Shown: one piece after another, positions 1 to 64,000 of the stretch | Position numbering within the stretch: the stretch's first letter is position 1 | How the letters are laid out: each line of letters begins with the position of its first letter | Assembly (NCBI GenBank): GCA_963575745.1 | Contig: CAUYUJ010003016.1 | Span: 1-64,000 of the forward strand | DNA: 64,000 nucleotides | Source of the DNA: Prorocentrum cordatum | Taxonomy: Eukaryota > Sar > Dinophyceae > Prorocentrales > Prorocentraceae | Direction of reading: 5' to 3' | Position numbers and translations under genes: made by a program | The notes under the pieces: model-generated | Seen by the model: the letters and a program-made list of their open reading frames with translations, nothing else | Databases searched by the model: none | Told to the model about the DNA's origin: nothing

Positions 1-76
1 GAGATCCTTTCCCGCCGTGGGACCTCGGGGGCGCCTTCGTTTGCATGCTCGCGAAGAGTCGAAATGCCCCTTGGCC

Positions 77-979
77 TCAGCCCCCCCCCGGGCCGCGCGG
101 CGGAGGCACCGCAGGCCTGTCCCACCACTCCTTTTCGAACGTCTCGATTACAAGCGTTTTCCTGCGCGGGTGCAGCCGCAAGACAGACCCGTCGTCTCTC
201 TCGAAGACGAAGTCCCATTTTGGCAGTTTGACGTCCGCCTGCCACCCCGCGGCTTTCAACGCGACGTGCCTCTTGTGATCGCAGCTGCCAACCCTTGGCG
301 CGCATGAGCACCTCGCCAAGCCGCGACTGCGGCCATCGTGCCCTTGCACTGCAAGCGCTTGGGGCTCGTCGTCGAGCTGCGCCGTCACTTCCTGCCATCT
401 CCATTGTGCACGTTTGTCATTGTTGAAGGCCCACATTGGCCCGTCACCCCAAATAACAGCCGCAACATCGGTAGGCTCGAAATTCGAGAACACCACGGGC
501 ACGGACGAGAAGGGATCGCGCTGGTTCTCGCGCGCGTCGCGGATGTACTTCAAGGCAGCGCCGTGCTGCCTGTAGCCCCCCGCGAAATCGTGCGTCGCGA
601 AAGAGCGAAAGTACTCGAAGTCGAAGCCTCGCATTTGAGCGGCCGCAACTGCGGCTTCGTTCGGCGCCGCCGCAACTGCGGCACGCCCCCCCCCCCGCTC
701 GTCTTGCTGCAGCGCGACCTCTCGCGGCCCCTCGCGCCGGCCGCGCTGCCCCCGCGACTCGTCGCGCCAGCCGCGCTGCCCCCGCTGCGCGTCGCGCCAC
801 CGGCCTTCCCCATCCCCCTCCCCGCCGCCTCTCCACCGGGACTCGTCCCACCAGCCCTGCTCCTCCACTGCCGCCGCAACTGCGGCCGCTGCTCCGCCGC
901 TGGAGCTCGCGGCGCCCCGCGAGTGCCAGTTGCCATCGCTTGCCCAATGGGGGCGCGATGCCCGCGGCGCTTCGGGCAC
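77..979 (-). CDS. hypothetical protein, possible host gene
   Basis: A 300-residue open frame on the minus strand that I do not recognise. The N-terminal 110 residues are low-complexity, Ala-rich and then Arg/Gly/Glu/Trp-rich with RGQRG-like repeats. From about residue 115 the composition becomes ordinary and protein-like (for example GFDFEYFRSF, VVFSNFEPTD, WGDGPMWAFNND), with a Cys/His cluster (RCSCAPRVGSCDHKRH) that could bind a metal, and a Trp/Phe-rich end (KLPKWDFVFERDDGSV, ETFEKEWWDRP). The stop at 77-79 follows a poly-G tract on the coding strand, so a slipped run could hide a longer C-terminus. No neighbouring gene supports it. The balanced C-terminal half favours a real coding exon; the repetitive N-terminus is less certain and the start codon is only the first ATG. 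Confidence 0.4.
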   Translation of the reverse strand: MPEAPRASRPHWASDGNWHSRGAASSSGGAAAAVAAAVEEQGWWDESRWRGGGEGDGEGRWRDAQRGQRGWRDESRGQRGRREGPREVALQQDERGGGRAAVAAAPNEAAVAAAQMRGFDFEYFRSFATHDFAGGYRQHGAALKYIRDARENQRDPFSSVPVVFSNFEPTDVAAVIWGDGPMWAFNNDKRAQWRWQEVTAQLDDEPQALAVQGHDGRSRGLARCSCAPRVGSCDHKRHVALKAAGWQADVKLPKWDFVFERDDGSVLRLHPRRKTLVIETFEKEWWDRPAVPPPRGPGGG

Positions 980-2264
980 GGCGACAAAACTTTGTCCGAT
1001 ACGGCATCGGCGCTGTCGGGAAATCGCTGGAGGAGGAGGGGGGGGAGGAGGGGGGCGGGGATGGGGATGAGGGCGGGGGGGGGGGGGGGGGCGGCGGGGA
1101 GGGGGGGGGGCAAGCTAGGTGCGCTCGCGTCATATCTGACGTCCTACCCCTCCCTCCCATCCCTTACCATGGCGCTGATTTTCTCTATCCGCGGACGCGT
1201 GTCGTAGCGGACCTGTGGCTCCGCGCGCGCGTGCGTAGTGGGTGGTGGCGCGCGTGCGTGCGTGCGTGCGTGCGTGCGTGGTTGTGGTGGTGGTGGTGGT
1301 GGTGGTGGTGGTGGTGGTGGTGGTGGTGGGTGGTGGTGGTGGTGGTGGTGGTGGTGGTGGTGGTGGTGGTGGTGGTGGCGGTGCGGCGCGGTGGTGGCGG
1401 GCGGATGGGCGCGCGAGAAAGAGGCCCGCGCTGGGGCGAGAACGCCATCCTGAACGACGGAGGCCAAACACCGATCCGAAAATGAGGCCCACGCTGCAGC
1501 GGGAGCACGATTCGGAACGATTCGGGAGCAGAAATGAGGCCGGCGCCTCAACGAGAGCAGCAGCATGTTTTGTTGCTGTTTTCTTTCTCTTATATATATA
1601 GATAATATATATTATATATAATATATATATATATAATACAACGCAGGCGAAGACCCACTCCCGGGAATCCTCGTAAAAAAACAATACGCGGGGGGCTAAC
1701 TTTTCGGGCCGCCACGGGGGAAGAGGGAGAGTAGCATTTCATTATTGAATAATTGTCCAGGAGGAAGAAGGGGGGGGGAGGGGGGGGCGGAGAACGAGGG
1801 GGGGGGGGGGGCAGCGGGGGGCGAGGAGGAGGATGAGGAGGGGGAAGGAGGAGGTGTAGCATTAGGAGGACGGGGAGGAGGGGGAGGAGTAGGGGAGGAA
1901 AAGGAGACGGCGGGAGATAATGAAGGAGGGTGAGGACGAGGGGGGGTGGGGGGGGGGGGGGGGGGGGGGGAGGGGGCGCGGCGACGATGAAGGGGGGACT
2001 AACGACGATGAAGATGGCGAGGGCAATGACAATGATGATGCCGATAATGATGATGAGGAGGAGGAGGAACAGTAACGATTCTGATGATGATGATGATGAT
2101 GATGATGATGGCTATGTGAGGACATGAGCGCGAATACCAAGACAAGAAACATGATGGCGACTATGATGTTGATGGCTGGGTAAGGACAACAAACGAGCAA
2201 TGCCAAGACGATGGAGAAGAGAAGGAAGGGGCGGATGAGGAAGACGAGGAGGTTTGCGATGGGA
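980..2264. other. low-complexity intergenic DNA
   Basis: No convincing gene. It holds long G runs (about 1,072-1,110 and 1,945-1,970), G/A-rich purine DNA at 1,755-1,970, an AT-only stretch at about 1,597-1,642 and a (GAT)n tract at about 2,078-2,110. Long open frames here are homopolymer translations of these repeats (poly-Gly, poly-Trp, poly-Val, poly-His). Confidence 0.8.
1250..1380. repeat. (CGTG)n then (TGG)n microsatellite
   Basis: A CGTG tract (about 1,250-1,279) is followed by almost 100 bases of TGG repeats with one phase slip near 1,329-1,331. It reads as poly-Gly, poly-Val, poly-Trp or poly-His/Pro/Thr depending on frame, so none of the overlapping open frames is credible as a gene. 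Confidence 0.95.
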
Positions 2265-2293
2265 TCCAAGGGGTCCGCTACGGACCCCTTGGA
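2265..2293. repeat. perfect 13-bp-arm palindrome with 3-base loop
   Basis: The arms (CCAAGGGGTCCG and its exact complement, plus an outer T-A pair) surround the loop CTA. Partial copies of the right arm follow at 2,294-2,310 and a related GGGCCCCTTGG lies near 2,340. The cluster sits just before the first LINE reading frame, so it may mark the LINE 5' end or be an independent hairpin repeat. Confidence 0.8.
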
Positions 2294-2364
2294 CCCGGAC
2301 CCCTTGGACCCCCCCTGGAGAGGGAAAGGGTCCGCTCCGGGCCCCTTGGATCGTCCCAAGTAGG

Positions 2365-3599
2365 ATGGCGCTCGGATTGCGCACTCTTTCCAACGCTCGG
2401 AGAGGAAGAGACAAAACTCGCCAGGGAAAAAGGTCAGGTCATGGCCCCACTGCTCAGAACGACACGGACGAGCGGCAGTCCGCTATGGAGCGACAACAGC
2501 GCACGAGGTCTCCGTCGGTTACATTTGCAAACGAGGAGGAGGATGGTGCCAGGGACGAGAACCAGAGGCCTCTCAGCATCATCCTAGCTCTTCCGCCGGA
2601 GGCGTGGCTTCATCACCACTTTCCAGGAGATTTAGAAACAACGGCGCCGGCCAGAGATCGCAGTGCGTTCATCACGGAATGCCGGCAACAGTTGAGAGAT
2701 CTTGCTGGCACAATCAGGCTAAAAGAAAGATCTGGAGAGATGGCCTACGAAGAGCGCTCATGGTATTCTGTTGTTCTGACGGCCATTCATCTTTGTCGAC
2801 CTCGCAAGGATCAGTTGTCCAGACAGGAATCAGCGCTTCAAAGATCGGCAGTGAGACTCCACGACATAGACAAAAATACTGAAAGGCACAACAGTATCTC
2901 ACCGAGATGCAGGACATGCGAGAATTTGCAGTCGAATGAGTCCAAAGGCACCACGAAGCCATGATCGAGATACGGTCTACGACTACGGACATGGACGCAG
3001 AGGTGACTGGCGAAGCAACGCCTCCTGGAGATGCTGCGCCTTCAACTCCCAATGCGTCGTTGCCTGTCGGACCACAGCACATTGCGTCTCAGCAGCGCCA
3101 GCAGCATCAGCAGCAGCAATTATCCGACATGGCCATCATGCAGAGACAGTTGGCACATATTGCTACCTCACTCACGGCGTATCAGTCGCATATCGATGCG
3201 AGCATCAATGCTATTGGAGCTCAAGCTATCGCTGTCAACGACAAGCACGAAACTTTAACGTCTGCGTTGCGCGGTGGTGCATCACATGTGGAGGCAGCAG
3301 GGAGAGCGAGAGCTATGGGCGATTTCGCCGCTCCACATCCAGCGTCGTTGCTCCGCGCTGCGCGACTGCATCCAGTGGCTACGCCAAAGAGGGGCGCAGC
3401 TCACAGGAACGATCCAGATCATCAGCCCCGACGCCGCCCGACCAGGAATCCTTCGCCAGGCCGACGGGCACCGGCTCAGCTCAGGGCGCATCTACGGACG
3501 TGGGGGGGGACTGCGGTCGACGCGGCGGCTGCTTTTCCAGCAGGTGTCGACGACGTAGACGGCGCTGTCCTGGAGGGGGGCTACGAGCCGCCGGGGTAG
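2365..3599 (+). pseudogene. LINE ORF1-like region (decayed)
   Basis: Two open frames form one protein-like stretch with a frame change near 2,880-2,960. The first part (from the ATG at 2,365) has Arg/Glu-rich and amphipathic segments; the second (from 2,961) contains a Gln-rich stretch (QQRQQHQQQQ), a helical segment resembling a coiled coil (MAIMQRQLAHIATSLTAYQS) and an Arg/Pro-rich basic tail. Position upstream of an endonuclease-RT on the same strand suggests the nucleic-acid-binding ORF1 of a LINE. No RRM or zinc knuckle is visible, so the assignment rests on context and composition. An in-frame stop interrupts the bridge between the two frames, so the gene is broken. Confidence 0.4.
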
Positions 3600-4456
3600 T
3601 ATCAGAAAGAGACATGATCGGCCACGACTCCTCCGATCATAATCCCCACCAGATGTTTCATGGGGTCAAGTCCACGTATGTAGACGCGCCAGATATAATT
3701 GTTTCGCTACTCCGTCCATGGGAGGAAGTACTCAACATTGATTGGCAACAAATGAAAGGTTTCTTCTTGTTTGCACGTTGCGTTCCTTCAGTCCTTATCA
3801 GAGTGGGACGGGAAGTTATCAGGTATTTCGCGCGTCGGAATCTTTACCGAAGCCAGTGGGGGCTCTGCCCCCGCAGATGTGAAACCTGCGTGGGCCTTCT
3901 GTGTCCTCATCGTTTCTGGAAGCGGCGGTTATCAGCATTGCGTCGATCATGGGGGCTCTTTCCTTCGTGCTGGTTTTTGTGTGGCGCCCGCGCAGCTCAG
4001 CCCAGTTTCAGAGACGATCGCTGTAATGTGTGCGATGTTGCGGGCGCTCCAGTCTCCATTTGCTGATGTCCCTTTTTTTCATTTCTACCTTATAACGTGG
4101 TTGTCATGAATGCAGCACAAGGTATATGGGACATGCCACCATGGGCAGGTGAGTCCTCATGCTTGCTTTCTGTATTTCACGTGTTCAGATTCATACACAT
4201 TGCTGTACTCAAACATGTTCATACACACGCACAGCACCATGTTAATGAATATGTTGGCGCACTAGCAGCGTTAGCTGGCATGAGTATAATAGAGAATACT
4301 GTTGCGTGTCCGTGGTTTCCATTTCTACACGATCCACAGTCTGCGCCGTGGGCATGGCTGCCTCTACTGCCGACCAGTGAGAGACAGCAATATCCGAGTT
4401 TTACACAAGGGGACATGATCATCGCTGGCTCAAAGGCCCCACATAAGTAGCCTCCA
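3600..4456 (+). other. unassigned stretch inside the LINE
   Basis: Lower GC than its surroundings, with several short open frames and no recognisable domain. It separates the ORF1-like region from the endonuclease. It could be the decayed ORF1/ORF2 linker or a further small insertion; no terminal repeats were found. Confidence 0.4.
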
Positions 4457-5280
4457 ATGCAAAGGTGCGTTGGGAGTGCTCCAGATCTCTTTACTCTGAA
4501 AAGCTCTCAGGGGCTAGATCCGTTCGCAAAGTTAAAGCTCCGCCTAGCATGTGCGAATGTGCTCACACGACTGCAACGTGAGAAGATCAAATGCCTTGGC
4601 AAGAACACGAGCAACAATCATAAACATGGTCCTAGATATAATGGAGTTTATATGGCGGGTCGTCCTAGACTGTTTGCTGAGCAGTTTCGACATTATGACT
4701 TTATGGTTGTCGGTACTGCTGAGACTCGCATGTCTCATCCTGGTTGGTGCCATGTCGGGTCTTCTCTTGTATCACATGGCCCAAGACATGAGTATGTGAG
4801 TCACGGCTGCTCTTTATGGTTTCGCTTGCATGAGGAATTCATTCCAGGCAGACAGGACGCTGGAATGTCCATGAACAAACTTAACGTTGCGGCTGCTACA
4901 CCTACACTGCTGGTCGCCCATATTGCGCTGGTTTCTTTGAGCGTTACGTCTTGTGTAGCACACGCACCACATTCAGGACAGCACAACACTGAGATAATCT
5001 CATGGTGGGAGGGAACTACAGCTACTTTGAGAAGAGCGGCTGGCCAGGCCGACTAACGTTTCTACTCGTGGGTACCAGCGCGACGGTGGGCTCGACAATT
5101 TCAGAGTCGATTGGAAGTGTGGGGGCAGAGATGGAGTCCTTCTGTGGGACTCTATGCATCAAATGCTTTGGGAGCTAGATGCGCGTCTGCCCTGCGCGTT
5201 TCTGGGCCCCGCGGCCGACCGCAAAACCTGGGCCCCTCCGGGTGGCATTTTCCCTGCACGACGCATTGGCTAGATTGGCG
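4457..5280 (+). pseudogene. LINE AP-endonuclease (EEP) domain, inactivated
   Basis: The translated order matches the exonuclease-endonuclease-phosphatase fold of non-LTR retrotransposons, which nicks target DNA to prime reverse transcription. Visible in order: an LRLACANVLT strand (usual form with N), FMVVGTAETR carrying the catalytic Glu, a GCSLWFRLHEE strand, VAHAPHSG and ISWWEG. Beyond the first stop (5,054-5,056) another frame gives VGTSATVGS where active enzymes have GDxNxxxG, then TWAPPGGIFPARRIG and a stop where active enzymes read R-I-D-Y-I. The Asp/Asn of the GDxN motif and the Asp of RIDYI are therefore lost. It continues across the small inverted-repeat insertion into the next LINE piece. 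Confidence 0.65.
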
Positions 5281-5492
5281 TTCCTACAAACCTCGTCGAA
5301 ATTGAACGCAAGTTTTCCCCACCCCCGTCGCCCCCAAAGTTCAATGTGCATCGACAGGCTCATCGCGGCCGGCGGGGTCCGAAGAAAATCTCGAAGTCGC
5401 CGGCGTCGGCGTGAACATTGAAATTGGGGGTCGGGGGGCGCCGCCAGGTCGCGGCTCAAACTTGCGTTCAATTTCGACGAGGGATGTAGGAA
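5281..5492. mobile_element. MITE-like inverted-repeat insertion
   Basis: A 212-bp segment bounded by 35-bp terminal inverted repeats (5,281-5,315 and 5,458-5,492) that differ at 2 positions; the shared core is CTCGTCGAAATTGAACGCAA. Interior sequences also pair partly (TTCAATGTGCA against TTCAATGTTCA), so the whole unit can fold into a long imperfect hairpin. It lies between the endonuclease end and the linker of the LINE. No target-site duplication is evident and it encodes nothing, as expected for a non-autonomous element. Confidence 0.65.
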
Positions 5493-6332
5493 GTGCTTAC
5501 AGTACCCCTCAGGGTCAAAGGTAAATAAGGATGCCGAGCTCACTGTCTCCCAGCCTGATCATTACCTTGCCCAATTGGGTGTCAGCGTGCCTGCGCCTAT
5601 GGTTCGGGCCAGCCTAAGTCTGCTATCCGCGAAGCCGCAGCTGGACAGGCGCATGCTTCAATATCCAGTGTGTGATCAGGCTTTCAATTTGCATATGCAG
5701 ACATGCCCTGCGCCATCGCGGGCAGTTCCGCCTGCGGAGCACTGCGCGCTCGCCACTCGAGCATGTTTCGTCAACCAGGATCGGCAGAAAAATGGAGCAG
5801 GATTGTCGGATATCACACTCGGTCATATTGCGTCGATTCGCTCGCGTCGGAGAGGTACTGGGCAGGTCAGGCAGTTGGTTGCGACGCTCCGGCATACAGT
5901 TGTTTCGAAAGCCTGGCATGTGCTGGCGACACAAAGCGAGGACATGTTCGTTGCCGATTGGGTTTCAAAGACGCATCGCGGCCTTCTTGCGCTTGCAGGT
6001 AGAGTTGGAAATTGTGCCAATGGGGTTGTCCAGTTTGCGTTGGCCGACAACTTCATGTGCGACGACGACAGGTTCTCTAATGCTCGAAGTCGGGTTAACA
6101 TGTTGATCGGCGATAGTTCAAGGATTACAGTTCATCGCGTTGGTTCTCGGTGCTGGTCTGGCTCGGTTTTACTGTGCCGGCTGTTATCGCATCGCATACA
6201 GGCTTTACAATCCATAGTACTACAACCTCTCAATCGAGCAGCACGTGATCAGTCGCGTCGAAATGCCGAACGGTCTCTCAACGACTTGGCTGATTCGATC
6301 GGGGATTTATGGCCGGCTAAGGAGGTTTATGG
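5493..6332 (+). pseudogene. LINE linker between endonuclease and RT
   Basis: Continues the LINE after the inverted-repeat insertion. It reads DAELTVSQPDHYLAQLGVSV and then LDRRMLQYPVCDQAFNLHMQ, which fits the DH...V strand and the conserved linker that precede the RT in dinoflagellate-type LINEs. The frame is open from 5,575 into the next element, where the remainder is foreign GC-rich sequence. It ends with LNDLADSIGDLW, a block that reappears at 13,700 after the YR element. Confidence 0.5.
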
Positions 6333-6481
6333 AAATGCCGGCCCCGCGCGCCGTGGGGGGGCAGAGGGGCACCGAGGCCCGCTCCGCGGCCCAGGGGAAC
6401 GCCGCCCCCCAGACATGGGGCGCGGCGCCTCGGGCGTCGCCCCGACGCGCGTCGCGGCGACGCCCGAGGCGCCAGGGGCGC
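6333..6481 (-). repeat. split direct repeat B2 of the 7.4-kb YR element
   Basis: About 149 bp, matching 6,965-7,120 with substitutions and a few indels (shared blocks include GAGGCCCGCTCCGCGGCCCA and GTCGCCCCGACGCGCGTCGC). It is the outer right-hand copy on the element's own (minus) strand. Confidence 0.8.
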
Positions 6482-6518
6482 AAACCCCCAAAAAAAAACA
6501 AGGCGCGGGCGGGCGGGG

Positions 6519-6962
6519 CAAAACGCGGCACGCGGCCTCGCATGGGCAGCGCGCGCGCGCCACGGGCCTCGCGGGGCCCCCTCCCCAGAGAGGCGAACCC
6601 ACAGCGCGCGCAACCGCGCGCGCGGACGGCCCCCTCGAGGCCGCCCCGGCGCCGCCCGCATCACGGCGCGGTGGCCCGGCGCAGCGGGACAAATGCCCGC
6701 CAGCTTCGGAACGTCGGCCAACAGGCCAGCGGCCGCGCACGGGCGGACCGCGGACAAGAGATTGCAGGAGCGCAGAAGCGGCAGCCGCACAGGCAGAGCA
6801 GCACCAGCACCCCCCCCCACCCGCGGCCCTGCACCCCGACCCCCCCCGCGCCACGAGGACGAGGAGAAGGCAGGGGAGCAGGGCAGACGCAGGAGCGGCA
6901 TTCGCGCAAGCCCACAGACGCAGCGACAGCGCAAGCACTGTCCCCGAGTTTGCGGGCCCATC
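6519..6962 (-). repeat. split direct repeat A2 of the 7.4-kb YR element
   Basis: About 444 bp, matching 13,258-13,699; both begin CAAAACGCGGCACGCGGCCT and end GGGC(C/T)CATC on the plus strand. It abuts B1 with a 2-base gap, as expected for a copied circle junction. Confidence 0.85.
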
Positions 6963-6964
6963 AC

Positions 6965-7120
6965 AAATGCCAGCCCCGCGCGTCGCGCGCCCTGGGAGGG
7001 CAGAGGGATGCCGAGGCCCGCTCCGCGGCCCAAGGGAACGCCGCTCCCCAGACACGGGGCGCGGCGCCCCGAGCGTCGCCCCGACGCGCGTCGCAGCGAC
7101 GCCCGAGACGCCAGGTGCGC
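6965..7120 (-). repeat. split direct repeat B1 of the 7.4-kb YR element
   Basis: The inner copy of B, lying between the recombinase gene and A2. It begins AAATGCC like B2, which fixes the element's outer border at 6,333. Confidence 0.8.
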
Positions 7121-7360
7121 GAAGAACCCGGCGCCAGATCGTGGCCCCGGTGGCTCGGGCGGCGCCTGCCCCAGAGGCGCACCGCCCCCCGCTGCGTGCG
7201 CCTGCAATGGCGAGGCAAGGCGCGACGCCACGTTGCGTTGACCTCCCAAGCGGAGGGCGCCCCAGTGCGCTGCGGCTCGATGCGCCGCCAGGACTTATGA
7301 ATCGGATGAGGAGTCGCCGCTGGAAGAGTCGTCCAAATGCGCCTGCGAGCGACGAGCGCA

Positions 7361-8500
7361 TTACGAACCGCCTAAATGCGGAACGCACCGCGCCTCCAGC
7401 ACGGCGCCGGATTCGAGGTCCCGAGTATCAATGCGCTGCAGGAGCGCAGGCGAACACCACCGCCCAGCCTTTAGAATCGCCCCCAGGCGACTGCAACCTT
7501 CAAGCATGTCCCGCGCGCCCCCGCGGTCGCAGCGCGCGAACGAGTGTGGGGCCCGAGCCTGCGCGCGGCCGCGGCGCAGGTCATGGGACCGATACAGCTG
7601 TGCCTCAAAGACAGACAACATGGCCAGTATCCCCCGCAGGATCCGCAGCGCCCTGCCAGGCGTTAAGCTCCGGAACAATTTCTGCCACCAGGCACGCGTC
7701 GCTGCAATGTTGCCGAGCACGTGCACGGGGCAAGTTTCTGGATGCTTTGCGCGCCAGCAACCGCGGACCAGCTCGGCGCCCGACGGCGCATTCTTTCTGC
7801 TGGCCAAACGCAGCCGCAGTTCGTCCCCGGCGACGCACAGGCAGGACTGCACTCCGCCCACGGGCTCGGTCGCGCCCCGCACGCATGGGATTGCCTCCGA
7901 TGGGACGCGCAGCAAGAAACTATACGCCAGCAAGCGCATTACTTGCGTCTCTCTCAGTTCGGCGTCGCGCGAAGCTAGTTTCAACATGCGCGCGACCATG
8001 CCGTGCGTGATATGCATCTTCTTGCGTGGGACAAACAGCCGTCGCTTCCTCCGCGGCGCGCGCCGACAGACCGCGCGACCTGGGCGCGACCGCCCTGCGC
8101 GCCCCGCAACCGCCTGATAGCAGTGCGAGCTCGCGCTAATTCGGGCGCCTTGAACACTGCCGTGTTCGCGCGGCAGAGCATGCACGCGGCGCGCACGAAG
8201 CTCAGATAATTTGCGAACTTCCCGCTGCACCGAAAGGGGGGCGCCCATGCCAATAGAGAATCGAGGGCGGGCGGAATCTGGGCGCCGCCAAGGCCCAGGG
8301 CGCCCTCGCAATGGACCGGGGTCACGAGCCCAGCAGCGACCGCGCGCGCTCCCTTTCGACCCAATTGGCGCGAGCCGCTGGCGCGCGCAGTTGGCTCTGC
8401 AGCGATGCTGTAGCGGCGCGCGGACCTTTGCCTGAGCGCAACGCCGCCAGTGCGATGTCATCCCCCTCGCCGGCTGTCGCCGTGGCGATGGCGCCCTCAA
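7361..8500 (-). pseudogene. tyrosine recombinase of the 7.4-kb YR element
   Basis: The C-terminal half shows the tyrosine-recombinase pattern: LLAYSFLLRVPSEAI with the first catalytic Arg, a substrate-contacting region, then SHDLRRGRAQ (H-x-x-R, about 7,580) and LGAILKAGRWCS with the Trp position (about 7,460). The family's nucleophilic Tyr normally follows about 6-8 residues later; here the sequence reads PALLQRID with no Tyr, so catalysis looks lost. Role in an intact element: joins the double-stranded cDNA circle to target DNA without an integrase. The N-terminal part overlaps frame-broken sequence (8,322-9,059) that I cannot assign. Confidence 0.65.
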
Positions 8501-9073
8501 CTGTGCTCAGGATATAGAATGATGCTGCCGACAGCGGCCTCGCCTCACCTCGCACTGGGCTGCGAGACCTTCGCAGAGCCGCCGCGGGCCGCCCCCCGCC
8601 GCGCGTGCCTGCGCAGCAATGGTGCCCGCGGCGAGCGACGGGCACCGGGAGAAAGGCGCCTGCGGTCCGCCGCCTGGCTTGGGCGAAGCGAATGAGCTCC
8701 GCCATGAGGGAGCACGAGCCAAACCCGAGAGGGCGCCCCTGGCCGTCCAGGTCGGACGCGCAAGCCTCGACCAATTCCTCGATGGCCCGGAATCCGTTGG
8801 CGGACAAGATCGCCGCAGCAAACGCGATGTCCCTCGCTTCGCGAGCCGGGGCCAGCGATTGCAAACATTCAATAACATGCGGCGACGCCACCGCGCGAGT
8901 CACGCCCATGGCTGCGAAGAGCCGCCGCGCGCCCACTGGTCGGCGGACTGCGCGTGCGCCGCGCGATCCCCGACGCCCTGCGCAGGTGCCAGCTGTGGCG
9001 CCGCGCGAGCCGCGGCCAACCCCACTGCGCCGTCTTCGCTCGATGCTCGCTGGCAGCACTGGCGGCCTTCATT

Positions 9074-9613
9074 TTAGCTGCGCGGTCGCCGCCGACAGGG
9101 CTGACCACGACGTGGGTTCCCAGAAGGGACCGTCGAGCACGGGTGGCACGCACACAGCGCCGAGCAAAGCAAGTCATATTCCTCGCGAGAAGGGAGATCC
9201 GCGATGTTGAGTTTGGAGGAGACTCTGTCCACCCGCAGGGCGATCTGCTGCTCGGCTGCCTTGAGCCACAGGCAGTTTACCAGGCAGGAGTAGTCCCATT
9301 CTTTGGACGACCCCCTGCTGGTCACGGTCTCGGCGCCTACATCGTCGCTCCACACCCTGACCTTCCGGCGCCGCAAGAAGCGATCAAAAGTGCAAAGCCC
9401 GAGCGCAATTGCGAGCAGCTCCAGGGACATGATCATCCCGTCCGCCCGCTGCTTAAAGCAGCTCATCGAGCTGCGGGGCAGCTCCCAGTCGGCAAAGTAG
9501 ATCTGTTCATCATGCATGAGCACCGCCGCCACTCTCGGCGGAGTGCTCCTCGCATCCACGAATAATTGGACCGGAGGGCCGCTGGGGCAGAGCCACTGCT
9601 TCTTTTGGTGCAA
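9074..9613 (-). pseudogene. RNase H domain of the 7.4-kb YR element
   Basis: Reads QLFVDARSTPPRVAAVL (first Asp), SLELLAIALGL (Glu), VRVWSDDVGAETVT (second Asp) and SKLNIADLPSREEY (last Asp), the D-E-D-D order of retroelement RNase H. It follows the RT directly but in a different frame. The family removes template RNA during cDNA synthesis. The end runs into unrelated Arg-rich translation. Confidence 0.7.
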
Positions 9614-9634
9614 TTCAACGGCAATGACCTCGTC

Positions 9635-10956
9635 TCACCAGCGGAGAGCGTCGCGGAGTGGCTCGGACACGTTGGCCCGACTCTGTCTGGCTTGACGGTG
9701 CAGGGGCACTATGGTGGCCCTGCCCAGGCGATGGAACATATTTGTGGACGCCCATCGCAGGGCTCCGGCGAGCTTGGAAGCGTCACCGGGGCGCAGCGAG
9801 TTGCTGTTCAAAGCGTTGCGAACTCGCGAGCGCCACTTGACGACCTTATCCGCGGAAGGTGCACGTGAGAAACCTTGCCGATCCGCGCTCGCATTGAGTC
9901 CGGGCGCTTGCAGCTGCAATCCCCGGCCCATCTTGGCCGGCGCAGTGGCCTCGCGCCCAAGCATGCAACGCGCCGGACGTGCTACACAGCGCAGCGCGTG
10001 CACCGCCGATCCTCTCCGCTCCGCAGCGAAGAGGTCGTCGACTAACCTCAGCAGGGGCACGTGCAGCACCGCGCGAGCGACACGCGAGATTAAAGCTCCC
10101 ACTCGCTCCCATGCGCGAACGGGAGCGATTGCCCCGAACGGCGCGGCGCAATGCCGCGCTGAGTGCGCCACACCCTGAACCAAGAAGGCAATGTAGAGCA
10201 GCGCGCTGTGAAGAGGCGACGCCGGGACGCGCCTGAAGGCGGAGTCCACGTCTGCCTTGGAGAAGGCGATGGGCTCTTCGGTCTCCAGCGCCAAGCGCCT
10301 GGAGGCTTCGAAGAGCAGGTCCACGCCCTCGGGGCGGAATTTCTCGGCCACAGAAGTGCAGATGTTGAGCTTTGACCGCGACAAGTCATCAATCGGCCGG
10401 ACTCTGACGCTGCCGTCCGGCTTCCCCTGCTCGACCCCGAATCGCGGTGAGAGAATTACGGAGCTTAAATCGAGGTCGCCGACTTTGGACAGCTCGCGCA
10501 TGCGCCCCGCTGCGACGTCCTGCGCGGCGACGCGAAGCAATTCGCTCGCATGCTTTTCTTCGCGCAAAGAAGCTAACATTGCCGCGTTGGCCTTCGCTAC
10601 CGATCTCGAGAGATCGACGACCCGCGCAGCTTTGTCGCGCGCCGCCGGCGCGCCTGAGCCAGAGGGAGGCAGCGGCCCCGCTGCGGGCGCGCCCCATCTG
10701 AAAAAAATTCGATGCACGCCAGATCCGCGAACCCCGCTCTGTGCGCGAGCCTCTCCAGCAGCGGACCGTTCACGCTTTTTGCTACGCTGCGCACCTCTGG
10801 GCTAGCCGAGAGCATCCAACGTGCCGCCGCGCCGCTGGATACCAAATCTCCGGCCTCAAACTTTATTTGGCGCGCGATGGCCTCGCGATCTGCGTTGACC
10901 TGCTCAGCCGCCCGCGCGGTGACCCAGCTCATAGCCTCAGACACCTCACTAGGCAA
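9635..10956 (-). pseudogene. reverse transcriptase of the 7.4-kb YR element
   Basis: Two overlapping frames. The first (10,956 to about 10,690) gives the pre-RT segment ending GFADLACIEFFSDGA; the second (10,717-9,635) carries the palm: RFGVEQGKPDGSVRVRPIDD, FSKADVDSAFRRV (motif A Asp), APFGAIAPVRAWERV, LLRLVDDLFAAER (Y/V-x-D-D) and a connection region ASKLAGALRWASTNM. This is the RT style of DIRS-order elements. The catalytic aspartates are present, but the frameshift near 10,690 and breaks on either side disable the gene. Confidence 0.75.
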
Positions 10957-11074
10957 GCTGTACTCCTCCTAAAAAGCAACAGACTCGCCGACCGCCCCTG
11001 CGGCGAATTCCAACAATTCACTGTTCGCTGCGGATTGATTCGGCGCTTGCACGCGACGCGCACGCGCTGCGTCG

Positions 11075-12928
11075 CTACTCGCTGCGCGGAACGCCCCGTC
11101 CTGGCTGAAGCGATTTGCCAGATTGCCCGCGCGGCTGCGCTTGGCCCCAGCCGCCCATGCGCGGGGCGGCGACGTCGGCCGCGGGATCCCTTCCCTTTTT
11201 CGGGTCCCCAGCGGCCGCGGGGGAGCTGGCAGCTGCCACATCGTGCGATGATTGCAAAGATAAAACCAGGCGATGCAAGCGTTGCGCGCGCCCTGGCGCC
11301 ACCGCCCGCGGGCGCGCCGACCCCCGCGTCGCCGCGGTGCTGAAGCGCGCGTCGGATGATTGCAATACAAACGCGAAATTGAGAGAGGGCGCGGCAGAGG
11401 CCATTGCGAGAGCGCACATGGGCGCCGCGCCACTCGCGGGCAGCACAGCCCACAGCCTCAGGGCCACTCGCTGCGCGCCTTCTCGGCGGGCCTGGGCGGC
11501 GCGCGCGGCTTGCGGCCACCTGGCCCCCGGCGGGCCCAGGCGGCGCGCGCGGCCTGCGGTCGCCAGAGGACCACGAGGAGCGGCCGTTCGACCACGTGCT
11601 GCGGTCTTGCTGCGCGACCACGAGCCGCGGCGGTCGTTCTGCGCACCTCCGCCTTTGCCGCTGCTGCTGGAACCCCTTGCCCCGCCTTTGCTGCCGCCCC
11701 CTGAGCCCGCGTCGGGATTCTTTCTCATCGAGGTCACGCGCGCCCTCGGCCTGCGCGGCGCAAGGGCATCGCGAACTGCCCGCGCGCAGCGCGCCCCGTC
11801 GTGCCCTCCGCGGCGCAAGACCCACGAGCTGAATTTCACCGCCGCCTTTTCCGCGTTGAAATCATGCTCGCCGGCCCTCGTCCGTTCAGCCCACATGGGC
11901 CGCGCGAGCTCGCAGGTCAGAAGCGGTTGCGCATCCCCGGCGCACGCTGCGCGCTGGGCCTGGTCGTAGTAAACTGCCAAGTGAGCGCGGCGCATGTGCG
12001 CGTGGGCATTCATGGCCACGCGCGAGCAAATCTCGCGATGCGCCCACGACGCCGCCAGGCTGGGCTGGCCAGTCGCGGCCGCCGCCAGCGCGTACCTGTG
12101 CGAAACGCAAACGTAATCTCGCGGCGGCGCTGCTTCACGCGACCGCGGCGCCCGTTCCATGCTGCCTGCCACTGCGACAGATTCACCCTCGTCTTGCACT
12201 TTCCCTCTTGGCCGTTGGCCTTGGTGGCGTTGGCCAGATCGAGAAGATCCTCCAGCAAAAGCAACGCGTTGCGCGGGTTCGATCGAAACCAGCGCGACTT
12301 GGAGAGGTTGTTCTCTTTGCCCTCTTCCTGGGGGACTTCCTTGAGAGCCGCGGATTCAGGAAGCCACTTCTTCAAATCGACCAGCACAAACGGCGAGGCA
12401 ACGCCGACCTTTTTGAGCTTGGCCGCCTCGGTGGCCAGTTCGTCCACGCGGTGCGAATTGCGCGCGGGGCGACGCCGAAACTGCGCCGCGCGCGAACATG
12501 CGCGAGCGCCTGGGCCAACATTCCGCGGGCAATCCTTTCGCGCTGATGTCGGACACCATGCTGGCGAACTCGAGGTGCGCCGCCTGCGCGGCGCCGAAAT
12601 CGCCGCGCGCGCAACCCCGGCGGGCGCGGCACCTCGTCGGGCTTCTTTCCCGAGAGCAACGCTTTAAGCGCCGCCCCTGGGTCAGCGACCCCTTGCTTCG
12701 CCGCGCCTTCCTCGGCGGCAGCGGCGAGGGCCCTGCGCGCGTGGGCCTTTTGGCCAGCGTCAAGGCCCGTCTCTCGATGCGGGCATCGGCGAGCTCGCGC
12801 CAGTTTCGCGCGCCAGCTGCACGCAGCGCCCCGGCAATCTTGGTGTTCCAGGCGGGATCACGACCATCGGCGCCCTCAACCTTGCGGAGCGCTGCGGCCA
12901 ACGTGGTCTTCGCGGCCTCGTCCGTCAT
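11075..12928 (-). pseudogene. gag-like region of the 7.4-kb YR element
   Basis: Pieces in three frames are consistent with one protein. It probably starts at the ATG at 12,928 (MTDEAAKTTLAAALRKVEG), continues as VLVDLKKWLPESAAL and ENNLSKSRWFRSNPRNALLL (12,447-12,150), then MNAHAHMRRAHLAVYYDQAQ with a Ser/Gly/Lys-rich basic tail (12,199-11,600). At least two frameshifts separate them. Position before the RT and a basic, disordered end suggest the Gag-like nucleic-acid-binding protein; no zinc knuckle is seen. Confidence 0.5.
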
Positions 12929-13070
12929 TGCAACAATAAAATCAAGCGATGCGATATTCGCGCGCGCCCTGGCGCCGTCGCCCGCGGACGCGCAAAACCC
13001 TCGCTTCGCAGCGCTTCGGAACGGCGCGCCGGGTGGGGTGACGCGCGAAAGCCAGGCGGGCGGGGCAAGC

Positions 13071-13252
13071 CGCGCGTGGGCTGTTTGGCACAAGGTCGGC
13101 CGCACGTGGGCCGCCGAGCAAGGGCCCCCGGGTCTGCTGGCACAGGCAAGCCGCGCATGGGCTGCTTTGTTCACGATTGGCCACTCATGGGCCGCCGAGC
13201 AAGGACCCCAAGTCTGCTGGCAATGGCGAGCCACGCGTGGGCTGCTTTGTGG
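13071..13252. repeat. about 80-bp tandem repeat in the leader of the 7.4-kb YR element
   Basis: Roughly 2.3 copies of a unit containing GTGGGCCGCCGAGCAAGG and a GTCTGCTGGCA block, lying between A1 and the gag-like start on the element's strand. It encodes nothing convincing. Confidence 0.7.
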
Positions 13253-13257
13253 CCTGA

Positions 13258-13699
13258 CAAAACGCGGCACGCGGCCTCACATGGGCAGCGCGCGCGCCAC
13301 GGGCATCGCGCCCCCCCCCCCCCCCCCCAGAGAGGCGAACCCACAGCGCGCGCAACCGCGCGCGCGGACGGGCACCTCGAGGCCGCCCCATCGCCGCCCG
13401 CGTCACGGCGCGGTGGCCCAGCGCAGCGGGACAAGAGCCCGCCAGCTGCACAACGTCGGCCAACAGGCCAGCGGCCGCACATGGGCGGACCGCGGACAAG
13501 AGAATGCAGGGGCGCAGAAGCGGCAGCCGCACAGGCAGAGCAGCACCATCATCCCTCCCCCACCCACGGCCCCGCACCCCGACCCCCCCCCCGCCCCGAG
13601 GACGAGGAGAACGCAGGTGGCAGACGCAGGAGCGGCATTCGTGCAAGCCCACAAACGCAGCGACAGTGCGAGCACTGTCTCCGAGTTTGTGGGCTCATC
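13258..13699 (-). repeat. split direct repeat A1 of the 7.4-kb YR element
   Basis: The outer left copy on the element's own strand, matching 6,519-6,962. It carries a longer C run (about 13,311-13,328) than its partner. LINE sequence resumes immediately after it. Confidence 0.85.
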
Positions 13700-14541
13700 T
13701 CAACGACTTGGCTGATTCGATCGGGGACTTATGGTCGGCTCAGGAGTTTGGCGATGCGTCTGCTGCGCTGCGCAAACTTGGTGCGGCTGGCAAGCGACAT
13801 CGCCAGGCTAAGGTGCTACCCGCTTTGGAAGGTCCAACTGGCGAGCTTGTTTCTACTGTCCAGCAGGCTACGGAGCCACGGCTGGAACATTTTTTTCTGC
13901 GCGGGGGCTAGCGGCAAAGGTTGCGCCGCAGGCTTTCATGTGGACCCTTTTTGCTACTGGTGTCTGGGGCAGGACACGGCAAGCAGGCGCATTCAAAACA
14001 CCCCTACTCTCCAAGACTTTTCATCGGGAACTCAGAAGTGCGCAGAATAGTGTTGGAGGTTCTGATGGGTTACGCGGTCTGTCTGTACTTGCATAAGCTA
14101 ATACATTGGCTAGGGCATACTATAAGTTGGCCGCCAAGGCTGGCCTTCTCAGATCAGAACCACCACGCTGGAAAGGCTGCGATTTACCTAGAATACCAAA
14201 AGCCAAAGGCAATGCGGATACTACGGCAGCAGCAATATCAATTCTAGTTGCTTCGCACATAGGCAAGAAATAGCACGCGCATCTACGACGCAAATAACGC
14301 CGGCAATGCAACGGGCAGCATGTGCAGGTATACCCGGTAGAGGCACACAGCCGGCGCTACCTGCGGCCAGAGCATTGCAAAAGTACTCACAGAAGACTGG
14401 ACTGCGTTTTGCCATGCTTTTCGCCGATGCCATGAACGCATTTTTTACGCTGCTATTCGGGAGCTTGTGCTCCAGACAGATCACGCGCCTTAGTCTTTGA
14501 AGGCGTTGCTGGCAGCGGCTGGGCTTCCAGAGGCATACTTG
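13700..14541 (+). pseudogene. LINE reverse transcriptase, N-terminal part
   Basis: LINE coding resumes after the first YR element: DLADSIGDLWSAQEFGDASA, a helical segment, RLEHFFLRGG (in the place of the usual HF...E.G), then in shifting frames ILVASHIGK and GLRFAMLFADAMNAFFTLLF, which corresponds to RT motif A (usual form: LF-D---AFY). It ends LLAAAGLPEAYL exactly at 14,541, where the 16.2-kb YR element begins. Several frameshifts and stops make it a pseudogene. Confidence 0.6.
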
Positions 14542-14703
14542 TAGGATGTTTGGCAAAACTGATGGATCTCCCCGTTTCCAGAACTGGCGCGGGCTTCCGC
14601 TTGTGTTCCCCTTGCTCCTGCCCTTGCCTCTTTGCTTTGCCCTTTCCCGCTTCTCTCCTCTTTCCGCCGCTCGGCGGCTCAAGCCTTTCAAAGGCCAAGC
14701 TGG
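14542..14703 (+). repeat. split direct repeat A1 of the 16.2-kb YR element
   Basis: 162 bp, identical to 30,352-30,513, starting TAGGATGTTTGGCAAAACTG and ending AAAGGCCAAGCTGG. The ORF1 frame opens inside it. Confidence 0.95.
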
Positions 14704-17700
14704 GGGTCGGCCTCAGGTGGCCTAAGGCCGGGCCCCGGGACGGGGCCGGAAGACCTTCGCCCGTGTCCGGGCGCGAAGGGGGCGCCCGCAGCCATGGAGC
14801 TGCGCCTGGCGCCGCGCGGCCGAGTCGCGCAGCTGCGCGGCGGCGGCGAGCCCGGGTGCCGAGCGGCACTGGCTCACGCTGGCCGCGGAGCACCTGGGGG
14901 CGGCGGAGCAGCGCACGCGGCGCGGGCGCAGCTCGCCCCCGCCGAGCAGGGAGCCGGGCGCGCGCCAGCGCCGGCTCCCGCTCCAGCCCAGACAAGGGCG
15001 GCGAGGCGTGCATGCGCGCTGGGGCCCGTCTGGTTCGTCGTCTTCCTGGGGGTGGTGGGAGTGGTCGGCGCCGAGCTCACGCACGGGCAGGCCCCCGACA
15101 CCGAGGTCTACTACGACGACGAGGTGAACGTGGACATGAAGGAGTTCTGGCTCGACGGGCCCATGGACTCCTCGATGCATGTGGGCGCGCTGCCGGTCGA
15201 GGTCCACTCCATCGGCGGACGTGCTGCGCCCGCAGGGAGCAGCGGAGGGGGCCCGCCGCGCGAGCGCTCGGCGCCGCCGGCTGGCCCCCCCCCCCAGGGC
15301 CCGACCCGCGCACCCCCCGACCCCCCCGATGGGGATCCATCGTCCTGGATCAGAGGTTGGGGTCTTTTCGGCGTCAGCTGGAAGGACATCGGCAACCGCA
15401 CTTACTGGTTTGCCGAGGGGATGGGTGGGGGTACCTTCAGGGCCGTGGAGAGTTTCAGGTCAGCCTTCTCGACTCGCGAGGCAGGAGGCTGGCTGAGCTC
15501 AGATGGTGGCTGGGTGCTGTACATGGCGGACCAGATGGGCCTCTCCCTGTTCGGCTCCGCGTGGCCGCTGATCGCCGGGCTCGTGGTTGTCTTCGCCAGC
15601 ACTGGGGTGGTCGCGCTCTTGGCCCACAGCCTGAGGACGCTCTTCGCACCCTGCAGCTGGGCAGCTTGGACCTGTGGCTTGGCGCTGGCGTGCTGCCCCT
15701 GCCCGAGGCGCCGAACGCCTGGCGAGGTTAAGCTCGACAAGCTGGTCCCGCCGGCGGCGCCGCCGCTCACCGATGTGGTGTGGCACGGGCCGACTACAGG
15801 GGCCGACCCGACGACCGACTGGTACCGCAAGAGCATCAAGGAAGGCCGGGGCTCCAAGCGCGGCCAGAACGACCTCATGATCAGGGTGGACTACCGGGTT
15901 GCCCGGCTCAAGCTCAACATGAAGTCTCCTGAACGTATCAATCGCCAAGGATTGTGGGTAGAGTATGATTCTGTGAAGGGTGCTAGCGACAAGAGTTTCC
16001 GGCGCGAGTTGGAGCAGCGGGATCCTCGCTGGCTTCACCTGTGCCGTTCCTCAAGCTGTACCGGGTGCAAGGGGCGCGAGAACGAGCTGCACTGCAAGGA
16101 GTGCGCCGCCCTCGACAATGAAGCTATTGTGGACCTCGGTGACTACTCGAAGTTCACACCCTGCCGAATCTTCGTCTGGCTCTGGAGGGGGACGGGCCTT
16201 GTCTACAAGTTGTTGCTGTACATCCTCTCGTGGTTCTCATGTTGTGGTGCATGCCTCTGCCGCCGGCGCCGCCGCCGTCACAAGACTGGCGATGCGGAGC
16301 CTGGCGTGCAGGGATCAGTGGCAAGACTACTTGATCAGGAGTCCGAGTCCGAGGTGGACGCCGAGGACAACCCCTGCGAGGCGGTGGCGGTGGGGCTCAT
16401 GATCAAGGGCAAGATGCGCCCACTAGCACCTGAGGGTTGTCGGGACGCTGCGCGCGGGGACCCTACTGTGCTGTTGGTGGAGGATGGGCGAGCCTCGGAC
16501 CTCCCACTCCCAAGCGAAGGGAGCGCAACGGCTTGCCTCTGTGAGCATCACCGGCAAATCTACATGGTCCTGCGCTACGGCGAGAAGTGCTCTCAGGTGA
16601 CCTGTTTCCGGGAAGCGGTGGGCATGGCCTCAGGGGTCCCGCTCTGCCTGCAACACCTTGGGGGCGATGCAGCCCGTGCGATCCACGACAACCCAGCAGG
16701 AGTCGGGTTCTTCGCAGGACTGCGGCGCCGAGCTCGGCGGAGCCCCGCACCACGGAGTCGCACGCCGGAGCGGGCGGCCGCCACCCCGGCCCGGAGTCGC
16801 ACTCCAGAGCGCACCGCCCCAACGACCTCTGCTCGAGAGGCGCCCTCCAGCCCTGGCGACCCCGTCCCGGCGCCGGCTGGGCCACCGAGCGTGCGCTTCG
16901 AAGCGTCGCCGGTTCCAGACTTCCCCAAGCCGCCTACTCCGCCACCCATGCCCCTCGGGCAGCACTTCATCATACGGGCGAGAGTACATTGGCCAGAAGG
17001 GGCGCAGTGGATGATTTTCAGAGGAAAGGCAGTCGACGCCGCCGCGGCCAGCACAGTGGCCGATTATTTCGACGGTGCGTTGGCGCTCGAGGTGGCAGAC
17101 CCGTCCGGCATCACCATCCGCTTTCTCGTGAAACCTGACGGCGTCATCCGTGCACCGTCCACGGGACCCTCCGGGCGCCTGCCCGCAGGGTTCATCGAGG
17201 AGATGCTCCACCACGCACCCTTGGGATGCGAGGAGCTCGGCATCAGCGTCTCGGCGACCAACGTACCCGAGAAGGTCTGGCACAAGCTGGCAGCTTGGCA
17301 TGGTCTGCCCGTGGGCGGTCGAGCTGGCCCACTCAGCGAGGCTCGCTGGCGGCTGCTCAAGGAGAAGGTGGTCAACCTAGTCAAGTGGCATCCTGAGGGG
17401 GGCGTGGCGCCCAGCCCGAGCTTCGAAGCGCAGGCCACCGAGGCGGACGCCAAGCTGCGCAGCCACTGGCAGCGGCTCGATCGCAGCAGCTCACCCAAGC
17501 CGCCCTCAGGGCCAACAAGACGGAGCTCTCGTTCGCCGTCAGCCGAAGGCGGGCGGGCAGCCAGCTCCGAGGCGCCAGCGTCAGGAGAGAGTCATCAAGG
17601 AGACGAGGGAGGAGACATGATGGCCTGCTACTTGGAGGAGAAGGCCCGTGGGTCGAGCGATGCAGCAGCGGTGCAGAGTGTGGCTGCCGGCTTCGATGAA

Positions 17701-17769
17701 GAAGCCCAGCCGATGCGCTCAATACCTCAAGCAGCAGACGAACGAGCCCGAGGAACTCGCACGACTTGA
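14632..17769 (+). CDS. ORF1 of the 16.2-kb YR element: membrane and zinc-cluster protein
   Basis: A 1,045-residue open frame. The first ATG lies in repeat A1; the ATG at 14,794 (MELRLAPRGR) is an alternative. Hydrophobic segments: about residues 133-150 (VWFVVFLGVVGVVGAEL), 308-332 (WPLIAGLVVVFASTGVVALL), 345-357 (AAWTCGLALACC) and 513-542 (LVYKLLLYILSWFSCCGACL) followed by a run of Arg. Between them are an acidic segment (TEVYYDDEVNVD) and a Cys cluster (CRSSSCTGC...CKEC, about 470-493). A second Cys/His cluster (CLCEHHRQIY...CSQVTC...LCLQH, about 635-680) precedes a Ser/Pro/Arg-rich linker and a C-terminal folded-looking region. I recognise no named family; topology suggests an integral membrane protein with cytoplasmic zinc-binding parts. 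It overlaps ORF2 by about 120 bp in another frame (+1). Confidence 0.7.
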   Translation: MLCPFPLLSSFRRSAAQAFQRPSWGSASGGLRPGPGTGPEDLRPCPGAKGAPAAMELRLAPRGRVAQLRGGGEPGCRAALAHAGRGAPGGGGAAHAARAQLAPAEQGAGRAPAPAPAPAQTRAARRACALGPVWFVVFLGVVGVVGAELTHGQAPDTEVYYDDEVNVDMKEFWLDGPMDSSMHVGALPVEVHSIGGRAAPAGSSGGGPPRERSAPPAGPPPQGPTRAPPDPPDGDPSSWIRGWGLFGVSWKDIGNRTYWFAEGMGGGTFRAVESFRSAFSTREAGGWLSSDGGWVLYMADQMGLSLFGSAWPLIAGLVVVFASTGVVALLAHSLRTLFAPCSWAAWTCGLALACCPCPRRRTPGEVKLDKLVPPAAPPLTDVVWHGPTTGADPTTDWYRKSIKEGRGSKRGQNDLMIRVDYRVARLKLNMKSPERINRQGLWVEYDSVKGASDKSFRRELEQRDPRWLHLCRSSSCTGCKGRENELHCKECAALDNEAIVDLGDYSKFTPCRIFVWLWRGTGLVYKLLLYILSWFSCCGACLCRRRRRRHKTGDAEPGVQGSVARLLDQESESEVDAEDNPCEAVAVGLMIKGKMRPLAPEGCRDAARGDPTVLLVEDGRASDLPLPSEGSATACLCEHHRQIYMVLRYGEKCSQVTCFREAVGMASGVPLCLQHLGGDAARAIHDNPAGVGFFAGLRRRARRSPAPRSRTPERAAATPARSRTPERTAPTTSAREAPSSPGDPVPAPAGPPSVRFEASPVPDFPKPPTPPPMPLGQHFIIRARVHWPEGAQWMIFRGKAVDAAAASTVADYFDGALALEVADPSGITIRFLVKPDGVIRAPSTGPSGRLPAGFIEEMLHHAPLGCEELGISVSATNVPEKVWHKLAAWHGLPVGGRAGPLSEARWRLLKEKVVNLVKWHPEGGVAPSPSFEAQATEADAKLRSHWQRLDRSSSPKPPSGPTRRSSRSPSAEGGRAASSEAPASGESHQGDEGGDMMACYLEEKARGSSDAAAVQSVAAGFDEEAQPMRSIPQAADERARGTRTT

Positions 17770-20700
17770 TGGGCACATTGGCAGTTGGGAGGTGCTCCAG
17801 CAAGTGCCTTCGCGACCGCAGACCCCAGAGGCAACGCCTAGTAGCCTCCAAGGGCTCCTCAAGCTCTCTCCCGAGCGCCACCGCTCGCAGGGGCCGCCGG
17901 CCTCCCCGGCCGACAGCGCGCCCCTGTTCGAAGCGCGCCCGCCTCTCTCGCCAGCAGTCGCCCCGCCGGCCTTTCCTGTCGGACAGCGGGACGCCGGCCT
18001 CCCAGCTACCACGGCTGGGTTGGGCCCGGTTGTCCGCCCCCAGGCTCCAAATATCAGGTCCCTGTTCTGCTACGACCAGCACGTCAGTGACTTGGGCCTG
18101 CCCCCAGGTTTGACCACAGCGCCAGCGCGCTACGCCGCTGGGGCCCGAGAGGACAGCGGGGGCGCCGACCCGTTCGGCCTCGTGCAGCCCGGGGCAACAC
18201 TAGACGCGAACACCGCGAGGATGCTCCACGCCTTGGAGGGGGTCGCCAGTGCCCGGCAGGGCGACAAGGCAGCCCAGCGAGGGACAGTGGCGGCACTGGG
18301 CCGGGCCGAGGAGTTGGACGTCTACCTGGCGCGCGGCTGCGGCCAACTGACCGTGGAGGTCTGCGACGAGGTCCTCGGACGTGAGCTGTTCTACGCCCTG
18401 CGCCGGACCTGTGAGCAGAACAAGGCCCTCATGCTCGCCGTCGAGACGCCCACGACGGTGTCCAATCGGATCGCGATGGCGTGCGCCTCGCTCAGCTTCG
18501 GCGGCAGCAGCCTGGACAACCTGGCCCCGTGGTCGGCCTCTGTGGCGGACTTCCCGACCTGCAAGACGGTCGCGTTCGATAAGTGCAGTGCGCCGCATGA
18601 CACAAAGCTAGAACCTAGGCCCAGGGCCCCCGTGGTCTTCGACCAGTGGAAGCGGCAGGCCCAGAACATGACCAGGTTCTTCGGGCTCGTCTTCGGACGA
18701 GAGCATGTTAAGGAGCGTCTGGATTGCCTGGAGACTCTCGCGCGGGAGTGCGAGACGGATGACCACGCTTTCCCGCCCAAGTTCGTCTATGAGTTGTGGG
18801 AAGAGCTGTGGGCGACCTGGTGCGAGCGACTCCGAGAGAAGAAACGAGGCCTTCTGCGCGTGCTGCAGACGGACAACCCTCGGAAGGAGGATCTCAAGAT
18901 GGTGGCCTTTGCTCCCCGGCCGGACGGACGTCCAGCGTTCGTCTTTCCCAACGTCTTCGACCTCGAGTCTCCCACAGGCTACTACCAGGAGGTCGTGCGC
19001 CCGCGGCAGCAGCGCTACCTTCAGACCGCCCTCAACGACTCGATGCACGGGGTGCGCGGCGCCCCGGGCAAGGCTGGGGAGGTCAGAGGAGAAGGAGATG
19101 AGCCAGCCACGGAGCCTCAGGAACAACGAGCTGGAGCCACCCCCAAGAAGAAGCCTAAGGCCAAGGCCCAGCCGAAAGCCAGCTCCGCACGGGCCGCGTA
19201 CCTTGCGGGCAAACGGCTGAACGCCCAGGAGATCAAGCTGTCTGTCCGGCACGCGCCCTGCGACAAGCAGGGCAAGCCGCTCTGCTGGGACAATTCGACC
19301 TGGATAGGCTGCAAGAAGGGGGCCTCGGGGTGCTCACACTCGCACGAGCTCATCAAAGGACTGAAGGACGTGCACTGGACCGTGCAGTGCCAGCTCCTCA
19401 GGCGGGGTGGGCTCCGCAACGCCGCCAAGATCGACCCAGCTTCGGTCAATGGGAGAATCGCACAGCTGAGGGCCCAGGCGAAGACCGAGGCGGACAGCAA
19501 ACGGGCCGCAGGTGCTGGCGCAGCGGAGAGCCAACCCGCCAAGACAGGTTGGGCACCGCCTGACGAGTACGCCGAGGTCCAGTGCACCGAACTGGAGTCG
19601 GAGCTTCGGGAAGCCGCTCAGGGGCCCGATGCGACCTGGCTCGAGGACCCGCGCGCCGACAGCCCGGCCCTGGTTGGGACGAGTGTCTGCGCAGATGAAG
19701 GAGCCCTGGCCCAGCGGAAGCTGCTCGAGGCCGTCCAGGAGAGCGGGGCACTCGACCCCGTGAGCCATGCCAGTGACGACATGCGGTCGCATGTCTTGGC
19801 ACGTCTTGCTTGCGCCCGCGGGCGCGAGGAGGAGCTTTCAGTTGAACAGGTGCTCCTCGAAGCAACGCGCCAAGGTGGGCCCACTCTGGCCGCCGAGGCT
19901 AGCGAACTGCTGGACCGCCTCGGGGCGAAGGCTGGCAACCTGGGGGCTGACCCTGACGTCATCATGACGCCAGTGCGGTGGGACGCTGAGAAGTCGGTGG
20001 GTCAAGGCTCTGTCACAGTGCAAGGCCATACTTGGCGCTACCTCGACTACCAGGACCAGCTGCCCTTAGACGAGTGCGTCGCGAAGCGATTACAGGTGGC
20101 CGCCGGTGTTTCGGAGGAACGGCAGTGCCTCCCACTCCACCTGGCGGCCGCCAAGCTTTGGGTGCAGCTGGAGACTCCACCCGACGCCCAGCAGGTCAAG
20201 GACCTGGCCCTTGAGATTCGCAGGGACCTCCTGGAGAAGGCTACCGACGCGGCCGCGGGCCTCGCCGATGCCCCGCCCTGGATATCCCCCAGGGAAGCTG
20301 AGGTCCGGATGCGCATCCATGACGCAGTGCATCGCGACCACGACAAATATTTCCGATGCGTCGCCCTCTTCCCGTGCGAAGCATTGGAGGAGGTGGTGCT
20401 TAGAGTATGGCGAGCGGATCACTGGGGTCACCTGGATATCGATACAGTCCTCCCCGTGGGAGAGCCCAAGCAGGAGTGCCACGTGATTATCCATCGCGGG
20501 CATATGCGTGTCCTCCACCCTCCGCCTGGAGCAGACGGCCAGCGGGCAGCAGACGAGCTCATCCGCACTTGGGCCACGAGCGGAAAGGACCTCAAGGAGC
20601 TCCCCACCATGGGCTGGGAGACGTACCTCGCCTCGGAGGAGGATGGCAGTCCGGCGGTGGCCAGTAAGCCTCCCCCGTGCAGCATTGCAGAGCCCTTGCA

Positions 20701-20770
20701 GCACAGCAGCAGCAGCGTGGGAGAGCCGCCGGCGGGGCAACCGCCGCAGTCGAGCTCCCCACCGAGGTAG
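17648..20770 (+). CDS. ORF2 of the 16.2-kb YR element: Gag-like CCCH-finger protein
   Basis: A 1,040-residue frame, the first ATG at 17,660. It is Pro/Ser-rich at the N-terminus, then a helical, folded-looking middle (about 180-450: FDQWKRQAQNMTRFFGLVFG, FVYELWEELWATWCERLREK). After a Lys/Ala-rich linker comes C-x7-C-x8-C-x6-C-x3-H (CDKQGKPLC...IGC...GC-SHSH, about residues 536-566), a CCCH-type zinc finger likely to bind RNA. The C-terminal half is acidic and helical. A Gag role (packaging the element RNA) is inferred from position before Pol and the RNA-binding finger. Its start overlaps ORF1 and its end overlaps ORF3 by 94 bp, each in a different frame, so expression may need splicing or frameshifting. 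Confidence 0.7.
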   Translation: MGRAMQQRCRVWLPASMKKPSRCAQYLKQQTNEPEELARLDGHIGSWEVLQQVPSRPQTPEATPSSLQGLLKLSPERHRSQGPPASPADSAPLFEARPPLSPAVAPPAFPVGQRDAGLPATTAGLGPVVRPQAPNIRSLFCYDQHVSDLGLPPGLTTAPARYAAGAREDSGGADPFGLVQPGATLDANTARMLHALEGVASARQGDKAAQRGTVAALGRAEELDVYLARGCGQLTVEVCDEVLGRELFYALRRTCEQNKALMLAVETPTTVSNRIAMACASLSFGGSSLDNLAPWSASVADFPTCKTVAFDKCSAPHDTKLEPRPRAPVVFDQWKRQAQNMTRFFGLVFGREHVKERLDCLETLARECETDDHAFPPKFVYELWEELWATWCERLREKKRGLLRVLQTDNPRKEDLKMVAFAPRPDGRPAFVFPNVFDLESPTGYYQEVVRPRQQRYLQTALNDSMHGVRGAPGKAGEVRGEGDEPATEPQEQRAGATPKKKPKAKAQPKASSARAAYLAGKRLNAQEIKLSVRHAPCDKQGKPLCWDNSTWIGCKKGASGCSHSHELIKGLKDVHWTVQCQLLRRGGLRNAAKIDPASVNGRIAQLRAQAKTEADSKRAAGAGAAESQPAKTGWAPPDEYAEVQCTELESELREAAQGPDATWLEDPRADSPALVGTSVCADEGALAQRKLLEAVQESGALDPVSHASDDMRSHVLARLACARGREEELSVEQVLLEATRQGGPTLAAEASELLDRLGAKAGNLGADPDVIMTPVRWDAEKSVGQGSVTVQGHTWRYLDYQDQLPLDECVAKRLQVAAGVSEERQCLPLHLAAAKLWVQLETPPDAQQVKDLALEIRRDLLEKATDAAAGLADAPPWISPREAEVRMRIHDAVHRDHDKYFRCVALFPCEALEEVVLRVWRADHWGHLDIDTVLPVGEPKQECHVIIHRGHMRVLHPPPGADGQRAADELIRTWATSGKDLKELPTMGWETYLASEEDGSPAVASKPPPCSIAEPLQHSSSSVGEPPAGQPPQSSSPPR

Positions 20771-23700
20771 AGTGTCCAGACTTCGGGGACTTGGAGCCTC
20801 TGCGATTGAGGCCCGCGTTCGCGTGGGGACTCAGGACACGGGAGATTTTCGCCGGTACCGGGCGTTGGACGCAGGCCATGAAGGATGCGGGCATCGCCAC
20901 CAGCGAGTCTGTCGAGTACTTCGGGCAGCCGTTGCTCGGCAAGGACCCCAGGCCGCAGTTCGACATACGCGACCCGCTGGTACGGGAGCGCCTGTACCAG
21001 GAGTTCAGCGCGCCTCCCGGCCCCGACGAAGCCAACGTGCTGCAGTTCGCCCCGCCCTGCGTGAGCCATTGCCCCTGGCAGCTGGCAGCAGGAGGGGCGC
21101 GGACTTTCGAGTGCCCAGATGGAACGGGAGAGCGGCAAATCGAGATCGACGGCAACGTATTCGGGGAGTTCGCGTGCATAGGGGCGAAGCGGGGCTACGA
21201 GGCGGGACGAGAGTTCCTCATCGAGTCGTCAGCACGGGATGGGCGGTATCCTAAGCTGTGGGACCGCCCCTGCATGCGGGCCCTGATGCGCACGACTGGA
21301 GCCCGAGTTCTCGCCATAGACATGTGTGAGTGGGGGCTCGCACCACCGGGCGAGCCACAACATCGGTATCAGAAGCGGACCTGGTGGTTGGCATCACTCG
21401 GGCTCTACCCCTATGCCTTGATCTTGGCCAGGAGGTGCACAGGCCAGCACACGCATCGCACGTTGGAGGGCGGCCTACCGCATGATCTGACGGACGGCCA
21501 GGTGGAAGCCTACAACCTCGATGCGCGCACGCGGCTCAGCAAAGCCGAGGCCAGCGAATTTATCAACCTCAGCACCAAACTGGGCGAGGCCGGCGGGTGC
21601 CACGGCCTCGACAGCGACGGGGCCACCGTCACGCTGCCCCCAGACGACAAGCTGATCCGCGTGAACCAGCTCATCGCGCGGGTCGCCCCAGACAATTTCC
21701 ACTGGGCGAGGATCGATTTCCGCACTAAGCAGCACTACTCCGCTTTGCCTGAGAACCAGTGGGCCCTCTACTTCGGGAAGACCCCCGAGGGCGAGCTCCG
21801 CTTCACCCTCGGCAAGCAGGCCCCGCCCAACCTGGAAGGTGGAGGACGCGTTCCCAGCGGTACTCCCCAGCTCAGCGCTGCGGTGAAAGGAGAGCTGGGA
21901 AGCGCAAGCTTCGGACTGGGACTACGGGGCATGCGGGGGACTCAGCACGCGGGGCAGTATGCACCGCGGCTGTGCGCTGCCTGGGCAGCCGTGCTCAAGG
22001 CAGCGGCTGCCGGCACCGCCCCAGAGAAGCTGGAACAACAAATCGCCGCTATGGACGCCGAGGCGCGGGCTTTGGAAGAGAAGTTGGAGAGCAAGGTGGC
22101 GCGGGCCGGGCGTTCTGACGCCCTGGAACAAGAACCCCCCCCCTCTTTTCAGCCTCCGGCCTGTGCGGGAGAGGGCGGCAGTACCGAAAATGGGGCCATC
22201 AACGAGCGCAGCGTGAAATGCGGCAGCCTGAAGCAGAGCGCCGACACCTGCTGCCTGCCCCACTCGATATGGAGAAGCTCAATGGAGGTCGAATTCGACG
22301 GGGGCTCAAAGGGCCACCGGAGAGGTGGTCGTTCAAAGGGCGACTACCTGGAGAGGAACGCGGCGGAGGCGGACGGCAGGAGCCCAAAGGGCGAAGGCCG
22401 AGGTGAGGAGGAGGTGGAGGTGGAGACCGACGGCGAGCCGACCATAATCGCATGGGGTGGCGACGAGAAGCGAGGTGGCAAACGAGGTGGCAAGCGAGGA
22501 GGCTGGAAGCGCAACAAGGCGCGCAAGCGTGAAGCACGTGAAGCTGCTGCTCGCGGAGGTGGCGGATCTGGCGGAGGTGGTGATGACGATGGCGACGGGG
22601 ACGAGAGCCCCGAGGAGGAAGAGGAGGAGAACCGCCGCCAGAAGAAGGCGAGGGAGGCCGAGGACGAGGCGTCGCGGGCCAGCCCGGCGCGGGTTTTCGT
22701 CCCGCAGCAGGGAGACCAGTGGGTGCTGCTCAAGGGGGGCCCGTTCGAAGCTGGAGAGGTCAAGGCGAGGCTGAGGGTCTCTGAGACACTATCCGGGGGC
22801 TTCTTCGACGCCGACCAGCTGTACCTCTTCGAGTACACAGAGGATGACGATACTGCAGGAGCACATGGGCCACCCCTCGACGACGAAGAAGCGGTGCGCC
22901 CTGGCGAGAAGTTGCTGCTGTGGGCCACGCCGAAGCCGCCGAAGGAATGGACCAGTTGGAGCCCCCGGTGGAACCGATACCAGCAACCAGCACCTGGTGC
23001 TACAGCCCAGGAGGGTCAGCGGAGAGTCACGGCCAGGATCGCCGACAGAGCAGCCGCAGCAGCAGCGGCAGCGGGAACGAGCGGGGCCGCAGCGAGCTCA
23101 GCAACCAGCAGTGGCCGCCAGCCAGCCCCAACGTTCAGCGAGGTGGCTGCAGCAGCGAGCGGCATCCGAGCGAGCTCAGTCCCTCCGTCCAGCGGGGGTA
23201 CCTCGAGGAGCTCAGGTGCCCTAATGCGAGTCGAGGAACAGCTCGCCGAAGCTCAAGGGCAGCATGCTCGAGCAGCGAGCGAAGGCGGCGACCAGGAGCT
23301 GAGCGCTGCGCGCGTAGTAGGGCAGCTGGAGATCAGGCGCAACGAGGTCCAGGCCCGCCGCGCTGCCCGGCTCGAGCGCGAGGCGCGCCGGCGGGGGCGC
23401 GAGGACCAGAGGGCCACCAGCGCACCCCCAGAGCCCCACAGCCTGCAGGCGCCCCCGGAGGCCCCCCCTCCGCCCGAGGCGGAGGAAGACCCAGAGACCA
23501 CCTCAGAGGAGATGGGGCGCCGGGTTGCCGAGGCGCACCCGGGCGTAGCCTGCCGTGGGGGGGTCCACAAGTGCAACGCTGCTCGGCGATTCGTCAAGAA
23601 CTTCAACGACGTGCGGAGGGGTGGCAAGAGCTACGACCTGCAGCATGCGGATATCCTGTACCTGAACGGGATCGGGCAGATCAGCGACGTGCTGATGCAG

Positions 23701-26700
23701 GAATATCCCGGGGCCGACCCGACCGACCCGTCCCTGCCGCCGGAGCCTCGCCAGCTCGGCGAGATCCTGGCGCGCTACGTGGAGGAGCACGAGACGTTGA
23801 AGGTCAAGATGAAGAGCCTCGGCATCCCGCGAGACGAGCAGGCCGGGGGTGGGGTCCTGGACCCCATCTACGTCGCGACCGAGAGGACTTACATCGAGGA
23901 GCACGAGGGTCGAGACGTTCCTGGCGCCCGCAGCCGCAGCCGCAGGAGAAGTGGAGGAGCAGCCCCCTCCGGGGGAGCGAAGCCCTCCGGAGGCGCGCCT
24001 GGCGACTCGGAGTCATCCGCCTCCGAGACGATGGCCCCTGACACCCGAGGCCGGCTGCGGGCAAGGTCGCCCCCGGATGAGAACCGAGGGCGCAGCTCCG
24101 CCCCAGACCCGAGGGACCCAGGGCGCAGGTGCGGAGGCCCCGAGGTGCCGCCGGCGGACGCCCGCCAAGGCGCGCACCACAGGAGCCGTGCGGAGGCATG
24201 CCAGGACGAGCGTCGATCGCCGCCGGCAACGCCTCCTCCTGGCACCCCCGAGGCCAAGGAGTACTTGCGCTGGTGCCTGGAGCATGCTGAGTTTGCCCCT
24301 GAGCTGGTAAAAGAAGTGACGGGCCTGGGGAATCGCCTGCTCCTCGCCGCAGGGAGCGTGGAGGCTGCCGCAGCGAGGCTCCGCGAGGAACGGGAGCTCG
24401 TCCTCGGGAATCCTCTCGGGGGAGTACTCGATCCCAAGTTCGGCGAAGCTCTCGAGGAGGACCACCGGCGGTACCTCCAGGAGATGGCGAGCAGGGGCGT
24501 CCCCGTTCGGAGGCAGCAGCCCAGGCGTCGGACTATAGCCAAGCCCCACGCTTCCGCGAAGGACCATGCCCTGGAGATGTACGCCAAGGCCTGGAAGGAC
24601 ACGTCCTACGGCGCCGTGCTCTGGGCCACCCCGGAGGCCGAGGCTGCCTTGTCCGCTTCCGAGCTCATCGAGAGCCCGTCGGGGCGAGTGCCTAAGATGC
24701 TGCCCGACCGCACGGTGAGCAGCGAAGGGCGCCCCATACATGATATGCGGGTTGCCAATGGGGACTCGCCCAAGGAGCTGCATCCGCCGGCGCCCCAGCC
24801 CAAGCACGAAGCCCTCGTGCGCCTGTCGCTCTGGTGGTCCGCGCGCCACCCAGGTGTGCCGCAGGTGATAGCCAAGCGGGGCGTGTCGCGGGCCTTCAAG
24901 TGGCACTGGGTGCGCGACGAGGACGTGGCCGAGTTCGGCACCTCCCTCCCGGGCGACGCTGCGGGCCTGACCACGCGCGTGATCATGATCCACTGCGTGA
25001 TGGTCTTCGGGTGGTCGGGGTCGCCGGGCGAGTACATGGCGTTCGCCTGGAGTGCCAAGTGGGACCACGAGCGGCGCCGCCCACCGGACCCAGCGGTCAA
25101 CGACACGGTGCGCTGGTCGTCCAAGTGGCTGATGGACGACGGCGTCTTGGTCGAGCCACTGGTCGGCCTCAGGCCCTGGCTCAGCGCAGCCGACTGCGAC
25201 GCGAGCATGCGGCGCGTCTGGGGCGGCGACGCGATCAACGTCGACAAGATGGCGGAAGAGGGCACCTTCCAGGCAGAACAGCTGGTCTGGGGCCTCTACC
25301 TGGACGTGGACAAGCAGCGCTCGAGGCTCCCAGAGCCCAAGTGCGTGAAGGCCGCCCACCTCCTGGCGATCGACGAGCTTCGCTACGGATGCCGCCGGGT
25401 CCCCATTAAAGTCGTCCAGGAGCTGAGGGGGTCGGCCCAGTTCTGGGTGGCCACGCAGCCGGCTATCAAGCCCGAGCTGCCGGTCATCGACCGCCTCCTC
25501 GGCGGTGGGCTCGGAGCGGCATGGGCGGAACCCCGAGGGAGCGCTGAAGAGATCGCCCTTGCCTGGGACGAGTGGGATCAGACCCTCGAGCTGCTGCGGG
25601 TGCTCTTCGACGCACCCGAGGCCTGGGCGTCCACCTTCGAGGCGAGCTTCATTTCCTGTCTAGGGCCGCGCGAGCGCCTGGCACTCCCAGGAGCCGCCGC
25701 CCGGACGAGATGGACTGGAGGCGACGCAACCACGACGACCATCGGCAGCATCGACTGGGGGCGAGCAGTGGCCGGCAGTAAAGCGATGCCACCTCACTAC
25801 ATGGCCGTAGACGCCGCCCCGCTCCTCCGCCAGTTGGAGGACGTGCTGAGCCATCCAGGGGCCGAGAAGGACTGGGCGATAGCCATCGTGGAGCTGCTTG
25901 CATTTGTGGCCCTAGCTGCCGCGAGGGGTAGCGAGTGGCAAGGCGAGCTGGTCTTCTACGTCACCGACAACATGAACGTGCGGTCGTGGATTTCCAAGAG
26001 GCGGCCCAAGCACCCGCTTGCACGGCATCTCATTCGCCTCGTTCAGCGCCTGGAGGCTTGCCATGGGTTCAGCACGACCGCGCTGTACATCCGCACTTAC
26101 CACAACGACATCGCGGACTGGCTGTCGCGAGAAGAGGCCAAGAAGGTCCACTCCGAGCTCCTGCGCAAAGGGTGGACCCGCATCGAGCCGCCCGAGGAGT
26201 GGGGGAAGATGCTGGCCGAGGCAAAGGAGCACCTCTTGCGGCTACCTGGAGAAGATGGGCCCATTGCGGAGTCAGCACTCCGGCATCGGGCGCTGAGGAC
26301 CCCAGCAGCAGTGCCACGCAGCCTCGCCCTCGCAGGGCGCCGGGGCCTCGAGCTGGGGAGCCCACTGGGGACCTACGGGCGAGCCTGGGAGCAGCTCGGC
26401 GGTGAACTGACCACGGGCGACCCCACGGGGGTGGACTGGATCATGTGCACGCTGTCCCTGGACCCGAAGGGTTTTGAAGTCGAGAAGTTGGCATCCTCCA
26501 TCACTCGGGCGAGGCCACAGGTCGTCGTAGTCGATGCCCCGGGCAAGCTCGACCTGACCCGCGTTGTCAAAGTGCTGCGCAAGCTGGGGTACCGCACGTA
26601 CGACCTGGAGGTCGTCTGCACCCACTACGGCGACATGACAGCTCGAGCTCGGAGCTTGATCGTGGCAGGCCGAGGGCCAGCGGGCGCCAGCCTGGCGAGC

Positions 26701-29463
26701 ATGCGTATGCCGCCGGCGCGCCGCTGTCCCCATGGGGTGAAGCACGCGTTGAAGGAAAGGCTCAGCGAAGGCAGTCACCACTGGCTCGACGACGAGGGGA
26801 GCGTCACCTGGGACCCAGCAGCCCGCGGGGGCTCCGACCCTACACTGCCCAAGGGCATCGGCCACATCAAGCTCGCCGGTACTAGGCATCTGGTCTGCTC
26901 AGTCGACGGCCCGATCGGCACGGTTCGCTGGCCCGCTGAGGGCCCGGGCGGACCGGGAGGAACCCTGGTCCACGTCCCAGGACGCAGTGGCGGGCGCATC
27001 AGGGCGCTGTCACCGGAAGAGGTTTGGATCGTGCAGGGAGGCGATGAGGCGACATGGGTACAGCGGCGAGCCCGAGGCGACACCGAGAACACCATGATGC
27101 GGGAAGCAGCGAGGTCCCTGCCACCAGAGACGGCGAGGGCTGTGCTGGGCGCTGCCGCGGACGCGCTGTCGCAGACCACCCAGCGGGCGGGCGGCTGTCA
27201 CGATCCCGCGGAGTCGGCCGCCTGGGAGACAACCCGACGGTGGCTCAGGGCATGGGCGCGGAGCGAGCTTCAGGTGAAGGCCGACAGGACAGAGGACGAC
27301 CAGCACGCTGGGGCACTGAGCGACGACGTCCACAAGGCGAGGCGTAAGAGCCAAGGCGTCCGCTTCAAGGCCATCGAGGAGGACCTCGTGCGGGGCCCCG
27401 AGCCCCCTCCCGACGCAGAGAAGGTGGACCTGAATGCAGTCGTCAACACTCCCAAGAAGCGGCGGAAGAGGAGCCCCAACCGGGGCAAGAAGGTGGATAC
27501 CCAGGGTTTGGTCAAACCGGTCGCCCTGGGCCGCGCTCGTGCCTCCATCGCCCTGCCGGACCACCCGATGCTGGGAGGGGGCGACTACGGCAGGTGGATT
27601 GAAGAGCAGAAGCGCGAGGCGCTGATGCTGCGGCTGTCCGAGGGAACCCGCGCTGGATACGAGACCGGCTGGAAGCAGTGGCAGAGTTTCAGAGCAGCCC
27701 AAGGAGAGTCGCCCTGGCTGGAGGGGCGCGACCGCGAGGAGCGACACGCCAACGAGGAGGCACTGTTGGGCTTCGTCGTCGTGTCGGCTAAGGTGCTGAA
27801 GCGCACGGAAGGGACGGTCAAGCAGATGTTGTTCGCGGTGCGCTTCGCCCACCTCGTGGTCGGGTACCCAGACCCTCTGCTCCACCGGGGCCGTCTCTGG
27901 TCCACGCTCGCCGGCCTCCGGAGAAGCCAGGGGCCGAGCGGGAGGAAGCGGCCGGTGACGCCCCGCATGCTCCTGTGGCTCCAGGGCTTCTTGAAGGACC
28001 AGACGGACCTCCCCGAGATGGACACCGCGGTCTTGTGGGCCGCCGTGGCGGTGGCCTTCTTCTTCATGCTGAGGGCGTCCGAGTACTTGATCCAGCCCGG
28101 GAAGACATGGAACCGAGAGCGCGTTGTGCGCGGAGTGGCCGTCACGGGCCGCGATGGCGACAACCAGCCCTGCACCTTCAAGGGCGCGGTGGAGGTGGTG
28201 CTCCACATCACCTCCTCGAAGACCGACCAGTACAACGTGGGGTGCGTAAGGAATCAGTACGAGACGGGCACGTCGTTGTGCCCCGTGGCAGCCCTCCGCC
28301 AGCTGGAGCGGCACTACCCGCAGAGGCTGCGAGGGAGCGAGGAGGAGCTCCCACTCTTCCGCTGGGCGAGCGGAGCACCTATCCGTCGCGAGGAGGTGCA
28401 GCACTATCTGACGATCGCATGGCTTGCCGCCGGGCTGAGGAAGGAGGAGATCGGCTCGCACAGCCTCCGCATCGGGGGCGCGACGGCGATGCGCCACGCC
28501 GTGGACGACCTGCAGCGCGTCAAGCGCTTCGGGCGCTGGGCCCCCGACAGCTTTCACGGGTACCTGTGGGAGAGCCACGAGCCCATGCGCGGCATCTCGA
28601 CCAACATGGCGACGGATGTGTCTGAGCTCACGGCGCCGCCGGCCCATGCGGCCGAAGGCGCGCGCCGCGCAGGCAGGAGCCCGACCCCGCTTCAGCTCAG
28701 AGCAGCGCTGGCCGCGACGACACTCGCCACCACAGCTGGCAGCGCAGACGGCTACGTGCTCAAGGTCAACCCGGTGGAGAGCCAGAACCAGATGATCCTC
28801 GCGCTCCCGGTCGGCTTGGGAGCTTGGGCGATGGCAGCGGGGGTACTAATGGCAGCCATGCTGCTGAGTGCTGCATGGAGGCGCGAGCAGCAGCGAAAGC
28901 GCGGAGGAGCGGCCGGCAGGCGCAGCAGCAGCCGCAGAGCCCACATCCCCTGCGCAGGCATGCTGTGTGCAGCGCTGGTGGTGACGGCGCTCACGACGGC
29001 AGCCGGGGAGACACCGGACCGAGAAGTGGCAACAGTTGACGGCAGGGCCCAAGGGGCCATGCTTCGCTGGGAGCCGCAGATGGGCACGGTGGCGATCGTT
29101 GTCCCGGTGGGGACGGCGATGAAGGTGGTGGCCACGATCACAGTGCTGCTTGCAGCAGGCATCGGGGTGGTTGGCAGCTGTTGCTGCGGGACGGCCAAAG
29201 AGAACGAGGGTAAGCAGGAGCCGACCGTGCAGCAGGCCGCCACGCAGCAGACGCCCACGGCGCATAAGCCTCCCAAGCAACCGCAGAGGACGTTTTGCGA
29301 CGCAGGGGTGATGGGCCCGGTGCACTACAATGGTGTGAGGTACGTGCACGAGACCCAAGGCTTCCGCCGGGCCAACGAGGTGACGCGGGAGATGGCCCCA
29401 TTGGGGCGCCGCGGGTCGCCAGGATGGCCCCGTGGAGGGGAGCAGAGGCCGCGCCGTGACTGA
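20677..29463 (+). CDS. ORF3 of the 16.2-kb YR element: methyltransferase-like, RT, RNase H, tyrosine recombinase polyprotein
   Basis: A 2,928-residue frame in the order below. About 52-270: Rossmann/C5-methyltransferase-like (REIFAGTGRWTQAM, DIRDP, FAPPCVSHCPW). 530-1,150: charged disordered linkers. 1,340-1,560: RT palm with RPIHDMRVAN, RGVSRAFKWHW and LMDDGV (D1487-D1488). In motif A the usual catalytic Asp is Gly (residue 1,402, codon at 24,880). 1,640-1,830: RNase H (GGDATTTTIG, IVELLAFVAL, VTDNMNVRSW, YHNDIADWLSR). 1,890-2,180: a second methyltransferase-like region resembling motifs VIII-X (LGYRTYDLEVVCTHYGDM, IRALSPEEVWIVQGG, AARSLPPETA). 2,310-2,640: tyrosine recombinase with R2466, K2515, H2595-x-x-R2598, W2621 and Y2629 all present. 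The last 220 residues hold three hydrophobic segments (about 2,705-2,733, 2,755-2,775, 2,808-2,840) and a CCC motif. Start codon at 20,677 is in the ORF2 overlap (-1 frame). Confidence 0.85.
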   Translation: MQHCRALAAQQQQRGRAAGGATAAVELPTEVECPDFGDLEPLRLRPAFAWGLRTREIFAGTGRWTQAMKDAGIATSESVEYFGQPLLGKDPRPQFDIRDPLVRERLYQEFSAPPGPDEANVLQFAPPCVSHCPWQLAAGGARTFECPDGTGERQIEIDGNVFGEFACIGAKRGYEAGREFLIESSARDGRYPKLWDRPCMRALMRTTGARVLAIDMCEWGLAPPGEPQHRYQKRTWWLASLGLYPYALILARRCTGQHTHRTLEGGLPHDLTDGQVEAYNLDARTRLSKAEASEFINLSTKLGEAGGCHGLDSDGATVTLPPDDKLIRVNQLIARVAPDNFHWARIDFRTKQHYSALPENQWALYFGKTPEGELRFTLGKQAPPNLEGGGRVPSGTPQLSAAVKGELGSASFGLGLRGMRGTQHAGQYAPRLCAAWAAVLKAAAAGTAPEKLEQQIAAMDAEARALEEKLESKVARAGRSDALEQEPPPSFQPPACAGEGGSTENGAINERSVKCGSLKQSADTCCLPHSIWRSSMEVEFDGGSKGHRRGGRSKGDYLERNAAEADGRSPKGEGRGEEEVEVETDGEPTIIAWGGDEKRGGKRGGKRGGWKRNKARKREAREAAARGGGGSGGGGDDDGDGDESPEEEEEENRRQKKAREAEDEASRASPARVFVPQQGDQWVLLKGGPFEAGEVKARLRVSETLSGGFFDADQLYLFEYTEDDDTAGAHGPPLDDEEAVRPGEKLLLWATPKPPKEWTSWSPRWNRYQQPAPGATAQEGQRRVTARIADRAAAAAAAAGTSGAAASSATSSGRQPAPTFSEVAAAASGIRASSVPPSSGGTSRSSGALMRVEEQLAEAQGQHARAASEGGDQELSAARVVGQLEIRRNEVQARRAARLEREARRRGREDQRATSAPPEPHSLQAPPEAPPPPEAEEDPETTSEEMGRRVAEAHPGVACRGGVHKCNAARRFVKNFNDVRRGGKSYDLQHADILYLNGIGQISDVLMQEYPGADPTDPSLPPEPRQLGEILARYVEEHETLKVKMKSLGIPRDEQAGGGVLDPIYVATERTYIEEHEGRDVPGARSRSRRRSGGAAPSGGAKPSGGAPGDSESSASETMAPDTRGRLRARSPPDENRGRSSAPDPRDPGRRCGGPEVPPADARQGAHHRSRAEACQDERRSPPATPPPGTPEAKEYLRWCLEHAEFAPELVKEVTGLGNRLLLAAGSVEAAAARLREERELVLGNPLGGVLDPKFGEALEEDHRRYLQEMASRGVPVRRQQPRRRTIAKPHASAKDHALEMYAKAWKDTSYGAVLWATPEAEAALSASELIESPSGRVPKMLPDRTVSSEGRPIHDMRVANGDSPKELHPPAPQPKHEALVRLSLWWSARHPGVPQVIAKRGVSRAFKWHWVRDEDVAEFGTSLPGDAAGLTTRVIMIHCVMVFGWSGSPGEYMAFAWSAKWDHERRRPPDPAVNDTVRWSSKWLMDDGVLVEPLVGLRPWLSAADCDASMRRVWGGDAINVDKMAEEGTFQAEQLVWGLYLDVDKQRSRLPEPKCVKAAHLLAIDELRYGCRRVPIKVVQELRGSAQFWVATQPAIKPELPVIDRLLGGGLGAAWAEPRGSAEEIALAWDEWDQTLELLRVLFDAPEAWASTFEASFISCLGPRERLALPGAAARTRWTGGDATTTTIGSIDWGRAVAGSKAMPPHYMAVDAAPLLRQLEDVLSHPGAEKDWAIAIVELLAFVALAAARGSEWQGELVFYVTDNMNVRSWISKRRPKHPLARHLIRLVQRLEACHGFSTTALYIRTYHNDIADWLSREEAKKVHSELLRKGWTRIEPPEEWGKMLAEAKEHLLRLPGEDGPIAESALRHRALRTPAAVPRSLALAGRRGLELGSPLGTYGRAWEQLGGELTTGDPTGVDWIMCTLSLDPKGFEVEKLASSITRARPQVVVVDAPGKLDLTRVVKVLRKLGYRTYDLEVVCTHYGDMTARARSLIVAGRGPAGASLASMRMPPARRCPHGVKHALKERLSEGSHHWLDDEGSVTWDPAARGGSDPTLPKGIGHIKLAGTRHLVCSVDGPIGTVRWPAEGPGGPGGTLVHVPGRSGGRIRALSPEEVWIVQGGDEATWVQRRARGDTENTMMREAARSLPPETARAVLGAAADALSQTTQRAGGCHDPAESAAWETTRRWLRAWARSELQVKADRTEDDQHAGALSDDVHKARRKSQGVRFKAIEEDLVRGPEPPPDAEKVDLNAVVNTPKKRRKRSPNRGKKVDTQGLVKPVALGRARASIALPDHPMLGGGDYGRWIEEQKREALMLRLSEGTRAGYETGWKQWQSFRAAQGESPWLEGRDREERHANEEALLGFVVVSAKVLKRTEGTVKQMLFAVRFAHLVVGYPDPLLHRGRLWSTLAGLRRSQGPSGRKRPVTPRMLLWLQGFLKDQTDLPEMDTAVLWAAVAVAFFFMLRASEYLIQPGKTWNRERVVRGVAVTGRDGDNQPCTFKGAVEVVLHITSSKTDQYNVGCVRNQYETGTSLCPVAALRQLERHYPQRLRGSEEELPLFRWASGAPIRREEVQHYLTIAWLAAGLRKEEIGSHSLRIGGATAMRHAVDDLQRVKRFGRWAPDSFHGYLWESHEPMRGISTNMATDVSELTAPPAHAAEGARRAGRSPTPLQLRAALAATTLATTAGSADGYVLKVNPVESQNQMILALPVGLGAWAMAAGVLMAAMLLSAAWRREQQRKRGGAAGRRSSSRRAHIPCAGMLCAALVVTALTTAAGETPDREVATVDGRAQGAMLRWEPQMGTVAIVVPVGTAMKVVATITVLLAAGIGVVGSCCCGTAKENEGKQEPTVQQAATQQTPTAHKPPKQPQRTFCDAGVMGPVHYNGVRYVHETQGFRRANEVTREMAPLGRRGSPGWPRGGEQRPRRD

Positions 29464-30157
29464 GGGCGCGGGCTGCCGCCGGCCAGCGGCCGAGCGAGCA
29501 GCAGCGGACCGCCGCCGGCAACCGCCGTGCGAGCGACCACGCGGCGCCGGCTGAGTTCAGCCTGGCGCTCGCATCAGCTTCGCGCATGCGAACGTGCCGG
29601 GCGCGCGCCGCGGCCGTGCTGCCCGTGGGCAGGCGCAGCGCCGGCCTGGCACCCGGCAGTGCCGCCCAGGGGGGCAGCAGTGGCGGCTTCGAGGGAGCGC
29701 CGGCGGCTAGCCCAGCCAGGGCTGCCGCGCGGGGCGCGTGGGGACCCCCGCCGCCGGCATGCGCCGCGCGAGCGGCAGCGCGGCGCCGGCTGAGAGCAGC
29801 CCGGCGCCCGCGCTCAACTCTGCGCTTGCGAGCAGCTGGGCGTGGCGCGGCGGCAGCTGGCGCCTGTGGGCAAGAGCGCCGCGCCGGCCCAGCAACCGGC
29901 AGTGCCGTCATGGGGGGCGGCGGCGGCGGCTACGTGGGGCGCCGGCGGCCAGCCCAGCCAGGGCTGCCGCCCAGAGCGCACGAAGAACCGCCGCGGGCGC
30001 CGGCGGCTTGCCGCCCTGCGCCTGCGGGCCTACCTTGCTGGGCAGACGTGGCAGCGTGCCGCGGATGCCAGGACTGTTGAGTTCCACGCCGAGAGCACAG
30101 CGGCTACGTGACTCACGGCAGCCAGCCCGACGTGGAGGTGCTTCATAGGAGGAAGTT
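29464..30157 (+). other. 3' non-coding region of the 16.2-kb YR element
   Basis: Very GC-rich, without a credible ORF. It contains degenerate units of about 190 bp (roughly 29,560-29,750 and 29,800-29,990) sharing GGCAGTGCCG, GCGCCGGCGGC and GCCCAGCCAGGGCTGCCGC blocks. It lies between the Pol stop and B1. Confidence 0.65.
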
Positions 30158-30351
30158 GGCGGCGTGGCCCGCGACGCGTGGCCAAAGACAGGCGCCGGCG
30201 CACCGTGCGCCGGGCGCCAGAGGAGCAGCACGGCTCCTTGGCAAAAAGTGCTGCGCTCATCGCCATCGTCGTCTGAGCGTCATTCCTCCTCTTGAGCCTC
30301 ACTCCTTAGGCTCAGGTGTTTTAGTTTACCAGTGCTGCTTGAGGGGATATC
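30158..30351 (+). repeat. split direct repeat B1 of the 16.2-kb YR element
   Basis: 194 bp; differs from 30,595-30,788 at 3 positions. It contains CTTAGGCTCAGGTGTTTTAG and ends GAGGGGATATC directly against A2. Confidence 0.95.
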
Positions 30352-30513
30352 TAGGATGTTTGGCAAAACTGATGGATCTCCCCGTTTCCAGAACTGGCGC
30401 GGGCTTCCGCTTGTGTTCCCCTTGCTCCTGCCCTTGCCTCTTTGCTTTGCCCTTTCCCGCTTCTCTCCTCTTTCCGCCGCTCGGCGGCTCAAGCCTTTCA
30501 AAGGCCAAGCTGG
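30352..30513 (+). repeat. split direct repeat A2 of the 16.2-kb YR element
   Basis: 162 bp identical to A1 at 14,542-14,703. It is followed by an 81-bp spacer (30,514-30,594) before B2. Confidence 0.95.
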
Positions 30514-30594
30514 CCCACCCTGGGGGCCTACAGGCCCCCTTCCCGCCCTGTTCTGGACTTTTTCGGCGCCGCCGAAGCGCCCGGGCTCTTCGGC

Positions 30595-30788
30595 GGCGGC
30601 GTGGCCCGCGACGCGTGGCCAAAGACAGGCGCCGGCGCACCGTGCGCCGGGCGCCGGAGGAGCAGCGCGGCTCCTTGGCAAAAAGTGCTGCGCTCATCGT
30701 CATCGTCGTCTGAGCGTCATTCCTCCTCTTGAGCCTCACTCCTTAGGCTCAGGTGTTTTAGTTTACCAGTGCTGCTTGAGGGGATATC
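30595..30788 (+). repeat. split direct repeat B2 of the 16.2-kb YR element
   Basis: The outer right end of the element. The LINE reading frame resumes at 30,789. Confidence 0.95.
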
Positions 30789-31874
30789 CCATTGCTCGCG
30801 CAACGACTTCAAGAAATACGGTGCTTGCGTCGACGTGACCTCAGCGATCGCTTTAAGGTTATGGTCGGGGAGGCTTTCAGGTTGGGTTGGTTTTCACTAA
30901 CTGGGGCCACGCGCATTGCCGTGACTTTCCGAGGTGCTCGTCCAGGGACGCCGTTCGGAGACGCACTGTTTCTTCTCATCATTGCTGAGGTCATGAATGG
31001 CGTGGCCAGGGAGCCCCAGGCGATGGGCATCGCGTTCACCCTAAACGCACCAGGGGCGAACATCTTTGAAGATGCTGCCGATGACTTGAAGGCTCCTTTT
31101 TCTGGTCAAGCTTGCGCGGGCGACTCCACGTTTGCGTTCCTGGCTTCTTTGGGTGCTTCTGAGCGGCACCTCGAAGATTTTTGCGGGATTGCACTCAACT
31201 CTCTTGCTGCTGCAGGTCTCGTTCCCCGCCTGAAGGTGGGCAAAACTGGGATCATGCTACATCTGCGTGGTCCTGGATCTGTTACGTTTCGGCGACGTGG
31301 TTTTTTTCATGCACTGGGTGCTCGCTTGCCTGCGCGCATGCACATATGTGGTGGCACTCGCATGCGCGCGCGCAGGTCCGTATATCTCGGTGCCGCGCTT
31401 GCGGACAGGGCAGCGCTTGGCCCTGAGCTCGTGCATAGAGAGGCAGAGGCACGCGTTCCACTTACTCACGCGAGCAGGGCGTTTAGAAGAGCACCTAGTA
31501 ATACATGTCTGCCCAAACTGGTCTTTACATATTCGCCAGCGCTGAACCCAGCGCTGCGTGGAGCAGGAACACGGCATGATCTATATGGAAATGACGTCGT
31601 TACTCCTAGAACTGCTCACGCCAAAATATATAGAAGGATACTACGTCTTCCCAGGTTTGAAGGGCGCGGACCCACGGATGAAGAAATCATGGCTATTGCT
31701 GTTCGCTTGCCTATCACAATATTGCTTCGATCATTTCGTCTCCGATTGTCTGGTCAGGTTTTGAAGCCGGCCCCAGGCCCGCTATTATCACTACTGCACT
31801 CAGAATCAAACAAGCACAGGGCTCTAAAAGGAAGTCTTGGTTGCAGCATGTTCAGGATGGCTTGCTGCGGTTGA
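30789..31874 (+). pseudogene. LINE reverse transcriptase, C-terminal palm and thumb
   Basis: The open frame continues straight from the RT piece ending at 14,541. It shows FRGARPGTPFGDALFLLIIA (RT motif B/4 region, usual R-G-x-x-G-x-P) and, at the expected place of the Y/F-A-D-D catalytic motif, ACAGDSTFAFL, where the first Asp is Gly and the second is followed by Ser. The end carries TAHAKIYRRILRLPRF, a segment typical of the LINE post-RT region. The long open frame despite the altered active site suggests recent decay. It cannot be made as one protein now because of the 16.2-kb insertion. Confidence 0.75.
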
Positions 31875-32580
31875 GGGCTAGCCACTACTCCCTTGTCCCA
31901 TTTCCCACCCCAGTTGCGGACCCTCAGATGTGGGTGAGCGAGGTCAAGTCATCACCGCAGGCATGGAAACGCACCCTGGTTGAGGCACTCAACGCTTGCG
32001 TCGAAAAAGCCAGCAGGGATGTAGATGGAGCTCGATGGCAAAAAAGGGCGTTGTCGAATTTGCAGGGGGCGGGCCTTCCACCGGCCCGAGATGTTCAGGA
32101 GGGCCCGCAAGTTCCAGAAAGGAGGCGCCCATTTTGTGAGTTTACAGCACTATCCGTCCCGCCATTGGATGCGCTCGTTCGTTCTTTACACGTTGCGGTG
32201 ACAGGGCTGGCGAGACGGCGCGCGCCTGGACCGACATGCGCCGCTTGCCGCCGTACCCTCTCCTCGAGGTCTCTTCTTCTCAGACATGTCGCATCGTGGG
32301 GAACTTCTCGGTTGGCTTCTATTCGATACACACGCCTGTCCTGTCAAGTGAAGAACAAAGAAGGTTGGCTCTGGAGGAACATCAAGTCAACCAGCAGGCA
32401 CGTAGGGGGGGGTACTCCATCTCGCATGCAGATGCGCCGTCGCGCGTGCTTCCAGGTCTCCTCGATCCTGTCGCCCTGATGGTGCAGGACATGTACACAC
32501 GTGAGCAGGCTCAGCTATATATACAGAGCACACTCCAGCATGTCACAGGATGGTCTAGGCAGTGGCCCCAGCAGTTTTGA
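31875..32580 (+). pseudogene. LINE post-RT region with CCHH-like zinc finger
   Basis: The overlapping frame from 31,841 reads DPQMWVSEVKSSPQAWKRTL and then GPTCAACRRTLSSRSLLLRH, a C-x2-C-x11-H finger start seen after the RT of dinoflagellate-type LINEs; the second His is not evident. A frame change near 32,270-32,350 and stops follow. Such fingers probably contact target DNA or RNA. Confidence 0.5.
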
Positions 32581-33435
32581 GGTAGGACAGCCAGCTCCTG
32601 GATCCATCCGTGGTCTTTTCTTGGGTTGGCCTTTCGGGCGTGAGGCCGACGCTGGATCCCTTGCAGACCCCACCCCACGTAGATTGAAACGTAAGACGAT
32701 TTGCATTGCGAATCTCTTTTGCGGACAGCGGCGCCAGGGTGACATCCAGGCTGCTGCTGAGATAAGCATTGAAACTATTGTTCCGAATGTGGAACTCCGA
32801 GTTTTGTCTATTGATATCATCATAGGCAAAGAGGCAGGCGACATTGGCAAGCCCGCCACAATTAGTCTATGGAGTGGGCACATTAGGGCTGGTAGAGTTG
32901 CTGCAGCAGGAAAGGGGTTCTGTGTGAAACTTTCCCGGCAGCACGTTGGAAGGACGGAGGTCCCCCTCCGCTACGTTCCTGGGCTGCTCCATGGGGCATA
33001 GAGGCCATCACCCCTAGACAGCGGCTGCAGGTTCAGATTGCGAGTGTTCTATTCATGTCACACATCGAGCTGCTCTCAGTATGTGATGAAGTAGGAGGGT
33101 GTGGATGGGGAGCGCATCCTGCTTCCCCCACTTGGGAGCCTAGGGCTGTTCCTTCGTGGAATTTTAGGCCGGTCGAAGCTCACGCCAGTGCCACGTGTGC
33201 CTCATATACCGAGTTTGACATGTGCGAATTCGGACAGTCAGCGGGCAGGGCACCCACAGGTATCCTTGCTATACGTCTGGGGCCATTGCATGACATGCCG
33301 CTAAACACTCCTGGTGGGGGCAACTGTAGCCGCGGACCCAGAGCTCACAATGTTTTGCTCGGATGGGATCCTGACAGGAAGATTTTCAGAACGGCTCCCA
33401 AGAAGGTCTATCCTGAGGCTATGTGCAAGTCTTAG
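32581..33435 (+). pseudogene. LINE C-terminal Rossmann/methyltransferase-like domain (degenerate)
   Basis: Two frames make one domain. First: ICIANLFCGQRRQGDIQAAA, LRVLSIDIIIGKEAGDI and KGFCVKLSRQHVG, which line up with a glycine-rich strand-turn, an acidic strand end and the position of a G-P-P-C-E-T-W-S-like loop (here reduced to GFCVKLS). Second (from 33,055): HPASPTWEPRAV, TEFDMCEFGQSAG, APTGILAIRL and IFRTAPKKVYPEAMCKS, matching the conserved tail that ends K-x-Y-P-x-x-(L/M)-C. Family resemblance to C5-methyltransferases is inference; the function in LINEs is unknown. Confidence 0.5.
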
Positions 33436-34003
33436 GTCAGGCGCTTGTAGATGCAATGTTACCTTCTGTAGAGAGCTGTGTTCAGAATTCAGACCACTCA
33501 AAGACTCTGGCTCTTCGTAAGTTTTTTGTTGAGTCTGTTCGGGGTCCCTCGGGAGTTCCTGAGATGGGTCCTGATTTAGCCGTGACTAGATCGACGAGAG
33601 AAGAGTCGACCATTGCACGCATTAGGAAGGCTCTCGACCTGAACACAGGTGACGAGCCGGCCAATGAGGATCAGGATTTGGACAACTCTCATTCGATTGC
33701 CATCCTCTCTGCTGTGGAGGCTCGGCCAATTTTGCCATCCCAGGTCAGGCGAGATGAGTCCAGCTCGCCTGTTGTATCCCCCCCATCGACTTTCACCCTG
33801 TCTCTCGCAGTCAGTGCTTGATAGAATAGCAGCAAATCGAACAGAAGCTCTCAGACGAAGAAGAAATCGAGAGTCTGATGCAAGACGGCTCCCTATTTAT
33901 TCGATCAATATGTTCGGTGAGCGTCCTGGCACCACTAGTTCGACGAGCAGAGATTTAGTCCAGGCTGATTTGCATCAATGGTTTCGAGCTGCTACACGCA
34001 CTT
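33436..34003 (+). pseudogene. 3' end of the LINE coding region
   Basis: Open stretches follow the conserved Y-P-x-x-x-C tail, with a charged helical segment (TREESTIARIRKALDLN), an acidic segment (GDEPANEDQDLDNSHSIA) and a last frame ending QADLHQWFRAATRT with a stop at 34,003. No poly-A tail or target-site duplication was found, so the LINE 3' end is approximate. Confidence 0.4.
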
Positions 34004-34152
34004 GACATGAGGAGATGGGGGGTACAGTATGTATTTATTGTGGGTTATTTGTATGTGTGGTTTCGTCTTGTGTTCGGCACAAGTTTGCCTTGCTAAGCTT
34101 GTGCAGCACGGAACTCGTCTGTGCGCCGTCGAGCAAGCATTTCTTGCACGTC

Positions 34153-35570
34153 TTTTTTTCCCGGAAAGGGCGTGGGCCCAGGGTTCTCTTTTAGTAGGTA
34201 AACCTGTCCCCCGGTGCCAACTTGAGGGAGGCCGGCGAATTTTTTCCCTGATAAATAACGAGGTCGAAGGAGGCCGGCGAATTAAAATTTGAGGATGTCT
34301 CGAGCGAAACGCTTGTTTTTGAAATCCCGATCGATAAATCACAGGGTGCGGGCCACTTTTTCGTGTGTTGAGGATGTCTCGAGCGAAACGCTTGCTCCGC
34401 AGAGTTTGCCGAGGATGTCTCGAGCGAAACGCTTGTTTTGCAGAGCCGACCGCGACGCGGAAAAGCGCCCCGCGCGAAGGAATTTCGATGATGTTTCGAC
34501 TAATTTGTTTGTTTTTGTACGATTTCCTGGAATTTTGGCAGGATGTCTCGAGCGAAATGCACGACCCCACCCTAGCACGACCATACCCCAGCACGACCAC
34601 ACCCCAGCACGACCAGACCCCAGCACGACCCCACCCCAGCACGACCCCACCCCAGCACGACCATACCCCAGCACGACCACACCCCAGCACGACCCGACCC
34701 CAGCACGACCCTACCCCAGCAAGACCACACCCCAGCACGACCACACCCCAGCACGACCTCACCACAGCACGACCACGCCCCAGCACGACCACGCCCCAGC
34801 ACGACCACGCCCCAGCACGACCACGCCCCAGCACGACCACCCCCCAGCACGACCACCCCCCCAGCACGACCACCCCCCAGCACGACCACCCCCCAGCACG
34901 ACCACACCCCAGCACGACCACTCCCCAGCACGACCACACCCCAGCACGACCACACCCCAGCACGACCACACCCAGTCGCACCCCCGTGGAATGTTTCGTG
35001 GCGTGTCTGGTTGAGTGGTTGCCTGTTCGTGGGGTGTCTCGTGGAATGTTTCAAAGGGTGTCTCGTGGAATGTTTCGTGAGGTGTCTCGTGGAATGTTTC
35101 GTGAGGTGTCTCGTGGGATGTTTCGCGGGGTGGCACGACCACGCCCCAGCACGACCACGCCCCAGCACGACCACCCCCCAGCACGACCACCCCCCCAGCA
35201 CGACCACCCCCCAGCACGACCACCCCCCAGCACGACCACACCCCAGCACGACCACTCCCCAGCACGACCACACCCCAGCACGACCACACCCCAGCACGAC
35301 CACACCCAGTCGCACCCCCGTGGAATGTTTCGTGGCGTGTCTGGTTGAGTGGTTGCCTGTTCGTGGGGTGTCTCGTGGAATGTTTCAAAGGGTGTCTCGT
35401 GGAATGTTTCGTGAGGTGTCTCGTGGAATGTTTCGTGAGGTGTCTCGTGGGATGTTTCGCGGGGTGTCTCGTGGGATGTTTCGTGAGATGTCGCCCAGTT
35501 GGGTATCGTGAAAACGTGACCATGCTGCACATGTCTTTATCCCTTTCCGGGTTCGTGGGTCCATCATGTT
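34153..35570. repeat. duplicated satellite-bearing segment, copy 1
   Basis: Starts near TTCCCGGAAAGGG and ends at GGGTCCATCATGTT; the same series of blocks recurs at 35,842-36,876. It contains four copies of GATGTCTCGAGCGAAAYG (34,294, 34,373, 34,414, 34,542), a CACGACC-rich 16-base tandem array (34,560-34,973) and a 24-base array of TGTCTCGTGGAATGTTTC type. Its second half is itself tandemly duplicated with a 334-bp shift (GTCGCACCCCC at 34,975 and 35,309), which explains why it is longer than copy 2. The long open frames here are repeat translations. Confidence 0.9.
34560..34973. repeat. 16-bp tandem array (CACGACCACACCCCAG type)
   Basis: About 25 near-identical units, with the fifth-codon variants CCACACC, CCACGCC, CCCACCC. 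A second array in the internal duplication runs 35,136-35,308 and a third lies at 36,248-36,610. Confidence 0.95.
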
Positions 35571-35841
35571 CTATGTGAATGAGAGCAGACTGTAGCAGCA
35601 GAAGCAGCAGCGTGCTCGTGCTTCACGTCTTGCTCTCTCTCCCCGTGCCATCCGTCCCGATGGGCGGGTCGGGAACACCAACTTCGGCGAGGCGCGCCGC
35701 ACCCGCCTGACGCCGCCGCCCATCTAAGGAAGAAGGTTGAGGTTTGGATGGGGGTGTTAGTTTACGTGATTGGGAGGTGGTGTTTTCTCTGGGCGTCCAG
35801 TGCCCTATGCAGTCTCGTCTCGGTCTTCAACAGTCGAGTGT

Positions 35842-36876
35842 CTTTTTTCCCGGAAAGGGCGGGGGCCCAGGGTTCTCTTTTACTATGTAAACATGTCCCC
35901 CGGTGCCAACTTGAAGGAGGCCGGCGGATTTTTTCCCTGATAAATATCGAGGTCGAAGGAGGCCGGCAGATTAAAATTTGAGGATGTCTCGAGCGAAACG
36001 CTTGTTTTTGAAATCCCGATCGATAAATCACAGAGCGGGCCACTTTTTCGTGTGTTGAGGATGTCTCGAGCGAAACGCTTGCTCCGCAGAGTTTGCCGAG
36101 GATGTCTCGAGCGAAACGCTTGTTTTGCAGAGCCGACCGCGACGCGGAAAAGCGCCCCGCGCGAAGGAATTTCGATGATGTCTCGACTAATTCCTTTGTT
36201 TTTGTACGATTTCCTGGAATTTTGGCAGGATGTCTCGAGCGAAATGCACGACCCCACCCTAGCACGACCATACCCCAGCACGACCACACCCCAGCACGAC
36301 CAGACCCCAGCACGACCCCACCCCAGCACGACCCCACCCCAGCACGACCATACCCCAGCACGACCACACCCCAGCACGACCCGACCCCAGCACGACCCTA
36401 CCCCAGCAAGACCACACCCCAGCACGACCACACCCCAGCACGACCTCACCACAGCACGACCACACCCCAGCACGACCACGCCCCAGCACGACCACGCCCC
36501 AGCACGACCACGCCCCAGCACGACCACCCCCAGCACGACCACCCCCAGCACGACCACCCCCAGCACGACCACCCAGCACGACCACACCCCAGCACGACCA
36601 CTCCCCACGACCACGTCGCACCCCCGTGGAATGTTTCGTGGCGTGTCTGGTTGAGTGGTTGCCTGTTCGTGGGGTGTCTCGTGGAATGTTTCACGGGGTG
36701 TCTCGTGGAATGTTTCGTGAGGTGTCTCGTGGAATGTTTCGTGAGGTGTCTCGTGGGATGTTTCGCGGGGTGTCTCGTGGGATGTTTCGTGAGATGTCGC
36801 CCAGTTGGGTATCGTGAAAACGTGACCATGCTGCACATGTCTTTATCCCTTTCCGGGTTCGTGGGTCCATCATGTT
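35842..36876. repeat. duplicated satellite-bearing segment, copy 2
   Basis: Second copy of 34,153-35,570 at an offset of about 1,689 bp, with single-base differences and a shorter CACGACC array. GATGTCTCGAGCGAAAYG occurs at 35,983, 36,060, 36,101 and 36,229. The 271 bp between the copies are unrelated. Confidence 0.9.
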
Positions 36877-37419
36877 ACCCTCGGAGGGTCCCTCAAGATG
36901 GGCCGGTCGATCTTTCGGCCTGCATCGAGCAGGCCTGTGGCCTGTTGAAGCGCCTTCGGCTTCGACACGCCCCCGGCAGTAACTGACTGCAGCCCTTTCG
37001 CGGCTATCCGATCCTATCCGATCCTCCTTCTCCTCCTCCTCCTCCTCCTCCTCCTCCTCCTCCTCCTCCTCCTCCGTCATGTTCCCTCTTCCTCCCCCTC
37101 CCTCCCCCAACCGCGTCGTCCCACTCACCCTCCTCACGTATTCTCCCATTCCCCCTAGGACAGCGCTTGCATTCCCCCCTTCTCCTCCTGCAGCGGCGGC
37201 GGGGCTCCAGGCCCCTTCAGGCGGCCCAACCAGCTCTTCAGCACGTCAAGCAGCTCAACGATGGAGGCGCAGCCAGACAGGGCGCGGCCCTCCTGGGAGG
37301 CCTCCTCCCCCATCCGTCTTCCTACGAATCGAACCACCCTCGTCCCACAACCAAGCGTGTCCGTTGGGTCGGCTGGGCATTTCGCCTGAGACCTCCACAC
37401 CGTTTATGACGCTGAAGCT
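36877..37419. other. intergenic DNA with (CTC)n tract
   Basis: A (CTC)n microsatellite lies at about 37,027-37,076. A short minus-strand frame at 37,155-37,400 (SIVELLDVLKSWLGRLKG) looks faintly protein-like but has no support. Nothing else was recognised. Confidence 0.6.
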
Positions 37420-37660
37420 CGAAACTTCCAGACGGTAAAATAATGGAGCGCGGGCGTTTTTCACAATGTGGCTCTCCCGCGGGCGCAGTGTAAATTCGCC
37501 CCAAACGTTTCTAGCAACTGCACGGATGGGAACGGGCATGCTTCCCAAAGCCAATCTCGCCATAGCACCGTGCACATCAGCTCCAGCTTCCACATGTCTT
37601 GGATATGCCGTTCTCGCCTCAGCACCTTACACATTCTATTCAACAGCTTCCAACCATCAA
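37420..37660. repeat. degenerate dispersed repeat, outlying copies
   Basis: Two to three diverged units of the family best seen at 38,640-39,240, recognisable by CACAATGTGGCTCTC and GCCGTTCTCGCCTCAGCACC. No gene is seen from here to 38,390. Confidence 0.55.
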
Positions 37661-38389
37661 ACGGACGAAGGGTGGGTGGTTCCCATAACGTCCATAACGT
37701 AGCTATGGCGGTCGCGCCGCCGGCTATCGTCGTAGCAGCTTCGAACAGCTACGAATATTAAGTGTGAATCCACTTCAAACTTGGGGTCTCGCTTGAGCCG
37801 CTCGTTGCAATGCCACGACATGTGCTACACTGCGCGTGTATACGCGGGTTGGGGTCGGCTCGCGCCCAAAAGTATGATCTCGCGTAGGACTCCCTCAAGC
37901 ATAAACACAGAAGCGCGAGTGCACACGTGCAACGGATGAACATATGGAAGAAAGTGCATCTTCGCTGGAAGCAAACCATCAATTGTTGTTCCTAACAGTT
38001 CGCAACCACTCTGACAAGAACCACGCACGGAATTCAAAGCGGAGCTTTCGCCCGAAGCATGCTCGTCGTTCACGGGGGCGCTTCACGAAGAGAGCAATGA
38101 TGTTTGTGGACTTACGAGGGGGCTTGGGACGGGAGGGTGTATTGCAGCATCGGTGCTGCATCAAAGGCTTACTGCTCTAGCCCTCCTCCTGCCCATCCTC
38201 CATGCTGCCTCCCCGCCCCCTCACGGCACAGGGTGGCGACTTTGAGTCTTGACCAGCCGAAGGGGACGAGGAGAGCCCTGTGCGGTTTCGTACTGTTCCT
38301 GGTGGCGTATCGAGCGTCTAGTGGCATGTGGGGGTACTGTGCTCTCCACACATCTATTCCAAGCCTCCTCGTTCCCCTCTTCTCATTCA

Positions 38390-38470
38390 TCCTTATCCTT
38401 CTCGTGTCCTTCCTCCTCTTCCTCCTCATCCTCCCCCTCCTCCTCCTCCTCCTCCTCCTCCGATCCCCTG
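38390..38470. repeat. (CCT)n-rich tract
   Basis: Imperfect CCT/CTC repeats; a shorter tract follows at about 38,535-38,575. Open frames through it are Leu-, Ser- or Pro-rich repeat translations. Confidence 0.85.
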
Positions 38471-38639
38471 TCATCCTGGCCACCAATGGAGACCCGCAGA
38501 TCGCACTGACGACCCGTGCATCAAAGGAGTTTCTTTTCCTCCTCCTCCTCCGTTTCCTCTTCCTCTCCCCCCATATTTGCTCCTTATGAATAACTCCTTC
38601 CTGTCGCACCCCGAGGCTGGTAGAAAAGGGCAGGCATGG

Positions 38640-39260
38640 TGTTTCGCCTGGCACTGTCTCACCACGAATGGTCCTGAAGCTCAAAAACTGGCAGCAGCTT
38701 CGCAAATGGAGGGCGGGCGGTGCTCACAGTGCTGCTCTCGCCTTAGCGCCGTGCAAAGTCGTTTCAAACATGCAAAGCCTGAGCGGATTGAAGGCGGCCC
38801 GTTTTCAAAATGTGGCTCTCGCCTCACTGCCGCGCACATTCGTTTGACACATTTGCAAAAGCTTCACGGGTTGAGGGCTAGCCGTTTTCAAAATGCGGTT
38901 ATCGCCTCAACGCCGCGCTCATTTTTTAACATGTGCCGCAGCTTCCCAGATGGAAGGCGGGCCGTTTTCAAAATGTTGTTTTCGCCATTGCAAAAGCTTC
39001 GCGGGTTGAGGGTGGTGGCTCCATTCCAACATGTGGTCTTCGCCTCCGCGCCGCGCGCATTTGTTGAACATGTTCGCAACAGTTCGACGGAGTCCCATGG
39101 TTGACGTCTCAGAAATTCTGTTCTGGAGCGACTCAGGGCTGCCAGGGCGCAACTGTTACGATGATGTGCGGTGTTGAAGTCCCAAGAACAGCTTTCCAGC
39201 ACGGTTCAGGGCCATCAAGACGCAACAGTCAGGTTGGTTCGTGGCAAGGGAGTTCAGATA
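38640..39260. repeat. 85-90-bp degenerate tandem repeat array
   Basis: Five or more units with the core GTTTTCAAAATGTGGCTCTC (38,801) followed by a CGCCTCAGCGCCGCGCACATT block and a GCAAAAGCTTCACGGGTTGA block. A diverged unit recurs 10 kb away at 49,205-49,275, so it is a dispersed family rather than a local expansion only. Non-coding. Confidence 0.8.
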
Positions 39261-40960
39261 ATCGTGTTATGACACGCGTCAAAATCTTCAAACGGTTGTC
39301 TCCCGACGGCGCACTTCTGTCAGTGGAAATGAATCCTTGTATAGGGGCCTTTGAAGAGGAAGCCTGGAGGGAGGGTTTATTCTAACCTCGTTGAGGGATC
39401 TTGGGTTTACACTGGTTTTCTTCCTCGCACGTAGCCGCGGCGCCGCGCGTCTCCTCAACCGCGTTCGCGCGCCCGCCGCAACGCGGTTCGAGCCCGAGGC
39501 TCGAGCGCTCGAATTGTTGCGGCCCCGAGCGTGCCATGCGCCATGCGACTGAAACCGAGCACGAGCCATGCTGTGAAGGATGAAAACAAAGGAAGGCAAG
39601 TCAAGGACGCGCGGACGGGGGGGGACCAGCAAAGAAAACCGAAACTACATATGTGATCTCCAGGGGGACCATCGCCGACGAGAGACCGCCAGGAGCCATA
39701 ACAGGGACGGCACTCGCGGAAGCAACTCTTAAAACAATCGCGGCCACCACGCCCATGACTGCACTTGCAATCAGATCTCTACCTGCCTCTACTCATGTCC
39801 TGCATACGGGCACCCGTGAGCTAACATCCAGCGCCCCCCAAATCGCGTGACAGATGCGCGGAGGCACCCGGCGCATCAACTGTTGATGCTGGCCCCAGTG
39901 AATTCTGCGAATCTGATCAACGCGCGCAGGCTATTCTTTCAAGTGGCGAACGCTAATCTGCACAGCAAGAGAAGACGGGTAAAGCGTCGCTCTGATCGCA
40001 CCCGACATCGGCCCTTCGATTTTGACGCGGGGGAGAGGAGTACCAGCAGCAGCAACCGTCCTCCATGGAGCGAGAAGGTCACGGGCTCTCAGGAGGGCCG
40101 CGGATCCAGCATTCGAGCGCTTAGAACTCGAAGGGATTCCAGCCACAGCGACACTCCGGGGACCACCAAGGGCCCGCCGACCCCAGCTGCCCCGCCCCGC
40201 CGAACGCGCCGAGGGTTCGCGACACTGGCGGGGCGAATGCTTGTTTTCATGGCTGTTCAGTGGCGCGAGGGCCTAAGCATATCCGCGCCGTCGCGAAGGC
40301 GCGCCCGACACTTTCCAGTGGGGGTTCGGGCCTCGTTGGCGCCCCGTGCCCGTCAACGCGGGGCGCCGCTGTGGGCCTGCAGCGAGACCCGAGAGGGTCT
40401 GCGCAACGTATTGCGCATGGTCCGCGTCTTCGGCATAGGTCTCAACGCCCGCCCCCCGCGCGCGGAGGGGCCGTTCGGGCCGTCGTGACCCATCGATTGC
40501 CCGATGCCTGTTGCGCGGCGGCGTCGGGTGAATTGCGCAATGGCGGCGTGTTTTGCCGGGTGCCAGCGCGTGCGCGGATGGAACCGACGGCGGTGCATGA
40601 CCTGGCGAACCCTGGGTTTCAGTGCAGGGCGGGCTCGCATCCAAGAGGCAGCCAGGGCTCATCCGCGCGATCTGCGCGTTCGATGGCGGGGGCTTTCCCG
40701 AGGCAGCTTGGGCCCCCGAAGCCAGCGGGGCCACCTCGCGTCAGCGCGCTCTGGTTCGGCGCTTGCCCCCATGGCCGTTCGCGCGTTGAGGGGTCTGCGC
40801 TGGGAACTCGCCCGATGAGTGCCGCGCGGTTTGCGGGGCCGCGGCCTCGTCGCGCGATCTCTCGTGTGATTTCAGCGCGACAGGCGCGCTGTGGCAGCGA
40901 TCGGAGAATCGATATTTTGAAAGCGATTTGATTTCTCTATGTGCGTCGTAAGTGTTTGAA
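39261..40960 (-). other. unassigned region, possibly decayed minus-strand coding sequence
   Basis: No intact gene. On the minus strand some pieces look protein-like: GPMSGAIRATLYPSSLAVQI (near 40,010) and a hydrophobic stretch LIASAVMGVVAAIVLRVASA (near 39,720-39,780). They lie downstream of, and on the same strand as, the decayed region at 40,990-42,880, so they may belong to the same element. Product unknown. Confidence 0.3.
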
Positions 40961-40989
40961 AAGTGTTTGGAAAGTGTTTTATGTTGGGA

Positions 40990-42880
40990 TTGCGGCGTGC
41001 CCAGTTCCTACGGCTAACGAACTTCTCAAAGCTTGCCCCGTTTAGCTCCCCAATTTGTCGACGCCCGGGCGGCCCTCTTCTCCGCCTCGCGAGCGCTGGC
41101 CGTGATTTCCTCCTCGGCGCGCGCTTCGATCAGTTGCATCTCTCCCCCGGCGCGTTGCACTTCGGCCGCGGAACGGACATTGCCCCCACTTGCGACGACT
41201 CGATCCACTTCGGTCTGCTTGATTGCAGCGGCTGCCTCCGCGGCTAAACGCGCGTTGCGATTCTCTGCTGCTCGTGGCTCCTGGGCTGCTTGCGACATAG
41301 TCGCACGCTGAACTCCGCGGGCCCCCCGGACTGCGCGCCTCCCTTCTCCGGCGAGATGCTTCCCCTGCAGTTGCGCATTGCGCTCGGAAGCAACTGTCAT
41401 CTCCAGCCAGATGGCGAGCTCCCGCATCTCCGCTGTCGCTGCAGCAGCCTTCTCGGCCGCCACCGCCTGCTGGCGCCCCTCCAGGAACAGCGCGGCACTC
41501 GTCATTGCCTTCCGGTCTCGCTCCAATGAAAGGGTAGCGACTGCTTGTCGCTGCAACTCCGAGTGTCTTAATTGCTCGCGCATCTCTGTTAGGCCTCCCC
41601 CCCTGGCCCCCACGCCCACAAACCGCTTCCTTTCGTCAGCTTCTCTCGCGCGTCAATCTGCGCAGCCATGCGCATATGGGGCGGCGCCAGCCAGGCTTGG
41701 GAAGTCCAAATTGCTGAGGCTGCATATATCCGATCAATCGTAACAGACTGGCCTCTTGCGCTGCCCCGAGGAACCACGACATCGGGATTCAGGAACCATG
41801 GCGCATCCCAGTCCGTAGTTGGCACACTTGGCATTGATGCGCATGCTGTTTCCGATCGACCTGCCCGACAGGTTGGACAGGTCGGGCGCCTCCGAACGCG
41901 GCCTTGGGCCCCTGGGTCTGCCCCTCTCGGTTCTCCTCTTGCGGGGAGGGCCAGCCCGTGGGTCAGGCGTCTCGGACATAGAAATTGACGGTCGATACAT
42001 CGTCTGGCAAGGACGCTGCGGGAACCCGGGCGCATAGCTCCAGGGCCCCCTCCCCGGAACGGGTGCAGGGCCGCGCTCGGGGGGGCCGTCGGATTCACTC
42101 CGCTTGCCGAGCGGCGACACAACGGGAAAACAAAACGTCTCTCACTTCTTTGCTTGCTAGCTGCCAAGTCAGGGTCGCCCGCGGTTTCGTCTTCGATGAT
42201 CTCCTCCAAGCCCCGTTCCAACGAATCATCAGGTCGAATCGCGGCATCGTCGCCATATGTGAGGGGCATCGGCGTAGGAAGCCGATAGTCGGCCGACGGG
42301 GCTGGGCATCTGCTGCCACGGGCCTCGCCCCCATCCTTCATGCGGCTGGCGAGCGTTGCGGTAAACGATTGGTCTCGGCGTCGATATGCGAGAAGTTCTC
42401 CTCCGACGAGATCGACTCCGCGTCGCGCTCGCCATCCAAGAGGTCGATGGGGGCGTCGGGCCGATCAGCGATCGGGACAGGATCTCGTTCACCGCCATCG
42501 TACTGGTTGAGCTCCTTGTCGCCCTTGACCCTCGGAGTGTCCGGGCGGGGCTCGTCATCGACAGATCTGTTCCAGCTGATCTTGGAGTGGGGACGTTGAC
42601 TCGGTTCTCCGACATAGTCGGCTGGATCTGCTCCAGGAGCGTTCACGCTCAAGCCGTGGCGTGGTTCGTCTTCTGGTCGCACATCAACCATCGCAGGTTG
42701 AAACACAACTTCCTTATCTGATGGTGCCACTTTCACCGAAGATAGAAATTCCGGCTGATAACTAATAGGTTGCCATCTCTCCGTTCGGAGGTGAGCTTTC
42801 GTAGCCCACTTGATAGGCAACATGAGAACTTGCTCATCTTGATGTTATCCTTATTGTTCTTCCTGTAACAATCTCTTACT
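40990..42880 (-). pseudogene. decayed minus-strand coding region, unknown product
   Basis: Three frames read consecutively on the minus strand. First (ATG at 42,823): acidic, hydrophilic protein with SISSEENFSHIDAETNRLP. Then (42,341 and 42,120): LTYGDDAAIRPDDSLERGLE and a Pro/Arg-rich stretch MSETPDPRAGPPRKRRTERG. Last (41,619-41,026): an Ala/Glu/Arg-rich long helix predicted to form a coiled coil (AAEKAAAATAEMRELAIWLE). Stops and frameshifts separate them. A Gag-like or structural protein of a mobile element is possible from the acid-basic-coil layout, but no diagnostic domain is seen. Confidence 0.4.
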
Positions 42881-43110
42881 CAGGCTCGAGCTGCGAATTG
42901 GAGATGTACTTCGTGTAGCCATGGCGAGAAATGTGTTTATTTGCCGTGGGTTCGTAATTGTACATACCCAAAATACTAAGGGAGGAGGCCGGCCAGCCGA
43001 GGGACGGGCTGGCGCTCGCGCATTTCTCCCAACCGCAGCTAAGACAGCTGCGGGTATGTATCTGCTAGTGTCGCTGAGGCTACGCAAGGGGTTACTACTA
43101 AATCAAGTGT
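42881..43110. other. short intergenic spacer
   Basis: Nothing recognised between the decayed minus-strand region and the TCA microsatellite. Confidence 0.5.
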
Positions 43111-43190
<80 letters not shown>

Positions 43191-43216
43191 TATCATCATC
43201 GTCATCATCATCATCA
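43111..43216. repeat. (TCA)n microsatellite
   Basis: About 35 ATC/TCA units with three interruptions near the end. Confidence 0.95.
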
Positions 43217-43447
43217 CCACCAGGGTGAACAATGCCAGCATGCGGCGAGTGTCACCCTGACGCCTCTTGCTCGCAGTCCCGTCGCCATGAGCTGACATGG
43301 CGCGGCCTACGAGATGCGCGGCGAAGGAAGCAGACAAACCACAATGGTGTAAAAGTGAAACAGGGCCTTACCCGAATACACCCGCACCGGTCGACAGAGG
43401 GTGGCTTCGGGCAGTTGTCTCGAGCCAAAGCGGCTACGGAACACTGG

Positions 43448-43580
43448 TCCTCCTCCTCCTGCTCCTCCTCCTGCTCCTCCTCCTCATCCTCCTCCTGCTC
43501 CTCCTCCTCCTCCTCCGCCTGCTCCTCTTCCTCCTCCTCCTCCTCCTCCTCCTCCTCCTCCTCCTCCTCCTCCTCCTCCC
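43448..43580. repeat. (CTC)n microsatellite
   Basis: About 44 CTC/CCT units with occasional TGC and ATC variants. Confidence 0.95.
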
Positions 43581-43889
43581 CTCCCTACTCATCCCACCAT
43601 TGCCCTAGCCTATGCCTCCCCCTTCATCAGTCTGCCCTTCCAACTAACTCCCTCACAATATCTGTCATCTCGCGCTGCTGCGTTGCGAATTGGGTCCGGC
43701 GGAGCAGGAAATCATATGTGATCCAAAGTGACCCCCCCAACGCATCTGGGATCGACCCCCCCCCCCACCCTGGATGGATACAACCGTGAGCCTCGCGAAG
43801 GCCTCGCGAATGGGATCGCTCCCCACCCCCTTCTGTGGTCGTGGCGTGGTGGTTGGTGCTGGTGCACCCCCCTACCCCTGTGGGCGTGG

Positions 43890-44185
43890 GTGGTTCGTCG
43901 TCTTCGTCGTCGTCCGTCGGCGTCGGCGGCGTCGGCGTCGTCCGTCTTCGTCGGCGTCGGCGGCACATGCGACGGCGTCGGTGTCTCCGTCGGCGATGGC
44001 ATCGACGTCTCCGTCGGCGGCGTCGTCGGCGTCGTTGTCGTCGTCGTGGCAATCGCCGTCGCCGTCGCCGTCGCGGTCGCCGTCGCCGTCGCCGCCGCCG
44101 CCGCCGTGGCCTTCGCCGTCGTCGTCGTCGTCATCATCGGCGTCGGGGTCGGCGTCGGCGTCAGCGTCGGCGTCGTCGTCCCCAT
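43890..44185. repeat. (CGTCGG/CGTCGC)n degenerate array
   Basis: Hexamer-like repeats of CGTCGG, CGTCGC and CGTCGT; open frames through it on both strands (Asp/Gly-, Arg- or Ser-rich) are artefacts. Confidence 0.9.
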
Positions 44186-44272
44186 CCCCTCTTCCATCTG
44201 GGGGGAGGGCCTGCGAAACCCTGGGACCCCTCCCATCTGGTAGGGGGGGCTTGTGAACCCTCGACCCATGAT

Positions 44273-44323
44273 CATATATATATATATATATAAGTATATA
44301 TATATATGTATATATATATACTG
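44273..44323. repeat. (TA)n tract
   Basis: Alternating TA with a few interruptions. Confidence 0.95.
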
Positions 44324-45599
44324 CAAGCACTGCGGACTGCAGTGAATGACTGGACGCGTCATGCCTGGCATAACGCACCTGAGGGCACTAGCCATTTAGG
44401 ATCTGCGCGGCCCATCACAAGCGCATTCAAACGAGCGCGGCTCAAAGCTCGGTGAAGGTGACGGGAATACTCAGTGCTTCGATGCCTGCCAGAAGGTTTA
44501 GGGGAGCACGTGGATGCAGCAAACAGCTGTACGTCTACTGCTATTGTATATCCTTCTCCCCCTCCTCCCCCCATCCGACCTCACACCCGCCCGACCTCCT
44601 CCGTGCTCCTCCACCCTGGCGCCAACCTCCAAAAATACTTGTTCCTTCTCTCAGACGTCGCGACCAAACGGGGCAACAACAAGTTCTGCTACTACTCCCG
44701 CCGGCCCGAACACCAGGGCCGCTGGACTAGAGACCAGGCTCGGTCGAGTCCTCCTCGAAACGCTGCTGGATATTCAAGCCGCTGGGCCCAGCGACCGACC
44801 TCAGGATGCATTGCAGTAGAGGCATGGGCGTCCATCTCGTCCTCCTCCCTCCCGCCTTCCCTCCTTCACTTCTTTCTTCCCATCATCCGTCCAAACCTGA
44901 CCTGACAAGAACGGGAAGCGAATGTTCGAACGTTCGTTGCAGGTGTGGCATCACATGGGGACGTCAAAGCTGGAACGCTTGTGCGAACAGGAGGGGGCTG
45001 CGCGTTGCCCAAGTCAAGGATCCCTCGAAAATATACGACGCTTGCGCTCCCGAGGCGCAGATCCCTCGTAAAGCACAAGCGATACGCGCCTCCGAGGCCA
45101 CGACCCATTGCAAAGTACTCTGGGTTCATGCCTCGGCGACCAGGACCCACAGAAGTGCAGCCAGATTCACGCCCTGGAACCGCTATTACTTGTACTGTGC
45201 GCAAGCGGTCAGTTACCACGCGGCCCCCGCGTCCACATTCAAAATCCCGAGCTATCCGCCGTCCCCTTGGGGTTCGGTCCGGCTGGCTTGCAGGGGGGGG
45301 GATCCGGTTAAACGGACTAGATCCCTCACCCCTCCCAAGAATGCCCAGGATGCCTCCGACCGTCTCCGGCCACTCCAAGATGCTCCAAGACGGCCCATTA
45401 TATTTTGAATACGACTGGCGATAACCCCAAGACGGTCCAAGAGGCCTGTAACATGAAGCCCTCTTGGATCCCTCTGGCGCCGTTTCCGGGGCCTCTTGAG
45501 CTGTCTTGGGGCTGTGTAACCCGAATTCGGGATAAGGAGATGGAAAATCTAGTGACCTTCGGTCCATCCCGCCACCGTGCCCAGGCATTGAGAATGAGA
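44324..45599. other. intergenic DNA, no gene recognised
   Basis: A 374-residue minus-strand frame (44,866-45,990) crosses this stretch but half of it is translation of the CTTGGG array, so I do not call it. Between 45,000 and 45,180 there are three related blocks around ATCCCTCG and CTCCGAGGC that suggest an old tandem repeat. Confidence 0.5.
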
Positions 45600-46110
45600 C
45601 GAAGTGAAAGTTCGTTGGGCTCTCTTGGGAGGCTTCTCGCGGGCCGTTTTGGGTCCTCTTGGGGCCTCTTTTGGGCCACTTGGGGGCCTTTTGGGGCGTC
45701 TTGGGGGCCTCTCGGGGGCCTCTTGGGACCTCTTGAGCGCCTCCTGGGGCCTCCTGGGGCCGTCTTTGGGCGGGATGCTCCGATTTTCGATTCGGGCTCT
45801 CCCTCTTGGGCCCCTCTTGGGGCCCTCGTGGGCCTTCTTGGGAGCCGCTTGGGCCGTCTTGGCGCCCTCTTCGGCCGTCTTGGGCGCCTCTTGAGAGTCT
45901 CTTGGGCCGTCGCGGGTCGGTCTTGTCTTGGACCGTCTTCGACGCCGCGAAGACGAGAAAATCGTATATACTAAAAGTATACGTTTTCACATGGGAATTT
46001 GACGATCTTGGCCTCTTGGGCCCTCTTGGGGGTGCTCTTGGAGGCCCCTGGGGCCGTCATGCGGGCCCCCTGGAGCCGTCCTGTGGTCTTCTAGGGACCC
46101 TCTTGGGCGC
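45600..46110. repeat. CTTGGGGCC-type degenerate array
   Basis: Dozens of 9-12-base units such as CTTGGGGCCTCTTGGG and CTTGGGGGCC. The same family occurs in reverse complement at 47,560-48,140 and weakly at 49,325-49,400. Confidence 0.85.
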
Positions 46111-46170
46111 TCCAAGAGCGATCTGAACACAAAGGCGGCCTGGAGCCAACGCCAACTCCATTTTTTAGAG

Positions 46171-47062
46171 GATGTCCCGAGCAAAACGGCCAATTTAGAA
46201 ACCTATCTTGACATGAACGGGAAGCGCGTGAAATCGAAGAGCCTGGCAAGAACGTGCACCAACATTAATGTCGCATGTCGCCTAGGCGCTCTTCCCGACC
46301 GTCCACAAGGGGTACCAGGTGGAGTTCACTACCCGCGCAAGTTCAGACGTGGCCCTCACCCGAACTCCCAAAAATATGCCAGATAGGGTTCACTAGCCGC
46401 GCAAGTTGAGACGTGGCGCTCGCCCGAAACGGACGGAAAGAATAAGATTCTGCAAGGAAATATGAAAACGCGAAATACCGCGATATAAATGTACGTGCAA
46501 GGATCTCTCCGATAGTACCGACTGAGACCGGATGAGCCGAACAGCTATAACATATGTGGACGGCGGGCGGGGGCTGATTCCCGCGGAGGATCAGGGCCAA
46601 CACCAGCTAGAGTTCACTCCTCGCCTGAGTTCAGCGACGCTACTAACTGACATGGGCAGCCAGCTCCACCTGGCACCCCGCGTTGAATCGGTGAGAGATG
46701 AACTCGCGCGGAGAGTGAACTGAACCTGCTGTGGTGTAATCACCAGCGTAATGGTCTGCAGCCCCTGAAGCGATTCGGTCGAATGATGGCTCTGATTGGT
46801 GTCTGGCTCCTGTTCCTGATTCTGTGTTCCTCCGCGACATGCGACATCACTCTTCTGTGAATCCCATCTGGCAGGTCAACATCCTATTGTTTCGAGGATG
46901 TCTCAGGCGAGAGCCCCTTTTTTGCAGATCCGAAGATTCCGCGACCGATTTCAGTATCCCCATGTTGTGAAGATGTCTCAGGCGAAATCGTCATTTTTAT
47001 ACAAAAAGCCTTAAACGATAGCCTCCAACATCTCCATTTTGTGAGGATGTCTCAGGCGAAAT
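46171..47062. repeat. diverged GATGTCTC satellite units
   Basis: GATGTCYCRRGCRAAA cores at 46,171, 46,897, 46,972 and 47,045, the last three spaced about 75 bp. They resemble the GATGTCTCGAGCGAAACG units at 34.3-36.2 kb. Between 46,210 and 46,890 no gene is seen, only a second weak duplication (AGTTCACTACCCGCGCAAGT near 46,324 and a similar block near 46,388). Confidence 0.65.
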
Positions 47063-47559
47063 GGCCATTCTGGGGAATCCGCCTGGGGCTGACGGAGGAG
47101 CAACCCCGAGACCTTCCCCCCTCTGCACTCCCCCCAATTGATAAATATTTCCCTCCGGGTCTGCACCAACGTCCATCGCGCGACTCTTCGAGTCTAAGCG
47201 CGCTTCCCGTCATCCGCCAACGCCCGGCCAGGATGCGATCAGGAGCCCCATATAAAGGTTTTCCCTTAAGAAAAACGGTCCACGCTCCTCGTTCCTCGTT
47301 CGCGCTTCCCGTCATCCGCCGACCCTGTCGGCGTGTGTGAGGGGCTTGGCTGTTCAAGTCGTCGTCTCCGTCAGTCGTCGTCTCCGTCGTCCCCTTTCCC
47401 TGCGCCCTCCCCCTCAAGCTTGTCAGCGAGAGAAAATCTAGCAACATCGTAATCGAGTCGAAGGGAAACCCCTTCCCTTTGATCCCTTCCCCGCGCCGGG
47501 GGGCCGGGAGGTGGGTCCTGGGAGGTGGTCCCGGGGGCCCTGGGGCCTCAGAAAATACC
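47063..47559. other. intergenic DNA, no gene recognised
   Basis: Holds a TTCCCGTCATCCGCC block twice (about 47,205 and 47,306) and TCAGTCGTCGTCTCCGTC-like repeats near 47,360-47,390. Otherwise nothing recognised. Confidence 0.5.
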
Positions 47560-48140
47560 AAGACAGGCCAAGAGTGTGCCAAGAGCCCGCCGAGACGGTC
47601 CAAGAGGGTCCCTAATCGCCAAATGATCGGTCCAAAACGCCTTCACGCTCTCCAGACTGCCCAGGAGGCCTCCAGGACGCCCCAAGACGCCTCCAAGAGC
47701 ACTTCCGAGAGGGCCCTAAGCGGCCAAATTCAATGACTTTCAAATTTGGGCGTTCTCGCCTGTTCCACTTCCCGCCGCTCCAAAACCGCGCCAGAGGCCC
47801 CCAAGATCTCCCAAAGACTGCCCAAGAGGCCTCCAAGAAGGCCCCCAAACAGCCCAAGAGGACCCCAAGGCAGCCCAAAACGCCTCCAAAACGGCCCCAG
47901 ATGCCCCCAAGACGGCTCCAAGAGCGCGACCAGACGGGGGACCCGAACTGACATTTCGAGCCAAGAGGCTCCGTAGGCCCCTAGAGGTTCCCCAGAGGCC
48001 CCAAGAATTAAGCCCACTAGAGGTTCCAGGGAAGCCCGAAGAGGCCCCCAAGAGGCTCCCAGGAGGCCCCAAAGAGGCTCCCAAGAGGCCCCAAATTCCT
48101 CCCCAGCGGCACCAGAGAGACTTCCGAAGAGACCCCAAGA
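47560..48140. repeat. CCCAAGAGGCC-type degenerate array (inverse of 45,600-46,110)
   Basis: Units such as CCCCCAAGAGGCTCCCA and CCAAGACGGCTCCAAGAG. Orientation is opposite to the array at 45,600-46,110. Confidence 0.85.
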
Positions 48141-48180
48141 ACCATCCCTGAGCACTCTGGCCCACGTCAGCGTCGTCGTC

Positions 48181-48204
48181 GTTGCCGCCGCCGCCGCCGC
48201 CGTT

Positions 48205-48261
<57 letters not shown>
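48181..48261. repeat. (CGC)n then (CGT)n microsatellite
   Basis: CCG units to about 48,203 followed by about 19 CGT units. Confidence 0.95.
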
Positions 48262-48339
48262 TCCCTTCAGGGTCGGCGGCACCCAGGAAGGCCTTCGCAA
48301 TATAACACATTAGCCGTTTTGGGCCCCAAACAGTGTGCT

Positions 48340-48745
48340 AACGCACTGTGGAGGTTGAAGACATGTTATGTAACTATGTAGGCTACGTAGTGCAAGCTAT
48401 GGTGTGTACGCTTTGCGGTGTCAGCTATGTGGTGCAAGCTACGTTGTGCACGCTATGCGGTGTAAGTGATGTCGGGCCAAGTATGCGGTGCGGCATATGC
48501 GATATTGGTTATGGTGTGTAAGCCATATGGTGCAAGCTATGTGGCGTACGATATGTGGGGGTGAGCTATATGGCGTGAGCTGTGTTGCGTAGTGTTGGTG
48601 GCGTGAGCTGCGTAGTGAATGTGGTGTAAGCTAACCATGTTGTGCAAGCTATGTGGTGTACGCAATATGGTGTGAGCTGTGCGGTGTGAGCAGTGTGGTG
48701 AACGCTGTGCGGCTTCAGCTATGGTGTGCAAGCTATGTGGTGGAA
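48340..48745. repeat. degenerate GCTATGTGGTGTAA tandem array
   Basis: About 25 imperfect 14-18-base units of the form (A)GCTATG-GGTG(C/T)AA, with the unit drifting along the array. Confidence 0.85.
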
Positions 48746-48751
48746 GCGCAC

Positions 48752-49115
48752 GGGGCACCCAAGTGGCGCCAACCTGCGGGCACGGGTGCCAACGAGGCGA
48801 AACCTCACCGAGCGGGCGCGGGCGCCAACGAGGCGAATGCACGGAACATCTACCCAGCGCAGGGGCGCCCACGTGCGGGCACGGGCGCCAGCGAGGCGAA
48901 ACCTCGGCAAACCCACCCAGCGCAAGGGGCGCCAACGAGGCGCTACCGAGCGGGCACGGGCGCCAACGCGGCGAACCCTCGGGAAATCCACCCAGCGCAC
49001 GGTGCGCAAGGCGCCCACGTGCGGGCACGGGCACCGACGATGCGAAAACTCTGGAAACCCACCCAACGCACGGGACGCCCACGAACGGGTAATGGCGCCA
49101 ACGTGGCGAAAACCC
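48752..49115. repeat. 60-70-bp tandem array with GGGCGCCAACG core
   Basis: About six units containing CGGGCACGGGCGCCAACG and ACCCACCCAGCGCA; the open frames on both strands are repeat translations. Confidence 0.85.
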
Positions 49116-49449
49116 GGGAACCGCATTAAGAAAGCCAAGTAAGAACCCCGAGGTGAAAGCACTGACCTGAAGGCCTCAACAGTTCCACGGGAGGGAGGCG
49201 GACTATGTTCAAAACGCTGAACGTTACGTTCTGCTAGCGCCGCGCAAGTTTGCCTCAAACCCCCAACTGTTACATGGAAACCCCTCCTCCTGGACCTGGA
49301 CGGGGGGGTCCGCGACGCGTTGGAGCGTCCAAGATGGCCCAAGACGGTTCCAAGAGCGCCTCCGAGAGCCCAAGTTGACCTCCAAGATGGCTTAAGACTC
49401 CTAGAGGCCGCAATAACGAATCAAGACGGCCACAGGTGGCCACAGAGTC
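49116..49449. other. intergenic DNA at the copia border
   Basis: Contains one diverged unit of the 38.7-kb repeat family (49,205-49,275) and a short CCAAGA-type run (49,325-49,400). The copia element's 3' border should lie near the end of this stretch but no LTR edge could be fixed. Confidence 0.45.
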
Positions 49450-49834
49450 GAAAACAAGCTGGTAAGCTTAGGTATGTGTTACGCTTTAAGCGTTGCCATA
49501 TCCCAGGCTTTGGCTCATATCGCATGAGCAAGAGAGCAAGACGAAGCATGGGATCTGGAGTAAAGGATAGGATGGGCATCGTCAATGGAAAAGGTATTTT
49601 CCGATCTCTGATGCAAGTCGTGCGCCTCGGTGAGGCACAATCACATATTTGGCCGGGCCCGGCTTGAGCCAGGCACGGCAGCGGTACATGCTCGATTTAT
49701 ACCTCGCCTTTAACCTTCTCCGTTTAAAGTCGGAGGGGGAGGAGACGAGCAGGCACCGCACTTCTACATTATGCGGAAAAACAGTGCTAAGCAGCAGCGG
49801 CTGCCTACAAGGAAAGGGCGCGCGAGTAGCCTCG
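49450..49834 (-). other. 3' non-coding part of the copia element
   Basis: Follows the RNase H stop on the element strand. It has two hairpins close to the stop, a GGTATAAATCG TATA-like sequence (about 49,697-49,707) and no ORF. It may include the 3' LTR, but without the 5' copy this cannot be shown. Confidence 0.4.
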
Positions 49835-49887
49835 CTACCGGCGAGTTTCCTCGCTATTAAAGCGCACCTGCCCGCGGGTTTCCCCGC
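49822..49887. repeat. three 14-base hairpins around the copia stop codon
   Basis: GCGAGTAGCCTCGC (49,822-49,835), GCGAGTTTCCTCGC (49,841-49,854) and GCGGGTTTCCCCGC (49,874-49,887). Each has a 5-bp stem and a 4-base loop; the fourth pair is A-T in the first two and G-C in the third. The first two lie 5 bases apart, a double-hairpin arrangement spanning the end of the ORF. Confidence 0.85.
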
Positions 49888-50722
49888 TAGCTCGGGAGGC
49901 AGGGCCGTCCTGAGACGACCTGCCCGCCCTATACGGTGTATGTTTCTTCAGCTCGTGCTTGAAGGATTGCTGGCCGGCCATTACTTGTAGGAGCAACGCG
50001 CGGTCAATACTACCTTTGGTATGACCATCGGCAGTCATATCCCGCGTGTCACACCATTGAACGCTTTCAACGATTCCGCGCTCCATCATCTGGCGGATCC
50101 AGCTAATGTGCCCAAGCAGAGTACATTCTGTGGGCTTCTTCAGATCTTTGCTAGACAAAGACTTGAAGACAGACTCGGCATCAATAGTCAGAGTGACTTT
50201 GATACATAGACCACCCATTTCCAATATGTTCTTTAACTGTGTGGGGGTCAATGGTCCCGAGTGTAGCTCGTGGAGCGTTACAATGGTCGGGTAGCAGTCT
50301 TCCAAGTTGTGGGCTGCTGCCAGTGTTTCCGCAGAGTAGCTCGAACGCACCTGCAGTCGATGAGACTTGCAGTATGCGTCCACCAGGTGCACGACGGGTT
50401 TCCCCGCTTGCGTGTGGCCACGCCTCAGCAGGTTAGCCCCGCGGATACCATAGCCTTTGACTTCGTCGTCTTCATCTCCGTTGAGACGACGATAGCCAGA
50501 ATCGCTATGCAGGTCGACTTCTCCTGTTGGGGTCATAGCTTGATACACGATCTTCTTCGGACCTGCCTGTAGTTTTCTGGTAACCGCGTTTAGTCGTCGT
50601 ACCTGGATGTTTGTCGGTTCCTGGATACGTTGTAGTGAGACAACATAGACCATCAACCATACCTGCGTGATCAACGCATAGGCTAGAGCGCCACGAAGAC
50701 TGACGAACATATCAGAAATCGT
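49835..50722 (-). CDS. copia RNase H and C-terminus
   Basis: Continues the RT frame directly after an in-frame TAG (50,723-50,725). It shows FVSLRGALAYALITQVWLMV, then the RNase H residues: DLHSDSGYRRL (Asp), SSYSAETLAAAH (Glu), LTIDAESVFKSL (Asp) and CDTRDMTADGHTKG (Asp), the order of copia RNase H, which degrades template RNA. The tail is basic and partly encoded by the 14-base hairpins (SGETRG, SEETRR), here in a different frame from those in the gag part. The first Met at 50,710 is not a likely natural start: the segment is part of pol. Confidence 0.85.
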   Translation of the reverse strand, partial: TISDMFVSLRGALAYALITQVWLMVYVVSLQRIQEPTNIQVRRLNAVTRKLQAGPKKIVYQAMTPTGEVDLHSDSGYRRLNGDEDDEVKGYGIRGANLLRRGHTQAGKPVVHLVDAYCKSHRLQVRSSYSAETLAAAHNLEDCYPTIVTLHELHSGPLTPTQLKNILEMGGLCIKVTLTIDAESVFKSLSSKDLKKPTECTLLGHISWIRQMMERGIVESVQWCDTRDMTADGHTKGSIDRALLLQVMAGQQSFKHELKKHTPYRAGRSSQDGPASRASGETRGQVRFNSEETRR

Positions 50723-51478
50723 CTATGTCGCTTTGCTCTCAGGATCAGCTCCTGTAAGTTCTGGATGTGTGATAGGACGAAGCTGTTTGATGTATTCGTC
50801 CTGATCAAGAGTGACGCTCCCATCATCGGTCTTGTTATACCGAACGGCACAATTTGTGTATGTGTGCTTGTTCAGTTTGCACTTCCCAAACGTATCTTCA
50901 ACACACTTGACATACTTGTCAATAGCCTCTTCCTTCCCAGTCATATTGATGTCATCAACGTGCTTGGCTGTCAAGAGGTTTGGGCTCATCTCGAACTCTT
51001 CGTCGTATGAAGTAGGCTGTAGCCCAAAGCTCCTAGTGATGGACCTGAGCTTCAGCGAGAATGCCCTGGGAGCATCCTTCGTGCCCGTCCCCGGCTTCAG
51101 ACACCGAAGACAATGCTTTGATTCGTCATATGACTCAAAGCCTGGCAGCGTGCGAAGGACAGCTGCTGACCCAGGTGGTAGTGCGAAGCACACCACGCGC
51201 TCTTTCTCGCCCGTTGCCGCGGCGAGCTCGCCATAGGTCAGTCCCTTCAAGAAAGCCATGTTGATGTCCAGGGAAGCGATGATCCAAGCTTTGTTGCATG
51301 CGGCAGAACTTGCGAGCAGTCTCTGGCTTGACCTCCTTGCCGTGCCAGAGAAGGTTTCGACATCAAAGGCTTCAAGGTCCATAAAGCCACGGAGTACCAA
51401 GCGCAACCTGATCGTCCTTTCCATTTCGCCCTTTTCGTTCTTGACAAACTTCCATTTGTATACGTAGCGTGACGTCAT
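50723..51478 (-). CDS. copia reverse transcriptase
   Basis: Copia-type RT: SRYVYKWKFV, IRLRLVLRGFMD, ETFSGTARRSSQRLL, IIASLDINMAFLKG (motif A Asp), LKPGTGTKDAPRAFSLKL, TAKHVDDINMTG (V-D-D catalytic pair) and LNKHTYTNCAVRY. All catalytic aspartates are kept. It overlaps the end of the integrase frame at 51,475-51,478 and is displaced from it by one missing base near 51,490: codons for SNIMTSRYV are recovered just upstream in this frame, so it was one continuous pol. It ends at a TAG that interrupts the same frame as RNase H. Confidence 0.88.
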   Translation of the reverse strand: MTSRYVYKWKFVKNEKGEMERTIRLRLVLRGFMDLEAFDVETFSGTARRSSQRLLASSAACNKAWIIASLDINMAFLKGLTYGELAAATGEKERVVCFALPPGSAAVLRTLPGFESYDESKHCLRCLKPGTGTKDAPRAFSLKLRSITRSFGLQPTSYDEEFEMSPNLLTAKHVDDINMTGKEEAIDKYVKCVEDTFGKCKLNKHTYTNCAVRYNKTDDGSVTLDQDEYIKQLRPITHPELTGADPESKAT

Positions 51479-54400
51479 GATGTTAGACGCTTGCTCAAGT
51501 CAGTCATCTGGAAGCATTTGTTGTCAAGCCAAGTCTTCAATTCTGTGTAAAGGGCTTTGGAAACTTTGACCGGATTTGCTTGGATGTCGGCCTTCGTGAG
51601 TAGATCGTCTTCCTTGACGACCACGGCACGTTTGGAAGCAGCACTAACGTATACTCGCATAGTTGTGACGCTGCTGTCATCCAACAATCGGTGTTGCTGC
51701 TCGGACAGGACGACTTTGGACATGTCTGCTGTGAAGCAGAGCTCGATGTACTTCCCGTGCTCATCGGAGTCCAGATCATATTTACTGTCCGGATCCGTGG
51801 AGCATAAGGGAACGTAGTAAGAAGTGTCCATGTCGTATCCTGGCGGGTGACCCCGCTCCGGCAAGTGGCCTTGCACATCTTCACAGGTCGTAGAGACTAA
51901 CACACACTGTGTGTCTGTCATGTATGTGGGAACTGTATGCATGACTTCCTCTGTGTCAGCTTCAAGGAGTGTTCTGTCATCCATCAGTTCAGCATACCAC
52001 GACTTCAAGACAAAAGCATCCAGATCTTCTTCTGTTTCCTCTATGATGGTCGGGAGCCGACCATCGTTATCCGTAGGAGGCTCCTCAGGAGCAGCTGCTG
52101 GAGGTGACTCGCTTGGTGGTGGACCATCAGCGAGTTCCTCAAACTTAGTGAGGTCTCGGTCAAATCCAGCAGACGACTTCCTGGATTTAAGACACTGGAT
52201 GATGCGTGAGTGTGTAGATCCTGTGATGTCATAGATGTTCAAGGCAGTGCCATCAGCTTCATAGTAATGAAAACCAGGGGTCACATCATTATCATAGTGC
52301 ACTAGTGTACAGCTGTCTGCATAGGGTGCAGCAGGCAACTTCGTCAGGCTCTTGGCAAGTCGTACAGCAACAACGTTTTCAATACGAAAGTAGTTGCGTA
52401 TGAGGTACTGAAGAGCCAAGTGCACCTTAGGCGAAAGTCGGCTCGCAGCAGTCATCTGCAGCCGACCCTGTTTCGCTGGTAGATATCCGAAAGTCATGGC
52501 GGGTTTCCCCGCTGGCAGACCGGCAATAAAGGCCAATACTGTCCGAAGGGCCGTATTGTCCGATCCTATCTCGCGGACCATAAGTGCTTCGATGTACAGC
52601 GTGTGTCGTGTGTCAGGATACTGTACTCGCACCTCGCGACTGCCGACCTTCACGATGACCTGGCCTCGGTCAGGTTCGTTGCGGATGACCGGGTATGGAC
52701 CACTCCATCCACCCCAGTCGTCTTTCGTGGTGGTCGGGCGATGATAGTCCACGAGATCTCCCTCTTTGTAGTGAAATTCACCCGTAGCAGTAGTCTTCGT
52801 ACGGAGAGCCCTGTTCGTCTTGGCAACCGCAGTGGCCTGCGTGATTGCCTCCAGACTAACCCTCCTGATTGTTTCCTCCCTTGAGTGATCTGATGATTCA
52901 GCGGACTGATCATGATCCAAGACAGGGAAATCGGGAAGCATAGCTGGTTGTCTGCCATACAGCGCATTGTACGGAGACACTTCATTGTAGAAGGTAAATG
53001 CGTTGCTGGCAAACAAGGCTTCATGTAAGAGACGAGTGAAATTGAGAGGAATATTTAATCTATTCAATTCTTCTCCCATCACGTGTAAGAGGTGTCGCAG
53101 GATGCCGTTCCTAGCTTCGATAGTTGTGGCGTGTTGGCCACGCGCTCGGATACGAAGCTCTGTTCCCTTAGCCTTAAGGATGGCCTTTGCTGTATCATTA
53201 TTCAGTGCTCCTTCCCCATCGGAGTATAAGATTTTAGCAGGGCCATGTTGCATCCAAGTCGTATGATAGGCATCGAGAACAGTATGCATGGCTTTATCAG
53301 GAATCTCTGTGCCAGCTGCCCAGCGAATACAACGGTCGATGATGTGAAAAACAATATGTTCCTGTTTGTAAAAGAAAAGATCACATTCGACTTCCTCGTT
53401 GAAACGTCCTGGCAGTGACACAGAAGGCATCACCGTGTTGCCTGGTTTGTCCCAGGCTCGACATTCTCTACACGAGTCACAAATGCCTTTGATCAGACTC
53501 AAACGGGTTTCACCCAGACCAACCTTGGTTAGAATCATCCGCATTTTTGGCTCCTTGGCATGAAACCATCTCAAGTGGAGTTTGCGGAGTTCTCGCTGCA
53601 CTACAGCTGGGTCGAAGCTGCGCAGGTTTTGGAGGCTGAGCTGAACGTCGAAGCGAGTCCAATCAGGGAGCCTTGGCCTTGGCCTCGGCTCTGCTTGAGG
53701 CTGCGGCGGTGGTGGAGGATCTCCTCCCTCCATGCGTCCGCGCCTTGCTGCAACTTGTGGCAGTCTACGGTGATCGTCAGAGCTGCCAGCGCCAGTGTTG
53801 CCACCATTAGCCCCTTCGGCTCTGGTGATGTCATGGCTGCTGGCGCCTGCGGTTGGATCGCCCTCACCAGGCCGTGGCGGCCTAGGCGCGCGTATGCGCG
53901 CTCTCGCGGCCGGCGCCGCTTTTGCGGCTGGCGCCGCTTCTGCGGCTGGAGCCGCTTCCGCGGCTGGCGCCGCAGGAGCGGCTTGCCCCGCCGGGCGCGG
54001 CTGGCCAAAGTTATCTGGCAGCTTCCATTTTTCGGCGAATCTGCATTGGCCAGATATCTTGGTGTGGTGAGGATTGCTCTTCTGATATTCCTTCTTACAG
54101 CTTGGACAGTCCCAGTAATACGGTTCAACATCATACCACCGACACATCTTCGGATCCCTGCTGTGCTTTGGTGATTGCTTGTAGTTGTTGTCCACACAGC
54201 CAGGGCACCCAAGACCGCCAGGTGGTGGTCGCCAGATTTCTCCGTTTGGGTGTCTCCGGATTGTTGGGTCGTCCAAGTCGTAGCCAGCACTGTTTGTTAC
54301 GAACGCATAGCTGCGTTCACGATTCGCGAATGGATCGCGACCGTAAGCAAACAGGTCTTTGGCGATTTGCACCGCATCAACGATCAGTGACTGCATTCTG

Positions 54401-56433
54401 TAGGTATACTGTGCCGCCCTTGCTAGTTCTTTGTTACAAGCATTGGCGTGCACATGATTACCTGGACAACGCTTGCCTCTGAAAGGTGCCAACAACTCTT
54501 CTTTGTTTGCCATCATCTGTGTTGGCTTGCGGATGTATTGTCCAAATGAATCTTTGAGACCAGTCGTGCACTGATCAATAATCGTTTGGCAAGTGACCTT
54601 GCGTTGTGCCAGTTCCTTCCATGGCTGGATCTCATCCACCCACGTGCCCATTGGTTGTTCCCTGAGAAAGAAACGTCTTAGGTCGTCTTGTAATAGAGCG
54701 ACTGTTCCACAGAACGTGATGTGAGGCAGGTCCTCTTTGTGGTGTTTAAGCCACGTATCATGATTGACCTGTGCATTGAAATAGGAAGGAAGTCCAGTAG
54801 TTCTGCAGCTTGGCTGCAGAATCGTGATCTTGACAAAGCAAGTCTTGAGGTAGTGGAGGACTGCTCTTTGTACTTCCGAGTTTCCAAGGTCAACCATAGA
54901 TATCTTGTCAAGGTTCCCGCCTGACGAGAGTCCCCTCTTGAAGGCTAATATGGATATACCACCCTTGCCCCCACATAATTCAAGCATGTCCACTTGATTG
55001 TTTCTGCCGTAGCATAATGACTGGACCATCGAGAAGACATCAGCATGTGAGTCAGCGGGTTGCCCCGCCGGTAACATCATGAAGATGTCCTCTGATTCGC
55101 TGTCCGAGTCCGAGTCGTCAAGAGGAACGTCGTTGAAATATGTGGAGCAGTCAAGCCCTTTGAGGTCCTCTCCACAGTCGTCGTTACCGTCTTCCACTTT
55201 CTTCGGGACTTTCTTCGGTTTGATGCCGGCCTCTTTGTCAGCTTTCTGCTTTTCTTTCTGTTTTATCCTGGCATCAGTGGGCAACGCAGTTTCCGCGGAG
55301 AGATCCGCTGCGGAGGAATCCACTGTTAAGTCAGGAAATGGCGGAATTTCAGGAAGGTTGTTGGTGGGTCGCGTTTGGCAACGCTCAATCGAAGGGGGAG
55401 GAGATCGATCGTCGTCGACGATCGTCACACGCTTTGGGCGTGGCCTTCGCGACTCACCGTCGCCATGAAGAACTGGAGCCGGAGGCTCCCAGTATAGCCG
55501 AGTACTGATGTTTGTAACCCCATCAGGTAATGGAGCTACATAATTGTACCCAGTTGGCTGATCCTGAATTCTAATATCTTGAACGATCTTATTCGTGTCC
55601 AGGTCGGTCGTGACTCTACGAACAACATGGTCCCATTGAGGGCCCTTTTGTGGACATTGGACGTAGTGTCTGACCTTTTTGTCAACGCGAGTACACACGC
55701 TGAGGTGTACCGCACTCCGCTCATTCCTGATCATGTTGGCTTTATCGAGTTGATCAAGGAAGCGTGCAATAATGATAGCCAAAGTTTTATACCGAAACTC
55801 GGCACGTTGCTGATCTTGGCCATACCAATCCAAATCATGCTCCTTGTGTGAGCCACAAGTACATTTCCATAAGTTTATCGGTATATGAGGACAAGATGTA
55901 GCAACTTGTATATAAGAACCACTGGGATATTTACTGGATCGGTCAAACTTGATACCGAAATGACAGAGTCTCATTCGTATAATGCTTAGCTTCAAATCTT
56001 CGATAACATCTTTGATCGGACCCTGTTTCCAGAAATACCCGGGTGGCCCCAGGATAACTATCTGCATTCTCAGAGCACGCGCTTTGATCAGGAGATTTTG
56101 TATACGTTGATAATGTGGTCCCGCCCTCTTTCCTGGAGTACGAACGTACCAATCAGAGGGTGTGGCCACCCACAACATATTGTAGTCTCCTGCCAACAAA
56201 TTTCCCAAATACTGTGTTCCAGTTGAAGTCATTACCTCATTATGGGTAATCCGGTCGCATATATATCCACGGGTTCGGAGTTCAGCGCAAGCTGTGCGAA
56301 TATCTTCGATGACAAGACATTTTGAATGATATTTTTCCTCTCGGGCCTCAGCGCGGCCAACGTATGTCGCGAGGAGGCCGGTATTCGGCTTCTCTTCGCA
56401 AGCGAGCGCCGCCGGCGCGCCCGCCTGCCCCCG
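51475..56433 (-). CDS. copia pol: methyltransferase-like domain, integrase, pre-RT
   Basis: The frame runs without interruption from the codon after the TGA at 56,434-56,436; the first ATG is at 56,232. Residues counted from that Met: 60-260, a region with conserved Cys/His (CPHIPINLWKCTCGSHKEH); about 416-620, a Rossmann/methyltransferase-like domain (MLELCGGKGGISILAF, ILQPSCRTTGLPSYFN, HITFCGTVALLQ, IDQCTTGL); about 770-860, Ala/Pro linkers made of hairpin repeats; 888-930, an HHCC zinc module (LRWFHAKEP...CDSCREC); 945-1,090, integrase core with D (VECDLFFY), D (LYSDGEG) and E (TIEARNGIL) all present. The rest is an acidic linker leading to the RT. Integrase inserts the cDNA; the role of the methyltransferase-like domain is unknown. 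Confidence 0.85.
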   Translation of the reverse strand, partial: RGQAGAPAALACEEKPNTGLLATYVGRAEAREEKYHSKCLVIEDIRTACAELRTRGYICDRITHNEVMTSTGTQYLGNLLAGDYNMLWVATPSDWYVRTPGKRAGPHYQRIQNLLIKARALRMQIVILGPPGYFWKQGPIKDVIEDLKLSIIRMRLCHFGIKFDRSSKYPSGSYIQVATSCPHIPINLWKCTCGSHKEHDLDWYGQDQQRAEFRYKTLAIIIARFLDQLDKANMIRNERSAVHLSVCTRVDKKVRHYVQCPQKGPQWDHVVRRVTTDLDTNKIVQDIRIQDQPTGYNYVAPLPDGVTNISTRLYWEPPAPVLHGDGESRRPRPKRVTIVDDDRSPPPSIERCQTRPTNNLPEIPPFPDLTVDSSAADLSAETALPTDARIKQKEKQKADKEAGIKPKKVPKKVEDGNDDCGEDLKGLDCSTYFNDVPLDDSDSDSESEDIFMMLPAGQPADSHADVFSMVQSLCYGRNNQVDMLELCGGKGGISILAFKRGLSSGGNLDKISMVDLGNSEVQRAVLHYLKTCFVKITILQPSCRTTGLPSYFNAQVNHDTWLKHHKEDLPHITFCGTVALLQDDLRRFFLREQPMGTWVDEIQPWKELAQRKVTCQTIIDQCTTGLKDSFGQYIRKPTQMMANKEELLAPFRGKRCPGNHVHANACNKELARAAQYTYRMQSLIVDAVQIAKDLFAYGRDPFANRERSYAFVTNSAGYDLDDPTIRRHPNGEIWRPPPGGLGCPGCVDNNYKQSPKHSRDPKMCRWYDVEPYYWDCPSCKKEYQKSNPHHTKISGQCRFAEKWKLPDNFGQPRPAGQAAPAAPAAEAAPAAEAAPAAKAAPAARARIRAPRPPRPGEGDPTAGASSHDITRAEGANGGNTGAGSSDDHRRLPQVAARRGRMEGGDPPPPPQPQAEPRPRPRLPDWTRFDVQLSLQNLRSFDPAVVQRELRKLHLRWFHAKEPKMRMILTKVGLGETRLSLIKGICDSCRECRAWDKPGNTVMPSVSLPGRFNEEVECDLFFYKQEHIVFHIIDRCIRWAAGTEIPDKAMHTVLDAYHTTWMQHGPAKILYSDGEGALNNDTAKAILKAKGTELRIRARGQHATTIEARNGILRHLLHVMGEELNRLNIPLNFTRLLHEALFASNAFTFYNEVSPYNALYGRQPAMLPDFPVLDHDQSAESSDHSREETIRRVSLEAITQATAVAKTNRALRTKTTATGEFHYKEGDLVDYHRPTTTKDDWGGWSGPYPVIRNEPDRGQVIVKVGSREVRVQYPDTRHTLYIEALMVREIGSDNTALRTVLAFIAGLPAGKPAMTFGYLPAKQGRLQMTAASRLSPKVHLALQYLIRNYFRIENVVAVRLAKSLTKLPAAPYADSCTLVHYDNDVTPGFHYYEADGTALNIYDITGSTHSRIIQCLKSRKSSAGFDRDLTKFEELADGPPPSESPPAAAPEEPPTDNDGRLPTIIEETEEDLDAFVLKSWYAELMDDRTLLEADTEEVMHTVPTYMTDTQCVLVSTTCEDVQGHLPERGHPPGYDMDTSYYVPLCSTDPDSKYDLDSDEHGKYIELCFTADMSKVVLSEQQHRLLDDSSVTTMRVYVSAASKRAVVVKEDDLLTKADIQANPVKVSKALYTELKTWLDNKCFQMTDLSKRLTS
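53906..53973. repeat. array of four 14-base hairpins, 18-bp period
   Basis: GCGGCCGGCGCCGC (53,906), GCGGCTGGCGCCGC (53,924), GCGGCTGGAGCCGC (53,942) and GCGGCTGGCGCCGC (53,960), each separated by 4 bases. The fifth stem pair is C-G here, against G-C in the commoner GCGGGTGGCCCCGC form elsewhere in the element. In the pol frame it encodes AAPAAE/K repeats. Confidence 0.9.
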
Positions 56434-56436
56434 TCA
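56434..56436 (-). promoter_or_regulatory. in-frame UGA-CGG between protease and pol
   Basis: The stop is the only interruption between the RING/protease frame and the pol frame, which are in the same phase across 59,130-51,475. The next codon is CGG, so the context is UGA-CGG, a known leaky stop context (type II readthrough of some plant RNA viruses). Whether it is a programmed readthrough site or a chance mutation cannot be told from one copy. Confidence 0.45.
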
Positions 56437-59170
56437 GCGGCGGTCGTGTGACCACGTTGCCGTCTGACTCGGGGGCATGCTGTTAGCGGATGGCTCCGCA
56501 GGAGTCGCTGGTGCGGCTACGCTCACGATCTCCACGCGGGTTGGCCCCGCAGAGTCCGACGAGCCTCCGCCCGTGTAGCTTGGTGGTGGTGGCGGTGTCG
56601 CGGGTGGCCCCGCTTGGTTCTCAGGCGTCCATTTATTCACCGCCTCCTGGACTGCCCAGAATATCTTAGACTTCAGGGCATCCTTCATATGTGGCCAGGT
56701 CCCCTCGGGACACTGTTGGCCCTCCCACCAGCTGTTCAGCGTCCTGTCCACGATCAAACGGGTCGTGTCTTCCAGGAGCTGCTTGTCGAGATACGGCTCG
56801 ACAATGTACGTATCAGTCGTGACGGTCATGGACTGTCCCGTCGCGGGTTGCCCCGCTGTGGTCTCGGCGGGTGGCCCCGCACTTACTCCGGCGGGTGGCC
56901 CCGCACTGACGGGGTCCTCTTCGTTCTCCGTCTCGGTGTAGCCATCTCGACTGCTGCGGATTGTGAAGGTGTTCGTGACCGTCTGGCTTTTAGCCCCGTC
57001 ATACAAACCGCAGGGAATCGCGAGATGTCCCGAGGGAGTTTTCTTCGCCCTCAGGACCTTGGCACCCCTTCCCAGCTTCAGGGTGTAGTCACCGCTGGGG
57101 AAGATAACCTTCTGGTAGCCTGGCTTCAGCACGATGATCGTGTCACGTGCTTCCATGGCTCCTAGGCCCCAGATGGCCGGGAGATTGGCACCCGAGCCTT
57201 CTGCGATGTTGGAGGCATACTCCTCGATACGGGGGCTTGCCTCATTGGCGTATTGCACCCCGATCTTGAAGTTGCCCATCTTCCGACATATCGCAGCACC
57301 CTCACCGACACCGTTGATGTAGAGGGTCTTGCTCAGGGTGCATATGGCAGGTCTGTGATTGTACCTGGCCATAATCTCCTGGAAGGTTCGCGCCGTATTG
57401 GCTCCAATGATGTTCACGTTGGAGCCAATGTCTAGCATGAACGAGATGCAGGGCATACCGTCTTCGTCAGGAAAGAATGTCCCATTTCGCGCTGCCAGAG
57501 CCATTGTACCATGGTCATCGGTGTGGTACGTAATCTGTGAACCGAGTGTGCCTTTCAACAGGCGTTGTTCAAGCACCCATTGACTCATGGTTAACTCGGT
57601 GCACCACATCTGCTCATATTGGCGGCGCTCCTCCACGGTAATTGGTTCCTGTTCGAGAACCCAATAATTCGCAGAGAGTGTGGACATCCATTCACCTCCT
57701 GGCGGCAGCGTGTCCGTGTCGTCACGTGCATAGGTCAGCCCCTCTGTATCGATCATGAATGTGGTGTGGAACTGGGCTGCCTCCGCGCTCTCAGCGCTTG
57801 CCCGGCTCCTAGCGCTGACCGGGCTTGCCACACGTGAGGTCCTGGATGATCCAGTTGGCCTTCGAGTCCCGCCTCCGCTCCTGCCACTCCGCCTGATGTT
57901 GGCCTCCATTGCCCTCAGGAAACCTGGATTTGGAGGCCCATTTGCGGGTGGCCCCGCTTTGGCGGCGGGAGCCGCTTCAGCGGGTGGCCCCGCAGCTGGG
58001 GGCTCCTGTGCTCGAAGCGTAGGCAGGATTGGCATCTGGATGCCTTGCTCTGGCGCTGGCCAGGGGTATGCCTGTGCAGCTGGGGCACGTGCGGATGGCT
58101 CCGCCGATTGTGCGGCTCGAGCCTCTAGTGCCTCCACTGCTTCCCGTAGCCGACGCATTTCCCGGGCATCTGCCACGTACCTCTCCTGCTGGCGCGCTTG
58201 TTCTGACTCAGCGTCGCGCTGTCCAGCATATGGGAAATGTGCTATAACTATGCCCGGCCCACGACATACAGCGCAGGGGGCCTCGTTCGGCGCACCTGGC
58301 CGCTGATTGCGGACGTGCTGCTGTGCAACACGATCCCAGCATATATCGTGGAAGAAGTGCCCACACGCCAGTCTCCACACTATGGTGCCCATCTCGTAGG
58401 TGTCCATACAGATTGGGCACTGTGTGAAGTTGTAGTCTGAAATAACTGGAGCAGGCACGTCTGGGCGAGTCCGAGCTTGGCGCTCGAAAGTGGTTTCGCC
58501 CTCCCGATATGGCGTCGGTGGCGGTCGTCTATCTGTCCGTTCAGCGGGTGGCCCCGCGTCTGCGGGTGTCCCCGCTTGGGTCTCACGCTCGATCCTTCTC
58601 TGGATCGCGCGTTGTTGGCGCAGCCTGGCGTTGTCCCGAGCCTGCTGCCTAGATGCCAGTATCGCTTGCTGCGTGTTGTGCACGTCGCGGATGTAGTCTG
58701 GCATGCTGCCCATAGCGGCTGGCACCGCGAGACCAGCTGGCTGAACTACGGTCTCGGGGTCCGTCGGCGTGGGCATGTAGGCGTAGTGCGGCATAGACTG
58801 CGCATCGACCGCTCGTGTAAACTGCAAACGAAACATCTCATTGGCAAGATTCCGAGTGTATTCGTTCGCAGGTGGCCCCGCAATCATAGGAGTGTTATTC
58901 ATCTGCGCGTAGTACTCCGGGTACATCGGCGCGTCCATGGCCTGTGCCTCTGCTGGTCCATGATTGTCCCATCCATATATTGGGTGTGATGCTATTCCTG
59001 GAATAAACACCTGTCGATATGGATTCGTGGGATCAGCATTTGGAGCATCTTCAGAAGTCCAGCTCCAGAGAGGCCGAAAGTCGCCATGATTCGTAACATC
59101 TATGTTGCGGTTCCGCAACAGGCTGGGCACTCTATCAGCTTGTTGCTGCAGAAAGGTAGCCTGTGCTCTT
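56434..59170 (-). CDS. copia RING-finger and aspartic-protease polyprotein
   Basis: Residues counted from 59,130. The N-terminus continues upstream in the same frame (YERRAANLRAQATFLQQQAD), overlapping the end of the preceding ORF in the -1 frame, so a frameshift may join them. About 236-292 is a RING-H2 finger: CPICMD, ACGHFFHDICW and APCAVCRG give C-x2-C...C-x-H-x3-H-x2-C...C-x2-C, the zinc ligands of E3 ubiquitin ligases. Helical and Ala/Pro-rich segments follow. About 560-700 is a retropepsin-like protease: FMLDIGSNVNIIG (D-x-G-S active site), LYINGVGEG, and a second hydrophobic-Gly region (LPAIWGLGAM). The end is Pro-rich and stops at TGA in phase with pol. The protease should cleave the polyprotein; a RING finger in this place is unusual. 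Confidence 0.8.
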
Positions 59171-62100
59171 AAGTTGGCTGCCCGACGTTCATAGTCTGAC
59201 CTTGCTGTCCGTCAGCGGGTGGCCCCGCGTGTGCGGGTGACTCCGCAGGCGTTCGCTCGGCGGGTGTCCCCGCAGCCACTCCTCCTTCACTACCCCTCGG
59301 AGTGCCAAAGGGAGTGGTCGCCTGGAGTGCTGCTGCGAGCGCCGGATTCCCGCGAATCGCCTGGAGTCTTTGCCACAAGCTGTTCTCGCTCGTTTCAGAC
59401 GGCGGAGTCCGAAACGGCGAGCCACCATCTGAACCGCCCATAGGGACAAACCTCGCACCTCCAGCTTGCTGCGGAGGGCGTTGTGGTTGTGGTCCTAGGA
59501 CGCCTGGTGGCCCCGCAGGAGTGCGCAGGTTCCTCTGCTGTGCGTCTTGGATACCTGTATGCACTGCCCACGGGTCAGCACGATATAGCTGATCGGTCAG
59601 TCCAGAGACGTCGGCTGGTGTCAAATAGCTGTTGAGGGCCTGGACCCATGTCTGCTGGTCCGGCCTCAAAGGAGATGCTACCGTTGCTACTGGTGTGACC
59701 ACTTGTTGCCATGAACCGTCCGAGGTGTCTACCGCGGGTGTCCCCGCACCTGCGGGTGGCCCCGCTTCAGGCATGACCTCGTCCTCCTGGGCATTCATCA
59801 TGAGGACTGTCTGTGTGTCGTACGGTCGTGGAGCAACATCTTGCTCGGTCATGACCAAATTGAATGGGCGACCGTCCGTCTTAGTCCAGCCCTTTAGGTA
59901 CATGGCGTGATCTTCCATTACACCCAGAGTTCTGTCACACATTTTAAGTGGCAGGTAGTCATCGGTGCGAATCCTGTCCGCGGGTTGGCCCCGCCTCCGC
60001 GACTTGTCATAAGCCAGCGGATTGCTCCAGGCTTCGCCGACCCGATATTTCGCAATGCTCACAATCTGGAGGATATGATCGGGCGGTATACGTCCGTCGT
60101 GGCCCCGTGTCATGACTATGTCATTTGCTGATCTCCATAGGGAGAAGCCACTGGACAGCATCTTGTTGATGCTGCAGAATATGAGCACCTCCGAGTCAGG
60201 ACGGATGCCCGATTGAATCCTCGGGTCGCCCGGGAGGTAGGGGCAGCCGTGCACAAATTGGCGCCCCCCCTTCCTTTTAGGGTTGTCCTGTGCGAGGCAT
60301 GAAAGGCCATTAGCAAGGATGTCCTTGACATACTCCCACTGTGTCCCGTGGATGAAATATACTGGGTCGTCTGGTTCTTTCATCCATGTTGTGATCGGCT
60401 TATAAAGCGACTCGGGACAGTGGATGCCTGGACTGCTGTGGCCGTTCGTGGCTCTGATGAAGTACTGTGGCCTGCGTGCCTTTGGTCGAAACCTGGGAGG
60501 CAGCAGCATGCTGTCCTCAACGCACTTCATCTGGAGCCTGCCCTTCTGCATGCCGTGATGGTCAATCATCTCACAGCAGTTTAGCAGCACCCAATACACG
60601 TATGACGTGTGGGGCCTGCCCTTGATCAGCACCTCGTGCATTTCACGATAGCCTTTCCACTGATCATTTTCAGTCCAGTTTGTCAGCAGATCGTCAACAA
60701 CAACCCAGCCATCGTATGGATCGAAAGTGCTGATCTTTTCGAAGTGTCGGCTGAATCCGTCCTTCCAATATGGACTATGGCGTAGGGCTGTAGAGAACCA
60801 TATTGACACCTTGGTCATTTGCCCTTCGCGCGGCAAAGTCGGATCCATGCCGAACCTCTCCATGACCTTCAGGAGCTCTGCTTTATGCTGCGCAACGCGT
60901 AGTGGCGGCCTGTCTCGCAACATATTTCCCACGGTTTGTTGTTCACGTTCCCAGTCGTTGCGGCACTCGAAGTTACGACGATCAGGGCAATTAATGACCT
61001 CGTATCGGTCCGTATCGTCTCGAGTGACTCGTGGGTTTATGGTGCGCTTCGGGCCTTTGCCTTCAATGCCTTGCCAGTATTCGATGGCTCCCAGAGGGAT
61101 GTTCCTAAGAACAGACATTACTGGCTGCCCGCGCGCGGGTGGCCCCGCTAATGCAGCTGGCGGCGCTTTAACGGGTGGCCCAGCAGAGCCTGCGGCTGAC
61201 GAGGCAGCTCCAGCGGATGACTCCGCGCCAGGGTTCGGGTGACCTTGGTCAGCAACTGCATCATCGGTTAGTTTCTGTCGGTCGCCAAATTCTTTGAGGA
61301 CTCTGAAGCGTTCTTCTCTTGAGAGAGTGCCTTCTGCGGGTGTCCCCGCTGCTGCAGCTGGCGCCGCTTTAGCGGGTGGCCCCGCAGAGCCCTTGTCCTC
61401 CTTAGCCTTGGCGGCCGCTTCTGCCCGCACCGACCTCATCCCAGCTTCGGGCTTCGGCTGTGCTTTCATTCGTGCCGAACCTGGTCGTGGTGCAAGGCGC
61501 GGCTGATGCAGAGTTGGAGTCCAGTCACCTCGGAAGGCTGCCTTAGGCTGATTGCGAGCTTCATCCTTGACATCGCCTTGGGTCGCCGGTGGCATCGGGG
61601 TCGATGGTCCAGCAAAAGCCTTCCTCCTCTCCGTCACGGACAGACCGGGAGGATCTACCGGCTCAGGGTCGTCCGTCTTGGCGATCCCTCTGGCCTTCGC
61701 CCGCCCCTGTGTGCCTTCGGGGCTCTTGGACGGGTGCCTTTTCGCAGGAGTCGGTGAAGACGAGGAGTCGGCTTCAGGTCTTGGAGGTGGTCTGCTGCCC
61801 TTGCCCGGTTGTGGACCAGGAGGGTCTCTAGGAGGGCCTTCTGGCTGGCCATGATCATGGATGACCTGCCTCATCTGGTCGATGTCGGCAGTGCCTTTTA
61901 TGGCCAGCTTGTACTTGCCATTTTCATGGCGGTGAATTACCCTCGTGCAAAACCACTTCTGCGCCGAAGAGCTGTAGTACCAGCAGGCGCATCCATCAGG
62001 GAATGGATTCTCTGAGCCGTCTTCCGCCGCCCATTCTTCATTCAGTTCGGTGTGGTCAGTGCCGGCGGCGGACCCAGCAGCAGATGCAACAGCTATCCAA

Positions 62101-63983
62101 TCGTCGTCCGCGGACCCAGCGGCTGGCGCCGCGTCTGCGGGTGACCCCGCTTCTTTGCTGGATCCTGCGGGTGACCCCGCCTCTTTATGGAATCGGCGGT
62201 TCCATTCCTTGAGGCGATGGTCATTGGGAAGCTGTACCCAATTTTCCCTGACGATGTTGGCCACCTCTTCGGTCATAGGGACGCGATCGGCTTCGGTGAT
62301 GCGCTTTCCTCCTCCAGGGACCTCCTTGTTAGGATCATGGACGTTGCCAGCGTCATCTCCATGAGACCAATTCCACGGGGTCTCACCGTGATGAGGACTC
62401 CTGGAGGGGCGGTCCATCGGACAACTGCGCATGTGACCTTTGAAGGGCTCGCACTGACATACTTGTTTCCTGTATGTCTTGCGATCGTTGATGATCTCCT
62501 GTTTCTTAGCCCTTTTGTCCCAAGCCTCTGGCGTTTTGGTCTTGCCACCCTTGGTACGTATTATCACGCCAGTTTCGTCCCTTTTGGTGCAGTACTCCTT
62601 AGAGTACCAGTGGCGGATCACGTCCATCGAATAGCCGGGGTACCAGTTGATGTACCAATCCGGCACATGCTGAGCGGATACTCCAACGGAGTGCTCAGTA
62701 CTGTATGGATAGCCCGATGCATCATGTGTAGGGCGTCTGGGAGCTGAACGGCTCCTCCTGCGGGCTGGCCCCGCTGACGCACTACCACGTTCCATTGGCC
62801 TTTGATCGTCATGCTCTGAGTCTCGGGGAGGCGACGGTCGTCTGTCCCTCTTGGCGTAGCGCATGTCCTCCGAGTCCTCTGAGCTGTCCTGGACCATGAA
62901 CACGTGTTGATACGGGCTTCGGAAGTACCCGATGTCGTTTAACTGCTCCATCGTGAGGTCGTTAAGGTCTATTTGATCACAACCTTGCATAAATACATCC
63001 ATAGACCAAGCGGGTGGCCCCGCTGTTGCGGCTGGCGTCACTTCGGCGGGTGACCCCGCTAGAGCCTGGAGTGCTGTCAGCATCTGAGGTGCCGACATGT
63101 CCGAATCCAGGTATGGACGCAGCCGTGCAGCCCCTGGGCGCGACAGCAGGTCGTTCATGGTTATCTGCTGATGTGCTGGCGCACTCAGGAGTCGGATTGC
63201 TTCAGCGACCTGCTCTTGGAGCATGTCCTTATAGTCATCTTCCGCCTCTTCGGAGTCAGAGTACGCGGGATGGCCCCGCATTTCGTCATCAGCGTCTCCC
63301 GCCTCCGAACCAGCTCGCGAAAGGTCTGGCAGCAACGGCGTGCCAATCACCTGCGGTGCCAGCGCGGCGGTGAGCTCTTCCTCGGTCGCCGGGACGGTCT
63401 CAGCTTCGGAGACCTCGTCGCCGGCGGGTGGCCCCGCTGGAAGACCGAACCAAGCATTGAACGCGACCTCGTCGACCTCGTCCCAGCCGTGGAACTCGTC
63501 GAAGAGGGTCACTGCGTAGTCTTCCAGGGCTACGGTTGCTTCAGCGTAGCGGGCCATCACGTAATACGTGGAGGAGCCCGCAGCGGGAGCCGCTTCTGGA
63601 TTGACGTAAAACTCGTAGTCAATGTAGTCTATGTCATCCATAAAAGAATTTTGAGCCAAATGCACGGATCCCTTTCCTTTCCCCTTCGGGCATTGATCGC
63701 GCAAATGCTCTGTGCTACCGCATGTATGACACTTCATAGTATTGCCAGAAGCGTCCCTAGGGTTGCCCCTCCGCCCTTTTCCCTTACCGGAGGTCCGCCT
63801 GTGACCCCGACCTTTGCCTCCGATAAGAACTTCTTCAAAGGCTATATCAGTTAAGGACGTGAGGAAAGCAGTAATACCCCTACCATGCATACGGCGTCTG
63901 CGACCCCCTTTGCCACGACCCTTTCCATATCGTTTGAAATGTCGGCGTACTGCACGTCTCACTTTTCTGACTGGTTTCTTCAT
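59169..63983 (-). CDS. copia gag-like protein with Tpt1/KptA-type RNA 2'-phosphotransferase domain
   Basis: 1,604 residues from the first Met; the frame is open to the window edge, so the N-terminus may be incomplete. Residues 1-40 are strongly basic; 83-96 is a CCHC knuckle (CHTCGSTEHLRDQC). Acidic and Ala/Gly/Pro-rich linkers (many AGPPA units from the hairpins) follow. About 1,055-1,315 matches both lobes of Tpt1/KptA in order: STALRHSPYW (R1068, H1069), DGWVVVDDLL, QKGRLQMK, YFIRATNGHSSPG (R1177, H1182), VYFIHGTQWEYVKDILANGL (H1212), GRQFVHG (R1241, H1245), SEVLIF, LWRSANDIVMTRG and GRIPPDHI. The Arg-His-Arg-Arg tetrad essential in known Tpt1 enzymes is intact. Those enzymes move a 2'-phosphate from RNA to NAD+. 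Gag role is inferred from the knuckle and position. It ends ahead of the protease frame with a short overlap. Confidence 0.82.
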   Translation of the reverse strand: MKKPVRKVRRAVRRHFKRYGKGRGKGGRRRRMHGRGITAFLTSLTDIAFEEVLIGGKGRGHRRTSGKGKGRRGNPRDASGNTMKCHTCGSTEHLRDQCPKGKGKGSVHLAQNSFMDDIDYIDYEFYVNPEAAPAAGSSTYYVMARYAEATVALEDYAVTLFDEFHGWDEVDEVAFNAWFGLPAGPPAGDEVSEAETVPATEEELTAALAPQVIGTPLLPDLSRAGSEAGDADDEMRGHPAYSDSEEAEDDYKDMLQEQVAEAIRLLSAPAHQQITMNDLLSRPGAARLRPYLDSDMSAPQMLTALQALAGSPAEVTPAATAGPPAWSMDVFMQGCDQIDLNDLTMEQLNDIGYFRSPYQHVFMVQDSSEDSEDMRYAKRDRRPSPPRDSEHDDQRPMERGSASAGPARRRSRSAPRRPTHDASGYPYSTEHSVGVSAQHVPDWYINWYPGYSMDVIRHWYSKEYCTKRDETGVIIRTKGGKTKTPEAWDKRAKKQEIINDRKTYRKQVCQCEPFKGHMRSCPMDRPSRSPHHGETPWNWSHGDDAGNVHDPNKEVPGGGKRITEADRVPMTEEVANIVRENWVQLPNDHRLKEWNRRFHKEAGSPAGSSKEAGSPADAAPAAGSADDDWIAVASAAGSAAGTDHTELNEEWAAEDGSENPFPDGCACWYYSSSAQKWFCTRVIHRHENGKYKLAIKGTADIDQMRQVIHDHGQPEGPPRDPPGPQPGKGSRPPPRPEADSSSSPTPAKRHPSKSPEGTQGRAKARGIAKTDDPEPVDPPGLSVTERRKAFAGPSTPMPPATQGDVKDEARNQPKAAFRGDWTPTLHQPRLAPRPGSARMKAQPKPEAGMRSVRAEAAAKAKEDKGSAGPPAKAAPAAAAGTPAEGTLSREERFRVLKEFGDRQKLTDDAVADQGHPNPGAESSAGAASSAAGSAGPPVKAPPAALAGPPARGQPVMSVLRNIPLGAIEYWQGIEGKGPKRTINPRVTRDDTDRYEVINCPDRRNFECRNDWEREQQTVGNMLRDRPPLRVAQHKAELLKVMERFGMDPTLPREGQMTKVSIWFSTALRHSPYWKDGFSRHFEKISTFDPYDGWVVVDDLLTNWTENDQWKGYREMHEVLIKGRPHTSYVYWVLLNCCEMIDHHGMQKGRLQMKCVEDSMLLPPRFRPKARRPQYFIRATNGHSSPGIHCPESLYKPITTWMKEPDDPVYFIHGTQWEYVKDILANGLSCLAQDNPKRKGGRQFVHGCPYLPGDPRIQSGIRPDSEVLIFCSINKMLSSGFSLWRSANDIVMTRGHDGRIPPDHILQIVSIAKYRVGEAWSNPLAYDKSRRRGQPADRIRTDDYLPLKMCDRTLGVMEDHAMYLKGWTKTDGRPFNLVMTEQDVAPRPYDTQTVLMMNAQEDEVMPEAGPPAGAGTPAVDTSDGSWQQVVTPVATVASPLRPDQQTWVQALNSYLTPADVSGLTDQLYRADPWAVHTGIQDAQQRNLRTPAGPPGVLGPQPQRPPQQAGGARFVPMGGSDGGSPFRTPPSETSENSLWQRLQAIRGNPALAAALQATTPFGTPRGSEGGVAAGTPAERTPAESPAHAGPPADGQQGQTMNVGQPT

Positions 63984-64000
63984 AAAGCGCCTCCAACGGC

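Follow-up and report, generated by a model that had tools for sequence, protein, structure and literature searches.

A Tpt1/KptA domain on the Gag side of a Ty1/copia-type retrotransposon of the dinoflagellate Prorocentrum cordatum

Enzyme capture by retrotransposons is known. Dinoflagellate DIRS and LINE elements carry a DNMT, a captured nucleic-acid-modifying enzyme, and Symbiodinium Copia elements are described in the same source without any DNMT domain (PMC5890265). Orchid Ty3/Gypsy elements, likewise LTR retrotransposons with a captured RNA-acting enzyme, encode an AlkB m6A demethylase, and the associated angiosperm screen assigned 15 of 15 extra domains to Gypsy and none to Copia, with KptA unnamed in the accessible part of that report (PMC9289625). 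Domains of the Tpt1/TRPT1/KptA family (PF01885) occur in cells, and also in the polyproteins of plus-strand RNA viruses such as Beihai picorna-like virus and Botrylloides leachii nidovirus (PMC9503650, in whose main text the words retrotransposon and retroelement do not occur). The role of Tpt1 in organisms that have no obvious source of 2'-phosphorylated RNA is considered an open question (PMC6333775).

The element described here combines features of these systems. Its domain has the two-lobed fold, R-H-R-R tetrad and HGT motif of cellular Tpt1, but sits within the polyprotein of a retroelement (with open frames that reach about 3,100 aa), contains extra insertions and is known from sequence. 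It shares the setting of a viral-type polyprotein with the RNA viruses, which replicate through RNA, whereas the element relies on reverse transcription. From the DNMT-bearing DIRS and LINE elements it differs in both enzyme and element class, and from the orchid elements in that the latter are Gypsy and carry their enzyme as a separate ORF. With Ty1/copia elements it has in common the LTRs, a tRNA-type primer binding site (PBS), the Gag knuckle and the order protease-integrase-RT; unlike them, it includes KptA and a RING finger, spans 16.3 kb and has more than one ORF. Among the matches listed from the open-licence PMC literature, we found no Tpt1/KptA described in a retroelement, neither the enzyme nor this placement, consistent with the original prediction that no LTR retrotransposon with this enzyme had been described. 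The word phosphotransferase is absent from the accessible text of PMC5890265 and from the P. cordatum nucleus paper (PMC10449503), and the accessible part of PMC4053983 tabulates Tpt1/KptA among regulated gene families and does not place it in a retroelement.

Architecture, ends and copies of the element

The window, that is, the whole stretch analysed (64,000 nucleotides, positions 1 to 64,000 of P. cordatum contig CAUYUJ010003016.1, assembly GCA_963575745.1), contains part of an element of 16,316 bp that lies on the minus strand and is bounded by 286-bp direct repeats. Repeat comparison placed the 3' LTR at 49446..49731 (-) and the 5' LTR at contig positions 65476-65761 (-), beyond the window; the pair is identical at 285 of 286 positions, with 1 mismatch. 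A target duplication of 4-5 bp is found at the element ends (CTGT, or TCTGT for an LTR length of 285 bp). The tRNA-type PBS TGGTAGCGGAGCTGG lies directly after the 5' LTR and is identical in all four loci checked for it (L013, L020, L022, L025) of a second family, here called A, the window element's own family being B. Thirteen of its nucleotides can pair with the 3' end, CCA being assumed, of a gene that resembles a tRNA (L033; AAT anticodon by ARAGORN) and has an initiator-like stem; this, the sole tRNA in ten loci scanned, is a candidate primer. The reverse transcriptase at 50726..51499 (-) matches RVT_2 (PF07727, E 1.2e-11), which identifies it as copia-type, and an integrase, recognised by motif only and without a Pfam match, lies upstream of it. 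The assignment to copia made in the original prediction therefore holds, and the element is a young Ty1/copia-type LTR retrotransposon.

The domains follow the order Gag, zinc knuckle and KptA; RING finger and aspartic protease; a methyltransferase-like stretch and integrase; RT; RNase H, with protease, integrase and RNase H assigned by motif only. Within the window the first ORF (59169..63998, -; its frame is open on to contig position 65726) covers the end of Gag, the zinc knuckle and KptA. The CCHC knuckle CHTCGSTEHLRDQC at 63690..63731 (-) was recognised by its motif, its PF00098 score of 17.2 bits being below the 20.8 cutoff. In ORF2, a RING finger at aa 237-290 (58261..58422, -) matches PF13923 with 31.2 bits and PF13639 with 29.6 bits. 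The aspartic protease motif DIGSNVNIIG (aa 567-576; 57403..57432, -) was located by eye; its region gave no Pfam protease match and is homologous to that of family A and of P0005, a B relative (46%) of 1627 aa that is encoded on a public contig of 5.7 kb and has KptA, RING and protease. The integrase region of ORF3 (53098..53577, -) shows HHCC and D..D..E motifs, seen by eye and without a Pfam match; the RT follows in a frame different from that of ORF3, and an RNase H-like region (49838..50722, -) lies after a stop codon, its motifs again found by eye, with no Pfam match.

Frames are broken in the window copy between KptA and RING and also around the RT, and we therefore call this copy young with an open KptA frame; any intactness beyond that frame is putative. 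In many other listed copies of family B the first open frame reaches about 3115 aa. Upstream of the integrase, ORF3 contains a methyltransferase-like motif, LELCGGKGGIS (window 54409-55080, -); this region has no Pfam match, its best PDB match has E 0.24 and a single-sequence model is uninformative (pLDDT 43). The RING finger, located in the protease ORF, shows the strongest constraint of all parts compared in family A, with a median dN/dS of 0.03, and might provide the particle with a ubiquitin ligase.

A genome search with the window domain yielded 4656 candidates, of which the best 120 were scored, and all 120 were at least 99% identical; 119 had no stop and 39, the window included, tied for the top score. 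For these top-of-list matches, the window family has undergone a recent burst of amplification. A Pfam profile search of the genome, in which the best 150 of 2877 candidates were scored, all above cutoff, separated by shape 7 cellular-looking and 143 element-like loci. The 18 element-like loci read in 10-kb stretches (L011-L028) all belong to family A, whose KptA is about 27% identical to that of the window; L008, the same place as L011, was left out of the counts. A third set comprises older relatives, and stops are present in 73 of 130 scored rows (the best 130 of 4800, B copies included). The totals 2877, 4656 and 4800 are first-look candidates, not copy numbers.

Outside this genome, 19 pattern matches in viral contigs and 11 in prokaryote genomes searched with the element profile included no relatives, and a long, gap-rich alignment used as query against proteins gave no matches, missing even the known relative P0005, which makes that search uninformative. 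Three public P. cordatum gene models (P0001, P0003, P0004) carry the same piece of the KptA N-lobe in otherwise unrelated predicted proteins and are probably errors of annotation or exonised parts of the element. Fragments of KptA resembling family A or family B also occur in a eukaryote protein set under the name of the green alga Pyramimonas sp. (P0008, P0009, P0012, P0013 and others), as expected equally from contamination or from transfer between algae.

Identity of the KptA domain and selection on it

The KptA domain spans aa 1030-1310 of ORF1 (60054..60896, -) and comprises an N-terminal RNA lobe and a C-terminal NAD+/ADP-ribosyltransferase lobe. Its match to PF01885 has 58.8 bits against a curated cutoff of 26, it also matches PDB entries, and the two-lobed arrangement, with a NAD+ lobe of ART type, is seen in the predicted AF2 model and in fold searches. 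The tetrad, R1068-H1069 in LRHSPYW (60777..60782, -), R1177 in FIRATNGHS (60453..60455, -) and R1241 in GRQFVHG (60261..60263, -), is invariant in a six-row alignment, one row of which is a cellular Tpt1; the assignment of each motif to the tetrad, made from this alignment and the known pattern of the family, is putative. The NAD+-contacting HGT motif (H183, G184 and T185 of the aligned domain) is likewise invariant in 6 of 6 rows. Family B departs from the family near the active site, with RATNGHS in place of RAxQGHS and RQFVHG in place of RxHVHL. Profile, tetrad and predicted fold thus agree with the earlier description of a complete Tpt1/KptA in a gag-like ORF, and the structural match to the KptA fold by which that description was to be checked was found. 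A chance match or artefact is ruled out by the PF01885, PDB and fold matches together with the conserved copies.

Selection was assessed on copies picked by score and mostly free of stops. For family A, the KptA core has a median dN/dS of 0.20 over 18 loci, with stops in none of them, and the corresponding medians are 0.195 for protease, 0.12 for gag, 0.09 for knuckle and 0.10-0.31 for linkers; over a 330-aa stretch the value is 0.227 (146 of 153 pairs with dS above 0.05). The tetrad, the KxR pair and the GH, HGT and SxN residues are kept in all 18 loci. Twenty domain stretches were fetched from the scored listings of B and older copies, all from rows without stops. Tetrad and HGT are kept in 12 of 12 fetched B copies, the window not counted, and dN/dS ranges from 0.12 to 0.29 in B pairs with dS 0.15-0.31 and from 0 to 0.39 in closer pairs (dS 0.05-0.15). 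At the shortest distances the window differs from one copy (L131) by 10 synonymous and 0 non-synonymous changes, whereas the comparison with another (L122) gives 4 non-synonymous changes and no synonymous one.

Judged from these sequences, KptA is under purifying selection in the A and B copies read. The copy sets are biased towards intact domains, since stop-free, high-scoring rows were chosen; within these score-picked copies, both the tetrad and purifying selection, the two properties that the original prediction proposed to look for elsewhere, are retained. In those copies of A and B that were read, dN/dS and tetrad rule out a degenerate passenger, a reading that fits the older copies: nine pairs with dS below 0.9 among the eight older copies give dN/dS of 0.36-0.85, the full tetrad is missing in 3 of 8, HGT is lost in 2 of 8, and one copy that keeps the tetrad (L128) has the HGT motif without its His. 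In these eight copies selection looks relaxed.

The same observations bear on the idea that the domain is an RNA-binding scaffold only, its RNA lobe helping Gag to hold RNA while catalysis is vestigial. The position of KptA after the Gag zinc knuckle would suit such a function, as would the altered family residues in B. However, the conserved tetrad and HGT include residues of the NAD lobe, and it is the older copies that lose some of them, so that we regard a pure scaffold as quite improbable. Overall, the KptA domain looks functional, its job for the element being putative.

Ancestry of the domain in families A and B

Identity between families A and B is 52% for gag, 53% for knuckle, 38% for RING, 37% for protease and 26% for KptA, the most divergent of the five domains compared. 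The domain order is common to A and B, and to P0005 from KptA to protease. Two features are common to the families and absent from the cellular row of the alignment: some 10 residues inserted ahead of the Arg that is fourth in the tetrad, and a PxSLY motif. In two trees A and B lie together to one side of a single branch (97/92 in the first and 94/93 in the second, where the grouping is not starred), and cellular eukaryote rows are poorly resolved in the same trees (42/15 and 78/64). Since the long branches of A and B meet, this branch is support, not proof. A bacterial source was rejected: prokaryotic rows (27 of 80 loci in the first tree, 14 in the second) form one branch side (99/98 and 99/99), and none groups with the elements.

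The low KptA identity, far under that of gag, and the meeting of long branches are what one would expect had the two families captured a host Tpt1 independently at the same place. Against this stand the insertion and PxSLY motif common to A and B, the identical position in a collinear polyprotein and the placement of A and B on one branch side, which leave separate captures highly unlikely. From these comparisons, KptA has probably been carried since before the A/B split.

The host genome itself has several distinct cellular-looking Tpt1 loci (L001-L007), of about four kinds by grouping, which are candidate genes. Cellular Tpt1 is often single-copy, and to have several loci is unusual.

Candidate roles in the particle

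Our overall explanation, which we consider fairly probable, is that of a copia element whose Gag-side Tpt1/KptA acts through NAD+ on phosphates of packaged RNA. Mechanistically, placement in the Gag-protease ORF would lead to production in Gag-like amounts and to entry into the particle, both deduced from this position. Inside the particle, the domain would use NAD+ and transfer ADP-ribose to phosphates of packaged RNA, as the chemistry of the family suggests. In this way, 2'-phosphates left on the template or the primer tRNA by cleavage and healing or by ligation would be removed, which might otherwise hinder the element's own reverse transcriptase. The tetrad engages 2'- and 3'-phosphates (PMC6333775), and a 2'-phosphate can interfere with reverse transcription, a published protocol removing it with Tpt1 and NAD (PMC10287922). 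Removal before copying would accordingly be the simplest benefit to a retroelement, and by analogy 2'-phosphate removal from template or primer tRNA may be the most likely role, one that we hold tentatively.

Against this role, the genome has RtcB (8 matches from 21 candidates), and RtcB leaves no 2'-phosphate, so that a source of 2'-phosphate in the host is putative. A T4-type RNA ligase (PF09511) was not detected in a search in which the controls were unmatched as well, so that this is not evidence of absence. The same circumstances agree with the main rival, in which 5'-phosphate ends, on fragments of the element's RNA or on its cDNA, receive ADP-ribose from the domain and are thereby hidden from exonucleases or sensors. 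It has this standing because TRPT1-type enzymes cap 5'-phosphate ends using the same tetrad: TRPT1 and a bacterial KptA do so in vitro, tetrad mutants of TRPT1 lose ADP-ribosylation of 5'-phosphorylated RNA (PMC6582358), and PDB entries of KptA complexes are titled with 5'-p-ADPR-DNA. No sequence feature found here separates capping from 2'-phosphate removal, though, and we rate capping as rather unlikely.

A role in conflict, an arms race in which host defence nucleases cut tRNA or genomic RNA and the domain mends the damage, or in which it modifies a host RNA, would account for KptA diverging fastest between A and B with its tetrad fixed, and the KptA of phages and RNA viruses has been read in this way (PMC9503650). 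On the other hand, within families the dN/dS of KptA resembles that of protease and the element shows no recognisable partner ligase; we see this role as unlikely.

As a side observation, the sense strand of the element contains 53 hairpins of 14 nt with the form GCnnn-loop4-nnnGC, with 42 GNNA, 2 TNNC and 9 other loops. The part of the element within the window (49446-64000, minus) has 47, where Markov simulation gives a mean of 0.8 and at most 3 over 20 runs; elsewhere in the window there are 20, with about 13 expected. Family A has 23-31 GNNA hairpins per 10-kb locus over 18 loci, and at 27 such sites of L013 the other 17 loci are 98.8% identical in stems, 96.1% in loops and 91.5% in flanks. 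Loops at these sites are GNRA in 407 of 456 cases (GAAA, GCAA, GAGA, GTAA, GGAA, GCGA, GGGA), and the commonest loops of the window, GCCA and GTCA, are not. Stem changes at 42 pairs comprise 17 broken, 15 G-U and 10 with both sides changed, at least 6 of these 10 being one inherited change. The hairpins, whose 5-bp stems start with GC, are often in frame, and the peptides AGxPA or RGNPP recur in their translations. RNA rather than DNA is suggested by the loops' strand bias; the hairpins could be signals for RNA packaging or protein binding, or a mini-palindrome that is mobile.

A broader proposal, possible though doubtful, is a copia-like lineage that has its own NAD+-dependent RNA phosphate-processing enzyme in the particle, for repair or end-masking coupled to reverse transcription, kept since before the A/B split, made diverse by conflict with the host and perhaps working on, or together with, the GNNA hairpins. 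An enzyme kept in two divergent families likely benefits the copying of RNA itself. With it, RNA repair or ADP-ribose capping would join DNA methylation and m6A removal among the functions acquired by retrotransposons.
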